Shown here one piece after another: positions 1 through 64,000 of a DNA stretch of 64,000 nucleotides. The notes under the pieces were generated by a model. That model had not been told where the DNA came from. It saw nothing but the letters and a program-made list of their open reading frames with translations, and searched no databases. The position numbers and the translations under genes are program-made. The DNA comes from Acidobacteriota bacterium (GTDB lineage: Bacteria > Acidobacteriota > Terriglobia > Acidiferrales > UBA7541): the NCBI GenBank assembly GCA_003223215.1, contig QHYH01000081.1, forward strand, positions 82,481 to 146,480, read 5' to 3'. Within the stretch, counting starts at the first letter, position 1; each line of letters opens with the position of its first letter.

Positions 1-549
1 GGCCAACCGGACGTCGAGAAACGGCGGCTGGACAATCCTCTCGAACTGCCGAACATGCTGAGCTTCCTCACCTACCGCGAATGGCGCGCCGACGTGAAAG
101 GTCTCCTGGAGTTCCCCGAGACGGCCTGGCCGGACCAGATTCCGCTGCTGTATTACAGCTACCACGTGATGGTGGGCCTGGGCACAATTTTCATCGCGGT
201 GATGGTGGTTGCCGCGATTCTGCTCTGGCGCGGCAAACTTTACGACTCGCGCGGGATGCTGTGGATCCTCATGGTCTCCGTTCCGCTGCCTTACATCGCC
301 AACACCGCCGGCTGGATGACCGCGGAACTGGGGCGCCAACCCTGGTTGATTTATGGATTGATGCGCACCGCGGAAGGAGTTTCTCCGCGCGTAGCCGCGG
401 GCAATGCCTGGTTCACGCTCATCGGCTTCATGGGCATGTACGCGGTACTGGCCGTTCTGTGGTTGTTTCTGATTTATCGCGAGATTGAAATGGGGCCCGA
501 GCCGGGCAGAGACGGTCGCGGCGATTTCGCCGACGCGCCGGCCGATTAG
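1..549 (+). CDS. cydA: Cytochrome bd ubiquinol oxidase subunit I, C-terminal part (truncated by window edge)
   Basis: Frame open from base 1; GQPDVEKRRLDNPLELPNMLSFLTYREW...WPDQIPLLYYSYHVMVGLGT...NTAGWMTAELGRQPWLIYGLMRTAEGVSP is typical CydA C-terminus; followed by cydB. Confidence 0.95.
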   Translation, partial: GQPDVEKRRLDNPLELPNMLSFLTYREWRADVKGLLEFPETAWPDQIPLLYYSYHVMVGLGTIFIAVMVVAAILLWRGKLYDSRGMLWILMVSVPLPYIANTAGWMTAELGRQPWLIYGLMRTAEGVSPRVAAGNAWFTLIGFMGMYAVLAVLWLFLIYREIEMGPEPGRDGRGDFADAPAD

Positions 550-559
550 GGAGGGTGCC

Positions 560-1609
560 ATGGGAACGGTGTGGTTCTGCCTGGTTGCGATCATGATTGC
601 CGTTTACGTGCTGCTCGATGGCTTCGACCTCGGCGCCGGAGCCATTCACCTGCTGGCGGCGAAAACGGAGGAAGAGCGGCGGCAGATTTTGGCGAGCATC
701 GGTCCGGTGTGGGACGGCAATGAAGTCTGGCTCCTGGCAGCGGGTGGCACGCTGTATTTTGCGTTCCCTGCGCTTTATGCCAGCGGCTTCAGCGGATTCT
801 ACCTGCCGCTGATGATCGTCTTGTGGCTGCTGATTCTGCGCGGTTCCTCGATCGAATTCCGCAATCATATCAAGAGCGCGGTCTGGGACCCACTCTGGGA
901 TTTTCTTTTTTGCAGCTCGAGCTTGCTGCTCGCGCTCTTTTTTGGTGCTGCGTTAGGCAACGTGGTTCGCGGCGTGCCGCTCGGGGCGAGCGGCTATTTC
1001 TTCGAGCCGCTATGGACCAATTTCCGACTAGGAGAGGAGACCGGCATTCTGGACTGGTACACCCTTCTCGTCGGCGTTCTCGCCCTGCTCGCGCTGGTCA
1101 TGCACGGCGGGCTTTGGGTGCAGTTGAAAACGGGCGGCGAGGTACGCTCGCGTGCCGGAAAATTGGCCGCCCGGAGCTGGTGGGGCGTGCTTGCGCTGAC
1201 GGCGATGGTCACCGGCATAACTTTTCGCGTGCAGCCGCAAATCCTGGTCAATTTCTCGACCTGGCCGTGGGGCCTGATCTTTCCTCTGCTGGCCGTAACC
1301 GGACTGGCCGGCGTTCCTTTCGAATTGCGAAAGCGCAGCGAACGCCGAGCTTTCTTCGCCTCTTGCGCGTATTTAACGGGCATGCTGACGAGCGTGGTCT
1401 TCGGCGTTTATCCCATGGTGCTGCCTGCGCGGAATCCCCTGTACTCGCTGACGGTGAGCAACGCCAAAGCCGGAAACTACGGCCTGAGGGTTGGGCTTGT
1501 CTGGTGGGTCCCCGGCATGATTCTTGCCGCCGGTTACTTCACGTTTGTCTACCGCTCCTTCGCCGGCAAAGTCGCCTTGGATAAGGACTCCCGCGGCCAC
1601 GGCGACTAG
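560..1609 (+). CDS. cydB: Cytochrome bd ubiquinol oxidase subunit II
   Basis: MGTVWFCLVAIMIAVYVLLDGFDLGAGAIHLL...GPVWDGNEVWLLAAGGTLYFAFP is CydB signature; ATG at 560 preferred to the 485 start because it follows the cydA stop. Confidence 0.95.
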   Translation: MGTVWFCLVAIMIAVYVLLDGFDLGAGAIHLLAAKTEEERRQILASIGPVWDGNEVWLLAAGGTLYFAFPALYASGFSGFYLPLMIVLWLLILRGSSIEFRNHIKSAVWDPLWDFLFCSSSLLLALFFGAALGNVVRGVPLGASGYFFEPLWTNFRLGEETGILDWYTLLVGVLALLALVMHGGLWVQLKTGGEVRSRAGKLAARSWWGVLALTAMVTGITFRVQPQILVNFSTWPWGLIFPLLAVTGLAGVPFELRKRSERRAFFASCAYLTGMLTSVVFGVYPMVLPARNPLYSLTVSNAKAGNYGLRVGLVWWVPGMILAAGYFTFVYRSFAGKVALDKDSRGHGD

Positions 1610-1932
1610 CGCGATGCTGTGCGCTTCCCGAGGCAGCGTCGATTCGGTGGGCGAATCAGCCCCGGGGTCCGTTCTCGGGGGCCGCCCAAACAGTCAAGTA
1701 TCGAGTCCGAAACACTGGTACCCCCGTAGCGTTGACCTCGAGAAATTCCGCTGGGTACTGTGCCAACAAGGGCGCCCAGGTGTCCGCGGACGCATGTCCG
1801 CCAAAGAACGTCAGGCGAAAGACAAAGGTCCGGCAACAGAGCCCTTAGCCCTGCCTGACGCGGGGCCGTCGGCCCGGATGAATTCGCGGAACTTGGGGAA
1901 GGCGTGCTCGAAGCAAACAGCGCAGCTCAGAG

Positions 1933-4248
1933 ATGGAAACAGTAAGCAAAGCCGGAAGGTACGAGATCGTTGGCGAGCTCGGCCGCGGCGCCATGGGCAT
2001 TGTCTACAAGGCCGTCGACCCGGTAATCGGCCGCACCGTCGCCGTGAAAACCATCCGCCTCAGCGAAGAAGGCACCGGGCTCAACCGCGCAGAACTGCTG
2101 GCGCGGTTCCAGACCGAAGCGCGCGCCGCCGGCCTGCTCACTCATCCCAACATTGTGGTGGTCTATGACGCCGGCGAGGAAGACGGCCTGTACTACATCA
2201 CCATGGAGTTGGTGGAGGGCAAGAGCCTGCAAGTCCTCCTCGACGGCGGACATTCCTTCCCCTTGTCCCGCACGCTGCGCATCATGGACCAGACCTGCAG
2301 CGCACTGCAATTTGCCCATGAACGCAACGTCGTCCACCGCGACATCAAACCCGCCAACCTGATGCTCGCCGCCGACGACACCGTCAAAATCACCGACTTC
2401 GGCACGGCCAAGATCCTGCAGTTCGGCAGCACCCAGCAAACCTCGCATGTAATGGGCACACCCAGTTACATGTCCCCGGAGCAAGTGAAGGGGCGCGGTG
2501 TGGACGGCCGCAGCGATATCTTCTCCCTGGGGGTCATGCTCTATGAAATGATCACCGGCGAAAAGCCCTTTCCCGGCCAGAACATCACCACGGTCATCTA
2601 TAAGATTGTCAACGAGGAGCCCGTTCCGCCGCGCCAGATTGATGCCTCGATTCATCCCGGCATCAGCACGGTGGTGCTGAAGGCCCTCGCAAAAGAACCC
2701 GAGCAGCGCTATCAAAGCTGCCGCGAAATGCTGGAAGACTTGCGCAATTACCGGGCGCAAGGCTTTGCCGGAGCCAGCCCCAATTCAACGATGGTCATCG
2801 GTGGCGGCTCTCCTGCGGCAACCGTGGCCTCCGGCAATCTGGGCGGCCACGGATTTCCGGGCCACGCGCTTTCCGGCCATGCACCGGCGACAGATGATCC
2901 GACGGTTGTTGCCACCTCACGCTCTCCGAGAGAGCGCGCTGCTGCCCCCTGGCCGACTCCCGTCGTTCCCCGCACGGGAACGATGCAGTCGACCCCGGTC
3001 GAGCCTCCCAAGAAAAAGAGCGTCGTCGGCACGATTTTCGCGGCGCTGGCGCTTGTTGGCGTAATCGTCTACGGCGCAAACAAGATCAAACCCGTTTTTG
3101 AGGCCGCGCGCGCATTACACAACGCCCAGGTGAAGGAAACCCCTTCGTCCCGTTCCGCCGAACCTGCGCCGCGGGCTGCCACTCGGAATTCTGAGGCGAG
3201 CCCGAGCGCCGACGCCCCGCAGGGCCCGCACGAGGCTTCCACGAGCGCTCGGGACACCGTGGCCGAAGTGAAATCCGCGGATCCTTCGCCTGAAAAAGCC
3301 GCGCCAAGGAGACCCGACAATGCCATCAGTCCCAAGACCGCGGAATATAAGGGCCGCATTGAGGAAGCCATCTCCGAAAAAGGACTTGGCGGAGGCGCGA
3401 AGGTACAGAGCACGGGCAACACTTTGACTCTGGTCGGCAAACTCCGTCCCTCCGAACACGCCGAACTCTTGAAATTCCTCCGCAGCGCACCGGCAAGCGT
3501 GCATGTCATCGATCATATTGAGTACGACGATGCCGCCGCAAGCGCGGGGGCCGGCTCCGACGATTCGAGCCATCCGCTTCCGGCGCCGGGCCGCGGCGCG
3601 ATTCACGTGGTTACCGACGTGATCGGGGCGACTGCGCTTCTCCAGGGACCGGCCGGCCATGTCCTGGGCAAGTGCGAGACGCCTTGCAGCTTCAACAATC
3701 TCACGCCGCAGCGTTACGGCCTGGAAGTGCAAAAGGACGGCTATCAACCTGTGCAAACCGCGCTCCAGATCAAAGGGGACGAAGCCCAGGATCAAAAGAT
3801 TAAGCTCGAACCGCTCGCCAGGGGCATTTTCATCAGCACCGAGCCGCCGGGAGCGGACGTGTTCATCAACGGCGCAAAACAGTCCGGCCAGACTCCCGTC
3901 ACGTTGCCGCTCGCTCCGGGGCAGTACAACTTGGTGTTGCGGCTGTCCGGCTACGAAGCCCACTCCGGGACCATACAAGTGACGGATATTCAAACGCAAC
4001 TCAAGGTGCCCCTGACGGAAAGATCGGCTACGCGCGTTGCCTGGGCGCAAGTCACGAGCAATCCTAAGGGCGCGGAAATCATTGTGGACGACAACTCCAC
4101 CGGACAGTTCACCCCCGCGCGGGTTCAGATACCTTCGGGGATTCACACGATCACGCTCAAGCTCGATGGGTACCAGCTCGCAAAGCGGACCGTCGAAGCG
4201 AGCGAAGGGGGCACGGTGCCCATCAACCAGACGCTGCGGCAAAAATAA
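1933..4248 (+). CDS. Transmembrane Ser/Thr protein kinase with BON-like and PEGA repeats
   Basis: GRGAMGIVYKA P-loop, HRDIKPANLML, DFGTAK, TM around VVGTIFAALALVGVIVYG, then PEGA repeats (IFISTEPPGADVFINGAKQSGQTPVTLPLAPGQYNLVLRLSGY). Confidence 0.93.
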   Translation: METVSKAGRYEIVGELGRGAMGIVYKAVDPVIGRTVAVKTIRLSEEGTGLNRAELLARFQTEARAAGLLTHPNIVVVYDAGEEDGLYYITMELVEGKSLQVLLDGGHSFPLSRTLRIMDQTCSALQFAHERNVVHRDIKPANLMLAADDTVKITDFGTAKILQFGSTQQTSHVMGTPSYMSPEQVKGRGVDGRSDIFSLGVMLYEMITGEKPFPGQNITTVIYKIVNEEPVPPRQIDASIHPGISTVVLKALAKEPEQRYQSCREMLEDLRNYRAQGFAGASPNSTMVIGGGSPAATVASGNLGGHGFPGHALSGHAPATDDPTVVATSRSPRERAAAPWPTPVVPRTGTMQSTPVEPPKKKSVVGTIFAALALVGVIVYGANKIKPVFEAARALHNAQVKETPSSRSAEPAPRAATRNSEASPSADAPQGPHEASTSARDTVAEVKSADPSPEKAAPRRPDNAISPKTAEYKGRIEEAISEKGLGGGAKVQSTGNTLTLVGKLRPSEHAELLKFLRSAPASVHVIDHIEYDDAAASAGAGSDDSSHPLPAPGRGAIHVVTDVIGATALLQGPAGHVLGKCETPCSFNNLTPQRYGLEVQKDGYQPVQTALQIKGDEAQDQKIKLEPLARGIFISTEPPGADVFINGAKQSGQTPVTLPLAPGQYNLVLRLSGYEAHSGTIQVTDIQTQLKVPLTERSATRVAWAQVTSNPKGAEIIVDDNSTGQFTPARVQIPSGIHTITLKLDGYQLAKRTVEASEGGTVPINQTLRQK

Positions 4249-4322
4249 GCGGCAATGGGCCCTTTGCACGGCTCGGCAAAGACGCAGTTTTTCTCCGCAA
4301 AAAAGGCCTCGCTACCTAAAGC

Positions 4323-4337
4323 GTAACAATTTGTTAC
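4323..4337. promoter_or_regulatory. Short palindrome GTAACAATTTGTTAC upstream of the HEAT/PilZ gene; possible operator
   Basis: 7-bp perfect arms around a central T, in the intergenic region 4249-4485. Confidence 0.3.
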
Positions 4338-4485
4338 ATCCGCCCCCTTACGCGCCCTGGAACGTTGCACCTTTCTCACTCATTCTAAAAAACTTAGATC
4401 AGCTTCCCTTAGGATCGACAGTTGCTTGACGATGGAGCAGGCTTTGTTTGGATTGTGAGGACAAAGCCCGGACTGCGAAGGAATT

Positions 4486-7128
4486 GTGGAGAAATCTTTG
4501 TCTCTTCGAGCCACCTTGCCAACCCATGACCGTGAGCGCGGGACGCTGTCGAACGCGCCGATCGATGCGACACCGAAGGCGGCGGGCGGCGCGACGGCCG
4601 TCTCCCACTGGCTATCCGCAAACACAGATCACCGACCCAGCGAGGTTTATCGCGCGCTTCGCGACTTCCACCTACTCCTGCGCTCCGAACGCCTCTATGA
4701 AAAGAATCACCCCAGCCGGCTCGACAGCCTGGATAGCGCCTACGATTCCCTGCGGCCCGTCGCGGAATCACTTGAAGGGCTCGAGATTCGAATCGAGCGC
4801 GGCGGAATTGTTGCGCCGCGGGTCAGTGAGCGGCACCTGCCGGACGCGCGCGGAGAAATGCAGGCGCTGGCCGCGGATTTGCAGCGCGTGGGCATCTGGT
4901 CCCTGGCTTTCGCGAGGAAGTTCCATGTGGGCGAACTGGACACGCTGGCGCGATTGATGAGAGAGTCATTACTGAAATCAGAAGAGCCCGCAGGCGCTTC
5001 CGGAAATGCTTGGTGGCCCACCCGCCTCCTGGAGAATCGTGTGGAAGGCATTTCGGTCAATACGCAAACCGACCGCAAAGTGGACACGGTGCTGGCAAGC
5101 CTGATTGGTGCCCTGGTCGCCTATGGCGGCCATACTCCCCGGGAAACCCCGGAAACGCCGATCAAAGCGCCGGACTCGGACGACCTGATGGCCACGCTGC
5201 GGTTGTTGGCGCGCCTTACACCGCCGCTCGAGACCGCGCGCGGCCTTGCTCCCGAAGAAGCGGCGCGCGCCATTCACGGTGCCATGGAGGAAGCCAGCCG
5301 CGAGAGCGTGAGCATGCTGCTCCACTCCGTCTCGCAATATGCTCCGCGCGACGGCGAGCAGCCTCTTCCTTACCTGCTGCGGCTGTCGGAAAACATCATT
5401 CTGGAATTTCTTAGCGCCGAGTTCGCCGGCGGCTCGCTGCATTCTCCGGGAGTCCGTCCGGCATTCCAGCGCTTTGCTGAAGTCTTGGTGGAATCCGGAG
5501 CCTACACGGGTCCTCATGCCTCGCAGCACCTTTCCTCGCTGGCGGTCACCTGGGCGAGCGACACGCATTGCGACCAGGTGATCGACCGGTTCTGGCTGGA
5601 ACTGCCGGCGCGGGAAAAATCAGCGGTGGTGCGCGGACCGGACGTCTGGTGCGTTCCCATCGCGGCTTTGCGGCAAACGCTTGGCCAACTCGTCGAAACC
5701 GGCGCGGACGCTCCTCGGCGCGAAGCGCGAAGCATGGTGCTGAATTATCTGCGTCGTCTGGACCTTCCCGATGCTTCGGCAAGGCGTTCGGTGGCGGCCG
5801 GTCTCAAAGAGCTTGTTCCGATCCTCGAATCCCTGTGGCCGAACCAATTGCCGGAGGAGCTCAGCCGCTCGGCCATGAAAGCTCTCCAGGAAGAAACGGC
5901 TCCGGAGACGGCAGCGCTGCTCGCCGCCTTGGTGGAAGCTCTCGGGCGCATCGCCGTGAATCGTGCCGACTTTGCCGGATTCGAATTGATCCTCACCGGT
6001 CTCGAGCGCTCCCCGCGCGACAAAGAACACGAGCATATGGCGGCTCTTGCAAACCGCCTGGTTGCGCAAGACCGCTGGTTCTTGCTGGTGGACGCTTCGC
6101 TTGCCAAACGGCCGCTCGATCCGGTTCTGCCCCGGCTCTTGCAGCGCGATCCGGAACGTTTGCTCGACCGCTTGACGCTGCTTTTGACCGAACCCCGAGG
6201 TGCAGAAATGCTGCAGGCGATGACCCGCCTCCTGCGCACCATCGGCGTGCCCGTCCTCAACGTTCTCGAAACCCGGCTATACGAGGCCCGGCGCCAGCGC
6301 GTGACCGCCGCCATCAAGCTCCTGGCGGCCTGCGACCCGGAGCGTTTGCTCCGCGGTCTCGCCCGGGCCATTGGGAGCTGGGAATGGAATCTTCAGGATC
6401 TGGCGGTAAGCGAGCTCTCGCGGCCCTCGAATTCCGCCTCGGCGCAAAGCGTTGCTTTCGTTTTCTCCGCGATTCTTGCGGAGGCGCATGCGATGGTTGT
6501 GCCGATGATGATCGACCAAATCGGATTAGCCAAGGAAGACACCGCCGTCCCGCAACTTTTGGAAATCGCCGCCGGGGAACACGAAGTTTTGCGCGATCAG
6601 TTTGTCCGCATCAAGGCCATCGAGGCCCTCGGTCGGATGCGTTCGTCGGATGCCGCCGAACTCCTGCGCACGCTCGTGGAAAAGCGCGAAGGCCTAGCTT
6701 ATCGAGAGCCCGCCGGCCTGCGCGCGGCGGCCGAGGACGCGCTTGCCCTCATCGAGAATCGGCCTTCGTTCAAGCAAGCTGCCGCCGCTTTTGGTGCCCC
6801 GACCCAAGCGAGCTCCGGGTACCTCGTTCCCCGCCGATATGTCCGTGTGCCCCTGGAGTCGCCGCTACGCGCGCAAATTGAAGGAATGCCCGCCGGTCTC
6901 GCCCGCGTCAAGACCATCAGCCTAGGAGGCGCTTACCTCGAGTCTCCGCAAAAACTTACCGTGGGCGACTCCATCAAGCTCGAAGTGCGCGCCGGCCTTC
7001 GCAAAATCACTTTCACCGCCGTGGTTCGCAATATCGGCCAGGAAGGCACCGGCGTGGAATTCGTCCACATGCGTGACGAAGACCGCGAACGTCTCCGCAA
7101 GTTCGTCCAGCGCCACCTGCAACTCTAG
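4486..7128 (+). CDS. Large HEAT-like repeat protein with C-terminal PilZ domain
   Basis: 880 aa ORF, GTG start; C-terminus PRRYVRVPLESPLRAQI...TISLGGAYLESPQKLTVGDSIKLEV resembles PilZ; central helical repeats. Confidence 0.8.
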   Translation: MEKSLSLRATLPTHDRERGTLSNAPIDATPKAAGGATAVSHWLSANTDHRPSEVYRALRDFHLLLRSERLYEKNHPSRLDSLDSAYDSLRPVAESLEGLEIRIERGGIVAPRVSERHLPDARGEMQALAADLQRVGIWSLAFARKFHVGELDTLARLMRESLLKSEEPAGASGNAWWPTRLLENRVEGISVNTQTDRKVDTVLASLIGALVAYGGHTPRETPETPIKAPDSDDLMATLRLLARLTPPLETARGLAPEEAARAIHGAMEEASRESVSMLLHSVSQYAPRDGEQPLPYLLRLSENIILEFLSAEFAGGSLHSPGVRPAFQRFAEVLVESGAYTGPHASQHLSSLAVTWASDTHCDQVIDRFWLELPAREKSAVVRGPDVWCVPIAALRQTLGQLVETGADAPRREARSMVLNYLRRLDLPDASARRSVAAGLKELVPILESLWPNQLPEELSRSAMKALQEETAPETAALLAALVEALGRIAVNRADFAGFELILTGLERSPRDKEHEHMAALANRLVAQDRWFLLVDASLAKRPLDPVLPRLLQRDPERLLDRLTLLLTEPRGAEMLQAMTRLLRTIGVPVLNVLETRLYEARRQRVTAAIKLLAACDPERLLRGLARAIGSWEWNLQDLAVSELSRPSNSASAQSVAFVFSAILAEAHAMVVPMMIDQIGLAKEDTAVPQLLEIAAGEHEVLRDQFVRIKAIEALGRMRSSDAAELLRTLVEKREGLAYREPAGLRAAAEDALALIENRPSFKQAAAAFGAPTQASSGYLVPRRYVRVPLESPLRAQIEGMPAGLARVKTISLGGAYLESPQKLTVGDSIKLEVRAGLRKITFTAVVRNIGQEGTGVEFVHMRDEDRERLRKFVQRHLQL

Positions 7129-7417
7129 CCCTCGAATCGCCGACCCGGCATGCGCCAAGCCGCGTGAGTGGCGACAAGAAGCGACACTCCCCCCAGTTTT
7201 CTGCCGTTGCTCGTCTTGTCGCTTGCCAGACGGGCCCGCTTGCCACCATGCTCTGGTTGGCAGCCGGAGAGTTGACTCAAAGACAAGCGCAGAGAAGTTT
7301 TCAGTTGAAAGCCGGGCTCCATTGCAGTAAAAGCCCTGTATTCAATTGTTTCAGGTGTGAAGCCCGGCGGGGCCCGCCAGCGCTAGCGGCAATTCAGGTG
7401 CAACAGGAGGGAGACTC

Positions 7418-10400
7418 ATGCAATCGAGGCAAGTCGTGTGTGCTTTGGCGGGTTGGCGGTTGATGTGCGAGGCCGTGTTGCTTGTTTTGTTGGTCCTGGG
7501 CGGAGGAGCGACGGTGTCCGCCCAAGTCAATACCGCGACGCTTTCGGGCACGGTTTTTGATCCGCAGAATCTCGCCGTCAGGGGCGCAAAACTAACCCTG
7601 ACCAACGCGGCCACCGGGGCAACGCGCACCGCGGTCACCGACGACGGCGGCCGCTACAACCTCGTGGGTCTGCCCCCTGGGCATTACGAAATAACCGTGG
7701 ATGCCGGGACAAGTTTTGCCATTTATCAAGATAATGCTGTGATTCTGACCGTTGGCGAAGCCGCGACCCTCAATCCAGTGCTTCAGTTGGGCGGCGAGAA
7801 ACAAAGCGTCATGGTGACGGCCGAGGCAGCGCTGGTGGAAACGCAGAAAACCGACGTTTCATCGACGATCAACTCTCGTCAGATCACCAACTTGCCCATC
7901 AACGAGCGCAATTACATTAACTTCACTTTGCTCAATTCCCAGACCGCGCGCGACAACACGCCATCTATCGGCGCCGCACCGACGAGCGGTCTCAACTTTG
8001 GCGGGCAGCGCGCCCGGTCGAATGAGGTCAGCGTCGACGGAGCCGACGCTGTAGACAAGTCCGTAGGCGGCGTGCGCGCTACGGTGTCGCAGGAGGATGT
8101 GCAAGAGTTTCAAGTGATCACCAGCAATTACATGCCGGAGTACGGCCGCGCCACCGGCGGAGTGGTGAACATCGTTACGAAATCCGGCGCAAACCAAGTA
8201 CACGGAAACGCGTTCGGCTTTCTCCGTGCGACGGCAATCCAGGCGCGGGACCCCTTCTCTGTCCAGGGCAGTTTCAACCCCGCAACTGATTCCGTCACTC
8301 TCACTCCGGTGAAGCAGTCGTACACCCGTGTACAAGCTGGTGCCACGCTAGGCGGACCGCTCCAGAAAGACAAGACGTTCTATTTTTTCTCCTATGAGAC
8401 CATCCGGGCTCAGACGAGCGGATTCACCAGCATCGGAGAGGGCAACTTTGGCTTGGTGCCCGTTCCTGGCGCCAGCGTGTGCTCCTCGACGCCCCTGCTG
8501 CTAACGGGAGGCCCGAATGGGCAAGCAACTTTTTACCCCGCCGCGATCGCGGCCGCGGGCGGGTGCGGAAGCCCCGGAGCGGTTCCGCTTATCACCGGAG
8601 CAGCTCTTAGTGGCGCCGCCTCCGCAGTCGCCCTGTTTGGGAACACTGGGACTCTGCCAGCTCCGCTGAATTCATTCCCTGAGAACGGCACCGCCTGCGG
8701 CGGAGGCACAGCACCGTGCTTGCTTCCAGCAAGCTTCCAGGGACTTGTCACCCTTCTCGGAAACTACCCAACTCGCGAAGGCACTAGCCTCTGGTCGCTG
8801 CGGCTCGATCACAACTGGAGCAGCAACAACTCTACCTTTATCCGAGCGAGCGTGACACCTTCGCTCGTCACCGGCATCCAGGTGAACGCCCAAAACCAGA
8901 ATTTCGGCCAGAACGCAGGGAACCGCACCTCCCAACAGCAGACTCGTGATCTCGCCATCGTGGCCCAGCACACAACCGCAATGACCAACGCGCTTTTCAA
9001 CGAGCTCCGTTTCCAATTCGCGCGCAGGGGACTCCATTACGGGTTTTCCAATCTTCCGGGGGGAAGCGATCCGGCTGTTAACCTGACTGGATTTGCTTTC
9101 TTTGGCCGTGAGCCTTTCACGACCGAAGATCGGGTAGAGCGCCGGTTCCAGTGGACCGACAATCTCAGTTGGACAAAGAGAGGTCACACGTTCAAATTCG
9201 GCGGCGATGTCAACTTGATTAAAATCAACACCAATGCATCACAGATCTTTACGCTGAACTACGGCGGAGTGTACACGTTCGGCAGCCTGGATCCCGGCTC
9301 GTTCGGCTTCCCCGCCTCTTTCCCGTCGTTCAACGCGGTTCAGGCATACGGCCTGGGAATTCCGACTACCTACTTCCAGGGCATCGGCAATACCAAGCGT
9401 CCGACGACAGATACAGGACTGGGAGTTTTTGCCCAGGACAGTTGGAAAATCAGCAGTAAGTTCACCTTCAATTACGGGGTTCGGTACGACATCGAATGGG
9501 CGCCGATTTTTCCCCCGGCCACCGCACTCAACGCCGCCGCCGCACAGGCGGAGGGCGTTATTCAGGGCATCCCGCTAAACAGCAAGAACGTGCAGCCTCG
9601 CGCCGGAATTGCCTGGGACCCCTGGGGCAATGGCAAGACCGTGATTCGGGCGGGGTATGGAATTTTCTATGACAACCCGTCTCTCGCACTTGGGTTCCTT
9701 GCCAATGCCTTCGACGGCGCGGAATCCTCTTTGATTGAGACTGGTGGTGCGGGCCCATGCGTGGCTTCGCCTGGCGGTTGCAATCTCGACAACGTGTTAA
9801 ACTTCTCCGCCCTCAACGCCACGAACATTTTCCAAGGAACGCTGACCGGAAACATCACCGGCTGTTCGACCTCGGTTCCCGCGACGATGTGCTATTTGCC
9901 CCAGCAGCAGCGTTTCTATTTCTTCCAGCCCAATTCTCTGTTTACCGGCCAGCGCTACCTGGGATTCCCACTCGCACCGGCCGTGGGGCCGCCATTCGGC
10001 CCAGGATACCCCCTAACGGTGCTGCCCTTCACGATTCCCGTGGAGAAGAATTTCAAATTTGGCTACGCACAACAAGCCAACCTCACTCTTGAGCGAGAAA
10101 TTACCAAGGATTGGAAAATCAGCGCCGGATATAACTTCACACACGGAGTCCATTTGGACCGTACGCGGAACATCAACGTGACGAACCCGGCCCTCCTCGT
10201 TTCGAATGATAGCCACGCGGTTGCGGCCGGCCTTGTCGCCACGGGCACGAATCCGCTTACGGTTACGGTCCCTGTTTCGGGAACAGTCAACGGCTGTGGC
10301 GCAGGCACCCTTGTCGCCAACACGCCGGGTGGCGGAAGCGTTCTCATCAGCTCCCCTACGATCCCCATTCTCGTTCCGGGTATCGTCGGCGAGGGATTCA

Positions 10401-11395
10401 CCGGTCCGGATTGCAGCGGGAGTATGGTCGGTCTGATCGGCACTCCTGCAGTGTTCAACTACTTCCGGCCGTCCGGTCCGAACCCGTCCTTCGGCGCTCT
10501 GCTCCCCGGCGGCTATGCCACGCTCGTTGGTTTGGCACAGGCCGCGCGGTTCCTCGCACCGGGAACCGGTACGGTTCCTGTGCCGTGGAGCGATGTGAGC
10601 CCGCAAACCTCCCAAGGGAACTCCGTATACCACGCGTTCACGCTCACCGTGACAAAGAGGTTCTCCCACGGCGTGGAATTGCTTTCAGGTTGGACCTATT
10701 CACACACCATTGACGATTCGACGGACCTGTCCACGCTGCTCAACCCTCAGAACAACAACAACCCGCACGGAGAGCGCGGCAACTCGGATTTCGACCAGCG
10801 GCACCGCTGGATCACCAGCGCGGTCTTTCAGTCGCCCAGCGGCAAGTCCGGAGACGGCTTCGCCAAGCATCTATTCGGCGATTTCACCCTTGCGCCCATC
10901 ATCGAAGTCGCTTCTGGCCGGCCCTACAATGTCTTGATCGGCACGAATCCGAACCTGGACTTTGGCACCGCGACGAATCGCCCCGACGCTTTCCCCGCTG
11001 GGAAAGTACCCGCAGGCTTGCCGGTGATCACCTCTCCCTTTGTAAAGGGCACCGATTTCACGATTCCCACAGAATGCCTGGGGCCGACGAATCAGCCCTT
11101 CCCTCCGAGCCTCACCGTTCCGTCACCACCCTTTGGCTGTGTGGGGAATCTCGCGCGCAACGCCTTTACACGGCCCGGCTTTTTCCAGATCGACCTTCGG
11201 CTCGCGCGCAAGTTCGCTATGGGCGAGCGCATGAATCTGGAGGTGATCGCTGACGGCTTTAACATGCTCAACCGGTTTAACGTGAGCGACGTCAGCCCGC
11301 TCTGTGACCCGATCTCCGGCAGCTGCAACGCAGGCCAGCCGAGCGCCGCCCACGACCCGCGCACTTTCCAGTTTGCGCTAAAGGTGAATTGGTAG
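7418..11395 (+). CDS. TonB-dependent receptor with N-terminal carboxypeptidase-regulatory-like domain (Oar-like)
   Basis: Signal peptide, NTATLSGTVFDPQNLAVRGAKLTLTNAATGATRTAVTDDGGRYNLVGLPPGHYEI, plug-like domain, and long beta-barrel ending in FQFALKVNW. Confidence 0.92.
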   Translation: MQSRQVVCALAGWRLMCEAVLLVLLVLGGGATVSAQVNTATLSGTVFDPQNLAVRGAKLTLTNAATGATRTAVTDDGGRYNLVGLPPGHYEITVDAGTSFAIYQDNAVILTVGEAATLNPVLQLGGEKQSVMVTAEAALVETQKTDVSSTINSRQITNLPINERNYINFTLLNSQTARDNTPSIGAAPTSGLNFGGQRARSNEVSVDGADAVDKSVGGVRATVSQEDVQEFQVITSNYMPEYGRATGGVVNIVTKSGANQVHGNAFGFLRATAIQARDPFSVQGSFNPATDSVTLTPVKQSYTRVQAGATLGGPLQKDKTFYFFSYETIRAQTSGFTSIGEGNFGLVPVPGASVCSSTPLLLTGGPNGQATFYPAAIAAAGGCGSPGAVPLITGAALSGAASAVALFGNTGTLPAPLNSFPENGTACGGGTAPCLLPASFQGLVTLLGNYPTREGTSLWSLRLDHNWSSNNSTFIRASVTPSLVTGIQVNAQNQNFGQNAGNRTSQQQTRDLAIVAQHTTAMTNALFNELRFQFARRGLHYGFSNLPGGSDPAVNLTGFAFFGREPFTTEDRVERRFQWTDNLSWTKRGHTFKFGGDVNLIKINTNASQIFTLNYGGVYTFGSLDPGSFGFPASFPSFNAVQAYGLGIPTTYFQGIGNTKRPTTDTGLGVFAQDSWKISSKFTFNYGVRYDIEWAPIFPPATALNAAAAQAEGVIQGIPLNSKNVQPRAGIAWDPWGNGKTVIRAGYGIFYDNPSLALGFLANAFDGAESSLIETGGAGPCVASPGGCNLDNVLNFSALNATNIFQGTLTGNITGCSTSVPATMCYLPQQQRFYFFQPNSLFTGQRYLGFPLAPAVGPPFGPGYPLTVLPFTIPVEKNFKFGYAQQANLTLEREITKDWKISAGYNFTHGVHLDRTRNINVTNPALLVSNDSHAVAAGLVATGTNPLTVTVPVSGTVNGCGAGTLVANTPGGGSVLISSPTIPILVPGIVGEGFTGPDCSGSMVGLIGTPAVFNYFRPSGPNPSFGALLPGGYATLVGLAQAARFLAPGTGTVPVPWSDVSPQTSQGNSVYHAFTLTVTKRFSHGVELLSGWTYSHTIDDSTDLSTLLNPQNNNNPHGERGNSDFDQRHRWITSAVFQSPSGKSGDGFAKHLFGDFTLAPIIEVASGRPYNVLIGTNPNLDFGTATNRPDAFPAGKVPAGLPVITSPFVKGTDFTIPTECLGPTNQPFPPSLTVPSPPFGCVGNLARNAFTRPGFFQIDLRLARKFAMGERMNLEVIADGFNMLNRFNVSDVSPLCDPISGSCNAGQPSAAHDPRTFQFALKVNW

Positions 11396-11420
11396 GAAAA
11401 ATTCCAAACAAAGTGAGGGT

Positions 11421-11456
11421 GAAGAAGGCCCTGCTCTGTCGGGTCTTCTTCTTTCT
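11421..11456 (+). terminator. Rho-independent-like terminator after the TonB receptor gene
   Basis: GAAGAAGGCCC-9 nt-GGGTCTTCTTC hairpin (one G:U) followed by TTTCT. Confidence 0.6.
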
Positions 11457-11620
11457 CAGCCTTTAGAACTCGGATGCACGCGTCTTCAGTCATCCCTCTC
11501 CCTTCCGCTTTTTCAGCCTTCCACTTTCCATCCCACATGCGCTCCTCCTGCCGTTCTCTCTCGACCGCGGACCTCTGCTAAAGTAAGGGAACCGTTTCCG
11601 TCATGACCTCAGGAGAACCA

Positions 11621-12784
11621 ATGACCGGAGTCCTTATCGGTGTAGCCATGGTGGTGGCTCTTGCGGTCCTCTGGCTGGTGTTCGAGGGCCTCAAGAGCCG
11701 CCAAAAGAAGGAAACTCTCGAATCGCAAATGAACGAATTGCGGCGTGACCTGCAGAGTGTGGCCACGGCGCAGGCCAAAAGCACCGGTCAGATGGAAGCG
11801 ATCGCCACGGGCGTGGCACAAAGGCTCGACAGCGTCACTCCGGCCCTGCAGGAAGCCGTCAAGAACTCCGCCCAGATCACCGGCCAGCTGGCCTCCGACG
11901 CCGAGACGCGCATGGCCGAAGAACTCAAGAATGCCCGCGACCAGATCAGCCAAATCCAGCGGCAGCTTGGCGAAGTCCACCAGGCCAGCGCGCAGTTGTC
12001 GCAGGCCGCCGAGACCATCGAAGGAATTCTGGGCGGCGCCAAGTCGCGCGGCTCGCTCGGCGAAATCACCCTCGAGCGTCTGCTCGAAGACTCTTTGCCT
12101 CCCCGCCTCTATGCCATCCAGTACCGCTTCAGCAGCGGCGAAGCGGTGGATGCCGTGATTTTCCTCCGCGACAAGAAACTGATGGCCATCGATTCCAAGT
12201 TCCCGCTCGATGCCTACCGCCGCATCGCCAGTGAGGGAGACGCAGCGCGCCGCGCCTTTGGCAACGCCGTCAAGGGCCACGCAGACGCCATCTCCAAAAA
12301 ATACATCGTGCCGGAGGAAGGCACGCTCGATCTCGCGCTCATGTTTGTGCCCTCGGAAAGCGTATACTACGAGCTGCTCATGATTGCGGACGCTAAAGGC
12401 CAGCCTTTGGACGCCTACTGCCGCGAAAAACGGGTCATCGCGGTTTCCCCGAACACGCTCTACGCCCACCTTTGCGTGATCGCCATGGGCCTGCGCGGCA
12501 TGCAAACCGAAGAGAATGTCAGGCGGCTCCTTGACAACCTCTCCGGGCTCGAGAAACACCTGGAAAAATTTGCGGATAAGTTCGCCGTCATGGGGACGCA
12601 TTTGAAAAATGCTGCCCAAAGCTACAGTGACGCCGACAAGCTGCTGGAAAAAACCCACGATGCTCTGGAAGGAATGCTCGCGCCGGACCCCGCCGAGCCC
12701 GCCCTGGAAAACGACCAAAGCCTGCTCCGCTTCACCGCGGAAGCCAACTCGACCGCACCCGCCGGCTCCAAAAAATCCGCTTGA
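11621..12784 (+). CDS. rmuC: DNA recombination protein RmuC
   Basis: N-terminal TM, coiled coil, GSLGEITLERLLEDSLPP...AIDSKFPLDAYRRI...KKYIVPEEGTLDLALMFVPSESVYYELL typical of RmuC. Confidence 0.92.
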   Translation: MTGVLIGVAMVVALAVLWLVFEGLKSRQKKETLESQMNELRRDLQSVATAQAKSTGQMEAIATGVAQRLDSVTPALQEAVKNSAQITGQLASDAETRMAEELKNARDQISQIQRQLGEVHQASAQLSQAAETIEGILGGAKSRGSLGEITLERLLEDSLPPRLYAIQYRFSSGEAVDAVIFLRDKKLMAIDSKFPLDAYRRIASEGDAARRAFGNAVKGHADAISKKYIVPEEGTLDLALMFVPSESVYYELLMIADAKGQPLDAYCREKRVIAVSPNTLYAHLCVIAMGLRGMQTEENVRRLLDNLSGLEKHLEKFADKFAVMGTHLKNAAQSYSDADKLLEKTHDALEGMLAPDPAEPALENDQSLLRFTAEANSTAPAGSKKSA

Positions 12785-13026
12785 GCCTTGCCGGTAGCGC
12801 CACAACGCGCAGCCATACTCGAATCCCTGCGGTTCTCCTCGTTTCGCCGACCGTCGTTCGCCCCGGACCCGAGGAGTCTGTCGGCCTTTCCCGGCGTAAC
12901 TTGTCCCTGTCCATCGAGAGCGGGAGAAACGCACCGCGGGGCGTGTACTGTCGAGAATCGGCACATCTCGTCCGATCGAGGGCGGTGATGGTGGCAGGTC
13001 TACGCCGCTTGGCACGAGCGATTCGG

Positions 13027-13899
13027 CTAGTGGCGCTCGGGGCGGCCGAGCGCGGGCACCAGCCGGATGGAGATGAGAAACGTGCCGTTCTTTTTGCCGA
13101 CGACCTCGAACGGCGCGACATTTTCTTCGTCGCCGCCGGAGCTCAGGCGCCGCACAGGATTTCCGCCCGCAAGCTCCGCGATATCCGGAGCCAGGTTGCG
13201 CGCTTCGAGAGAAATCTTTTCCGCGGTGCCGCGCACGCGCACCGTCAGCGTGCGATGCTCGCCGCGCTTGAGCGGCGAGGAATCGGCTTCCAGCTCCAGC
13301 CCGACGAAAACCACGGAGAACTCTGGCGCATCGCGTTTTGCGCACGAGACCGTGACCTTCGCCGGCCCGGGTTCGAGCTCCGCCGGCGGGAGAACCGTCA
13401 GCGCCAGCGGCGAGGACGCCAGCACCAGCGCGCCGTGGTCCGCGATCGTGACCTGGTTCGAATCGGCGTCGCCGCAAAATTCCTTGCCGAGAACTTCAAA
13501 GCGGTCCGTCAGCGAAGCCACATGCGGGGCCGAGGAGATTTCCATCGCGGGCGCTGACGCCTCGGTAGCCGTCAGAATCATGGACGACACGCGCCCCGGA
13601 CGGCCCTCGATCGACCCGAAAATGACGCCGGGATCGAGCGGCGCCACGAAAAGCGCCCGGCCCGTCGCGTCCGTCCTGAGATGGTCGCCGTTCGAGAAAT
13701 GGATCGCGACTCCCGGCGCGAGCCGCCCATTCGTATCCAAGACCGCGAGCGTGGCGCGTTCGCCGGAAACGATGCGCTTCGGCAAGAGCAGGATGCGGGC
13801 CGCGGCAGGCGCGAGAGGAGTTTGCTGCGCCGCCAGTGCGGGAGCCAGGCCGCTCGCGATCGACCAGGCAAGGAAGAAAAATTTGCGGCGGGCAGCCAT
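13027..13899 (-). CDS. Secreted hypothetical protein with Ig-like segments
   Basis: MAARRKFFFLAWSIASGLAPALAAQ signal peptide; ATLAVLDTNGRLAPGVAIHFSNGDHLRTDATGRALFVAP Ig-like pattern; start moved from 14019. Confidence 0.65.
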   Translation of the reverse strand: MAARRKFFFLAWSIASGLAPALAAQQTPLAPAAARILLLPKRIVSGERATLAVLDTNGRLAPGVAIHFSNGDHLRTDATGRALFVAPLDPGVIFGSIEGRPGRVSSMILTATEASAPAMEISSAPHVASLTDRFEVLGKEFCGDADSNQVTIADHGALVLASSPLALTVLPPAELEPGPAKVTVSCAKRDAPEFSVVFVGLELEADSSPLKRGEHRTLTVRVRGTAEKISLEARNLAPDIAELAGGNPVRRLSSGGDEENVAPFEVVGKKNGTFLISIRLVPALGRPERH

Positions 13900-14031
13900 C
13901 CGTGAATTGTAGTGGAGAAGCAAGCGCCTGGGAAAGGCCCGCCGGGCGGGAGAAAGCGAGTTTTTAGAATCGCATCCCCAACTGGCATTTTTTCTTGTGC
14001 TCCTCGGGCACGCCAGCACTTCCTCGGGTGA

Positions 14032-14799
14032 TCATTTTCTAGAGACGACGGGCTCTTGTTCCGGCCGATACACCAGGACGGTTCGGCTCATGACGCCCGC
14101 CGAGAGGCGCCGCAAACGATAGCGGTAGGGCCGCGGCGCCCAACCCGTGGAGGAATCTTCCAAGCGGTAGAAAGTATCTTGATACTTCACCGTTCGCGGG
14201 GGTGTCCAATCCGGTTTCCTGCGGCTAGCGCGAATCTCCAAAAACCCTTCCGCACCTTCTGTGCTGACGCAAAGTTCATCGGGAATGCCGGCGGTTAGTG
14301 AAACGCGAACTTTTTCGCGGATCGCTCCGACATACGAAGACAAATTTCCTTCCGTGTAGCCGCCCTGTTCTGCGGCGCTCGGGCCGCGCTGCCCGGTGAT
14401 TTTCAGAAAGATCTGATCCAGCACAAACAGAGGAAGAATTCCAAGACCGCTTTCCGCAAAGGCCGCGGCCACGAGCCGGACGCTGCCCTCGACGGCGAAG
14501 TAGGCAATCAGCCAGGTGAGCGGATGCGTGGCAAAGATGAAGATGGCCATAAAGCCGATCTCTTGCTCGTTCACTCCCGGACCCGCTTTGCCTGCAAGGG
14601 CCAGGTCTAATCCGCGAGAGACCCAGGTGGTCACTGAATAGGAATACCAGTAGAGCATGGCGGCCACGGCAACCAGGAACTCGGCTAATCCACTCAGAAT
14701 GGAGGGGACGCGCCAATCGGCGGATGGGAGAAGCGCGAGCGAGCAGCGCCACCGTTTGGGCAGTAGCGCGACGAATGGCCCCAGAAGAAAACGGAGCAT
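14032..14799 (-). CDS. Hypothetical membrane protein
   Basis: MLRFLLGPFVALLP...several TM segments (VPSILSGLAEFLVAVAAMLYWYSYSV); start moved inside the longer ORF. Confidence 0.65.
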   Translation of the reverse strand: MLRFLLGPFVALLPKRWRCSLALLPSADWRVPSILSGLAEFLVAVAAMLYWYSYSVTTWVSRGLDLALAGKAGPGVNEQEIGFMAIFIFATHPLTWLIAYFAVEGSVRLVAAAFAESGLGILPLFVLDQIFLKITGQRGPSAAEQGGYTEGNLSSYVGAIREKVRVSLTAGIPDELCVSTEGAEGFLEIRASRRKPDWTPPRTVKYQDTFYRLEDSSTGWAPRPYRYRLRRLSAGVMSRTVLVYRPEQEPVVSRK

Positions 14800-14934
14800 G
14801 GCGGAGCGCCTTTTCAAAAAGCATACCATCGAGGACCAAGGGTTCGTTTCGGAATCGCGCGGCGCGGCCGATACCCCCGCCCCCCTTCTTTGTAAGCGCG
14901 CCTTTAAAGAACTTATTATAGGGGCGGTCGACCG

Positions 14935-14982
14935 TCGCCTTTGCCAGCAAAGGCGAACCATCCCGCCTGCGTGGGGCAGGCG
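14935..14982. repeat. Tandem hairpin-forming inverted repeats in intergenic region
   Basis: TCGCCTTTGC-ca-GCAAAGGCGA (14935-14956) and CGCCTGC-gtggg-GCAGGCG (14964-14982). Confidence 0.55.
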
Positions 14983-15051
14983 CGGATGTGGCGTAAATGC
15001 GAGTAATTAGTAGGGTTCAGAGTCCTTTCCTGGCGCCTGGGGTGTGCTAGC

Positions 15052-15987
15052 GTGGGAGCAGGCCAGGAGAGGGCCCGGGCGTGTGGGCAGGGGTGTGAGT
15101 TCGCCGTGTCCTCGAACAGCCGTTGGAGGGCGCCAGCAGGAGCACGTGTGCAAATTGCGTGTGGCGGCGTGACCGACGTAGGTCGCGTTCGAACGAACAA
15201 CGAGGATTGCTTCCGCATCGTGATGCCGCTGAACCTCTACGTGCTGGCCGACGGAATGGGCGGAGAAGCACACGGCGAAATTGCCAGCGCGCTGGCGGTG
15301 GAAACCGTGGTGACACACTGCCTCGACGCGGAAGCCAATCCAGCGGCGAACGTAATCGGAAAGGTGGAGCCGCGCTGGAGCGCCAAGACCAAACGGCTTT
15401 CGACGGCCGTGCATCTGGCCAACAAGAAGATTTGCAAATCCGCAGAGGAGCATCCGGAGCAGCACGGCATGGGAGCGACCTTGACGGCGGCGTGGATTGA
15501 CCGTTCCAAACTGAGCATTGCGCACGTCGGCGACAGCCGCGCGTATTTGCTTCGCGGCGGTTCGCTGCTGCAGCTCACGCGGGACCACTCGCTGGTTGCG
15601 GAACAAGTGCGCCGCGGAATGTTAACCGCGGCGGAAGCCGAGGAGAGCGAAATGCAGAGCGTACTGTTGCGTGCGCTCGGCGTCCAGCCGGAGATCGAAG
15701 TGGATGCCGAAGAACACATGCTTTTTCCGCGCGACGTGTTGATGCTGTGCTCCGACGGATTGACGCGCGTAGTCACCGAGCCGGAAATTGCCGGGGTACT
15801 GCAAGCCGAAACCGATCCGATACGCGGCGCGGAAGAGCTGGTAGCCATCGCCAATGATCGCGGAGGCCCGGACAACATCACCGTGGTGATCGCGCGGATG
15901 CTTAAAGATTCCAAGGGATGGTTTTCCTGGTTGCGCCGCGGGGCGCGCAAGAACCTAGGCAACAATGGCCACGCTGGAGGAAAGTAA
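15052..15987 (+). CDS. PP2C-family Ser/Thr protein phosphatase
   Basis: GVTDVGRVRTNNEDCFRI, YVLADGMGGEAHGEIAS, AHVGDSRAYLLRGG, LMLCSDGLTRVV, GGPDNITVVIARM motifs. Confidence 0.93.
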   Translation: MGAGQERARACGQGCEFAVSSNSRWRAPAGARVQIACGGVTDVGRVRTNNEDCFRIVMPLNLYVLADGMGGEAHGEIASALAVETVVTHCLDAEANPAANVIGKVEPRWSAKTKRLSTAVHLANKKICKSAEEHPEQHGMGATLTAAWIDRSKLSIAHVGDSRAYLLRGGSLLQLTRDHSLVAEQVRRGMLTAAEAEESEMQSVLLRALGVQPEIEVDAEEHMLFPRDVLMLCSDGLTRVVTEPEIAGVLQAETDPIRGAEELVAIANDRGGPDNITVVIARMLKDSKGWFSWLRRGARKNLGNNGHAGGK

Positions 15988-15989
15988 CG

Positions 15990-16715
15990 ATGCCTAAACT
16001 TAGCCTCATGTTCGACAACAAACTGGTAAGAGAGGTGCCGGTAGGAAGCCGCCCGGTAACCATCGGGCGCGCCCCGGATAACGACTTGTCCGTAGACAAC
16101 CTTGCCGTCTCCAGCTACCACGCGAAGGTTTACTTCGAAGCGGGGCGCATGGTGATCGAGGACCTGAACAGCCTCAACGGCACGTTTGTCAACGATCTGC
16201 GGGTCGAGCGCGCCACGCTGCACGACGGAGATAAAGTTCACATCGGCAAGCACACCATCAAGGTGGATACCAGCGGCGATGCGCCGGTGTCGTGGCAGTC
16301 CGGCCGCAAAGCGGCCGCGCCGCGCATTAACGAAACGATGGTGCTGGACACCAAGGAGCGGCGCCAGATGCTCCAGCAGGCCGCGGCGATGGGCGAGTCC
16401 ATGCAATTCGCCTCGACGCGCGTGAAGGTTGCGACGCTCATGGTGCTCGGCGGAAACACGGACCAAAAAGAGTACATTTTGACAAACAAGCTGACGGTCA
16501 TCGGAAAGTCCCCGATGGCCACGGTGAAAGTGAAGGGCTGGTTCAAGCCGCAAATGGCGGCGCAGATCAACCAGCGCGATGACGGCTACTTCCTTGGCCC
16601 CGGCGACAAAGTGCCCTCGGTGAACGGCAGACCTATCGGCGGACCGACGCGGCTGAACGACGGCGATGTGATTGAAGTTTCCGGCGTGAGGCTGAATTTT
16701 ATTTTCCGCGAGTAG
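15990..16715 (+). CDS. FHA-domain protein (canonical N-terminal FHA, degenerate C-terminal FHA-like region)
   Basis: PVTIGRAPDNDLSVDNLAVSSYHAKVYFEAGRMVIEDLNSLNGTFVND. Confidence 0.9.
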   Translation: MPKLSLMFDNKLVREVPVGSRPVTIGRAPDNDLSVDNLAVSSYHAKVYFEAGRMVIEDLNSLNGTFVNDLRVERATLHDGDKVHIGKHTIKVDTSGDAPVSWQSGRKAAAPRINETMVLDTKERRQMLQQAAAMGESMQFASTRVKVATLMVLGGNTDQKEYILTNKLTVIGKSPMATVKVKGWFKPQMAAQINQRDDGYFLGPGDKVPSVNGRPIGGPTRLNDGDVIEVSGVRLNFIFRE

Positions 16716-16727
16716 CGTTCGAACGCC

Positions 16728-19157
16728 ATGGCAGCTCCGTCAGCAGGCTGGTGGCAAAGGCGGGGCTTGTTCGGCCTCTACGAACTGCTGCAGTCGTGGT
16801 GGCGGCACCGCATCTCGTTCCTTCTCAGCCTGAGCATTACGCTCGCCGCGCTCACGAGCTACTACCTGGTTTTTCTGCAGGAAACGAGGACCCCGCTCTC
16901 CGAACTCGTCCAGCGTCTGGAACTCGACACGCTCGACACCCGCTTCCGTTATCGTCCCGCGCGATTCGCACACCCTGACTCGCGCATCGCCATCGTGGAT
17001 ATCGACCAGAAGGCGCAGGAAGTTTTGGGGCGCTGGCCGTTCTCGCGGATCTATTTTGCAACATTGCTCGACGCCCTTCACGAGGACGGGGCGGCTGTCG
17101 CGGCCTTTGACATCACCTTCAGCAAACCGGATCAAACTGCGGCGCCACTTCGTTCGCTTGCGGCTTCGCTCGAAGACCGCCGGCAAAACCGTGAACCTGT
17201 CGACCCCAAGGTTATCGGGGAGATAAACCGGCTCGTTGCCGAATACGATGCCGACACAAAGTTTGCCGCCGCCATCCGACGTTTTGGCCCGGTCATTCTT
17301 GGCAACTATTTCCTGTTTACGCCGGCGGACCTTCAGGGACTCAGCGATCGGACGCTCGACGCCTATGCCAACCAGATCTCGTTCTTCGCGTTTCCGCCGG
17401 CGCATGCGATGCGGCCGGAATCCGGGAAACAAGACAAGTTGAACCTGATCGAGGATTTCGCAGCAGCCAGATTGCTGCCGCGCGGCGCGGAAGCGAATTT
17501 GGACGCTCTTACCTCCGCGATGCGGGGCGACACCTCCTGGACCGGGTTCTTTAATTTTCCGCCGGACAGCGACGGAGTGGTCCGCCGCGCCACGCTGGTG
17601 CTACCGTACGGGCGCTCGCAAAATCCCGACGAGTGGGATCTCTATTCCTCGCTGGACCTCGTCGCTGCCCGGGCCCTGATTGGCCGGGAGGCGCAAGACA
17701 GCAATCTCTTCTACGGCCCGACGGGCATTTGGAAGATTTCTCTCGGAAGCAAGGCGGCGATTTACCCCGACGGCCGCGGCCAGTTGCTTATCAACTACGA
17801 GGGCCCTTGGGGAACTTTTCCGCACTACTCGATCGCGGATGTTCTCGAGCGAAAATGTGCGCCGGGAACATTCCGGGGGAAGCTGGTGCTGGTCGGCGCA
17901 ACGGCCACGGGGATCGGAGACCTCCGCGCAACGCCCTTTGGCGGCGCGAATTTTCCCGGGGTGGAAATCCACGCCAACGTCGTGGACAACATCCTCAACG
18001 ACCGCTTCTTGCGGCGAGGCGCGAAACAGGCGCTCATCGACGTGCTGCTGATTTTCGCTTTCGGCATTCCGCTGGGGATCTGGATGGCGCTCGTATCGCC
18101 GCGCTGGATGTGGTTTGGCGCTTTCCTGTTTGCGCCTTTGGTTGGGGTGGATTACTGGACGTTTTTGCACGGCTGGTGGCTCAACTTCACCGTGCCCGCG
18201 GTGACGCTCGCGTCCAACGTTTTGCTGGTTTCTCTTTATCGGTCGCTCGTTGAAGAAAAGGAAAAGCGCCGCGTGCGCGCGGCGTTCGGCCAATACCTCA
18301 GCCCGGAAGTGATCCGCAGATTGCTCGTGAATCGGCGGCTGGTCGAGCCAAAGAAAACGGAAATCACCGTGATGTTCAGCGATATTCGGGGCTTCACGAC
18401 GATTTCGGAAAAACTCGACGCCCAGGAATTGGCGCTTTTTCTGAACCAGTACCTCTCGGACATGACCAGCCTGGTTTTCGATCACCACGGCACGCTCGAT
18501 AAATATATCGGCGACGCGGTCATGGCTTTCTGGGGCGCGCCCTTCGAAGAACCGGGGCACGCGGCGAAGGCTTGCAAAGCCGCACTGAAGATGATGGACC
18601 GCGTCCGCGAGTTGCAAAAACAGTGGACGGCGGAAGGAAAGCCGCATCTCGATATCGGCATCGGCCTGAACACCGGCATGGCCAGCGTGGGCAACATGGG
18701 TTCGGCGCTGCGTTATGGGTATACGGCGCTCGGCGATGCCGTGAATCTGGCCTCCCGGCTGGAAGGGCTGAACAAAGACTACGGCACGCACATTATCGTA
18801 AATGAATCGACCTACCAGGCCGCGAAAGAAAGCGGCTTCCTGTTTCGCGAGCTGGATCTGATTCGCGTCAAGGGCAAGCTCCAGCCGGTCACCATTTGGG
18901 AGCTCATCGGCCGCGAGGGAGAGGATACCGTCTACGGCGCGCCGGAAGAGGCTCGCTCTCGAGTCGAGCTTTTCCAGAGCGCTCGCGCTCTCTACGGCAG
19001 GCGCCGGTGGCAGGCTGCGCAGCAGGCGTTCCAAGAAATTCTCGACAAGTGGGGGGACGACGGCCCTTCGCGTGCCTACTGGAAACGCTGCCAGGAATAC
19101 CTCTTCGCAGAGCCGCCCGCGACCTGGGACGGCGTGTTCACGATGACCCACAAATAG
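16728..19157 (+). CDS. CHASE2-domain class III adenylate/guanylate cyclase
   Basis: CHASE2-like N-terminus, TM helices, then ITVMFSDIRGFTTISE, DKYIGDAVMAFWGAP, GYTALGDAVNLASRLEGLNK. Confidence 0.93.
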   Translation: MAAPSAGWWQRRGLFGLYELLQSWWRHRISFLLSLSITLAALTSYYLVFLQETRTPLSELVQRLELDTLDTRFRYRPARFAHPDSRIAIVDIDQKAQEVLGRWPFSRIYFATLLDALHEDGAAVAAFDITFSKPDQTAAPLRSLAASLEDRRQNREPVDPKVIGEINRLVAEYDADTKFAAAIRRFGPVILGNYFLFTPADLQGLSDRTLDAYANQISFFAFPPAHAMRPESGKQDKLNLIEDFAAARLLPRGAEANLDALTSAMRGDTSWTGFFNFPPDSDGVVRRATLVLPYGRSQNPDEWDLYSSLDLVAARALIGREAQDSNLFYGPTGIWKISLGSKAAIYPDGRGQLLINYEGPWGTFPHYSIADVLERKCAPGTFRGKLVLVGATATGIGDLRATPFGGANFPGVEIHANVVDNILNDRFLRRGAKQALIDVLLIFAFGIPLGIWMALVSPRWMWFGAFLFAPLVGVDYWTFLHGWWLNFTVPAVTLASNVLLVSLYRSLVEEKEKRRVRAAFGQYLSPEVIRRLLVNRRLVEPKKTEITVMFSDIRGFTTISEKLDAQELALFLNQYLSDMTSLVFDHHGTLDKYIGDAVMAFWGAPFEEPGHAAKACKAALKMMDRVRELQKQWTAEGKPHLDIGIGLNTGMASVGNMGSALRYGYTALGDAVNLASRLEGLNKDYGTHIIVNESTYQAAKESGFLFRELDLIRVKGKLQPVTIWELIGREGEDTVYGAPEEARSRVELFQSARALYGRRRWQAAQQAFQEILDKWGDDGPSRAYWKRCQEYLFAEPPATWDGVFTMTHK

Positions 19158-19344
19158 AGCTTCCGCCGGTACCGCTGCTCGGGATGTTCCGCCTCCCGCC
19201 GAAGTAAATAGGGTGCCAGCCGTGCTGATGGAAGGCGCAAGGCCAAGCTGTTAATTGTGTGTTTAGGTTGCGTCTACGATGATAGCTTCCCGAGACTGCT
19301 TGCTCCGTGAACCATTCAGGAAGCAAGCCTTCGGGAGAAAATCC

Positions 19345-19812
19345 ATGAGCCTTCTGCGAACGACGAATCTTGCTGCGCTAGCTTGCCTGTTTGTCGCTGG
19401 AGTGGTCTCTGCTCAAGAAAAGAAGATCAAAAGATCAGACCTGCCGCCCGCCGTTGAAAAGACGGCGGCGGAGGTCAGCAAGGGCGCGACCATCAAGGGA
19501 TTTTCCAAAGAAACAGAAAACGGCAAGACCACTTACGAAGTAGAAATGGTAGTGAACGGACACACCAAAGACGTGGAAGTCGACGCTAATGGAGCAATCC
19601 TCGAGGTGGAGGAACAGGTCGAGATGGACTCACTGCCTGCCGACGTGAAAGCAGGACTCAACGCCAAAGCGGGTCGCGGCAGGATTCTGAAGGTCGAATC
19701 GCTCGTGAAAAACGGCCAGCTTGTGGCGTACGAGGCCAAAGTGGAAACGGCGGGCAAGAAATCGGAGATGCAAGTCGGTCCGGACGGTAGACCGCTCGAC
19801 CACCAAGAATAA
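19345..19812 (+). CDS. Secreted PepSY-like small protein
   Basis: Signal peptide then LPPAVEKTAAEVSKGATIKGFSKETENGKTTYEVEMVVNGHTKDVEVDANGAILEVEEQV. Confidence 0.75.
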   Translation: MSLLRTTNLAALACLFVAGVVSAQEKKIKRSDLPPAVEKTAAEVSKGATIKGFSKETENGKTTYEVEMVVNGHTKDVEVDANGAILEVEEQVEMDSLPADVKAGLNAKAGRGRILKVESLVKNGQLVAYEAKVETAGKKSEMQVGPDGRPLDHQE

Positions 19813-19875
19813 GAACGATTTGCCTGGCCAGAGAGGGCGCTGGTTCAACACCAGGACCCAGGGCTCAGCACAGAC

Positions 19876-21318
19876 ATGGCGGTTGGAACCCTATACGTCG
19901 AGGAACTCAAAGCCACCATGCGCGGTCGCTTTGCGTGGCTTGGCGCCGGCGTCATGCTGCTGGCGGTCGGCTGCGTGGCGACCGTGGGGACGCAGGATAC
20001 TTGGCTTGACGGCTACGGCATCATCGCGTACTTCCTGGTGCCCCTGGCTTTCATCCCGCTCGCGGCCGTGTTTCTCGCTAGCCCTCGCGCGAATCGGTTT
20101 GTGGAGAGCGTATTCACGGCGCCGGTGGAACGCCGTGATTGGCTGGCGGCCAAAATCTTGGTGCTTGTGACCATAGCGGCCGCCTACTACGTGGCACTGC
20201 TTCCGATGATGCTCGTCTATACGCATCATGTGGGCCTGCCGTTGCTGTTGCGGAAGTTGCTCGTCTGGGCTCCGTGTTTGCTTCTCACGAGTATCGCCAT
20301 CGGCGCCCTAATCGGCGTGCTCTTCATTGGCCAGACCATCGTTGCTCCTGCGGCCACGGGCATGGGGGTGCTCCTGGCGTATGCCGGTTTCGTTCCGCTC
20401 CAGGAACTGCTGGTCGCGCAGGGCAACGGCGCGACGCGCACAGGCCACCTGACTCTGGCGAGCCCCGCGGTTTTGCTGAAGAACGCTTTCGCGTTCACGC
20501 TCGCCGTCGGCAGTATTCCCGCTACCACCACGCGCACGTGGATCGCTGCCGCGCTCGTGGTCATTGTTGCGCTGGCGCTTGCTGCGTGGGTGTTTCTCCG
20601 GGCGCAAGGCGTTGAAACCTGGGAAGCCACCCGCGCGCAACGCTGGACCATCGCGATCGGGATCCTGGCACTCGTCCTGATGCCCGTGACCATCGCGGAC
20701 ACCAACTACGACGCCCCTGCCCCGCACGGGACCAACGCTCCGTCGATCCAGCGCCTGTTCGCTCGTGCCGGCAGCAGCCTGGCGCTGACGTTGCCTGGCA
20801 GTCCGCCGCCCGCACGGTGTTGCGGCACCATCCTGAATCGCGACGAATGGCCGCCGTTCGGCACGGACGAACCTACGCGGCGGGATCTCCTGGTTTTGCT
20901 GCCCGTCGACGCCACCCAGCGCATTACGGACCTGCACATCCAGATCGCAGGAGAAAGCGGACTGGAAGTGAGCGCCAATCCGCAAGGGCTTTCTCCCGCG
21001 CCTGAAGCCCTTGAGACGCGCACCTACGCGAATGACTCCGGCCCGGCAGCCGCCGATGGCCACCACGTTGTCACCGGCTGGGTGGCGCGCGTTGCGGTTA
21101 CGTTAACTCCCACGCGGCCTTGGGACATAGGCGGCGATCGCTATCCTCTGCGTGTCGCCGCGACGTACCAGGTTGCCGGCGAAAGTCGGACGTTCTCGGC
21201 CCGGGCCGCCGTCGACGCGCAAGTGTCGAGCGCTATCTACGAAATGGGCGTCGCTTCGTTGATTTTCCCCATCGTCTGTTTTGGCCGGGCCTACCGGCGC
21301 TGGCGTCTGACGCGATGA
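19876..21318 (+). CDS. ABC-type transport permease
   Basis: Multiple TM helices followed by an extracytoplasmic segment; stop overlaps the ATPase start (ATGA at 21315). Confidence 0.75.
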   Translation: MAVGTLYVEELKATMRGRFAWLGAGVMLLAVGCVATVGTQDTWLDGYGIIAYFLVPLAFIPLAAVFLASPRANRFVESVFTAPVERRDWLAAKILVLVTIAAAYYVALLPMMLVYTHHVGLPLLLRKLLVWAPCLLLTSIAIGALIGVLFIGQTIVAPAATGMGVLLAYAGFVPLQELLVAQGNGATRTGHLTLASPAVLLKNAFAFTLAVGSIPATTTRTWIAAALVVIVALALAAWVFLRAQGVETWEATRAQRWTIAIGILALVLMPVTIADTNYDAPAPHGTNAPSIQRLFARAGSSLALTLPGSPPPARCCGTILNRDEWPPFGTDEPTRRDLLVLLPVDATQRITDLHIQIAGESGLEVSANPQGLSPAPEALETRTYANDSGPAAADGHHVVTGWVARVAVTLTPTRPWDIGGDRYPLRVAATYQVAGESRTFSARAAVDAQVSSAIYEMGVASLIFPIVCFGRAYRRWRLTR

Positions 21319-22088
21319 GTGCTTTGATCGAATACGCGATTGAGATGGAGGGCCTGACTCGGCGTTTTGGCGACTTCGTCGCGGTGGACCACGTCACGTT
21401 AAAGATTCCGAAGGGCCAAATCTATGGATTCCTCGGTTTGAACGGCGCAGGAAAGACGACGACCATCCGCATGCTCACCACGCTCCTGCCACCGAGCGGG
21501 GGCAGGGCGAAGCTGTGGGGGCACGACGTGGTCAGAGAACCTCTCGCCGTCCGCAAGCTCGTAGGGCTTGTAAGCGACGAGACCAGCGAGAGTCAATCGA
21601 CCTGGACGGCGCGCGAGTACCTCTCCTACTTTGCCCGGATCCGCCGCCTGGCGAATCCTCGCGAGGAAGTCGAGCGAATCCTGGACGATGTTGGCCTAGC
21701 GGCCAAGTTTCGACCGAAACGGATCGGCACCTATAGCACGGGCATGAAACGAAGGGTGGAGATCGCGCGCGCCCTCATGGGCCGCCCAAAAGTACTTTTC
21801 CTGGACGAGCCCACGCGTGGGCTCGACCTGCCGGCTAAACGCGACATGTGGAGGCTCTTGCAGAGGCTTGCGGCCACAGAAAACGTCACCACGTTTCTCA
21901 GCAGCCATGATGCACAGGAAATCCGGAGCCTCTCGAGCGAGATCAGCGTGATCGCCAGGGGCCGGCTGGTTCATACGGGCGCAACGCGCGAACTGGGCGC
22001 CGACATCGACGCCTTCGAGGAGCGCCTGGTCGGGATGCTGACACAGTCCGAGCCGAGCGAGCCAGCCGGCTTGCCTTTCCGAGAATAA
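21315..22088 (+). CDS. ABC transporter ATP-binding protein
   Basis: GLNGAGKTTTIRML Walker A, YSTGMKRRVEIARALMGRPKVLFLDEPTRGLD signature and Walker B. Confidence 0.9.
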   Translation: MSALIEYAIEMEGLTRRFGDFVAVDHVTLKIPKGQIYGFLGLNGAGKTTTIRMLTTLLPPSGGRAKLWGHDVVREPLAVRKLVGLVSDETSESQSTWTAREYLSYFARIRRLANPREEVERILDDVGLAAKFRPKRIGTYSTGMKRRVEIARALMGRPKVLFLDEPTRGLDLPAKRDMWRLLQRLAATENVTTFLSSHDAQEIRSLSSEISVIARGRLVHTGATRELGADIDAFEERLVGMLTQSEPSEPAGLPFRE

Positions 22089-22499
22089 GCGGGCAGCGCT
22101 AAGGAAGTTCCGATCGTTCTGCTCGTCGGCTCTTCCGCCCCAGCAACCTCCGAAGTGCAAAGTCCCGACCAAATTGGATGGAGCCATGGGTGTGCCCTAT
22201 GTCAAAATGGTGGCATCGAATGACTTATCGCAGCACGAGATTCGTGGATCTGTTGCTGCCCGGGCGTTAGCGTTGGTTTGCAGGGCGCGCCCGTTCGATC
22301 TTGGGCGTTGACTAAGGGAAGCCGCGCCGTTTGGAACCTGGGAGATTGTGGCCAGCCGAATGGTCCTTTAAAGGTCGCCCGGGTCGTACCCAAAACATGG
22401 CCCCAAGGAATCTAATAGCGCAAGGCAAGAGAAGCCACCCTGCCCATTGTAAACAGGGCGCGGATCACGCGTTCTGACGAGGAGAAAGAGAAGTAGGTT

Positions 22500-25400
22500 A
22501 TGTGGATTGTCCGATTGGCACTACGCAGGCCATACACCTTCGTGGTGCTGGCGCTTGCCATTATTCTGGTCACCCCGCTCGTGCTGATGCGCACGCCCAC
22601 GGACATTTTCCCGGAAATCAACATCCCCGTGGTGACCATCGCCTGGACCTATACGGGGCTCTCGCCGCTCGAGATGGAGCGGCGCGTCACCTCGACCATC
22701 GAACGCGGCGCGACGACCATGGTCAACGATATCGAGCACCTGGAGTCGCAATCCCTTCCCGGCATGACCATCATCAAGCTCTTTTTTCATCCGCGAGCCA
22801 ATATCTCTACGGCGCTGGCGCAAACGGCCGCCGCCACCGAGACGATGATGAAGTGGCTTCCGCCGGGCGCCACTCCACCGCTCGTGATCATTTACTCCGC
22901 TTCGACCGTTCCGGTCATTCAAATCGGACTCACCAGCGACACCATGAGCGAGCAGGAGCTGTTCGACCTCGGCACCACCTATCTTCGTCCCAAGTTCACC
23001 ACCGTGCCCGGCGCGGCCATTCCCTGGCCGTACGGTGGAAAGCAGCGTTTCATCTCGGTGGATATCGATTCCGCGGCTTTGCAATCGAAGGGCCTCTCTC
23101 CCGTGGATATCGTGAACGCCATGAACCAGCAGAACCTCATCTTGCCGACGGGAACCGCAAAGCTCGGCCAGCTGGAGTACAACGTGGAGATGAACGGGAG
23201 CCCGCGCACCGTGGCGGAGCTCAACGATCTGCCGGTCAAAAGCGTGAACGGTAGCACCATTTACATGAAGGAAGTGGCGCACGTCCGCGACGGCTTTTCC
23301 CCGCAGACCAACATCGTGCGCGCCAATGGACGGCGCGGCGTGATCATGAGCATTCTGAAGACGGGCGGCACTTCCACGCTGGAAGTGGTTTCCCGCGTCA
23401 AAGAAATTCTGCAATACTACTCTGGGGCCTTGCCGGAAGGCTTGCACGTTACGACTTTTTTTGATCAGTCGCTGTTTGTGCGCGCGGCCATCCAGGGCGT
23501 GATCCGTGAAGCGCTGATTGCTGCTTGCCTAACCGCGGTCATGATTCTGCTTTTCCTCGGGAACTGGAAAAGCACGCTGATCATCGCCATCTCCATTCCT
23601 TTGTCCATCCTGGTGAGCGTCATCGCCCTGGGCGCCTTGGGAGAAACGATCAACATCATGACTTTGGGGGGCCTGGCGCTTGCCGTCGGCATCCTGGTCG
23701 ACGACGCCACCGTGGAGATTGAAAACATCAACCGCAACCTGGCCATGGGAAAAGAGACCATGCAGGCCATCCTGGACGGCGCAGCGCAAATTGCCGTGCC
23801 GGCGTTCGTTTCGACGATTTGCATTTGCATCGTATTCATTCCGATGTTCTTCCTGTCCGGCGTCGCGAAATTCCTCTTTGTGCCCCTCGCCGAAGCGGTG
23901 ATTTTCGCCATGCTTGCTTCGTATTTCTGGTCGCGAACCATCGTGCCTACCCTGGCGATGTACCTTCTTTCCGCGGAAGACGAATATCGCGCCGACGAGC
24001 ATGTCGGCGAAAAAATGGGATTCTTCCGCCGGTACCAGCAGGGATTCGAGCAGCGCTTTGAGGCTTTCCGGGATGGCTACCGGCGCGCGCTCGCGACCGC
24101 CTTGCATCACTCCTGGCTATTTACCGGGTGCTTTCTCGGCTTTTGTGTTCTGTCCGGAGGGCTCACTTTTGTGATCGGCCGTGATTATTTTCCGAGCGTG
24201 GACGCGGGCCAGATTCGCCTGCACATGCGCGCCCGTTCCGGGCTGCGGATCGAAGAGACCGCGCGGCTGGCGGACCAGGTGGAAACCGCCGTCAAGGAAA
24301 TCATTCCCAAGAGGGATTTGGTCACCATTCTCGACAATATCGGTTTGCCGTACAGCAGCATCAACATGACCTACAGCAATGCGGGCACCATCGGCACATC
24401 CGACGCCGAGATTCTCCTGCAGTTGAAAAAGGATCGCGGAAGCTCGACCGAAGCCTACATCCGGGGACTTCGCGAATTGCTGCCCCAGCGGTTCCCGTCG
24501 ACGCAGTTTTTCTTCCAGCCGCCCGACATCGTGTCCCAGATCCTGAATTTCGGCATGCCCGCGCCCATCGACATCGAGGTTATGGGACAAAATCTGGTAG
24601 GCAACTATCAAATTGCAGAAAAGCTCGTGACCGAGATCCAGCACATCCCCGGAGCCGTCGACGTGCACGTGCAACAAGCTTTCGACGATCCCACCCTGCA
24701 CATGGAGATTGACCGCACGCGCGCCCAGTCGGTCGGATTGCAGGCCCGGGACATTGCGCAGAACCTGCTGGTCTCGCTGAGTTCGAGCTTCCAGACGGCT
24801 CCCGTCCTCTGGATGGACCCGAAAAACGGCGCCACTTACCAAGTGGCGGTGCAAACTCCGCAATACCGGGTTGACTCGATGCAGGCGCTCGCGAACACTC
24901 CGGTCACCGGCGCCGGCGCGTCTGGCTCAGACCAGCCGCCGCAGATTCTTGGCAACCTGGTAAGCATTTCCTCGGCCATGCGGCCCGCGGTCGTGTCCCA
25001 CTACGACATCGAGCCGCTGATCAACGTTTACGCTGCCGTGGACGGGCGGGACCTCGGCGCGGTTTCCGACGAAATCGCGGAGCGCGTCCACGACATCGAG
25101 AAGGAACTGCCACGAGGCAGCCACATCACCGTTCGCGGCCAGGTACAAACGATGAAATATTCGTTCCAGGGTCTCGCTCTCGGGCTTGTTGGCGCGATCG
25201 TTTTGGCCTACCTGTTGATCGTTGTGAATTTCCAGTCGTGGCTCGATCCGTTCATCATCATCACCGCCCTGCCCGGGGCGCTGGCCGGCATCTGCTGGAT
25301 GCTGTTCCTCACGCACACGACGTTGAGTGTGCCTTCGATGATTGGCGCGATCATGTGCATGGGCGTGGCCACAGCGAACAGCATCCTGGTGGTTTCTTTC

Positions 25401-25700
25401 GCGCGCGAGCAGATGGAGGAAGGAAAGCCCGCCCGGCAAGCTGCGCTCGAAGCGGGATTTGTGCGCATTCGCCCGGTCATCATGACCGCGCTCGCGATGA
25501 TCATCGGGATGGTTCCACTGGCCATCGGTCTCGGTGAAGGCGGCGAGCAGAATGCTCCTCTCGGCCGCGCGGTGATCGGCGGCCTGATTTTTGCGACTTT
25601 CGCCACGCTGTTCTTCGTTCCCACGGTGTTTTCCATCATCCACGGGCGGCGGGAGCGCCGCAGGGGTCTGGAAACAGCCACCGCTCCGGTAATACCCTGA
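22500..25700 (+). CDS. RND-family efflux transporter permease
   Basis: 1066 aa; MWIVRLALRRPYTFVVLALAIILVTPLVLMRTPTDIFPEINIPVVTI, GGLALAVGILVDDATVEIENINR, repeated TM layout. Confidence 0.93.
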   Translation: MWIVRLALRRPYTFVVLALAIILVTPLVLMRTPTDIFPEINIPVVTIAWTYTGLSPLEMERRVTSTIERGATTMVNDIEHLESQSLPGMTIIKLFFHPRANISTALAQTAAATETMMKWLPPGATPPLVIIYSASTVPVIQIGLTSDTMSEQELFDLGTTYLRPKFTTVPGAAIPWPYGGKQRFISVDIDSAALQSKGLSPVDIVNAMNQQNLILPTGTAKLGQLEYNVEMNGSPRTVAELNDLPVKSVNGSTIYMKEVAHVRDGFSPQTNIVRANGRRGVIMSILKTGGTSTLEVVSRVKEILQYYSGALPEGLHVTTFFDQSLFVRAAIQGVIREALIAACLTAVMILLFLGNWKSTLIIAISIPLSILVSVIALGALGETINIMTLGGLALAVGILVDDATVEIENINRNLAMGKETMQAILDGAAQIAVPAFVSTICICIVFIPMFFLSGVAKFLFVPLAEAVIFAMLASYFWSRTIVPTLAMYLLSAEDEYRADEHVGEKMGFFRRYQQGFEQRFEAFRDGYRRALATALHHSWLFTGCFLGFCVLSGGLTFVIGRDYFPSVDAGQIRLHMRARSGLRIEETARLADQVETAVKEIIPKRDLVTILDNIGLPYSSINMTYSNAGTIGTSDAEILLQLKKDRGSSTEAYIRGLRELLPQRFPSTQFFFQPPDIVSQILNFGMPAPIDIEVMGQNLVGNYQIAEKLVTEIQHIPGAVDVHVQQAFDDPTLHMEIDRTRAQSVGLQARDIAQNLLVSLSSSFQTAPVLWMDPKNGATYQVAVQTPQYRVDSMQALANTPVTGAGASGSDQPPQILGNLVSISSAMRPAVVSHYDIEPLINVYAAVDGRDLGAVSDEIAERVHDIEKELPRGSHITVRGQVQTMKYSFQGLALGLVGAIVLAYLLIVVNFQSWLDPFIIITALPGALAGICWMLFLTHTTLSVPSMIGAIMCMGVATANSILVVSFAREQMEEGKPARQAALEAGFVRIRPVIMTALAMIIGMVPLAIGLGEGGEQNAPLGRAVIGGLIFATFATLFFVPTVFSIIHGRRERRRGLETATAPVIP

Positions 25701-25755
25701 TGGGCGTGCGGAGCGAATTCGCATCCCGGAGCAAGTTCGGCAGACGCAGTTTGCA

Positions 25756-26994
25756 ATGCAGTACGGAGTTGAGATGAGTCTTCAAGGCGGCAGTCAGGCT
25801 CCCGAAAGGGGGGCGAAGTTGTTCAAGGTGCTTACCGGCGGGGCGCTCCTGCTTGTGGTGCTTGGTGCGTTTACGATGCTCCAGCGCCGTGCGGAATACC
25901 GCACCCTCGCGGAAGAAACGGAAACGCTGGCGATTCAAACGGTCGGGGTCATTCACGCGACCCCGGAGGCAGGCGAGGAAGATTTGGTTCTGCCCGGCAC
26001 CATGGAAGCCTTCGTGGAATCGCCGATTTACGCGCGCACCAATGGCTACCTGAAAAAGTGGTATCACGACATCGGCAGCCGCGTTCAAAAGGGCGACCTG
26101 CTGGCGGACATCGACACTCCGGAAGTGGATCAGCAGCTCTCGCAAGCGCGCGCCGATCTGGCGACGGCCGAGGCCAATGCCCACCTTTCGGAGATTACCG
26201 CTTCCCGGTATACGGAACTCTTGAAAACGGACGGCGTATCGAAGCAGGAGGTCGATAACGCCGCCGGCGATCTTGCGGCCAAGCGCGCCATCGTGCAATC
26301 GGAGGAAGCCAACGTGCACCGCCTGGAGGAAATGAAATCCTTTCAGCACATTTACGCGCCGTTTTCCGGGGTCATCACGCGCCGCAACACGGACATCGGC
26401 ATGTTGATCAACGCCGGAAACACCGGATCCGCCGAGCAGTTGTTTTTCCTGGCCCAGACCAGTCCTTTGCGGGTTTACGTGCGCGTGCCGGAAATCTACG
26501 CGAACACCATTCATGCGGGCCTCGGAGGGTATCTCGAGGTCACGCAGTATCCGGGCAAAAAAATAGAAGGAAAGGTCGTGCGCACCGCGGAAGCAATCGA
26601 CCTGGCCACGCGCACGCTGAACACCGAAGTGGACGTTCCCAACCGCGATGGCACGCTGCTGCCCGGCGGCTACGCGCAGGTGCATCTGGAAGTCAAAGTG
26701 ACCGGTTCGCGGTTGCAGGTACCGGTGAACGCTTTGCTGTTCCGTTCCGAGGGCCTTCGCGCCGTCGTCGTGGACGCCAATCACAAAATCCATCTGAGGC
26801 AGATTACGGTCGGGCGCGACTATGGCACGAACCTCGAGGTTTTGCAGGGCCTCGATCCCAAGGATTGGATTGTCCTCAATCCGGAGGATTCGCTCGAAGA
26901 AGGCCAGGAAGTGCGCGTGAAAGAAATCGCCATGAATACCGCCGCCCCGGCACCCGGGAAGCCGCAAACACCGACACCGGGTTCCAACAAATAG
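25756..26994 (+). CDS. RND efflux periplasmic adaptor subunit
   Basis: EDLVLPGTMEAFVESPIYARTNGYLKKWYHDIGSRVQKGDLLADIDTPEVDQQL lipoyl-like motif. Confidence 0.92.
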   Translation: MQYGVEMSLQGGSQAPERGAKLFKVLTGGALLLVVLGAFTMLQRRAEYRTLAEETETLAIQTVGVIHATPEAGEEDLVLPGTMEAFVESPIYARTNGYLKKWYHDIGSRVQKGDLLADIDTPEVDQQLSQARADLATAEANAHLSEITASRYTELLKTDGVSKQEVDNAAGDLAAKRAIVQSEEANVHRLEEMKSFQHIYAPFSGVITRRNTDIGMLINAGNTGSAEQLFFLAQTSPLRVYVRVPEIYANTIHAGLGGYLEVTQYPGKKIEGKVVRTAEAIDLATRTLNTEVDVPNRDGTLLPGGYAQVHLEVKVTGSRLQVPVNALLFRSEGLRAVVVDANHKIHLRQITVGRDYGTNLEVLQGLDPKDWIVLNPEDSLEEGQEVRVKEIAMNTAAPAPGKPQTPTPGSNK

Positions 26995-26996
26995 TA

Positions 26997-28469
26997 ATGA
27001 TGAGGGTGAAGCATCTCGCGGTCCTCGGTACCGTAGCTGTCTTCTTATTCGGCTGTACCGTGGGGCCGAAGTACCAGCGGGCTTCCGCTCCCGTTCCCGC
27101 CAAGTGGGATGTCACCGAGCCGTGGCGCGAAAGCGCCCCCAAAGACGGGGTCGCCAAAGGCGAATGGTGGAGCGTTTTCGAGAGCGACGAACTGTCCGCC
27201 CTTGAAAAGCAGACGCTCGACGCGAACCAGACCATCCAAGTGGCCGTTGCGCGTCTCGAGCAAGCACGCGCCGCGGCCGCGCTCGAAGTAGCGACGCGGT
27301 TTCCGACACTTTCCACCTCGCCCAGCGCCGAGCGCCAGCGGCTCTCCGGGAATCGGCCGAGCAGCAGCAACTTTCCGATCACCGGCGCGGTCTCTCAAAG
27401 CAACATCACTCTTCCGTTCGTCGCGGGCTATGAAGCGGACTTGTTTGGGCAGCGACGGCGCACCATCGAAGCGGCCCAGGCCTCCTACCAGGTCGCCGCC
27501 GCCGACCTTGCAAACGTGCGCCTGGTGATCACCGCGGAACTTGCGGGCGATTACTTCACGCTCCACCAGCTCGATTCCGAGCTGAACATCTTGAATCGCA
27601 CCGTCGACACGCTCCAAAAAGGCCTGCAACTGGTCGAATCGCGCCACGCCGGCGGCCTGGCCTCCGGTCTGGACGTCGCCCAGGAAGAAACCCTGCTAAA
27701 CACCACGAAAACGCAGGCAGTTTTGCTGCAACAACAACGCAAACAGGTTGAGGATGCCATCGCGGTGTTGCTCGGAAAACCTGCGCCTGATTTTCACCTC
27801 GTGCCGAAAGAATCGAACGCCGAGCCTCCTGCGCTCGATGCGGGATTGCCTTCCGACCTTCTCGAGCGCCGTCCGGACATCGCCGAGGCCGAGCGCCAGA
27901 TGGCGGTCGCCAACGCGCAGATCGGCATTGCGCGGTCGGCCTATTTCCCCTCGTTGAATCTTTTTGCGAACGGCGGATGGCAAGCGGCGGACATCGCCAA
28001 GCTTTTGAATGTGCAGAGCACCTTCTGGGCCGTCGGAGCCAACGTGGCGGAAGCCATCTTTACCGGCGGTTCGCGGCGCGCGCAAACGCAATTCGCCAAA
28101 GCGGGTTACCGGGCGAGCGTGGCTTCCTACCGCGACACGGTCTTAAACGCGTTCCGCGAGGTGCAGGACGACGTGACCGGCTTGCTGGTTCTCGACCAGG
28201 CTTTTCTCGCGCAAGAGAAGACCGTTGATTCGGCCCGCCGCACTGTGGATATCGCCACGAGCCGCTACGTGGGGGGCCTCGTCAACTATCTTGATGTCGT
28301 AAACGCCCAGCAGACCTTGTTGAATAACGAGCAGGAGCTGGCCGTAATCCGCGGCCAGCGCCTGGTGACCAGCGTTCTGCTTGTGAAGGCCCTTGGTGGC
28401 GGATGGGACGCTTCGAGCCTCGCCGCCGTGCAGGTCAAAACAAGACTGAAAGACGTAGTCGCGCCCTGA
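26997..28469 (+). CDS. Outer-membrane efflux lipoprotein (NodT/OprM family)
   Basis: VAVFLFGCTVGPKYQRA lipobox, LLERRPDIAEAERQMAVANAQIGIARSAYFPSL signature. Confidence 0.92.
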   Translation: MMRVKHLAVLGTVAVFLFGCTVGPKYQRASAPVPAKWDVTEPWRESAPKDGVAKGEWWSVFESDELSALEKQTLDANQTIQVAVARLEQARAAAALEVATRFPTLSTSPSAERQRLSGNRPSSSNFPITGAVSQSNITLPFVAGYEADLFGQRRRTIEAAQASYQVAAADLANVRLVITAELAGDYFTLHQLDSELNILNRTVDTLQKGLQLVESRHAGGLASGLDVAQEETLLNTTKTQAVLLQQQRKQVEDAIAVLLGKPAPDFHLVPKESNAEPPALDAGLPSDLLERRPDIAEAERQMAVANAQIGIARSAYFPSLNLFANGGWQAADIAKLLNVQSTFWAVGANVAEAIFTGGSRRAQTQFAKAGYRASVASYRDTVLNAFREVQDDVTGLLVLDQAFLAQEKTVDSARRTVDIATSRYVGGLVNYLDVVNAQQTLLNNEQELAVIRGQRLVTSVLLVKALGGGWDASSLAAVQVKTRLKDVVAP

Positions 28470-28491
28470 AGCAGCCGCGCCCGGAGTTCGT

Positions 28492-29436
28492 TCAGGGATT
28501 GCCGGTGTCGTGCGCCGAGATGACGCGGCCCAATTCCGACGAGCGGCCCAGGCGATCGAACATCTGATACGCGGCGTCGGAAATCTTCGTGATGGCGTCT
28601 CCACCATCCCGCTCGCGCTTCAAATAGGTGGTCATCACGCTGATCACGTAGGGCCGTTTGCCCGCGAAAACGATCCCGCAGTCGTTCCGCACGCCCTCAA
28701 GCTCGCCCGGTTTGTTCGCCACTTTCAAGTCTTCGGGCAAATTGCGCGGGATGTAACTTTCCTTGTGCACGCTAAGCAAATGGAAAAAGTTCTCGGTCAT
28801 CTGCTGGTTCAAAACCTTGCCGCGATAGAGATTTTCGAGCAGCAGCATCATCTCGCGCGGCGTCGCGACGTTTTCTCGTCCTTCCGCGGCCGCTTTCAGG
28901 TCCATCATCTTGCGCCGCAACCGCGTGTGCGTCAGCCCAAGTGAATCGACCAGCGCGTTGACGTTTTCCATCCCAAGGCGATCGATGATGACGTTGGTGG
29001 CCGAATTGTCGCTCACGGAAATCATCAGGCCGGCGACGTCGCCGAGCGTCAGCCGGGTCATCCCCGGCGTCAGCACGCTCGAGATGCCGCTTCCCCCCAC
29101 CAGGTCCGCCTGCTCGAGCGTATAGAAGTCCGTGAGCTTGACCTTGCCTTGTTGCGCCTGGCGGTAAAGCTCCGCCAGAATCGCAATCTTGATCGAACTT
29201 GCCGTTGGCATGACTTCGTCGGCATGCAGCAAGTACTTCTGCCCGGTGGCCAGATCCAGGATGGCCACGCCGATAACGCCGTCCAGGTGGCGGTCCACTT
29301 CCTGGACATTGGCCTCCAGTTTTTGCCAGAGTATTTGTTCTTTTTCCCGTCCTGTCTGTTGCGCGCGCGCTGGGGCCGGCGCGCACAAGCCGACGGCAAT
29401 GAGAGCAAGGGCAATCCCCCGTGGGAACACGTTCAC
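28492..29436 (-). CDS. Class A beta-lactamase-like serine hydrolase
   Basis: SxxK (SSIK), SDN (SDNSATN), KPG (NKPGELEGVRND) motifs; no obvious ExxLN. Confidence 0.85.
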   Translation of the reverse strand: MNVFPRGIALALIAVGLCAPAPARAQQTGREKEQILWQKLEANVQEVDRHLDGVIGVAILDLATGQKYLLHADEVMPTASSIKIAILAELYRQAQQGKVKLTDFYTLEQADLVGGSGISSVLTPGMTRLTLGDVAGLMISVSDNSATNVIIDRLGMENVNALVDSLGLTHTRLRRKMMDLKAAAEGRENVATPREMMLLLENLYRGKVLNQQMTENFFHLLSVHKESYIPRNLPEDLKVANKPGELEGVRNDCGIVFAGKRPYVISVMTTYLKRERDGGDAITKISDAAYQMFDRLGRSSELGRVISAHDTGNP

Positions 29437-29695
29437 CTCCGCGTTCGGGATTATAGAGCCTGTCTCGCAGAAGGGTTTGAACTTTTGATTTCGAATCCCG
29501 GCCCCACCATGGCCAGGTGTGCGGGATCCGAGCGAGGCGGCTACGGAATCGACAAGGCAAGTTCTCTTGCGCCGGTAAGCGACCGCATGGTGCGGCAGAA
29601 TAGGCGCAGGCGCTCAAGTCGCTGCACCCATTTCCAATCCAAACGTCTCATCGAGGTTCAGTCGAATTCCTTAAGGGAACGCACTTCAGGAGCGG

Positions 29696-30040
29696 TTACC
29701 CCGGCGGCCAGCGGAATGGTCTCCCGCCCAGTAAATGTAAATGGAGGTGAAACACCGACTGGCCGGCTCCTTCGCCGCTATTCAACACCGTGCGGTAGCC
29801 CTGAAGGAGCTGGCGTTCCCGAGCAAGCTGCGCGGCGACCAGCTGCAGCTTTCCGAGTACCACTTGATCCTCCTGGCTTGCGTCCGTCAACGATTCGAAA
29901 TGTTTCCGTGGGCAAATCAGGATGTGCGTCGGCGCCTGCGGGCTGATATCCTCGAACGCGAACAGTTCGGGATCTTCATACACCATCTTCGACGGAATCT
30001 GCTTCGCCCCAATTCTGCAAAATAAACAATCCCTGTTCAT
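29696..30040 (-). CDS. HIT-family (histidine triad) protein
   Basis: DCLFCRI... AFEDISPQAPTHILICPRKH ... QSVFHLHLHLLGGR. Confidence 0.93.
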   Translation of the reverse strand: MNRDCLFCRIGAKQIPSKMVYEDPELFAFEDISPQAPTHILICPRKHFESLTDASQEDQVVLGKLQLVAAQLARERQLLQGYRTVLNSGEGAGQSVFHLHLHLLGGRPFRWPPG

Positions 30041-30906
30041 CGAATTCCTCCCGCGGGCGGTTCAGGATCCAGACGCGTGACGAACGGTGTAAAACCCTCG
30101 CGCAAACGCAGTTGGTCGCCGAACTGCCGGGCCGTATCTTCGCCGGTGATTTTACCCACGCGTACGCGGTAGAAAGTTCCATCCGGTGCGTCATACTGCT
30201 GAATGAAAATCGGCGAATAGGAAGGGTTGAGACGGTCGCGCAGCCGCTCGGCATTACCGCGATCCCGGAACGCTCCCACCTGCACGGTGAAAAATCCCGC
30301 GGCGGGATCCACGTTGCCGAGGACTTCCACCCGCACCGGCGCGACCCCCGGCCCCACCAGATCGATCTCCCGCGCCGCCGCCAGGGAAAGATCGATGACG
30401 CGATTCTCCACAAACGGCCCCCGGTCCGTGATGCGGACCGTCGTGCTTTCTCCATTGTTCAAGTTGGTCACACGCACCATGGTATCGAACGGCAGGGTGC
30501 GGTGGGCCGCGGTGAATTTATACATGTCGTAGATTTCGCCGTTTGAAGCGCGCCTCCCGTTGAACGGCTCGCCATACCAGGAAGCATTCCCCTGTTCGGC
30601 GTACCCGGCCGGAGCTGGGGCCGGCGTCGGTCTATCATGTCGCGCTCGCGGACCAGACGGCGTCTCGGGCACGTCCGTCGAACGCTTCGCGGATTCTTCC
30701 CTTCTCGGTGGCGTGCTCGTAGGTTGCGTCGGCGGCCGACTCGCAACGGGCCTCCGCCCCGCGCATCCCGAGCCGACCAAGGCCAACAGGAACAAAGTTG
30801 TCGACAAGAAATAGAGAATTCCGCCGAGGCTTTGCGCCTCACGAGCGCCAGCTCGCCGCCCGCTTGCCTTCCGTGCTCTGCGAGACCTCTTGACTGAAGT
30901 CTTCAA
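30037..30906 (-). CDS. rlpA: Septal ring lytic transglycosylase RlpA family, with SPOR-like C-terminus
   Basis: GNASWYGEPFNGRRASNGEIYDMYKFTAAHRTLPFDTMVRVTNLNNGESTTVRITDRGPF; C-terminal FTVQVGAFRDRGNAERLRDRL. Confidence 0.93.
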   Translation of the reverse strand: MKTSVKRSRRARKASGRRAGAREAQSLGGILYFLSTTLFLLALVGSGCAGRRPVASRPPTQPTSTPPRREESAKRSTDVPETPSGPRARHDRPTPAPAPAGYAEQGNASWYGEPFNGRRASNGEIYDMYKFTAAHRTLPFDTMVRVTNLNNGESTTVRITDRGPFVENRVIDLSLAAAREIDLVGPGVAPVRVEVLGNVDPAAGFFTVQVGAFRDRGNAERLRDRLNPSYSPIFIQQYDAPDGTFYRVRVGKITGEDTARQFGDQLRLREGFTPFVTRLDPEPPAGGIR

Positions 30907-30920
30907 AGGCCCGCCTGGAT

Positions 30921-31193
30921 TCAGGATTTGGAGGATTTCTGGGCTTTCTGCGAATTGCGCGCGGCATTGCGCTCTTCGAGCCAGCTCGCCGCCTCGCCAA
31001 GCTTCTCGGACACTTCACGCAGGAATTGCGCTGTGCGCTTTTCCGTTTCGGGAGCGATATCTTCTTTCAAGAGGGCCTTCAAGCGGGTCAGTTCTTCGTC
31101 TACCCGCTTCCCGAAATCTTCGAAACTGTGAATCTGTTTCAACTTCGCCACTTCCTCGTCGATGCGCCTGCCGAACTCTTCCAATCGGCCCAT
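30921..31193 (-). CDS. Small coiled-coil hypothetical protein
   Basis: 90 aa charged helical ORF with heptad-like repeats (IDEEVAKLKQI / VDEELTRLKAL), downstream of the divergent rhomboid. Confidence 0.6.
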   Translation of the reverse strand: MGRLEEFGRRIDEEVAKLKQIHSFEDFGKRVDEELTRLKALLKEDIAPETEKRTAQFLREVSEKLGEAASWLEERNAARNSQKAQKSSKS

Positions 31194-31267
31194 AGTTGCC
31201 TCTGGCGCGACATTCCGCGCGATTTCTGTATTATAGAAAGGCTCTTATCCGGTCGCAAGGAGGATGG

Positions 31268-32188
31268 TTGCCCCTACCCTACGGTTGGCAGTGGCGATTG
31301 GAGCGATGGAAAAACGCGCTCGGCGGACTTTTCGGCGGCGAGCAGCAACCCCGCCCGAAACTGTGTCCGGTTTGCGGCGCGCTTGTAGGCATCAAAGCCA
31401 CGCGCTGCCACGAATGCGGCGCCAACCTGCACTTTTCTCTCGCCGCCTTGAGCAAGAAACTCTCCCGCTTATTCGGCGAGAACGAGGCTCCCGCCACCAC
31501 CGCCTTGCTCATCGCCAACATTTTGATGCTCGGCGTGAGTTGGCTTTCCTTCGCCGCCGCCGGCCAGGGAGGCGGTCTGACCATATTGTGGGGATTGGTC
31601 GGTGAAGCGCAATACCGCCTTGGGGCAAGCTTTGGTCCCGCCATTTTCTTTGAAAATCAGTGGTGGAGACTGGTCACCGCGATGTTTCTTCACGCCGGCC
31701 TGGTGCACATCGGATTCAACATGATGGCGTTAATGCAACTCGGCCCGCCGCTCGAAGAGCTTTACGGCTCGGCCCGCTATTTGTTCTTTTATATGGTGAC
31801 GGGCGCTTTCGGTTTCTTCGTGAGCGCGGCCACCGGCCATTTCTCGCTGGGAGCCAGCGGAGCGCTGCTGGGGCTTGTCGGCTTGCTCCTGGCGATCACT
31901 ACAAAACGCGGCGGCGCCTACATGCGCGAAATACGCTCGCGCTTGCTTACGCAAGTGGTCATTCTTTTTGCGTTGGGGTTTTCCGGTTTCATGGCCATGG
32001 ACAACTTCGCTCACGGCGGAGGGCTGGCCGCAGGCTTCCTGCTCGGCAAGCTGTTTGCCGACCGTAAGCCGGTGACTGCCGGCGAACGGCGCACCGCCTA
32101 CGCCCTGGGATGGCTCGCTGGAGTCGTCATCATCGCGAGTTTCGTTTTGATGCTTCTGCACTATCACGATCCGCTTCCCGGCCGCTGA
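31268..32188 (+). CDS. Rhomboid-family intramembrane serine protease with N-terminal zinc ribbon
   Basis: CPVCG...CHECG; HAGLVHIGFNM, GASGAL, DNFAHGGG; SD-like AAGGAGG before TTG 31268 (ORF opens at 31196). Confidence 0.88.
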   Translation: MPLPYGWQWRLERWKNALGGLFGGEQQPRPKLCPVCGALVGIKATRCHECGANLHFSLAALSKKLSRLFGENEAPATTALLIANILMLGVSWLSFAAAGQGGGLTILWGLVGEAQYRLGASFGPAIFFENQWWRLVTAMFLHAGLVHIGFNMMALMQLGPPLEELYGSARYLFFYMVTGAFGFFVSAATGHFSLGASGALLGLVGLLLAITTKRGGAYMREIRSRLLTQVVILFALGFSGFMAMDNFAHGGGLAAGFLLGKLFADRKPVTAGERRTAYALGWLAGVVIIASFVLMLLHYHDPLPGR

Positions 32189-32255
32189 CAGCTCCTGGCT
32201 CCCTCGGCTCGAATGGCTATCCGCAAGACCTGTTTGATTTCTTGAAATCCCGGTT

Positions 32256-32819
32256 CTAAAGCGGTTGCGAGGGCAGGTTGAGGCGGCGGGCGACGGTGAA
32301 GGAATAGTGCACTCCCGAGATGACGCTCAGGGCCGACACAAAGTAAACGAGGAAACGGTTCAGGAGATCGAGATGGAAGGCCGGGTAAGCCGCGCCCAGC
32401 ACCACCGCAAAAACCAGGACAATCTGCGAAAACGTGGTGAACTTGCCGTAGATGCTCGGCGGAAACGGCCGGTAGCCGGAAGCCAGAATAATCACCACCG
32501 CCACCGTGAGAATGAGCAGGTCGCGGCTCAGCACCAGAATGGTAAGCCACCACGCCAGTTGCTTTTCAAACGCCAGAACGACAAAGGAAGAAGAGAGCAA
32601 AAGCTTATCGGCGATGGGGTCGAGATAAGCTCCGAGCGAAGAATGCTGGTTGAATCTCCGTGCGATCAGGCCATCGATGCCGTCGGAAAAGCCCGCAATC
32701 ACCAGAATCAGCAACGCCCACTTGTACTTCTCATAGGACATGAAAATCAGAAAGAACGGCAGGAAACAAAGCCGGAGGAAGGTGATTTGATTGGGTACGG
32801 TCCAGATTCGGCCCTTCAT
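32256..32819 (-). CDS. pgsA: CDP-alcohol phosphatidyltransferase (PgsA-like)
   Basis: DGIDGLIARRFNQHSSLGAYLDPIADK matches D(x)2DG(x)2AR...G(x)3D(x)3D. Confidence 0.9.
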   Translation of the reverse strand: MKGRIWTVPNQITFLRLCFLPFFLIFMSYEKYKWALLILVIAGFSDGIDGLIARRFNQHSSLGAYLDPIADKLLLSSSFVVLAFEKQLAWWLTILVLSRDLLILTVAVVIILASGYRPFPPSIYGKFTTFSQIVLVFAVVLGAAYPAFHLDLLNRFLVYFVSALSVISGVHYSFTVARRLNLPSQPL

Positions 32820-32918
32820 TGCGTTTACAAATAGCGTAATTCAGGAGCTCGTTTGAGGCAACTCGGCCGATGCAAAACGACGTTGTTAAATTAAACATGG
32901 TGGTTTTCGCAAGCCGCT

Positions 32919-33227
32919 TCAGGCGAATTCGGCAAGGAACTCTTTCAGCGAGCGGCCCAGCTTGCGCGCGAAAAGTTCGTTCATCGAAGGAATAGATCCC
33001 GAGGGCTCGTCGAGAGAAATGCGTTCGACGCGATGCATGGGAAAAAACACCGTGGGGAATCCCACGCGCTCGCCGTCGGGCTCATTCATCTGACGGATGA
33101 AATGATCGAAGGAATTCAGGTCGATGCCGCGCAGCGTGACCCCGGAAGGGTTGACGACCAGCAATTCGCCCCATATTTTTTCCTTGGGCGAGTGCAGGCT
33201 CACGATCACGATGGAATGCGAGTCCAT
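32919..33227 (-). CDS. Conserved hypothetical protein
   Basis: 102 aa ORF: MDSHSIVIVSLHSPKEKIWGELLVVNPSGVTLRGIDLNSFDHFIRQ; plausible composition. Confidence 0.65.
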   Translation of the reverse strand: MDSHSIVIVSLHSPKEKIWGELLVVNPSGVTLRGIDLNSFDHFIRQMNEPDGERVGFPTVFFPMHRVERISLDEPSGSIPSMNELFARKLGRSLKEFLAEFA

Positions 33228-33403
33228 GGATTAGGAGCGTCCTCCCGTTAGACTAACTCATTTGTCTATGCGCGATGGCTCCCCTTGCGGAATTAGGCAA
33301 GATCACGCGAGAGACCGGGTGTTCGCCCAAAGCGCAACGAGGCCTTCACCCATCCGCTGCTCGATGAGACAACCACGGAAAGCGAGGAAAACGGATGTGC
33401 CAG

Positions 33404-34607
33404 TGTAGTGTCCAGCAAATAACTGGACAAATGGGCGGGGTTCGGATATGCTCAGAGCATGCCCCGTTCAGTTGCTCCCCTCATCCTCCAGGACGCCGAT
33501 GAGGCGCGGATTCAACAGTGGCTCTCGGCGTTTGGCACACCTCAACAAGTGGCTTTGCGGAGCCGGATTGTGTTGGCATCGGCTGCCGGCGAATCGGACA
33601 GCGCGATTGCCGAGCGACTGGACACGAACCGCAAAACTGTGACGCTATGGCGGACACGATTTGCGCAGGAAGGACTGGAGAGCTTGTGGGAAGTGGCGCC
33701 GGGTCGTGGACGCAAACCTACGTATGGGAACGACAAGATCCAGGAAATCATCGATACCACCTTACAGACCAAACCCAAGGGCATGACCCAGTGGAGTTGC
33801 CGATTGCTGGCCGCGCAGTTGGGTGTCAGCAAGTCCACCGTCAATACGGTGTGGCGGAGTCATAATCTCAAGCCACACCGCGTCAAGACATTTAAGCTCT
33901 CCCGCGATCCGCGTTTTCTGGAGAAATTGACCGATGTGGTGGGGTTGTACCTGAATCCGCCGCAACAGGCGATCATCTTGTGCGTGGATGAAAAGAGCCA
34001 AATTCAGGCGCTGGACCGCACCCAACCAGGCTTGCCGTTGAAAAAGGGGCGCTGTGGCACGATGACTCATGACTACAAACGCAACGGCACAACGACCCTG
34101 TTCGCCGCTTTGGAACTGCTGCAAGGCAAGGTGATCGGACAATGTTACGAGCGCCACCGGCACCAAGAGTTTCTGAAATTTCTTAGGCGACTGGATGAAG
34201 AGTTTCCCGGCGAAGTCCCGTTGCACTTGGTGATGGACAATTACGGCACGCATGGCCACGAGAAGGTACGTGGCTGGCTGAAACGTCATCCCCGCTTCGT
34301 ATTGCACTTCGTGCCTACCAGTTCCAGTTGGCTGAACCTGGTCGAGCGATGGTTTGGAGAATTGACCTCTAAACGAATCCGGCGGGGTGCTTTCTTCAGC
34401 GTAGGCGACTTAGAGAAAGCCATTGAAGAATTCTTGCAGACTTGGAATGAAAAGCCACGGCCTTTCGTCTGGACCGCCACGGTCGAATCAATTGTCGAGA
34501 AACTCTCTCGATGCCGCCAAACCCTGGAGAAGATTAAGCCGGGATGCACCTCACCCCGGACACGAAAGTCGAAGAAACGATTGCCCAGCTAATTCTCGGA
34601 CACTTCA
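33404..34607 (+). mobile_element. IS630-family insertion sequence
   Basis: Intact transposase flanked by imperfect inverted ends: TGTAGTGTCCAGCAAATAACTGGACAAAT (left) and TGAAGTGTCCGAGAATTAGCTGGGCAAT (right, reverse complement). Confidence 0.85.
33459..34592 (+). CDS. IS630-family transposase
   Basis: HTH N-terminus; DDE motifs ILCVDEKSQ, LVMDNYGTHGH, SSWLNLVERWFGELT. Confidence 0.95.
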   Translation: MPRSVAPLILQDADEARIQQWLSAFGTPQQVALRSRIVLASAAGESDSAIAERLDTNRKTVTLWRTRFAQEGLESLWEVAPGRGRKPTYGNDKIQEIIDTTLQTKPKGMTQWSCRLLAAQLGVSKSTVNTVWRSHNLKPHRVKTFKLSRDPRFLEKLTDVVGLYLNPPQQAIILCVDEKSQIQALDRTQPGLPLKKGRCGTMTHDYKRNGTTTLFAALELLQGKVIGQCYERHRHQEFLKFLRRLDEEFPGEVPLHLVMDNYGTHGHEKVRGWLKRHPRFVLHFVPTSSSWLNLVERWFGELTSKRIRRGAFFSVGDLEKAIEEFLQTWNEKPRPFVWTATVESIVEKLSRCRQTLEKIKPGCTSPRTRKSKKRLPS

Positions 34608-34697
34608 CTAGCAGGAGGCGGTAATGTCTGACCAGATTCCGCGCTTCGCTCGGAATGACACTGCTGCAAATTTTTTGGGCCAAAACAAGAAAACCTC

Positions 34698-35108
34698 TCA
34701 CCTCGCCCGTTCGTAGGCCTGGTTCAGCCACCACAAGGCATCGCGCAAATCACTTGTCGAAGCAACCTCGAAGGAAAACCAGCGCTTTCCGGGTGTAATG
34801 CGCGAGTCCTTCAGCACGCGTTGCAGCAAATCCTGCGGCATGGGATCGAACCGGAAAATGACGGAATTGGGGGTGTCGAATCCCCGCGTGACCGGCAGGC
34901 CGCCGAAGATTTTCTTGCCGCGATAGAGGCCCATCATCCCGAACATGGGCTTGGTCGAGATTCGCGGCCAGCCGCTCACTTCCGTCTTCAGCATCGCCGA
35001 CCACTGCTTCATTTCTTCGGAAATCGGCGGCATTTTCGGCCGGTCCCGCATGCTTCGCGCGTTTTGCTTGGCCGGCCGATTCCGTTTTGCCTTCTTCGCT
35101 TTCATCAC
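34698..35108 (-). CDS. TfoX N-terminal-like hypothetical protein
   Basis: KPMFGMMGLYRGKKIFGGLP resembles TfoX-N MFG motif. Confidence 0.55.
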   Translation of the reverse strand: MMKAKKAKRNRPAKQNARSMRDRPKMPPISEEMKQWSAMLKTEVSGWPRISTKPMFGMMGLYRGKKIFGGLPVTRGFDTPNSVIFRFDPMPQDLLQRVLKDSRITPGKRWFSFEVASTSDLRDALWWLNQAYERAR

Positions 35109-35121
35109 GAGCCTCGGGCAG

Positions 35122-36120
35122 TCACGAAGCAGCCCGGGAAGTGCGGAAATCCAGCGAAGCGCCGCGTTCGAGTAGCGATTCGGCGTGCCGGACGATATTT
35201 TCGATGAGCCTGGCTGCGCTAGGGCGGTCGTGCAGCAGCCCTGCAGCTTCTCCGACGACCGTCAAACACATATCCAAATCCTGCTTCGCCCGGGCTTCGG
35301 CGTACGCGCTCGCAAGGCTGCCGCGCGCTATCCCCTTCGGCTTCCCGGTGCGCCCACTCGTCGGTGAACTTGTTTTTCAGAACTCGAAAGGAAAACTCCT
35401 GCGGCCAAGGAACACCGCGCAATCGATCGATCGCTTTTGTGCGAACGGTGTCGTCTCCGGTGGCGCGCACGGCGCGATCGGTCATCGCCTGCGGCGTGAG
35501 AGCCTCCGCGGAAGCCCAGAAGCGCGTCCCGATCAGCACGCCGTCGGCTCCCAGCATCAAAGCGGCAGCAAGCCCTCGGCCATCGGCAATTCCTCCCGCC
35601 GCAAGCAGCAACGTCTTGGCGCACGCTTCGCCAGATAACCCGCGACTTCGGGGACAAGAGGCAGCGTCGCGCGGGCCGCTCCGTGGCCGCCAGCTTCCGC
35701 GCCCTGTGCCACGATGGCGTCGGCTCCGGCATCGAGCGCTTGGTCCACATGCCGCAAGGTTTGCACTTGGCAGACCAGCTTGGCCTTGGCGTCATGAACC
35801 TTGGCCGCGAAGGGTTGCGGGTCACCAAAGGAAAGAAACACGCAGTACGGCGAACGCTTCAACACTTCATCGAGCGCTTGCGGCGCGCGATCGAGCGCCC
35901 AGGTGATGAAACCCACGCCAAACTTGCGGCCCTCGACGAGCCTAAGCTCTTGCGCGAGGTCCGGCTCGCCGCCGAGTGCTCCGGCGTATCCGCCGCCCAG
36001 GATTCCCAGGCCGCCGGCATCGGAGACCGCAGCGACCAAGCGCCCGCCCGCGACGAGCGCCATCGGCGCGGACAGCATCGGATGGCGAATTCCGAATTGC
36101 TCGGTCAACCGCGTTTTCAC
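35122..36120 (-). pseudogene. Nitronate monooxygenase / 2-nitropropane dioxygenase family, two frameshifts
   Basis: HPMLSAPMALVAGGRLVAAVSDAGGLGILGGG...GAEAGGHGAARATLPLVPEVAGYLAKR, then KTLLLAAGGIADGRGLAAALMLGADGVLIGTRFWAS in a second frame, and IARGSLASAYAEARAKQDLDMCLTVVGEAAGL in a third segment. Confidence 0.82.
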
Positions 36121-36161
36121 AACTGCCGTCCTTTCCCGAAATCCCCGCGCCGCGCTCGGTC

Positions 36162-36833
36162 TCAAACCGGCATGACTTTGGGGCCACCGGAAGCAAAAAT
36201 AAGCTTCGGCTCGGTGAGGGACTGCACTTGATCGAGCGTGGTATCGGGCGCGAGTTCGCGGAGAAGCAGGCCCTTGGGCGTAACGTCGATGACCGCGAGT
36301 TCGGTGACGATGTGGTCGACGACTTCGACTCCCGTGAGCGGTAGCGTGCATTTTTTCAGGATCTTCGGTTTGTTGTCGCGCGTCGCGTGTTCCATGGCGA
36401 TGAAGACGCGCTTGGCGCCGGCGACGAGGTCCATGGCGCCACCCATGCCTTTGAGCATTTTGCCGGGGATAGCCCAGTTGGCGAGCGTGCCCTTTTCGTC
36501 GACCTGCAACGCGCCCAGAACGGTGAGATCGATGTGGCCGCCGCGAATCATGCCGAAGGAGTCGGCCGACGAGAAATAGCAAGTCCCGGGAAGCTCGGTG
36601 ACGGTCTCCTTGCCCGCGTTGATGAGGTCGGGATCGACTTCGGATTCCAGCGGATACGCGCCGACGCCGAGCATGCCGTTCTCCGATTGCAGAATCACGT
36701 CCATGCCCTTGGGCACGTGGTTGGCCACGAGCGTCGGCATGCCAATGCCCAGATTGACGTAATAGCCGTCACGCAGTTCCAGCGCGATCCGCCGCGCAAT
36801 CCGTTCGCGTTTTTGCTCTTCCGTTAGCGGCAT
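36162..36833 (-). CDS. scoB: 3-oxoacid CoA-transferase subunit B
   Basis: [59 protein letters not shown]; start moved to 36833. Confidence 0.93.
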
Positions 36834-36885
36834 AAAATCCGTCCACCGTCGAAAATTGAAAACGCCGGTCCCGCCCAGTACAACT

Positions 36886-37815
36886 TCAGGGAAACTTTTT
36901 CTCAAATCTAGGCAATGTTGCCGCCAGAACTTGGCCAACGATGCCCAGGCTTTTGGGATCAACTCTGTCGAGCCTGTCTTCTGTCGTGTGCCAATAGGGG
37001 ATCGAGAAATCGATGAGATCACAGCCGGCCACGCCCCGGCGGATGAAGGAAAAATGATCGTCCCCGCCGACGGCATAGTCTTGATCGACAAAGGTGTTTT
37101 TGTAGCCGAGTCGAGCTGCGGTTTCCCAGATGAAATCGACGAGCCAGCGCGTAGAGCCGCTGTCGCGCGTGATCCTGACATGGGACGGGCCAATCATATC
37201 GGCCAGGATCATGGCTTTGACGCGCTTGAGTTCGCCGGAAAGAGCCATTTGTGCGGCCATTTCGCGGCTGCCGTAGGTGTTGTTGCTGCCGTCGCTGTTC
37301 CAGTGAACGTTCCGAGCGTCAGTCCAGTTGCCTTGCGCTTCTTCGCCGTCGAAGAAGGCGATCCAGACGTTGAGAAAATGCTTTCGCGCGCAGAACAGGC
37401 GCGCCAGTTCGATCATGGTTCCGGTGCCGGAGCCGCCATCATCGGCTCCGACAAAGTTGGGTATGCGTACGGTGTCGTAGTGCGTGGTGTAGAGAATGAT
37501 TCCGGGGTGCGTGCCATGCAGTTTGACCACAATGTTTTTCATCGCCAGATTGCCGAGAACCGTAGAAGCGTGAAAATCGTGCTCCTCGACCGGGCAGCCG
37601 TAGCTTTTGAGCTGGCCGATAATGTAGGCCTGCGTTCGGCGAATGCCGTCAGAATCCGGCGGCCGCGGCCCAATCTCTACGAGATGCCGCACGTGTTCGT
37701 ATGCGCGGGACCCGTCGAATGCGGGGTTTACATCGGCCGAGAGCTGTCGAGCCGTTCGAGCGCATAGCACCGCTAAGGCTAAACTGAACGCAGCACGAAC
37801 ATAGCTTTGTCTCAT
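36886..37815 (-). CDS. M28-family glutaminyl-peptide cyclotransferase-like protein
   Basis: [64 protein letters not shown]; secretion-like N-terminus. Confidence 0.85.
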
Positions 37816-38507
37816 GACTTCCTCGTCGTGCGGCGCTCGATGCGCTTTTCGTATTTCGGGCCCTCGAAAATCGCGTCCACAAAAATCCCGGGCGTGTGAA
37901 TCTGGTCCGGCGGGAGCCGGCCGATGTCCGCCAGCTCTTCGACTTCGGCGATGACGTAATCGGCGGCGGTGGCCATCATGGGGTTGAAGTTACGCGCGGT
38001 CTTGCGGTAGATGAGGTTGCCCCAGCGGTCGCCCTTCCACGCTTTGATGAACGCGAAATCGCCGCGCAGGCCGCGCTCCATCACGTACATGCGGCCGTCG
38101 AACTCGCGGGTTTCTTTGCCTTCGGCGACCATGGTGCCGTAGCCGGTGGGCGTGTAGAACGCCGGGACGCCGGCGCCGCCGGCGCGCAGGCGTTCGCTGA
38201 GCGTGCCCTGCGGATTCAGCTCGACCTCGAGTTCGCCGCTGAGGACGAGCTGTTCGAAGAGTTTGTTCTCGCCCACGTAGGTCGAGATCATCTTCTTCAC
38301 CTGGCGCTGCTGGAGCAGCAGGCCGATGCCGAAGTCGTCCACGCCGGCGTTGTTGCTCACGATGGTAAGGTTCTTCGTCCCTTTGCGGCGGACGGCGGCA
38401 ATGAGGTTCTCCGGGATGCCGCAGAGGCCGAAGCCGCCCATGAGTATGGTGGCACCGTCGGCGAGCTCGGCAATGGCCGCGTCGGCGGAAGCGATGCGTT
38501 TGTCCAT
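37812..38507 (-). CDS. scoA: 3-oxoacid CoA-transferase subunit A
   Basis: [51 protein letters not shown]; start moved to 38507. Confidence 0.93.
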
Positions 38508-38849
38508 GGGGTTGTAGCGGCGAGTTTCTCTCGCCGCTCTCTCGCCTCTGTTCCCGTGGTAAGTCTTTAGTTTTGAGAGCGAAAAAGCAAGCACCACGTT
38601 CGTTGTGGATCGTAGCCATTATGGCTGGCCCAAGGAGGAATCCCGAGATTGCGGGCAAATACTCACTGCGCCCTGCTTAGGGTTGCTGCTCGCCGCGCGG
38701 TACGATCGTTGCCGTGTCCAAGACAGGATTTTGCACGGGCCGCAGTCGCAACTAGCCCGATAGCGGCAACAGTAGGGCGCTGGAGCATCCCGTCTTCAGA
38801 CGCAGAGAAAATGGGGTTGTGTTGCACGAACGAGAAAAAAAAGATGGGC

Positions 38850-39716
38850 TCACGTCGCGTGGAGAACGACGGAGCGGAATAGGGCGGGCGTCATGCCGGT
38901 AATTCTGCGGAACGAACGCGTGAAGTGGCTTTGATCGGCGAACCCGGTCGCAAAGCTGACTTCCGCAAGCGAGGCGTGCGGATCGAGCAGGCGTTCGCAA
39001 GCGGTGCGGACGCGGAGGCGATGGATATGGTCGCCAATGCCTTCACCAACCGAGCGGCGGAAGATGCGTGAGAGGTGCACGGGATGGACACCGGCTTCGC
39101 GTGCGAGCTCGTCGAGGGTGAGGCGACGGCAATGTTCTGCCATTAGTTTGTCCTGGATGCGGGAGAGCCAGCCCGGGACGTGCCGGCTTTCATGCCGGGA
39201 CGCTCGCGCGGCGAAGGAGAGCATTTCGGCGAGCAGGCCTTCGACGGCGAGATCGTCAACGGCGCTGGGACTCTGTACTTCGCGGAAGAGTTTCATAGCG
39301 AGCCAGAGCAGCGGGCCGCCGCCGATGTCGTCCCGGGGAGTGTCTAGAGCGGCGGAGCAATCCGCGAGGCGCTTTTGCCACGCGGCGCGGATCTCGATTT
39401 CGTAAAGGCGGACGCCGCGAGGACCGATTTCGTCCTGATGGGGAATGCCCGCCGGCCGGAACATAAGGGTGAACGGTCCGTACTGGCTTTGGCGGCGCCC
39501 GTAGCGTTCAGCATACAGACCGTCGAGCAGGAGGGCGAAAAAGGCGAGTTCATGAGAGTGCATAGGGAGCTTGCGGGGAGCGGTATGGCGCAAATCGGTG
39601 AAAATGGCCCCACACTGTTCGCGCTTGCCTTGGATCGTGCCGAAGAAGCTACCTGCGGACATGTGTCGGGCTCGGGACACGCTGGAAACACCTGAACTGA
39701 CTCCCGCGTTAGACAT
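38850..39716 (-). CDS. AraC-family transcriptional regulator
   Basis: C-terminal LTLDELAREAGVHPVHLSRIFRRSVGEGIGDHIHRLRVRTACERL...SLAEVSFATGFADQSHFTRSFRRITGMTPALFR. Confidence 0.93.
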   Translation of the reverse strand: MSNAGVSSGVSSVSRARHMSAGSFFGTIQGKREQCGAIFTDLRHTAPRKLPMHSHELAFFALLLDGLYAERYGRRQSQYGPFTLMFRPAGIPHQDEIGPRGVRLYEIEIRAAWQKRLADCSAALDTPRDDIGGGPLLWLAMKLFREVQSPSAVDDLAVEGLLAEMLSFAARASRHESRHVPGWLSRIQDKLMAEHCRRLTLDELAREAGVHPVHLSRIFRRSVGEGIGDHIHRLRVRTACERLLDPHASLAEVSFATGFADQSHFTRSFRRITGMTPALFRSVVLHAT

Positions 39717-39829
39717 AGAGGAGCCTCACCAAGGAGGTTGTCTTTATTCTAGACGCGCGGCAAGGGTGTTCGTTAGTGTGAGGCCACAACCCTCGAGGGG
39801 ATGGAAGGTTGATTTCAGGAGACGTGTCG

Positions 39830-40444
39830 ATGAAACCTACGTGGATCTTGATCCTTCTTTTGGCAGCGGCTTTGTTGCTGGCGGTAAGCATGCCGCAAGC
39901 GGGTGCAAATAAAGAGAACAGCGTGAACGCACCGGTGTATACGGCAGACGGAAGCCTGAAGCTCCCCGCGAATTACCGGGAGTGGGTGTACCTGTCGTCG
40001 GGCTTGGACATGAGCTACAGCCCAAATGCCATGAACATGGATCACTCGATGTTTGACAACGTGTTCGCTAACCCGGAGGCGTACAAGGAGTTCCTCGAGA
40101 ACGGCACGTGGCCGGACAAGACCATGCTGGTGCTGGAGGGGCGCAAGGCAGGGACCAAAGTGTCGATCAATAAGAACGGACATTTTCAGACCGGAGAAGT
40201 GATGGGGCTTGAAGTGCACGTAAAGGATGAAGCGCGGTTCCCGGCCGGGAAATGGGCTTTTTTCAATGTCGAAGACGGAGTGACCGGGAAGCTGCTGCCC
40301 AAGGAAATGGACTGCTACTCCTGCCACGAACAGCACGGCGCCGTGGACACCACTTTCGTGCAGTTTTATCCGACGCTGCTAGAGATTGCCAAGAAAAAGA
40401 GTACCCTCAGCAGGGCGTACCTGAAGGAAGAAGCGGGAAAGTAG
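39830..40444 (+). CDS. Cytochrome P460-family protein
   Basis: Signal peptide; YREWVYLSSGLDMSY; CYSCHEQHGAVDTTFVQFYPTLLEIAK heme c motif. Confidence 0.85.
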   Translation: MKPTWILILLLAAALLLAVSMPQAGANKENSVNAPVYTADGSLKLPANYREWVYLSSGLDMSYSPNAMNMDHSMFDNVFANPEAYKEFLENGTWPDKTMLVLEGRKAGTKVSINKNGHFQTGEVMGLEVHVKDEARFPAGKWAFFNVEDGVTGKLLPKEMDCYSCHEQHGAVDTTFVQFYPTLLEIAKKKSTLSRAYLKEEAGK

Positions 40445-40995
40445 CTCAAAGGGCAATCGGAATCGTGCTCCAAAGAAAGTCGGTGTCTGAGGCGGAAGCG
40501 AGTTGCCCGCCGCCGTTCGCTGGATCCCCCCGGTTTGAGGTAGCCCTGGTACAGCAACGCTGACGTCACTGCCTTCGAGGCGACCTTGCCCTTCGAGCTT
40601 TCTTCCGAAATCGCCCGTTCGCAGCCGCTGGTGCCATTCACCGCCAACCACGGCTCCAAGGTGCCCGCGATCACCATGGTGAACAAATCCTGACAGGACG
40701 ACGCAAACAACATCATAAATAAACCCCGCTCCAGGCAGGTTGCCTACACGAATTTCAGCTAACAGGAACTTTCTCCGAGACAACAGGATCGCGTCGCGCG
40801 ACGCCGGATGACGTTGCTGCCCAGTTATATGTGGCCTGCACGGGAAAGACAGAGAGAATCGGCCACTTGTGCGCACTGATTAGCTCCTTCCCGGAGAGAT
40901 GGTATCACCCGATGAAACTTGGCAGGCTTGCCCGTGGATAAGACCGCAGCTCAGACTGCAACGGAAGGACTGGCGGATCCCCAAGCCAGTTTTCG

Positions 40996-42882
40996 CTATG
41001 TCAAAACCTGGTCAAATAGTTGGCCGACAGCGCGTTGGGCTTCGAGGATGGAATAGCGATGGTCCATGGCGCCTGCCAGATCCGTGTTTGCAAAAGCGAT
41101 CCGGCCAAACGGTGCTCTACGAAGAATCTCCCGAGGCGCCGGTCGACCGTCCCGGCCGAAGAAGAACCCAGGCTGTGGACTTAGATAGGCGTGCCCCCAC
41201 CGGTTAAGTATGATCCCGGCAATGTCCCGTCCAGTATTCAGGCCGGCGTGCGCAAACATGTCGCTGAACTGTTCTCGGATTTGTCTTTCATAGTCTCTGA
41301 ACGACGTTCCTAACATCTCTCTGCGACCTCGATGCCCCTGTTCTTCGGTTGCATACCCGGGATAGGAGTACAGAATTTTCAAGGTGAGTACGATAGGCGA
41401 GTCTGGACTGATAGTAGGGTCCTCGACGCCGGTTAATGCCAGCTTGCGAACTTCCATATAGTTGCCGATCCCTTCAAACCATCGGCAACCGCTCATTCCC
41501 ATTTTGTACAGGAACTGCCAATTCCTCACGGCAACGTTCGCCATCATGCAGGGAGAACGGTAGAACTGGGCGTAGGCAGTGCGGTGAGTTTCCGGAAGAT
41601 CCTTGACGATGTGCTTCGCGGTCCAGGATCCGCCCGCCATTACAACCGAGTGCGCTTTCAGCTTGTACAGCTTGCCTGCGTTCAGGTACGCGATAGTAAC
41701 CGAATCGGCTTTGTCGGCTTCCCCGTCATGCATGACATGAATCGCGGTCGATGACAGGCGAACTCGCGTCCCGGCTCCTGGAATATCGAGTGAAGGAAAA
41801 TTCACTCGACCGCGGCAAACTCCTTCTACCGTGTCGCTGCCGTCTATTGCGCCGGGAATCAGACTCTTCAACATTAATCTGGCGATCGTCGTGTTCCCGC
41901 CCGGAAACATCTGATCTGAACCGCCTTTCTCTTCGGGCAATGGGTACAGCAGCTCAAAGGCATAGTCCGAGTACGCAGACAAGGCATCAGGACCGAGGCC
42001 TGAGCCCCCGCCCTCCACTGGCGAGAGGAACGTGCGGACGGTCTCGCGGCCGAGCCCAAAGCGTTCCATATAGTGCTGTTCCAGCGTGATCGAATCGAGA
42101 TATCGCGAAATCGCATCCCCTTCGACTTTAGGATGTTCGAATTTCCTGTTTTCAACCGCTTCACCCTTCAGCCAGCGCAACCATTCCAGTCGAGTTTCGT
42201 TCGAAACCGGAGCGCCCTGCAGGTCTTTTCCCACAGGATCAATCAGCCACATTCCTGGGCTGTGGCCGAATCTCCGGCCAAACCAGAAACCGTACTGTCC
42301 ATGCCGCAAGCCAATGGCCTCATAGGGAGTCTTGGAAAGGGGGAATTCCGGTTCAGAGCCAGCCCATCGCTGATACGTCAGATTGGGTGCTTGCAACCCG
42401 ATGGAATCGTAGAAACGGGCCAGGAAGCTGTGTGGGTATTGGATCTGATAGATGGCCGAGCCTTGGTGTGCAACCAGCCGCTTGCCATCTACGAGAAATT
42501 CATTTTGTTTTGCTTCACCACCGAAGATGGGATGATTTTCCAGAATCAAGCATTTCACGCCCGGACCGGCGCTCCTCTGGAAGAAAAGAGCAGCTGCGAG
42601 CCCACTGATTCCGCCTCCAATGACGACGCAATCGTAGTTCTCGCCGGTCTCGACCATGTCCTTGGGCAGGGCGTCGTACCGGCCATCGCGGATCGCATGA
42701 CCGGCTTCGAGGACATTCCAGGTATTGCCATTCGAGCTGCTGTAGTCGCCAATGCCGCCGTAACCGGTAAACTCGTCGTTTCCCGCCAGGAGCTGGCGAG
42801 GGGTCGCGCCCGCCAGTAACATTGATCCCGAGGCCAACAAAGCGGAGCCGAGGAAATCGCGGCGGGTGATGCGCGCTTCCAT
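40996..42882 (-). CDS. TAT-exported FAD-dependent oxidoreductase, spermidine-dehydrogenase-like
   Basis: ITRRDFLGSALLASG TAT signal; YDCVVIGGGISGLAAALFFQRSAGP Rossmann fold; FGGEAKQNEF. Confidence 0.85.
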   Translation of the reverse strand: MEARITRRDFLGSALLASGSMLLAGATPRQLLAGNDEFTGYGGIGDYSSSNGNTWNVLEAGHAIRDGRYDALPKDMVETGENYDCVVIGGGISGLAAALFFQRSAGPGVKCLILENHPIFGGEAKQNEFLVDGKRLVAHQGSAIYQIQYPHSFLARFYDSIGLQAPNLTYQRWAGSEPEFPLSKTPYEAIGLRHGQYGFWFGRRFGHSPGMWLIDPVGKDLQGAPVSNETRLEWLRWLKGEAVENRKFEHPKVEGDAISRYLDSITLEQHYMERFGLGRETVRTFLSPVEGGGSGLGPDALSAYSDYAFELLYPLPEEKGGSDQMFPGGNTTIARLMLKSLIPGAIDGSDTVEGVCRGRVNFPSLDIPGAGTRVRLSSTAIHVMHDGEADKADSVTIAYLNAGKLYKLKAHSVVMAGGSWTAKHIVKDLPETHRTAYAQFYRSPCMMANVAVRNWQFLYKMGMSGCRWFEGIGNYMEVRKLALTGVEDPTISPDSPIVLTLKILYSYPGYATEEQGHRGRREMLGTSFRDYERQIREQFSDMFAHAGLNTGRDIAGIILNRWGHAYLSPQPGFFFGRDGRPAPREILRRAPFGRIAFANTDLAGAMDHRYSILEAQRAVGQLFDQVLT

Positions 42883-43174
42883 GCCAAGGGCTCTGTCGCC
42901 GGCGCGAGTGGATGCCGTTTTAGGTGCGCACGAAATCTTGTGTTACCTCGATCTTTGTCCCTGAGTGTACACCGAATCTTAGCGTCGCCGGTTGGACCGC
43001 TCCGATGCGAGCCATGGTGAGTTAGTCGCCGCGGCCCTTGATCGGAAATGCCTCGGGCACAAGACGGATGACATTCTGGCGAATCCGTTCTTGGCTGCTT
43101 GCGATCCTCGGGCGCGGCCGGATGGAACGCCAGATGGATCGACAGCCGCACTTCCGAGTGGCGATCACCAGGCG

Positions 43175-43414
43175 TCAGAGCGGAGAACCAGCATAAATCC
43201 TCGGAGGTCCGGATCCTAGTGAACGCGCCAGGAAGCTCCTGCGACTCTCACCGAGTATCTGGCGAAGAACGTCGCGAGCGGGCCGGTCGGGGTCAGGCAG
43301 CTCGATTCTAGCTTGCATTTGCTCGTACGCCCGCTCGACAGAAGTCCCCTTGATCGGCCGTTTGCTTTGGAGTGCGAGCTCTTCGCTAAACACCCGCAAG
43401 CTGAGCTCGGTCAT
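43175..43414 (-). CDS. Hypothetical protein
   Basis: 79 aa ORF without competing overlap; weak support. Confidence 0.3.
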   Translation of the reverse strand: MTELSLRVFSEELALQSKRPIKGTSVERAYEQMQARIELPDPDRPARDVLRQILGESRRSFLARSLGSGPPRIYAGSPL

Positions 43415-43650
43415 TGGGCCTTCGGCGGCTTTTCTCCAGGAATTTTTACCGCCGCTTAGTCGTTCTCGGAATCAGATCCGCCTTTGGCGAATGCGCATTT
43501 CTTTGGGGGGCAAATGAGACATCTCCGCAAAATTGTCTCATCAAGCGGTTCGCTCCATGCCGTACAATTTAGACGAAGCACATTCTGCAGACCAACTGCT
43601 AAGCTAAGTGGTCGTTTGGCGGTTGGCGAACCTGCTCCAGGGGTTGTTTT

Positions 43651-45645
43651 GTGATTGTCGATCCGCAAGATACGCGCAAAATCTCCCGAACCTGGCGCGA
43701 ATACCTCCACGAAATGAAGCAAAGCCTGGGGGTGGCTCGCTGGGTTTATCACGAATTCATCACTCCCGAAAGCCGTCATTGGACCAAGCGGATGCTTGTG
43801 TCTCTTGCCATTTCCGTCACCGCCTTGAACGGCATCGCTTGGTTGGCGAAATATTTGGTCGACGGACTCATTCGGCACGACGCATACGCCGTCAAGATGA
43901 GCTTCCTCGGCATGGCTGCATTCGTGGTCATATACGGCTATTTCGACAGCCTGCAAATGATCGCGCGAGAGTACGCGCAGGGCGCGAATCTCACGCAGCT
44001 CAAGCGCCGCATGAATGAGTTGTTCTTTGAGAAGAGCATGGGCCAGCACCTGCAGGAAAGCTCCTATCTGAACACAGCAAACATCGAGCGGGGCAAGGGA
44101 CGCATCGAGCAACTCGAAAATATGCTCATGTTCGAGGGCTCCTCCTCGATGATCTCGCTTACCGTCGCACTGACGCTCCTGTGGCTCCGCGTGCCGTCCG
44201 CCGGCTTGTTTATGACCCTACTTCTCGCGAGCTACCTGGTCTGGCTCGTGTATCTGAACCGCAACATTTCCGAAAACTGCGCGCCGTTCGATAAAGAATT
44301 CCGGCGCATCAACCGCTGGGAGCATGAACGCTGGGAGAAAATCGAGCGTGTCAAAACGTGTGCAAAAGAGGGTGAGGAGATCGCCTACCAAAATCGGTCT
44401 TTTCAAAAGGTCCTGGGGGAAGAGCGCAAATTCTGGCTCTGGTTCATCAGAAAGGTCACCTGGCGCGGATATTCCAACCGGTTGGTCCTTTTGGGCACGC
44501 TCGGCTATGGTGCTTGGCTGATTTGGCGAGGAGACTGGTCCAACGGTGTCTTCGTGCCGCTCCTGATGTACGCCACCAAAGTCAGCGAGAGCATCTGGCA
44601 TATCGGTCATATCGAACATCAGGTCAACTGGAACATGCCGGCGATTCGTACCGCGATGCTCACGCTGACGGTTCCACCGGACATCACCGATAAGGCGAAG
44701 GCCATCGAGCTCCAGAGAAAAAATGGCATGCGCGTAGAGATGCGCAATGTTTCCTTCGCATACGCCACGGAGAAGTGCGACCTGCCTGGCCTGCCCGCTG
44801 CCACGAACGGAGGTGCCAAGCCGGCGACGGCGGTTCTCCGCAATGTCAGCCTCACCATCGCGCCTGGCGAGAAGGCCGCTCTGATTGGCCCATCCGGCGC
44901 GGGCAAAACCACGATCATGCGCCTGCTCATGCGCTATATGGATCCGACCTCAGGGACAATGCTGGTCGACGGGCACGACTTGCGCGATGTGCGACTGTCT
45001 TCCTGGCTCAATCTCATCGCCTACGTGCCGCAACAGGCGCAGGTATTTGATGGGACCATCCGTGACAACCTACTGTACCGTTTCACCGATGAACCCATCA
45101 ATGTCCCCGATCAAGAACTGTGGGGCATCATGCGAAAGCTGAAGATCGATTTTGGGGACCGCCTGACCGACGGGCTCGACACACGAGTCGGCCGGCACGG
45201 AATTGAACTATCGGGCGGCGAGCAACAGCGGCTGATGATCGGAGCGGCCGCCATGCGTAAGCCCATATTCATGGTCGTGGACGAAGCCACCGCCTCGCTC
45301 GATGCCACCACGGAAAAGGCCGTGCAGAAGGGCATGGAAGAGGTGCTTGGGGATCACATGGGCGCCCTCATCATCACGCATCGCCTCTCCACCGTGCGCA
45401 GGCTCTGCAGCAAATTCTTCGTCTTGCGCGACTCGGAAGGGCTTGCCGCGGAAGAATCGCAACTGGAAGCTGCGGCATGCTCGTTCGAAGAACTCTACGA
45501 AATATCCCCAACGTTCCGCGTGCTCGCCGACGATCAGGGAGTGGTCATTCTCGATAGCCCGCAGCCACGCTCGGAAATCTCCACCGAGCCGGTAACCGAC
45601 CGAGAGGAGAGCATCCGCTACGCCGAACCCGAATCGATAGCGTGA
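43651..45645 (+). CDS. ABC transporter, fused permease/ATPase (exporter type)
   Basis: TM domain then IGPSGAGKTTIMRLLMRYMDPTSG, ELSGGEQQRLMIGAAAMRKPIFMVVDEATASLD; GTG start. Confidence 0.92.
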   Translation: MIVDPQDTRKISRTWREYLHEMKQSLGVARWVYHEFITPESRHWTKRMLVSLAISVTALNGIAWLAKYLVDGLIRHDAYAVKMSFLGMAAFVVIYGYFDSLQMIAREYAQGANLTQLKRRMNELFFEKSMGQHLQESSYLNTANIERGKGRIEQLENMLMFEGSSSMISLTVALTLLWLRVPSAGLFMTLLLASYLVWLVYLNRNISENCAPFDKEFRRINRWEHERWEKIERVKTCAKEGEEIAYQNRSFQKVLGEERKFWLWFIRKVTWRGYSNRLVLLGTLGYGAWLIWRGDWSNGVFVPLLMYATKVSESIWHIGHIEHQVNWNMPAIRTAMLTLTVPPDITDKAKAIELQRKNGMRVEMRNVSFAYATEKCDLPGLPAATNGGAKPATAVLRNVSLTIAPGEKAALIGPSGAGKTTIMRLLMRYMDPTSGTMLVDGHDLRDVRLSSWLNLIAYVPQQAQVFDGTIRDNLLYRFTDEPINVPDQELWGIMRKLKIDFGDRLTDGLDTRVGRHGIELSGGEQQRLMIGAAAMRKPIFMVVDEATASLDATTEKAVQKGMEEVLGDHMGALIITHRLSTVRRLCSKFFVLRDSEGLAAEESQLEAAACSFEELYEISPTFRVLADDQGVVILDSPQPRSEISTEPVTDREESIRYAEPESIA

Positions 45646-45897
45646 TGAGAGCTGCCGATTCCGAAAAGTGCATTCCCAAACTGAATCCGAGACGCCGGCG
45701 GCAATGGGAAACCCCGCAGCCTCCTCCAGTAGGAAGGCAATTCAGATGCGCCATCGTTGATAAACACCACTCGACTAGCCAGGTCCCGGCGCAAGTTGGT
45801 TATTGCGGCCGATAGGACCGTCGTAGCCCGAGAGTACGGTGGTGAAGACGCGACTTGTTCCCAAGCCCGGCGGCTCTACAAGAAAAAGGGGGCGGTC

Positions 45898-48639
45898 CTA
45901 TTCAGTTCGTAACGCTTCCGAGGGTGAAATCAGGCTTGCCCGCAACGCCGGTATTAACGATGCGACCAGCGCCGAGAACCCAAGTGTTAGAACGGCCACG
46001 AAAATCTCCGCAGGGTCATACGGATTCAATCCGTAGAGTTGGCTGCCCAGGAATTGCACCGCCGCCAAAGCCAGGGGCAATCCAACAACCAGACCAATGG
46101 CCACCAGCGCGAACGCGCCGCGAATTATCAGCGCGGCCGCTTGCGTGGCAGTGGCGCCGAGCGCCATCCGCACCCCAATCTCGTTGGTGCGGCGTCCGAC
46201 GTTGTAGGCTGTCACTCCATACAGCCCGACGCAAGCCAAAACAAGCGAAAGAATTCCGAAGAACGACGTGAGTTGTGCAATCAGGCGCTGCTGCCGGAAT
46301 GTGCCAGCCACTTGCTCTCTCAAGGTCTGAATGGAAATGATCGGCAGGTTGGGATCCACCGAGGCCATGGCCTGGCGAATCTGCCCAGAGGACACGCTGG
46401 CTCCCGGCCGGGTGACAATAAGAATATCGTGCAGGAAATGCGAGCCTGGGTTGCTGTCCTTTCCGGTTGGCAACACGTCATGTTGCGCTTCGGGAACAAA
46501 GAAGAATGGGCCAATCGGGTGGTCAAGATCGAAGTCCAGATAGCGCGCGTCTTGGGCCACGCCTACAATTTCGTATTGGCGGGACGTCCCCATCCCAGTC
46601 TGTCCGAAGTACTTCTCGATTGGGTCCTCTTTCTGGAAAAACTTGCGCGCAAACGCCTGGTTGATCACGGCCACGTGCTGTGAAGTCGCAGTGTCGAGAT
46701 CGGAGATCCCGCGTCCCTCGATAATGGGAGTTCCGACGGCGGTAAAATATCCCGCAGTGACGCGATCCCAGGAAGTAGAAACGTCGTCCTTCGGTCCGGG
46801 CGCCGGACGTCCATCCACCCACACGCCAGCACCCCAATTGTTGCGGCTCAGCGGCGAGTACTGGCAGATGGCCACGTCCGACACACCGAGAACGCTCGAT
46901 AATGAATTCTGGATCCGCCCGTAAAGTGTGGTGAGTTGGTCTGGTCGATAGGCGACAAGACTCGGATCGATCCTGACGATCGTGCGCCGGTCCTGCGCGA
47001 AGCCAAAGTCTTGATTCTCGAGGTGGCGCAGAGCCGCCGTCAGCAGTCCGGATGCAGCCAGCAGCACCAGCGAGAGCGCTGCCTGGCACACGACCAGGGT
47101 CTTCCGAGGGAGCGCGCCTGTGCGGACAGTGGATCGGCTAGCTCCCCGGAGGGCTTCGATGGGATCTATCCGTGTGGTCATCCACGCCGGAGCGATGCCG
47201 AAAGTAACTCCCGCGATCAGCGAAACGCCGAAGGCAAAGAGCAGGACCGGCATGGAAGACGACGCGTCGATGGGAATAGCTGCCATTCCGCTCGTCGGCG
47301 GAAATGCGAAGTGCAGAATAAGGCGCGTCCCCGCAAATGCAATCACCAGACCCGCCACACCACCTGCGAGTGAGAGCAAAATGCTTTCGGCGAGGGCCTG
47401 CCTCACGAGCCGGAGCGCCTGCGCCCCCAGTGCTATCCTCAACGATATCTCCCGCCGCCGCTCCATGCCGCGCACGAGCATCAGATTGGCGACGTTGGCG
47501 CAGACAATGAGGAGCACGAAACTTGTCACCATCATCAGGATCTGAAGCCAGTGCTCATATTCCTCACGCATGCTCGTGATGCCGGCGCCTCCGGGGCGCA
47601 AGAACAGGGTCTGCTCGGGAAATTCCGCGCGATCGTTGGCGCTCATGTCACCCCAACGCGAGCGCAGCCACTGCTTGAGCTCCGCCCTCATCTGAGCTTC
47701 GATGGAGGCGGGGTTCGCGCCGGGCAGGATACGTCCGATTAGGTCTAACCAGGAATTGTCGGACTGATAGATATCCGCAGCGGCACCCAGCAACGGTTGG
47801 GTGTTGATCGGCAGAAAGAAATCGGGTGGATTCGTGCGCAGGGTGTCGCCAAAGAAACGCGGCGGAGTGATTCCCACGACCGTAAATGGCTTGTCGTCTA
47901 TGTTGAAGACGCCACCGACGACGGAAGGATCCGACTCATATCGTTGCTGCCATAAGCGATAGCTCATCACTGCGGCAGGTGGAGCGCCGGCTTGGTCGTC
48001 GCCGGCGGTCAGCAGCCGTCCGGCATAGGCGCTGATGCCGAACATGGTGAAGTAATTGCCCGAAACGAACTCCCCGGGATAGCCTTGCGCTGCCTCGGCG
48101 CTACCGGAGCGCCGCACACCTAGCAGCGAGGTGCTCGCCTGGAACGCCGCCAATTCTCGAAACCCTTGGGTGTGGTCCCGGAAATGTTTGTAAAGATCGT
48201 AGGAGACAAGGGAAAACTCGTTTTCTTGGCTGTACCCGCCCCAATAGCAACAACGTGCTTCTTTTCCCAAGCGATACAATTCAGCCGGATCGGCCACTGC
48301 CAGCGACTTCAGCAGAACCGCATAGACCAACGTAAAAATGGAAGTGGTCGCGCCAATGCCTAGCGCCAGGGTGAGCACAACCGTGACCGTGAACGCGGGG
48401 CATCTCCGCAATCGACGTGAAGCATACCGCATGTCGTGCAGCAGAGCTTCTACAGACGGTAATCCCCGCTCATCCCGGTACTCTTCCTTTACGGCCTCCA
48501 CCGCGCCGAACTTCAGGATCGCCTGGCGCCGCGACTCTTCCGGAGACAGACCGGCGCGCAGGTTGTCCTCCGCCTGCAAGGCGATGTGAGCTTCAATCTC
48601 GGCTCGCAGTCGTTCCTCATCCTTTTCGGTTCTCGCCAC
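45898..48639 (-). CDS. ADOP-type MacB/FtsX ABC permease
   Basis: 913 aa; ALGIGATTSIFTLVYAVLLKSL, LYGVTAYNVGRRTNEIGVRMALGATATQAAALI, tail ALVASLIPALRASLISPSEALRTE. Confidence 0.93.
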   Translation of the reverse strand: MARTEKDEERLRAEIEAHIALQAEDNLRAGLSPEESRRQAILKFGAVEAVKEEYRDERGLPSVEALLHDMRYASRRLRRCPAFTVTVVLTLALGIGATTSIFTLVYAVLLKSLAVADPAELYRLGKEARCCYWGGYSQENEFSLVSYDLYKHFRDHTQGFRELAAFQASTSLLGVRRSGSAEAAQGYPGEFVSGNYFTMFGISAYAGRLLTAGDDQAGAPPAAVMSYRLWQQRYESDPSVVGGVFNIDDKPFTVVGITPPRFFGDTLRTNPPDFFLPINTQPLLGAAADIYQSDNSWLDLIGRILPGANPASIEAQMRAELKQWLRSRWGDMSANDRAEFPEQTLFLRPGGAGITSMREEYEHWLQILMMVTSFVLLIVCANVANLMLVRGMERRREISLRIALGAQALRLVRQALAESILLSLAGGVAGLVIAFAGTRLILHFAFPPTSGMAAIPIDASSSMPVLLFAFGVSLIAGVTFGIAPAWMTTRIDPIEALRGASRSTVRTGALPRKTLVVCQAALSLVLLAASGLLTAALRHLENQDFGFAQDRRTIVRIDPSLVAYRPDQLTTLYGRIQNSLSSVLGVSDVAICQYSPLSRNNWGAGVWVDGRPAPGPKDDVSTSWDRVTAGYFTAVGTPIIEGRGISDLDTATSQHVAVINQAFARKFFQKEDPIEKYFGQTGMGTSRQYEIVGVAQDARYLDFDLDHPIGPFFFVPEAQHDVLPTGKDSNPGSHFLHDILIVTRPGASVSSGQIRQAMASVDPNLPIISIQTLREQVAGTFRQQRLIAQLTSFFGILSLVLACVGLYGVTAYNVGRRTNEIGVRMALGATATQAAALIIRGAFALVAIGLVVGLPLALAAVQFLGSQLYGLNPYDPAEIFVAVLTLGFSALVASLIPALRASLISPSEALRTE

Positions 48640-48673
48640 GAGCTGAGCCGCTTAACGAAGCGCCTTAGCCTCC

Positions 48674-49030
48674 TCATTTCAGATCCTCCGCCCTCACCGC
48701 AAAAAATCGGTCAATGATTGCTGCTGTCTGATCCCAATCATGTTTCTCGGCCTGCAACTGCTTGCGCCCCTGCCGCGTCAGCCGGTAGAAGCGTGCCTTG
48801 CGGTTGTTTTCCGAAACGCCCCACCCCGAGGTGATTGAGCCCTCCTGCTCGAGCTTCAACAGAACCGGATAGAGAGTGCCTTGATTCACTGCGAGCAAGT
48901 CTCCGCTGATCTGCTCGATGCGACGAGCGATGCTGTAACCGTGCATCGCGCCCAGCACATCAAGGGTCTTAAGGACCATCAGCGCCAATGTGCCTTGCAG
49001 CACGTCCCTCTTCTGTTTCTTCTCTTCCAT
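48674..49030 (-). CDS. PadR-family transcriptional regulator
   Basis: DVLQGTLALMVLKTLDVLGAMHGYSIARRIEQISGDLLAVNQGTLYPVLLKLEQEGSITSGW. Confidence 0.95.
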   Translation of the reverse strand: MEEKKQKRDVLQGTLALMVLKTLDVLGAMHGYSIARRIEQISGDLLAVNQGTLYPVLLKLEQEGSITSGWGVSENNRKARFYRLTRQGRKQLQAEKHDWDQTAAIIDRFFAVRAEDLK

Positions 49031-49238
49031 TGGGTTCCCAACAGAAGCTTGGCACATTTCCATTGGGAAAGCAACAGGGCGGCGGCCTTCTTATGGCCTC
49101 CTTTCGTGGCGGTGCCGCTTCCTGCGAGTGCGGTCAAAAAAAACGCTTGATAACCCGGCGGTCTTGTTGGTAAGTTCTGAATAGACAGAAGATACAGACA
49201 TGGGCGGACAAACGCAATGCCGCGCAAGGCCCTGACCC

Positions 49239-50214
49239 GTGGCTCAGAAGTTCATCCTGCGCACAGGCCAAACTCTCTTTCCATCAGGACTGAGAATGGC
49301 TGTCGTCGGGGGCGCATCCTGGCTGATTCTTTTGGCTGGCGTTCTCCGCGGCTTTTTTCGGCTGAGCATTTTTGATCTGTTGTTCCTTCTCGCGCCGTGG
49401 GTAATGGCTCCCCTCGGTTTGAACCTGGTGGCTGCACAGGCCGACCGCCTTGCTCAAATGAACGTATTGGTCGTCCGGTACTTACTGTTTCCAGCCGCGG
49501 CTCTAGCTCTACTGCGAGCTTCTTTCTAAAAGACGGGCGGGCAGCGGGTGCGTTGGTATGCCCGTGGCTCATTGTGGCTTCGGCGGTGGCTCTCGACGGC
49601 CTGGAGAGGTTCATCAGAACGCGCCTGCAATCGTTCCCGGAATTCTGTTTCGCTCTTGGCGAAGGATATGCGTTTGTCGGCGCACTGTGGCTCGCGGCCT
49701 CGCGCACAGGAATGCAACTTTTTGGTTTCCGTGAGCCCATCGTGCTCCTGACGGCGATCCATTTCCATTACGCATGATTGATGGCGGCAATCCTTGCGGG
49801 GCTCGCGGCATCCTCGATGCGCACTCCCCTGGCTCTGCGAACTGCTTTGTCGTGTGCCGTTGCCGGTCCTGGTCTGCTGGGTCTGGCGTTTCTCATCGGT
49901 CCAAAACTGAAACTCGCGGCCGTCTGCCTGCTGGTGATTGGCGGATGTGGGATTGCTTTTGCAACTTTTCGTGTTGGATTGGGTAAAGCCCGCGGAATTG
50001 GTGGACGCCTGCTGCTCCTTGGAAGTGTCTGCGTAATTTTTGGGATGGCACTCGCAGGCATGTGTGGGCTATGGGCGAATACCCGCTCCATGCCTTTGTC
50101 AATCTCGAACAAATGGCGCGCTATCATGGGGTTCTCAATTCGGTCGGCTTTGGTCTGTGCTCGCTCGTGGGCTGGAGCTTGTTGCAACGTAAGAGTATGC
50201 CGGAATGCCAATGA
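49239..50214 (+). pseudogene. YndJ-like membrane protein, broken by frameshifts and an in-frame stop
   Basis: Homology-like blocks in successive frames: GFREPIVLLTAIHFHYA*LMAAILAGLAA, then MGEYPLHAFVNLEQMARYHGVLNSVGFGLCSLVGW ending at TGA 50212. Confidence 0.75.
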
Positions 50215-50731
50215 AATTGCCGGATCTGTGGCGATGGGACGGACGTGTCGTCCGCCTGGCCTACGCCACCGTGGGGCTTGTCGGCGTGGCCATCAAACAC
50301 AATCTAGACCGGCTGATTGCATCCTCGTTCCTGGGCTATAAGAACAGTTCAATTACTGGGTGCCTCTGGGGAGGGCGGCGCGGCTGAATCATCTCTCGGA
50401 TACCGAAGCCAAATTTCTCGCAACGTTGTTGCTTGTCTCGATTCCGTTTATCTGGGTCGGCGTGGCGATGACGGTGAAACGGCTGCGCGACGCGGGCCAG
50501 CCGCTTTGGCTTGTGATCCTTTTCTTTGTCCCTCTTATCAATTTGCTGTTTTTTCTCCTTCTTTGCGCGTTGCCGCCGCATGAGCGTTCTCAAGAATTGG
50601 AAGGAGCGCCGTGGCCGGGACCGCATGGAATCGATCGCTTCATCCCACACAGCAAAATCGGCAGCGCCGCGCTTTCGATTGTGGTTGCAACCGTTCTGGG
50701 TCTCGGGTTCGTTGTCATGGGAACCCTCTAG
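50211..50731 (+). pseudogene. DUF805-family membrane protein with one frameshift
   Basis: MKLPDLWRWDGRVVRLAYATVGLVGVAIKHNLDRLIASSFLG then, one frame over, FNYWVPLGRAARLNHLSDTEAKFLATLLLVSIPFIWVGVAMTVKRLRDAGQPLWLVILFFVPLINLL. Confidence 0.75.
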
Positions 50732-51602
50732 TGATCGGCGCTTACGGCTGGGGCTGTTCGTGGCTCTCCCTTTCTGCCTTGGAATGTTTTCGGTGCTGCT
50801 GTACAGCTACCACGAGCCACGAGAGTGGTTTGACTGCATGGGTTTGGCGCTCGTGCCCGTGGGCTTGGTTGGCGTCACGCTGGTTCTGATCGCCGTACAA
50901 GGAATCATCTGCGTGCTGATGGCCGCGCCGTTTGCGTTGGCCCTGGCGGCGCTTGGAGGCGCGCTCGGTTATGCGATCCAGGCGCGTCATTGGCGTCCAA
51001 AGCAGACGCCTGCCATGTTCTCCATTTTGATTTTGCTGGTGCCGGCATGGTTTGGAGCGGAGCGCGCAGCGGCTTTGCGACCGCCCGTCTACGAGGTCCG
51101 CACTGCGATCGAAGTGAATGCGCCTACCAAGAAAGTGTGGAATGAAGCGGTTGCCTTTGCCGACATTCCGCCGCCGAAGGAACTGCTGTTTCGCTCGGGA
51201 GTCGCCTACCCAATTCGTTCTGAGATTACCGGACATGGCGTTGGCGCTGTTGGCGCTGTGAGGCAGTGCATTTTCTCGACAGGACCGTTTGTCGAGCCAA
51301 TCGAAGTGTGGGACGAGCCGCATTTGCTGAAGTTCGGAGTGACGGCAAGTCCGGCGCCGCTCAATGAACTGACACCGTATGGACATATCGACGCGCCGCA
51401 CCTGCACGGGTACTTTGTTTCGGAGGAAGGCCAGTTCTTGCTGACCGCGCTTCCTGGCGGACGCACGCGGCTCGAAGGCGCAACGTGGTATCACAACGCC
51501 ATGTGGCCGGCGACGTATTGGCATTGGTGGTCGGACTACATCATTCGCAAGATCCATTCCCGCGTGCTGGAACATATTCGAGCCCAAGCCGAGAGTCGTT
51601 GA
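50731..51602 (+). pseudogene. Membrane-anchored SRPBCC-like protein, probable early frameshift
   Basis: VIGAYGWG in GTG frame then LFVALPFCLGMFSVLLYSYHEPREW...VYEVRTAIEVNAPTKKVWNEAVAFADIPPP in the 50526 ORF frame. Confidence 0.55.
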
Positions 51603-51699
51603 CATTGTTCTTTAGTGCAGACAGCACAGAGAACGCAGAGAAGAAAATCGATGGAACATTTCACAACCCAATGTCAAACACGGGACAGAGAAAGACGAA

Positions 51700-52083
51700 T
51701 TGATGGCCACGCTTTCCGGTTTCTTCAGTTTTCTCGCCGCGCTGCCGGCCGCTACGGGTCTTTACGGAGTGATCTCCTACATGGTCGTCCAGCGCACCAA
51801 GGAGATCGGAATCCGCATGGCCATCGGCGCAAAGCGCGTGGACGTCGTAGGCATGATCTTGAGGGAAGCAGGTATCCTGACGGTTGCAGGCCTGGTGATC
51901 GGGACCGCCCTGGCTCGGGCTTCTGCCAGTAGTGAAGTCACTGCTATACGGATTGAAGCCGCGTGACCCATTCACGTTGGTCATCGCCGTAGTCACCCTG
52001 ACGGCCGTTGCGGCGCTCGCCACCCTCCTACCCGCCTACCACGCTTCGCGACTGGATCCCCTGAAGGCCCTACGTTATGAGTA
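51700..52083 (+). pseudogene. 3' fragment of an ADOP/MacB-type permease gene, frameshifted
   Basis: FLAALPAATGLYGVISYMVVQRTKEIGIRMAIGAKRVDVVGMILREAGILTVAGLVIGTALA then VKSLLYGLKPRDPFTLVIAVVTLTAVAALATLLPAYHASRLDPLKALRYE* in another frame. Confidence 0.85.
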
Positions 52084-52677
52084 GCTGAGCACTTGCAGCT
52101 GGCAGAGCTCCGCGTTTGCTCGGCATTTTTCAAACCGACTCTCCTCGCTCCTCTGGTACAATCCGCCACCGGCAGATCAGCTATGAACTCGCACTTCGCC
52201 TGGCCGTCGTCGCATTTGGTTTTTTGCTTCCTCTGGTTGCACAGGAACCAACTTCGACTCTATGACTTCGACGCCTTTGCGAAACGGAGCAACTTGGGTT
52301 GCAAATAGAATTGACACTCATGCGACCTGAATCGTTCCCGGGACCGCTGGCTGAGGTTCAAGTTTCTGCTTAGTCTAAACCTACTAGTACCGGGTCGGCC
52401 GATCTGTGCTTTGATCACCGATAGCCTCATTCCGCATCCCTTGTATGCAGCTCAAAAGGAAGAGTTTGCAGCAGCCAGTAGCAAGGCTTCGCATCCAGGG
52501 GCAGTCATGGCAAAGACAGACACTGTAATTGGAGTCGTCTGTTGGCCAGGAAACAGGAAATAGATCCTCCGAAAGAGGTTTCGCGGAGGGGAAGAGAAAC
52601 TAATTTCTTCGGATGGTGTTGGGGTCTACAGCAAAGGTTGGTCGCCACCGGCAGGGTCGTATGGCGGCTAGAGCTTT

Positions 52678-54684
52678 TTGGGCCGAATCATGAGATTCGT
52701 TAAGGCCAACATTGCTGGACTCACCTCCCCACGGCAACAGTCCGAGATGAAATCCATCCTGGGCGGCACGTGGCCGCCGCTCATGCCGTTGCCGGTATTC
52801 AAGTATGAAACAGATGAGTATCGCGCCACGATTGATTTCGACAAGAAGCGCGGAGAGTGGGTGTGTCGAAAGACATCTTTGCCGTCCAACAAGCTTCAGG
52901 AACTGCGCGGTGGACTGAGAGAAATCACCATGGCATTGCCCCATGGCGAAGCAGAAATGTTCACCGAAGACGCGGAACAGCAGGAACAGGAACTGGAGAA
53001 GGATGCTAATCGTCGTCTTCAGGCCATTCATGACTGGAGAGAGAACTACGAGAACGGCGCACGCTATTTTGAACTACGAGACTATCTCTCGGAGAGCCAG
53101 CGAACCGAAATTGACGACAGCCTCCGGCTGTCTCTTACTGCCCGCCAGCTTCAGTTCAATTCGAAGAACGTTGCGTATGTTTTTGACGCTCTTTCGACTG
53201 CGGGCGGCAGGTTTGCAGCGCTCATTGAATTCGCGAAGCGGAATAAAGCGAGGCAGGGAACTGGCCCCCAGGCACAAGGGGAAGGAGCTAGGGAGGCTGA
53301 ACCCGCAATTGACCACGACAAGCAGTCCCTGGGAATCAATTCTCGCGAGCTCGGACCCGTCCTTAATAACAATAACCCGTTTGTTCAAGATCAGGAAGCC
53401 GCAGAGCGTTGCACCGGCGCCGACGAGTTCCCGGCCGTGTCGATTAAGGATGTTCTCCCGGAGCAAGACCAGGCCTCCTTGGCAGAACGAATGGCACACA
53501 CTGCGTCTCAACAATTGGAGATCGAGACCTGTGAGATTGTGGATGCGGATTCTCAATCGCTCGTCGAACATCCTCACGAAGAAAGGCACCACTCCATCGC
53601 ATCTACCAGTTTTGCGCCGCAAGTTCGAACGGGCCAGTCGTCCGCGGATCGCATCGAGGGCTCGTCCTCGCGCTTTCCTGCTCTTGAAGTATCCGCATTT
53701 CAGGTCGCTGTATTTGCATTACTGTTTCTATTCGCGGTGATCGCTTTCACCGTTGGGCTCACAGTGGGACGCGGCCCGCTCGGGAGGCGCCTCCGAGAGG
53801 CCCCGAAATCGGTGCTCGCCATTGATGCCAAGTCACCGACACTGCTTGATCAAGCGCACGGATCGACTTCGCGAACTCCCACTCCGCCGGTGGCGAGTTC
53901 CGACACCGCGGGCACCAATAGGCTCGACGACGCCACGCCTTCCGAAGGAAAGTCCAAGGAGAGCACCCGAGGCTCAGAATATTTCGCGGAAGTACGGTCC
54001 ACGGATTCAGATTCATGTCCGACAAGGGAATCTAAAGCATCTGCTAGGCCCGAAGTCAATTCCGAGCACAGTGGCGCGATCGGGCTAATTGGGCGAAACG
54101 CATCGCCTCCGGCGAGTTCCAAGCTCGCACATTCAACCAAGACTGTCGGCCCGATAAGTAGTGCACCAAGAAGGCCCGCCCCATATGGACTAACCTCTAC
54201 GATAGGCGCAGCGCCGCACCTGCCAAGACCTTCGACGATCCTTGTCACTGCCCCAGGTCGGGGAAGCCAACCGTTCAGGGTGAGTTTCCCGAAGAAGGCG
54301 ATCGCCGCCACGTCTTCCTTCGCAATGTCCTCGCAGCTTTCTGTCCTCGTTTCTCCAGCGGCTCATAGGCCCGCTCGATTAGAAGCTGGCGGGCTTGTCT
54401 CCTTCGCTTGGCCTGGTTATCCAAGGCCGCGGGATCGCTATGGATTGGCTGAAACAATAAGGGTCCGCGCCACTATCGGGCAGCTTGGCCAAGTGCTGGA
54501 AGTAAAGTTCTTGAGCGGCTCCGTCTCTCTTCTTCCTACCACAGAACGAGCCATTCGCCAGTGGCGTTACAGCCCCACTTTGTTGGACAAAAGGCCGGTC
54601 CAAGCTCAACAGGACGTCACGATTGAATTCCGTCCGCCACAATATTCGTTGCAAGTGTCAACTCAGCATCCATCGCCCAACTAG
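52678..54684 (+). CDS. Large hypothetical protein with central TM and C-terminal TonB-like domain
   Basis: TM VAVFALLFLFAVIAFTVGLTVG near residue 340; C-terminal VRATIGQLGQVLEVKFLSGSVSLLPTTERAIRQWRYSPTLLDKRPVQAQQDVTIEF. Confidence 0.75.
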   Translation: MGRIMRFVKANIAGLTSPRQQSEMKSILGGTWPPLMPLPVFKYETDEYRATIDFDKKRGEWVCRKTSLPSNKLQELRGGLREITMALPHGEAEMFTEDAEQQEQELEKDANRRLQAIHDWRENYENGARYFELRDYLSESQRTEIDDSLRLSLTARQLQFNSKNVAYVFDALSTAGGRFAALIEFAKRNKARQGTGPQAQGEGAREAEPAIDHDKQSLGINSRELGPVLNNNNPFVQDQEAAERCTGADEFPAVSIKDVLPEQDQASLAERMAHTASQQLEIETCEIVDADSQSLVEHPHEERHHSIASTSFAPQVRTGQSSADRIEGSSSRFPALEVSAFQVAVFALLFLFAVIAFTVGLTVGRGPLGRRLREAPKSVLAIDAKSPTLLDQAHGSTSRTPTPPVASSDTAGTNRLDDATPSEGKSKESTRGSEYFAEVRSTDSDSCPTRESKASARPEVNSEHSGAIGLIGRNASPPASSKLAHSTKTVGPISSAPRRPAPYGLTSTIGAAPHLPRPSTILVTAPGRGSQPFRVSFPKKAIAATSSFAMSSQLSVLVSPAAHRPARLEAGGLVSFAWPGYPRPRDRYGLAETIRVRATIGQLGQVLEVKFLSGSVSLLPTTERAIRQWRYSPTLLDKRPVQAQQDVTIEFRPPQYSLQVSTQHPSPN

Positions 54685-54732
54685 TGGCGGTCAAATGAGT
54701 GGTCTCCTTCCGGGTGCCTCCGGAAGCTTGCG

Positions 54733-54967
54733 ATGAAACGGGAGGCCTTGGACAAGCCCAAACGCTTCGCTAAGGCTTGGCTGCGAGCCGGAAAAACCGT
54801 TGAACTACGGGATCGCGATAAAATTATCGCCCGTATTGTCCCTGCTGCACACCGCGAAGGAACGAAAGTAGAACTGCCGGACTTCGCGGCCCGACGCAAG
54901 AAGATTTTTGGCGACGGCGTTATGGCCGGGTCCCGATCTTCTGATCGAAGAACGAGGGCGCTATTGA
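54733..54967 (+). pseudogene. Phd/YefM-like antitoxin remnant with frameshift
   Basis: FAKAWLRAGKTVELRDRDKIIARIVPAAHREGTKVELPDFAARRKKIFGD; true tail PGPDLLIEERGRY* found in a shifted frame (stop 54965-54967). Confidence 0.7.
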
Positions 54968-55370
54968 CGATTTACGTCTCGCTTTACGTCAAAGACGCTC
55001 ACTCGACGAGAGCTGACCAGATGTTGGCCGCCGGGGCTAGACCGTGGATTACGCCGCTTCATATTGCCGAATGGGCCCATGCCATTGCACAGCAAGTCTT
55101 TCGCCGGCAGATGACCATTACCGAAGCAGATCGCGTGCATCGAGAACTCGACGATGACCGCGCCGCTGGCCTGTGGGAAACCATCTCGGTTCCAAAGTCT
55201 ACCCCGGACGTCTGTGCAGATTTGGCCGCCGCTTTGGACCTAAGCTGGGAGTGTGTACTCTTGACAGCCTACATGTGGCCTGCGCCCTTGAACTAAAGGC
55301 TGAACGATTCTGGACTTTTGACGATCGACAGATGAAACTCACCAACCACTGGGCTCGAAAACCCGTTAGC
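54964..55370 (+). pseudogene. VapC-like PIN toxin remnant
   Basis: TIYVSLYVKDAHSTRADQMLAAGARPWITPLHIAEWAHAIAQQVF...then FGPKLGVCTLDSLHVACALELKAERFWTFDDRQMKL in another frame. Confidence 0.75.
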
Positions 55371-55491
55371 CGATATCCCCTATACCCGTGCTCCGCAAAA
55401 ATTCTTTCTACCATTGACCTCGGGGAATGCCCATTTCGGCGGCCGCATGGGGCCGTAATTCCATCACTCGCGCAACGGCGGAAAATTCCGC

Positions 55492-55523
55492 TTGACAATA
55501 TGACCCATGCTGTCATATTGTCA
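55492..55523 (+). promoter_or_regulatory. Promoter/operator of the GntR-ABC operon
   Basis: Perfect 11-bp inverted repeat TGACAATATGA-9 nt-TCATATTGTCA, overlapping a TTGACA -35-like box, 16 bp before ATG 55540. Confidence 0.75.
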
Positions 55524-55539
55524 TAGGACAGAGTGACGC

Positions 55540-55956
55540 ATGATACTGCAAATCAATTTCAAGTCCGGCATGCCCATCTATCTCCAATTGGTCGATCAGA
55601 TCAAGACCGCGGCTGCATCGGGGGCGCTGCGGCCCGGCGAGGCGCTCCCATCCATCCGTCCGCTGGCTGAGGAACTTCGCGTCAACCGCAACACGGTCGC
55701 CAAAGCTTATTCGGAACTGGAAAGCCTCGGCGTGATCGAGACGCTTCCGGGGCGAGGTTGTTTCCTGAAAGAGAATCATTCGGCCCTGAGAAAGGAAGTC
55801 CGCCGCAAGCTGCTCATCGAGGAAATCGACCAGGCCATTGTACAGGCTCACCATCTGCAAGTACCCCGCCATGAGTTTCTCCAATTGATTCATGAGCGAA
55901 TGGATGTTCTGGACGACAAACGGCGCGCCAACGAAGACCACAAGAAAGAGGTATGA
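55540..55956 (+). CDS. GntR-family (YtrA-like) transcriptional regulator
   Basis: MPIYLQLVDQIKTAAASGALRPGEALPSIRPLAEELRVNRNTVAKAYSELESLGVIETLPGRGCFL. Confidence 0.95.
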   Translation: MILQINFKSGMPIYLQLVDQIKTAAASGALRPGEALPSIRPLAEELRVNRNTVAKAYSELESLGVIETLPGRGCFLKENHSALRKEVRRKLLIEEIDQAIVQAHHLQVPRHEFLQLIHERMDVLDDKRRANEDHKKEV

Positions 55957-55962
55957 CCAGCC

Positions 55963-56856
55963 ATGAGCTCTCCAACTCCCGCGATCCAAGTCGAAAACCT
56001 CTCATACGCCTACGGGCGCGCGGAGGCCATCCATGATTTGAGCCTTGCAGTGCAGCCCGGCCGATGTTACGGACTTTTCGGTCGCAACGGCGCGGGCAAG
56101 ACAACCACGATGAAGTGTTTGCTCAATCTGCTGCGCCCGCAGCGCGGGCAGGTGCGGGTATTCGGTCTCGATCCGGCAAAGCAAGAAGTCGCGGTGAAGC
56201 GGCTTCTCTCTTACGTACCCGACCAGGTGGCATTCTATCCGTGGATGAGTGTTCGCGAGACGCTGGATTACCTCGCTTCCTTTCGTCCGTATTGGAATCG
56301 GAAGACGGAACAGGAGTTGCTCGGGCATTTTGGGCTCGATCCGGCGCAGCGCACGGGAAGTCTGTCGAAGGGCCAGAGAACCCAAGTGGCGTTGATCGCG
56401 GCGGTCTGCCCGGAGACGGATCTGCTGGTGCTCGATGAACCGACGTCGGGCCTGGACCCCATCGTTCGCCGCGAGTTCATCGAGACGGTGATCGGCGCGT
56501 ACCAGGAAGGGATTCCCGGCAAGCGCACGATCCTGGTTTCCACCCACCTCATCACTGAATTCGAGGGATTGATTGACGAGTTCACGATCATCGATCACGG
56601 TCAGGCCGTGCTGACGCTGGACTCCGACCACGCCCGCGAGCGTTATCGGAAAATTCGCGCACGCTTTGCGCAATCGCCGCCGGAACTCGACCTGAAAGCG
56701 GCACTGCGCGTGCGGCGCGACGGCCGCGAACTCGAGTTGATCGCCAATGGCGCCGGAGACGAATTGCTGGAGCGCTTGCGGCAGCACAATCCCGAGGCAC
56801 TCTCGACGGAGTCGCTGACGCTCGAGGAAATCTTCGTCGCAACCTTGAAATCATAG
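55963..56856 (+). CDS. ABC transporter ATP-binding protein
   Basis: FGRNGAGKTTTMKCLLNLL, SLSKGQRTQVALIAAVCPETDLLVLDEPTSGLDP. Confidence 0.95.
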   Translation: MSSPTPAIQVENLSYAYGRAEAIHDLSLAVQPGRCYGLFGRNGAGKTTTMKCLLNLLRPQRGQVRVFGLDPAKQEVAVKRLLSYVPDQVAFYPWMSVRETLDYLASFRPYWNRKTEQELLGHFGLDPAQRTGSLSKGQRTQVALIAAVCPETDLLVLDEPTSGLDPIVRREFIETVIGAYQEGIPGKRTILVSTHLITEFEGLIDEFTIIDHGQAVLTLDSDHARERYRKIRARFAQSPPELDLKAALRVRRDGRELELIANGAGDELLERLRQHNPEALSTESLTLEEIFVATLKS

Positions 56857-56865
56857 GAGACGGGA

Positions 56866-58788
56866 ATGAGCGCGAAAACCACGCGAATCCTCAAAGAGGC
56901 ACGCTCCCTGTTCTGGCCCTGGTGCGCGGTAATCATCGCGGGCGCGCTCCGGCTGGTTGAGCAGTCGGATTCCGCTTTGCTGAGGGGCGGCGCTCTTCAG
57001 GGAATTCACCCCTTGGTCGAGGCTATCAGTTTTCTTGGATTTTTCGTGGGCATCCCGCTGCTGGCGACTCTTTCGCTCGGCAATGAATTCCACCACCGCA
57101 CTCTTCAGCTCCTGCTCAGTCAACCCGTTAGTCGGATGGAAATCTGGAGCGAGAAGTTGATCGTCACGATCGTCGCGGTCCTCGCGGCGGCCTTGGTTTT
57201 CCGATATGGCCAGCAATCAACGTTTCCGCAGGACCCGGAGCTTTGGGTGGTTGGGGGAGCATTAATCATCGCCATGATCTCTTCGGCGACATTTTGGACG
57301 CTGGTCGCAAGGTCGACGATGGGGGGACTCGCCCTAAACGCGGTTAGCTGCTCCATCCCTCTCGTCTGGCACCTCCGGCGGGAGGGGATTGCCGAAACCA
57401 TGACGACCCGATCGGTCGCCGTCTTCGCCGTCCTCAGCTACGCGGGGGTAATGCTCTGGCTTGGCCGGCGCGCGCTGGCGCGGTTTCAGGTGACGGGAGG
57501 CCTCGCCGGCGATGATCTGCTGATGGCCGGGCCGAAGATGATGCCTAGAGCTGTGGCGGAATGGCTTCGCTGCCGTTCCACAAGCCCGCTTCTCAACTTG
57601 ATCCGCAAGGAACTTCGTTTATTGCGGCCTGTTTGGCTGATCAGCCTGCTGGCCGTCCCCGCATGGATTTGTCTGCCCGTGCTTGGGTTCACGGTCGAGC
57701 GGGGATCGGCACTCGCAGTGCTCATGCTAGCTGCGTTCACTCCTTTGATTGCGGTTCTAGCCGGGACCATGTCGCTGGGGGAAGAAAGAACGTCGGGGAC
57801 GCATTCCTGGCACCTGACCCTGCCCGTGCCGGCTCGCCGCCAGTGGCTCATCAAACTGGTCACAGCCGTGTTCACCGGTTTGGTTTGTGCCGGTCTGCTT
57901 CCCATCTCGCTGCTGATGGCCGACAGATTCATCTTCGGATCGACCCTCATGTCCGTGAACCTGGATGCGGGGATGACCTGGCTGCTTGGGGTGCTGCTCT
58001 TGAGCTTTGCCTCATTCTGGTGCGCCTGCGCGGTTAATGGAACCGTGAGTGCTGCACTGGCTGTTTTTCCGGCCCTGATCGCACTGCTTCTTGCTGGTGG
58101 ACTCGGCGACTGGGTTGCGAACAGACTATTCCTTGGTGGAGGAAGGGACTTCATTGTCTCGAACTTCGGTCTCTTCGCAAATTTCCGATTTACCAAGGCA
58201 GTTTCAAACATAAACCTGCTCGCTATCGTTGTACCTTCAAAGCTGCTTCTACTTCTCTTGTTGCTCCCCACGTTGGTCTTCGCAGTGATCCAAAGTGGCC
58301 GGCTGTTTCGGAAGCTACTCCAAGACAGGCCCCTTTTTGTAGTACGGCGTTTGTTGCCTTTGGCCATCACTGCATTTTTGTGCAGTTTTTTGCTGGCAGC
58401 CTTTTTTGCCTTCGTGGCCCATGCCCAGCAACAGATGTGGGGAATGTTCCGTGAGATCCACGAAGCGATTGAGAACACTCAACCCGGCGCTGGGAACCTG
58501 GATGCGGCGCATCCGCTGCAAGTTTCGCTGGAAGATTTGAACAAGGCTGCTCCACTCTCCGAACGCACGCAACGGTGGCTGCGCAACGCCCGCATCAGTG
58601 TCGCTCCCGACAAGCCTCACCTCGGCGGTCGCTACTGTTGCCCGGGAAACTCCAGGGGCATCCCCTTTGCTCCTAACCAGGCATATTCGTGGTATTTGGC
58701 CACTATCCATCTGCCAAGCGGTTCGGACTGTACCGTGTCGTTCCAGGCCGGAGGCAGGTACGGCATTCTCGGTGGGGTATGTAGGTAA
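56866..58788 (+). CDS. ABC-2-type transporter permease
   Basis: 640 aa polytopic protein directly downstream of the ATPase in a GntR operon. Confidence 0.85.
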   Translation: MSAKTTRILKEARSLFWPWCAVIIAGALRLVEQSDSALLRGGALQGIHPLVEAISFLGFFVGIPLLATLSLGNEFHHRTLQLLLSQPVSRMEIWSEKLIVTIVAVLAAALVFRYGQQSTFPQDPELWVVGGALIIAMISSATFWTLVARSTMGGLALNAVSCSIPLVWHLRREGIAETMTTRSVAVFAVLSYAGVMLWLGRRALARFQVTGGLAGDDLLMAGPKMMPRAVAEWLRCRSTSPLLNLIRKELRLLRPVWLISLLAVPAWICLPVLGFTVERGSALAVLMLAAFTPLIAVLAGTMSLGEERTSGTHSWHLTLPVPARRQWLIKLVTAVFTGLVCAGLLPISLLMADRFIFGSTLMSVNLDAGMTWLLGVLLLSFASFWCACAVNGTVSAALAVFPALIALLLAGGLGDWVANRLFLGGGRDFIVSNFGLFANFRFTKAVSNINLLAIVVPSKLLLLLLLLPTLVFAVIQSGRLFRKLLQDRPLFVVRRLLPLAITAFLCSFLLAAFFAFVAHAQQQMWGMFREIHEAIENTQPGAGNLDAAHPLQVSLEDLNKAAPLSERTQRWLRNARISVAPDKPHLGGRYCCPGNSRGIPFAPNQAYSWYLATIHLPSGSDCTVSFQAGGRYGILGGVCR

Positions 58789-59033
58789 GGGTCGGTGCGT
58801 CAGCCTGAAACCTTTGTGAAACATGCTCTCCGAAATCGCGCCTACCATCGTCGCTCCACTTTCGAGCTCTGCGGTTACGTAGCACCCTTACCTTCCGTCC
58901 AGCACATCCTGCCATGACCGCATCTATCTTTTTTGTCACTCCCTACATGACACGATGAGCAAGCGGCGATTGCGCGGTTTCTGTCGACACCGGAATCGTG
59001 GAAAATATCGGGAGGCGGCGGAAAGGATACTCT

Positions 59034-59516
59034 ATGACAAAGCCACGAACACTCGCTCTGCTAATTGTCGTCGCCCACTGGATCTTCGCAATGTGGCATC
59101 TGTTCCTTGCGGCGAAGATTCTTCCACCCCCAAACAACAACGTTAGTTGGCTGGCCATAGTTTTGTTGACGTCACTGCATTTGGGCGTATCAATTACGTT
59201 GTGGAAGCTTAGCGATAAATTTACCGGGCTGGTCTCGTTGATCTTCTTTTTGGCTGCTTTGGGTGTCGATCTTTATGAGCACTTCCTGCATAAATCTCCA
59301 AACAATGTTTTCATGGTAGCGTCCGGTAATTGGACGGCCTGGTTTGACGCAAGTGTCTTTGTCCTTCTCGTGCTCGAGATTCTGGGATGCTCGCTTGGAA
59401 TTCTGGTCCGAGGCGATAGGGCAAGGAAAAACAAGTCAACCCCGGAACTCAATTCAAATCTCAGCAAGCAACGCACCAGGCCCTCCTCCAGTCAATTCAA
59501 CGCGCTCACGGCATGA
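59034..59516 (+). CDS. Hypothetical membrane protein
   Basis: MTKPRTLALLIVVAHWIFAMWHLFLAAKIL...four predicted TM segments. Confidence 0.6.
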   Translation: MTKPRTLALLIVVAHWIFAMWHLFLAAKILPPPNNNVSWLAIVLLTSLHLGVSITLWKLSDKFTGLVSLIFFLAALGVDLYEHFLHKSPNNVFMVASGNWTAWFDASVFVLLVLEILGCSLGILVRGDRARKNKSTPELNSNLSKQRTRPSSSQFNALTA

Positions 59517-59664
59517 AGGCTTTTGCCACCACGGAGGTTCCAGGCTATAACGAACTCACGCTAGGGATGGTTTGTCGGAACTTCCCTTAGCGCGTAACGA
59601 AAGGTTTGCCGTGAACCTCCATAAATCGCTCCATCGCCCGTGATGATGCTCGTTTACGCTTGGG

Positions 59665-59925
59665 ATGAAGATAGCGCACCTGATTCTTGGCGCCCTCGCA
59701 TCGTTGGCCGCGGAGGCAGCAATGGCCGCCATCGCACGCTCGAGCCCGTGTCTGCCTTGGGTGGTCGGCGCCATTCTCCTCGTGGCATTCGTCCCGGAAC
59801 ACATTCTAATCTGGGTGAGATTTCCCGTTTGGTATCACCTGGTCTTTCTCATAACTCTCGGTCCGCTGGTTGCGCTCGGCGCAGCGCTCCTTCGCCGCCG
59901 CGCCTCCTCGCCAAAGGCCGTGTAA
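59665..59925 (+). CDS. Small hypothetical membrane protein
   Basis: 86 aa; MKIAHLILGALASLAAEAAMAAIARSSPCLPWVVGAILLVAFVPEHILIWV, hydrophobic. Confidence 0.5.
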   Translation: MKIAHLILGALASLAAEAAMAAIARSSPCLPWVVGAILLVAFVPEHILIWVRFPVWYHLVFLITLGPLVALGAALLRRRASSPKAV

Positions 59926-60357
59926 ACCTTCGTCAGCGTTATGGCTCCCAGTCTGTGGCGGTACCGGAGTTGATTCACGAGTACTTCCACACTGAGGAAG
60001 AGGTTAATGAAAATCATTCAGGGCGAGCGGGTAGGACGGTCCCCTGCGAAGGCGGGCTCCTTCTACCTGTCCGGCTCTGACCGTAACTGTTGCCGAATTT
60101 GGGCTTGAAGGAATGTCAAACTCACCCAATTCAGTATCAAAAGCCACATTGCCACTCGGCCAGAGTCCTGCTTCTTTTGACAGTGTTCGAGACTCCATCT
60201 ACGGTTGCAAACTTAACTGTTCGGCTTCTTTTGTTGCCTTGTCCATCAAGGCTGGGGCCCGTGCTCAGAGGGTTGCTCAAGTGCGGAAAATGCGAAATGA
60301 ATAAAAAGACCATGGCGACGGATTGAAGCACCACGGCTTTTCATTGGGAGGTCCAAT

Positions 60358-60894
60358 ATGAACTGCACGATTGGAACTGTATTTTGCTGCGCGGCGTTCT
60401 TGGCCGCCGTCAGCCTTTCCACCACGACGCATGCCCAGACAACTCCATTTACAAAAACTCAGATTGCCGACCGCATCCGTAAAGTGGAAGACGGCGTGGA
60501 CCAATTCCGCAAGTATCTGGAGAGCCGCGGAGGAGACGCTAAGGACCGGGCGGAATCGGCGCAGAGCAGCGGAGCGACAACGCGCCGGCAGCGTTCAAAT
60601 TCAGCGAACACAGAAGCTCGGGGGAATCAAGCCAAGCAAACAAAAGACGATCTCGAAGACGCCATGGACGATCTGAATCGCACCACGAACCGTCTCCGGC
60701 GCAAGTTCGATCCGACGCCGAATTATCTGGAGACAAAGGTGCAAATGGAGCAGGTCATGGACAGCGGGCGCCGCGTCAATCAGGTGATGGTTAAGGGGAA
60801 TTACGGCACTCAGGCAGAACGATACTGGGCTGCTTTGCGCTCGAATATCAATGATCTTGCGCGCTCCTACAACTTGACGCCCCTGGGCGCATAG
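60358..60894 (+). CDS. Secreted hypothetical protein
   Basis: Signal peptide MNCTIGTVFCCAAFLAAVSLSTTTHAQ followed by a charged helical region. Confidence 0.7.
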   Translation: MNCTIGTVFCCAAFLAAVSLSTTTHAQTTPFTKTQIADRIRKVEDGVDQFRKYLESRGGDAKDRAESAQSSGATTRRQRSNSANTEARGNQAKQTKDDLEDAMDDLNRTTNRLRRKFDPTPNYLETKVQMEQVMDSGRRVNQVMVKGNYGTQAERYWAALRSNINDLARSYNLTPLGA

Positions 60895-61068
60895 GAACAA
60901 GGAAGAACGCTGCCGGATCGCGGACTTGTGGCTGGCGAATTGTTGTTTTGCTTCGGGGCATTGCTAGGGGGCATTGCGTTGAGCCTTGACACCGCATCAA
61001 TTTCGCCAGGGACAGGTCATTTGCCATGCTAATTCTGTTACAATCATTTAGAATCATAGAGTTGGAGT

Positions 61069-61119
61069 GGGCGTGTAGCTCAGCTGGGAGAGCACCTGCT
61101 TTGCAACTAAGCAGGTTAA
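61069..61119 (+). pseudogene. Truncated tRNA-Ala(UGC): 5' half only
   Basis: GGGCGTGTAGCTCAGCTGGGAGAGCACCTGCTTTGCAA matches tRNA-Ala to the end of the anticodon loop; no T-arm follows. Confidence 0.7.
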
Positions 61120-61158
61120 ATTACATAAGTGCCGCATCTGGTGTCGCTTACACGCAAA

Positions 61159-61193
61159 CGTACGGCGCAATCATCGCCTTGAATTGGACGGAA
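61159..61193. repeat. Diverged direct repeat, left copy
   Basis: CGTACGGCGCAATCATCGCCTTGAATTGGACGGAA, 33/35 identical to 63543-63577. Confidence 0.85.
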
Positions 61194-61346
61194 GTTGGAC
61201 GGAAATCGATGCCGGGAATCTTCGCATGGTTCTACCCCCTGAGAGCTTTCTGCGCGGAACGATCAATCTGACCCCACGGGCTTCGCGCTCTTCGTCAGGA
61301 AGGCGGGTCCCTTTTCAGGCTTCTGTAAGTCGTTGATTCCACGGTT

Positions 61347-61402
61347 GGGAACGTGGTTCAGTTGGTCAGAACGCCGCCCGGTCACTTGTTCGAGTTCCGC
61401 AC
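61347..61402 (+). pseudogene. Degenerate tRNA-Asp(GUC)-like sequence
   Basis: GGGAACGTGGTTCAGTTGGTCAGAACGCCGCCCGGTCAC then TTGTTCGAGTTCCGC; anticodon 3' stem missing. Confidence 0.5.
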
Positions 61403-61446
61403 TGTCACGGCCACCTCCGGCAGAACCTTCAATCCCAGCAGGACCA

Positions 61447-61779
61447 CTAATCGTCCTTTTTCCTTCCCCGCTCTGGCCTTACCGCGCCGGGGACCATTTT
61501 TCGCCGACTCGTGCTCGGTTCTTTCGTGAAGTGAAGCATGGCATTCCGCAGCAGCCAATTCGCTTTGGTTTGATAACCCCGGCCATCAGCTTTGAGCCAG
61601 GCAATGACGTCGGAATCCAGACGCATAGTTACGGGTTTCTTCTTTGGCCGATAGAACTTGCCGATTTCGGCTCCGCTCCAATCGAGGATCGGGGGCACGT
61701 CGGAAAAATCAATGTCCTGGTCTCTCTTTGCGGCGATGGCGCGGATGTCTCGCTTCTGCTCCTTTGTGAGCTTCCTCAT
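61447..61779 (-). CDS. brnA: BrnA-family antitoxin
   Basis: DFSDVPPILDWSGAEIGKFYRPKKKPVTMRLDSDVIAWLKADGRGYQTKANWLLRNAML. Confidence 0.9.
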   Translation of the reverse strand: MRKLTKEQKRDIRAIAAKRDQDIDFSDVPPILDWSGAEIGKFYRPKKKPVTMRLDSDVIAWLKADGRGYQTKANWLLRNAMLHFTKEPSTSRRKMVPGAVRPERGRKKDD

Positions 61780-62047
61780 AGGCTCTCCTTTCGTGCGACT
61801 CAGCAGCACGAGCCGAAATGATGCGGATGATTTCTTCACCTTGTTGTTCACGGAAAGTATGCACGGCTAGTAGAATCGAACCGGGCCCTATAGCTCCAAC
61901 CGTTATCCATCGCTGTTCATCTTCAGAAGTGAAGTCGCGTTGCGTAAGAGCGTAGGGATCATCGAAAACGAGCATAGCCGTTTCAAAGCGAACATCGTGC
62001 TTGCGAAAGTTTTGTCGGTTTTTCTGTTCATCCCATTCAAACCGCAT
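61709..62047 (-). CDS. brnT: BrnT-family toxin
   Basis: MRFEWDEQKNRQNFRKHDVRFETAMLVFDDPYALTQRD...RIISARAAESHERRAYEE. Confidence 0.9.
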   Translation of the reverse strand: MRFEWDEQKNRQNFRKHDVRFETAMLVFDDPYALTQRDFTSEDEQRWITVGAIGPGSILLAVHTFREQQGEEIIRIISARAAESHERRAYEEAHKGAEARHPRHRRKERPGH

Positions 62048-62360
62048 AAGCTGGTCGCGACCAAAACAGGGTATGACCTTCTTTGGCGCGTGTCAATACA
62101 TTTGTACGTACACATCTTGACTCTGCCCCACACATCTCGCGTGTCGAACGGCAGCGTGAAATATGCACTAGCGTCAGCCCGTGAATCATCACCCTTTAGT
62201 TTCGTCCTGAATTCCTTTCGCATTAGTCCCCCAGATCAATTCGTATGGCAAGGAGTCGTCGTCCCGTGGAGGCCGTGTCGAAGTATTGCTTAATGATCTG
62301 TTTCCGACCGTGCGGTAGATCGCGGTCTTTTGCGACGCGCCGCGGTGCTGGCTCGCGTTC

Positions 62361-63052
62361 TTACTTTTTGAGCGGCTTAATAACTACCTCCTTAAAGAAC
62401 ACAATGTCGTTGTCGCTATGATTCTGCAATCCGAACCAGCCGAACTCCGGGCGCGGTCCGCGCTGCGGCTCGAAATCGAACTTCTTCTCTGGCACCGGAT
62501 CGCCTTCCTTGAAGTCCGTTACTTTCTTACCATTCAGCATGACAATTGTGTGATTGCCGTCCAAAGTGATATCCATCGTGTTCCACACTCTGGGCCCGGC
62601 TTCCAGGCGTTTTTCACCAGCGGTTTGGTCAGGGAGTACAACATGCCGGTCTCGTGATACTCGTCCTCATTCGACTTCTCGGGATGATTGTCGATCTGCA
62701 CTTCGTAACCATAATGCACCGGCATCCATGCTTCACGGGGTTCGATGGGAATACGGATGAAAACTCCCGAATTGTCGTTTTCATCGCGCATCTTGAACAC
62801 AACGTGAATTTCACAGTTGCCGATCTTTCCTCCCATGCAGTAGAGCAGGCCCATTCCGCCGTGCGTGCGGATCAGGCCGTCTTCCACCGTATCGCCGCCG
62901 GGACCGACATGTTTCCATCCTGTTAGATCTTTGCCGTTGAAAAGCTGCTGCCACTTGCCGGGGTCGCCCTTGCAGCTGTCTTCATCGGCGGCAAGTGCCA
63001 GAGTCGCAAGTCCGGCAATCAGAAAAGTGCACACAATAAATCGTTTTAACAT
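62361..63052 (-). pseudogene. Secreted DUF1080 (3-keto-disaccharide hydrolase-like) protein, frameshifted
   Basis: WQQLFNGKDLTGWKHVGPGG...SGVFIRIPIEPREAWMPVHYGYEVQIDNH...KNAWKPGPE, then WNTMDITLDGNHTIVMLNGKKVTDF in the next frame. Confidence 0.85.
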
Positions 63053-63542
63053 AGGGGATCTCCTCGAGTGTCCTGCTTGGCTGTCATAAGGACAGACCAA
63101 TCTACTCGCACCTGCGCAAAGACGTCAAAAAGGTTGGTTAGTCCTCTCGTCCCGGCCTACTCAGGCGGCTCAAATCAGTAACGTTCTGCAGTAACTCGAA
63201 AACCTCGCAGCGTGGACACAATGTGGATCGCGTTGGCACCGGAACCGGTGCCTACTCGCTCGGCGAGCCACGGCAGATCGAGTTCCGCTCTTCGATTGAA
63301 AAACGCGGATCGCCGCTTCGAAGCTCGTACAAGAGCGCCTTCTGCCTGATTCCCGCAACGTCGTTCCTACGTGAAACAGGTAGACAAGGTTTTTCCTGTT
63401 TCCCTATCGGAAACAGGGGTTCGACGGAGTGGACGGACAATCAAAGACTGGGTATTTGAACCCAGCACCGTAAGCCCTTGAAAGTACAATGGCCTGCAGT
63501 GCAAGCGCGCACAAGCCTCTCCTGGGAGAGCACACGCCCACG

Positions 63543-63577
63543 CGTACGGCGGAATCATCGCCTTGAGTTGGACGGAA
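63543..63577. repeat. Diverged direct repeat, right copy
   Basis: CGTACGGCGGAATCATCGCCTTGAGTTGGACGGAA, 33/35 identical to 61159-61193. Confidence 0.85.
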
Positions 63578-63741
63578 TTGACCACCGCTGGCCCGCGATG
63601 CAGCCCACAACCAATGGCAGGAATCGCACCCAGAGCCTGCGCCGATACTTCTGGGCGTCATCCCAGCTCGCGATAAGCCACTAAAATCGCTTGTCTGGAA
63701 GCCTGTGCCCAAGTTTCCGATTTTCCGGTCAGGAGTTGGAC

Positions 63742-64000
63742 TTGAGCGCGTATGTCCGTCCGCGTCGCACATGGGGCTTTTACGAATTCCGCCGGCAGTT
63801 GGAGTACAAAGCGAAGCTGAACGGCGCGGAGCTCGTGATAGCAAGTCGCTGGTTCCCGAGCAGCAAGATGTGCTCGGTGTGCGGTCGGATTGCGGAAGAT
63901 CTGCCATTGTCCGCGCGGGAGTGGACCCGCGAGTGTGGTGCGTTCCACGACCGGGACATTAACGCGGCAAAGAATCTCTGCTGTTACCCACTCGCTAGGG
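63742..64000 (+). pseudogene. TnpB (IS200/IS605 OrfB) C-terminal fragment, continuing to window edge
   Basis: [68 protein letters not shown]. Confidence 0.85.

Follow-up and report, generated by a model that had tools for sequence, protein, structure and literature searches.

Canonical TonB carries its transmembrane helix at the N-terminus, with an S-x3-H signature, and works with ExbB and ExbD. A gene in the DNA stretch analyzed here (the window, 64,000 nucleotides from a soil acidobacterium) encodes a protein that shares the fold of the TonB C-terminal domain but differs in that its helix lies at residues 338–364, contains no His and lacks S-x3-H. This raises the question of what such a protein carries ahead of its helix, and what it could do. 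The reading frame at 52678–54684 (+) is open over 668 codons, for a product of 664–668 residues, with the following features:

52690–54684, + strand: coding sequence from the likely ATG; the Met (M5) is conserved in orthologs, and the start assigned originally, a TTG, is at 52678
52705–53262, + strand: N-terminal domain, residues ~10–195 (AlphaFold mean pLDDT 73.6; omega 0.19–0.29; one genus only)
53263–53682, + strand: variable acidic linker, residues ~196–335 (alignment; Pfam matches of orthologs; no significant PilZ remnant)
53689–53769, + strand: single transmembrane helix, uncharged residues 338–364 (hydropathy; model helix 340–363)
53770–54222, + strand: Ser/Ala/Pro-rich spacer, residues ~365–515 (predicted disordered, weakly constrained)
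54223–54402, + strand: conserved segment preceding TonB_C, residues ~516–575 (omega 0.13–0.41; many invariant columns)
54412–54633, + strand: TonB_C domain, residues 579–652 (Pfam PF03544; Foldseek matches to TonB C-terminal domains)

The original prediction placed the only clear transmembrane segment near residue 340, and indeed hydropathy exceeds 1.5 in a single peak (residues 343–361, KD 2.83), within the uncharged stretch, and the helix is conserved in orthologs. The soluble domain of ~340 residues proposed to precede it was overestimated: the N-terminal part is soluble, but its compact domain, modeled by AlphaFold as strands followed by a helical bundle, spans only residues ~10–195 and gives way to a linker (196–335) that is predicted to be disordered. 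Model confidence is good only in the bundle of the N-domain and moderate in TonB_C, and residues 196–340 and 360–588 have no confident structure.

TonB_C is the only Pfam family recognized in the window protein (E 1e-7, 32.8 bits against a cut-off of 24.6), and its W-R-Y-x-P region is present; with the NCBIfam model TIGR01352 the protein scores below cut-off (17.1 versus 27.1). AlphaFold predicts strands and a helix at residues 592–651 with moderate confidence (42–79). The best Foldseek matches of the C-terminal part are TonB C-terminal domains, including TonB bound to FhuA and to BtuB, with probabilities of 0.99–1.00 and E-values of only ~0.03. The TonB-like C-terminus anticipated from the sequence is thus supported both by the Pfam match and by the predicted fold.

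The N-terminal half is present in 10 genomes that all belong to a single genus (the window genome, G005, G006, G007, G008, G020, G021, G023, G024 and G033), a patchy presence given the 36 genomes of the genus; G014 yielded a marginal linker match only, and no match was found in the sampled genera of the rest of the family, class and phylum. Where relatives have named records, these are metagenome-assembled genomes from Acidobacteria subdivision 2 / Candidatus Acidoferrales. Nine orthologs lie outside the window genome, and the seven that are intact end to end share the central helix as well as the arrangement of N-domain, linker, helix, spacer and TonB_C. The G033 ortholog runs off its contig end, and that of G005 (L036, 1991–3924) is split over two frames; some bases close to the split are undetermined, and it is probably an assembly gap and not a true break. 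Omega, which compares amino-acid-changing with silent change, is 0.19–0.29 in the N-domain and 0.21–0.46 in TonB_C; in the linkers most values are much higher. Both domains are under purifying selection, and the gene encodes a real, selected protein. A misassembled fusion, which the original prediction had contemplated together with homologs bearing an N-terminal helix, is excluded by this selection and by the further copies with their conserved central helix.

Because M5 opens nearly all orthologs, the ATG at 52690 is likely to be the true start, rather than the TTG at 52678. When flanking genes were compared across the ortholog-bearing genomes, none were shared; the gene therefore stands alone, and the conserved neighbors that the original prediction had suggested looking for did not appear. 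A viral origin was rejected, since neither viral relatives nor a PHROG match were found for the gene. Upstream of it, a degraded fragment with in-frame stops (window ~51700–52085, +) resembles the end of an FtsX/MacB-type permease, like the family at 45898–48639. Downstream, 54733–55400 (+) holds what looks like an antitoxin/PIN-toxin pair that frame changes have broken and merged, and in which the frame 54733–55296 has no Pfam match.

The comparison of orthologs showed that the linker is the site of a further domain. In G020, G023 and G033, ~110 extra residues between the N-domain and the helix match PilZ in Pfam above cut-off (E ~3e-11). PilZ is a cytoplasmic c-di-GMP-binding domain, and binding usually needs the motifs RxxxR and D/NxSxxG. 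Both are readable in the ortholog domains (RLQAR and NISETG in G023), which makes these putative binders. The window protein itself has no Pfam match to PilZ, and because the domain is absent there, its sequence allows no claim of a c-di-GMP sensor for this copy. The earlier statement that residues 1–330 hold no known domain is therefore true of the window protein but incomplete for its family.

Was PilZ lost by some copies or gained by others? Trees built from the N-domain and from the C-terminal region, with moderate supports (57–100) and a long outgroup branch, place copies with and without PilZ among one another, and those with PilZ do not form one group. In addition, the closest TonB_C paralog in the window genome is a double-PilZ/TonB_C protein (contig C33), and it is the first PilZ of this protein that the ortholog PilZ matches best (E 1.5e-21). 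These two observations make it likely that the window clade, along with some other lineages, has lost PilZ, a simpler account than gain. The converse, that PilZ was inserted in some orthologs and the window form is ancestral, would agree with the fact that copies without PilZ are the majority and with the lack of a proven remnant in the window linker. Against it stand, besides the trees and the paralog that already combines PilZ with TonB_C, the single insertion place and the one closely related PilZ sequence, and we consider an insertion quite unlikely. A remnant in the linker did look suggestive by eye when INSRELGPVLNNNNPFVQD was set against LNISETGMAVAAAEPFVVD, but it was rejected, being not significant for the window protein (p ~0.07) and inconsistent in sister sequences.

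The original prediction took the N-terminal half to be cytoplasmic and coupled to a TonB-type process. This interpretation is borne out in part: it is still the most plausible one, and it is strengthened by the orthologs and paralogs that carry PilZ on that same side of the helix. An N-inside topology is favored by the PilZ relatives, by the TonB_C domain and by the missing signal peptide, none being recognizable in the sequence. The charges beside the helix (five positive and one negative after it, versus two positive and three negative before it) argue mildly against this orientation, since positive charges are expected on the inner side of a membrane helix, and this rule would favor the opposite topology.

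Foldseek searches with the N-domain returned Hsp70-type structures as the top 28 matches (best E 0.0066, TM-score ~0.2). An Hsp70 origin was nevertheless not supported by sequence: scores against 49 Hsp70 sequences equal those of shuffled controls, and the hhalign probability is ~0.1%. The N-domain profile had no match among PDB sequences, and no Hsp70-PilZ fusion was seen in the window genome. CsdK1 and CsdK2 of M. xanthus are PilZ-DnaK chaperones (PMC10313047). They are reminiscent of the window family in that they join PilZ to an Hsp70, and the N-domain bears a weak resemblance to the substrate-binding fold of Hsp70; unlike them, the window protein has no ATPase domain, the PilZ of its family lies on the other side, and Hsp70 ancestry has no sequence support.

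Proteins of comparable design occur elsewhere in the same family. The window genome encodes three other PilZ-helix-TonB_C proteins (contigs C33, C89 and C110), which share with the window protein a cytoplasmic-type domain, a central helix, a low-complexity spacer and TonB_C, but carry PilZ at the N-terminus and lack its N-domain. Further PilZ-TonB_C proteins are found in G006 and in G059, which belongs to a different genus within the family. A second set of large TonB_C proteins in which the helix is central was observed in several genera (L112, L113, L117, L118, L120 and L125); its members share a different N-terminal domain of beta type, which Pfam does not recognize and which scores only faintly as PilZ-like. 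With two such sets spread across genera, central-helix TonB_C proteins bearing cytoplasmic-type domains are not rare in this acidobacterial family; searching the whole class with the C89 paralog gave mostly bare TonB_C matches and is no measure of fusion frequency. PilZ matches number 46 in the window genome, and we note within the window an 880-residue protein (4486–7128, +) that combines HEAT-like repeats with a PilZ domain at its C-terminus (PF07238, E 1e-11). We regard the protein studied here as a branch of the PilZ-TonB_C group that lacks PilZ. No description of the group, or of any PilZ-TonB fusion, was found in the full-text, open-licence papers searched, an absence that is weak evidence.

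The nearest studied design is that of GltG (PglI) from the gliding machinery of Myxococcus xanthus, a protein of 640 residues with an FHA domain (26–90) and a TonB-like C-terminus (570–637), which was examined for interaction with the ExbB-like AglR (PMC3169522). GltG resembles the window protein in joining a signaling-type N-terminal domain to a TonB-like C-terminus, but its FHA domain is unrelated to the window N-domain by Pfam. The NCBIfam AgmX/PglI C-terminal model (NF033768) did not match the window protein at E-values up to 5, and no motility cluster was seen around the gene.

Could the protein be a true energy transducer, an ExbB/ExbD-driven TonB that opens TonB-dependent receptors and has acquired an N-terminal extension? 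The TonB_C domain with its W-R-Y-x-P region and three ExbB/MotA-type genes in the genome would fit, but these genes lie only on C148, C215 and C59, none near the gene, and two of them adjoin ordinary short TonB proteins; a partnership at a distance is conceivable. Moreover, the S-x3-H missing from the window helix is present near the N-terminus of the ExbB-linked TonB on C215 (it is absent from that on C148), and the window helix is loosely constrained (omega 0.35–1.2); we judge this role improbable. The N-domain, for its part, is as conserved as TonB_C, indicating a specific role for the cytoplasmic part. This fits poorly with a structural tether between the inner membrane and the outer envelope, TolA-like or a scaffold for a motility complex, that has no sensing role, and a core structural part would hardly be expected to occur as patchily as this gene, in 10 of 36 genomes. 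Such a tether would explain the single helix and long disordered spacers, the faint TolA scores of TonB_C in relatives and the dispensability of PilZ in several lineages, yet it appears rather unlikely.

We therefore lean, with reasonable if limited confidence, towards an inner-membrane tether with a cytoplasmic N-domain and a TonB-type docking domain, derived from a PilZ-helix-TonB_C family and deprived of PilZ in the window clade. This proposal builds on the architecture, the TonB_C domain, the selection on the gene and the presence of PilZ in orthologs and paralogs. The protein would cross the inner membrane once, with its N-domain in the cytoplasm, its helix at the center and a long disordered spacer in the periplasm, and its C-terminal domain would dock on an outer-membrane or periplasmic partner. 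The cytoplasmic part would control the periplasmic docking domain in the manner of GltG. In the PilZ-helix-TonB_C family, c-di-GMP bound to PilZ would determine how active the TonB domain is, how it clusters or which partner it selects; once PilZ was gone from the window clade, the remaining N-domain would be the input or partner-binding part. The loss of PilZ rather than its gain, the N-inside topology, the docking partner and the control of relatives by c-di-GMP are the elements that we infer. It is also conceivable, as a more tentative view, that c-di-GMP-controlled TonB-like proteins (PilZ, helix, spacer, TonB_C) form an acidobacterial family that carries the cytoplasmic second-messenger state directly to the outer envelope, and that in the window branch a new input domain, specific to the genus, has taken over the function of PilZ.

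A protein in which a single helix connects PilZ with a TonB domain would directly link intracellular c-di-GMP to outer-membrane processes, and the natural occurrence of orthologs with and without PilZ makes the role of this domain testable.
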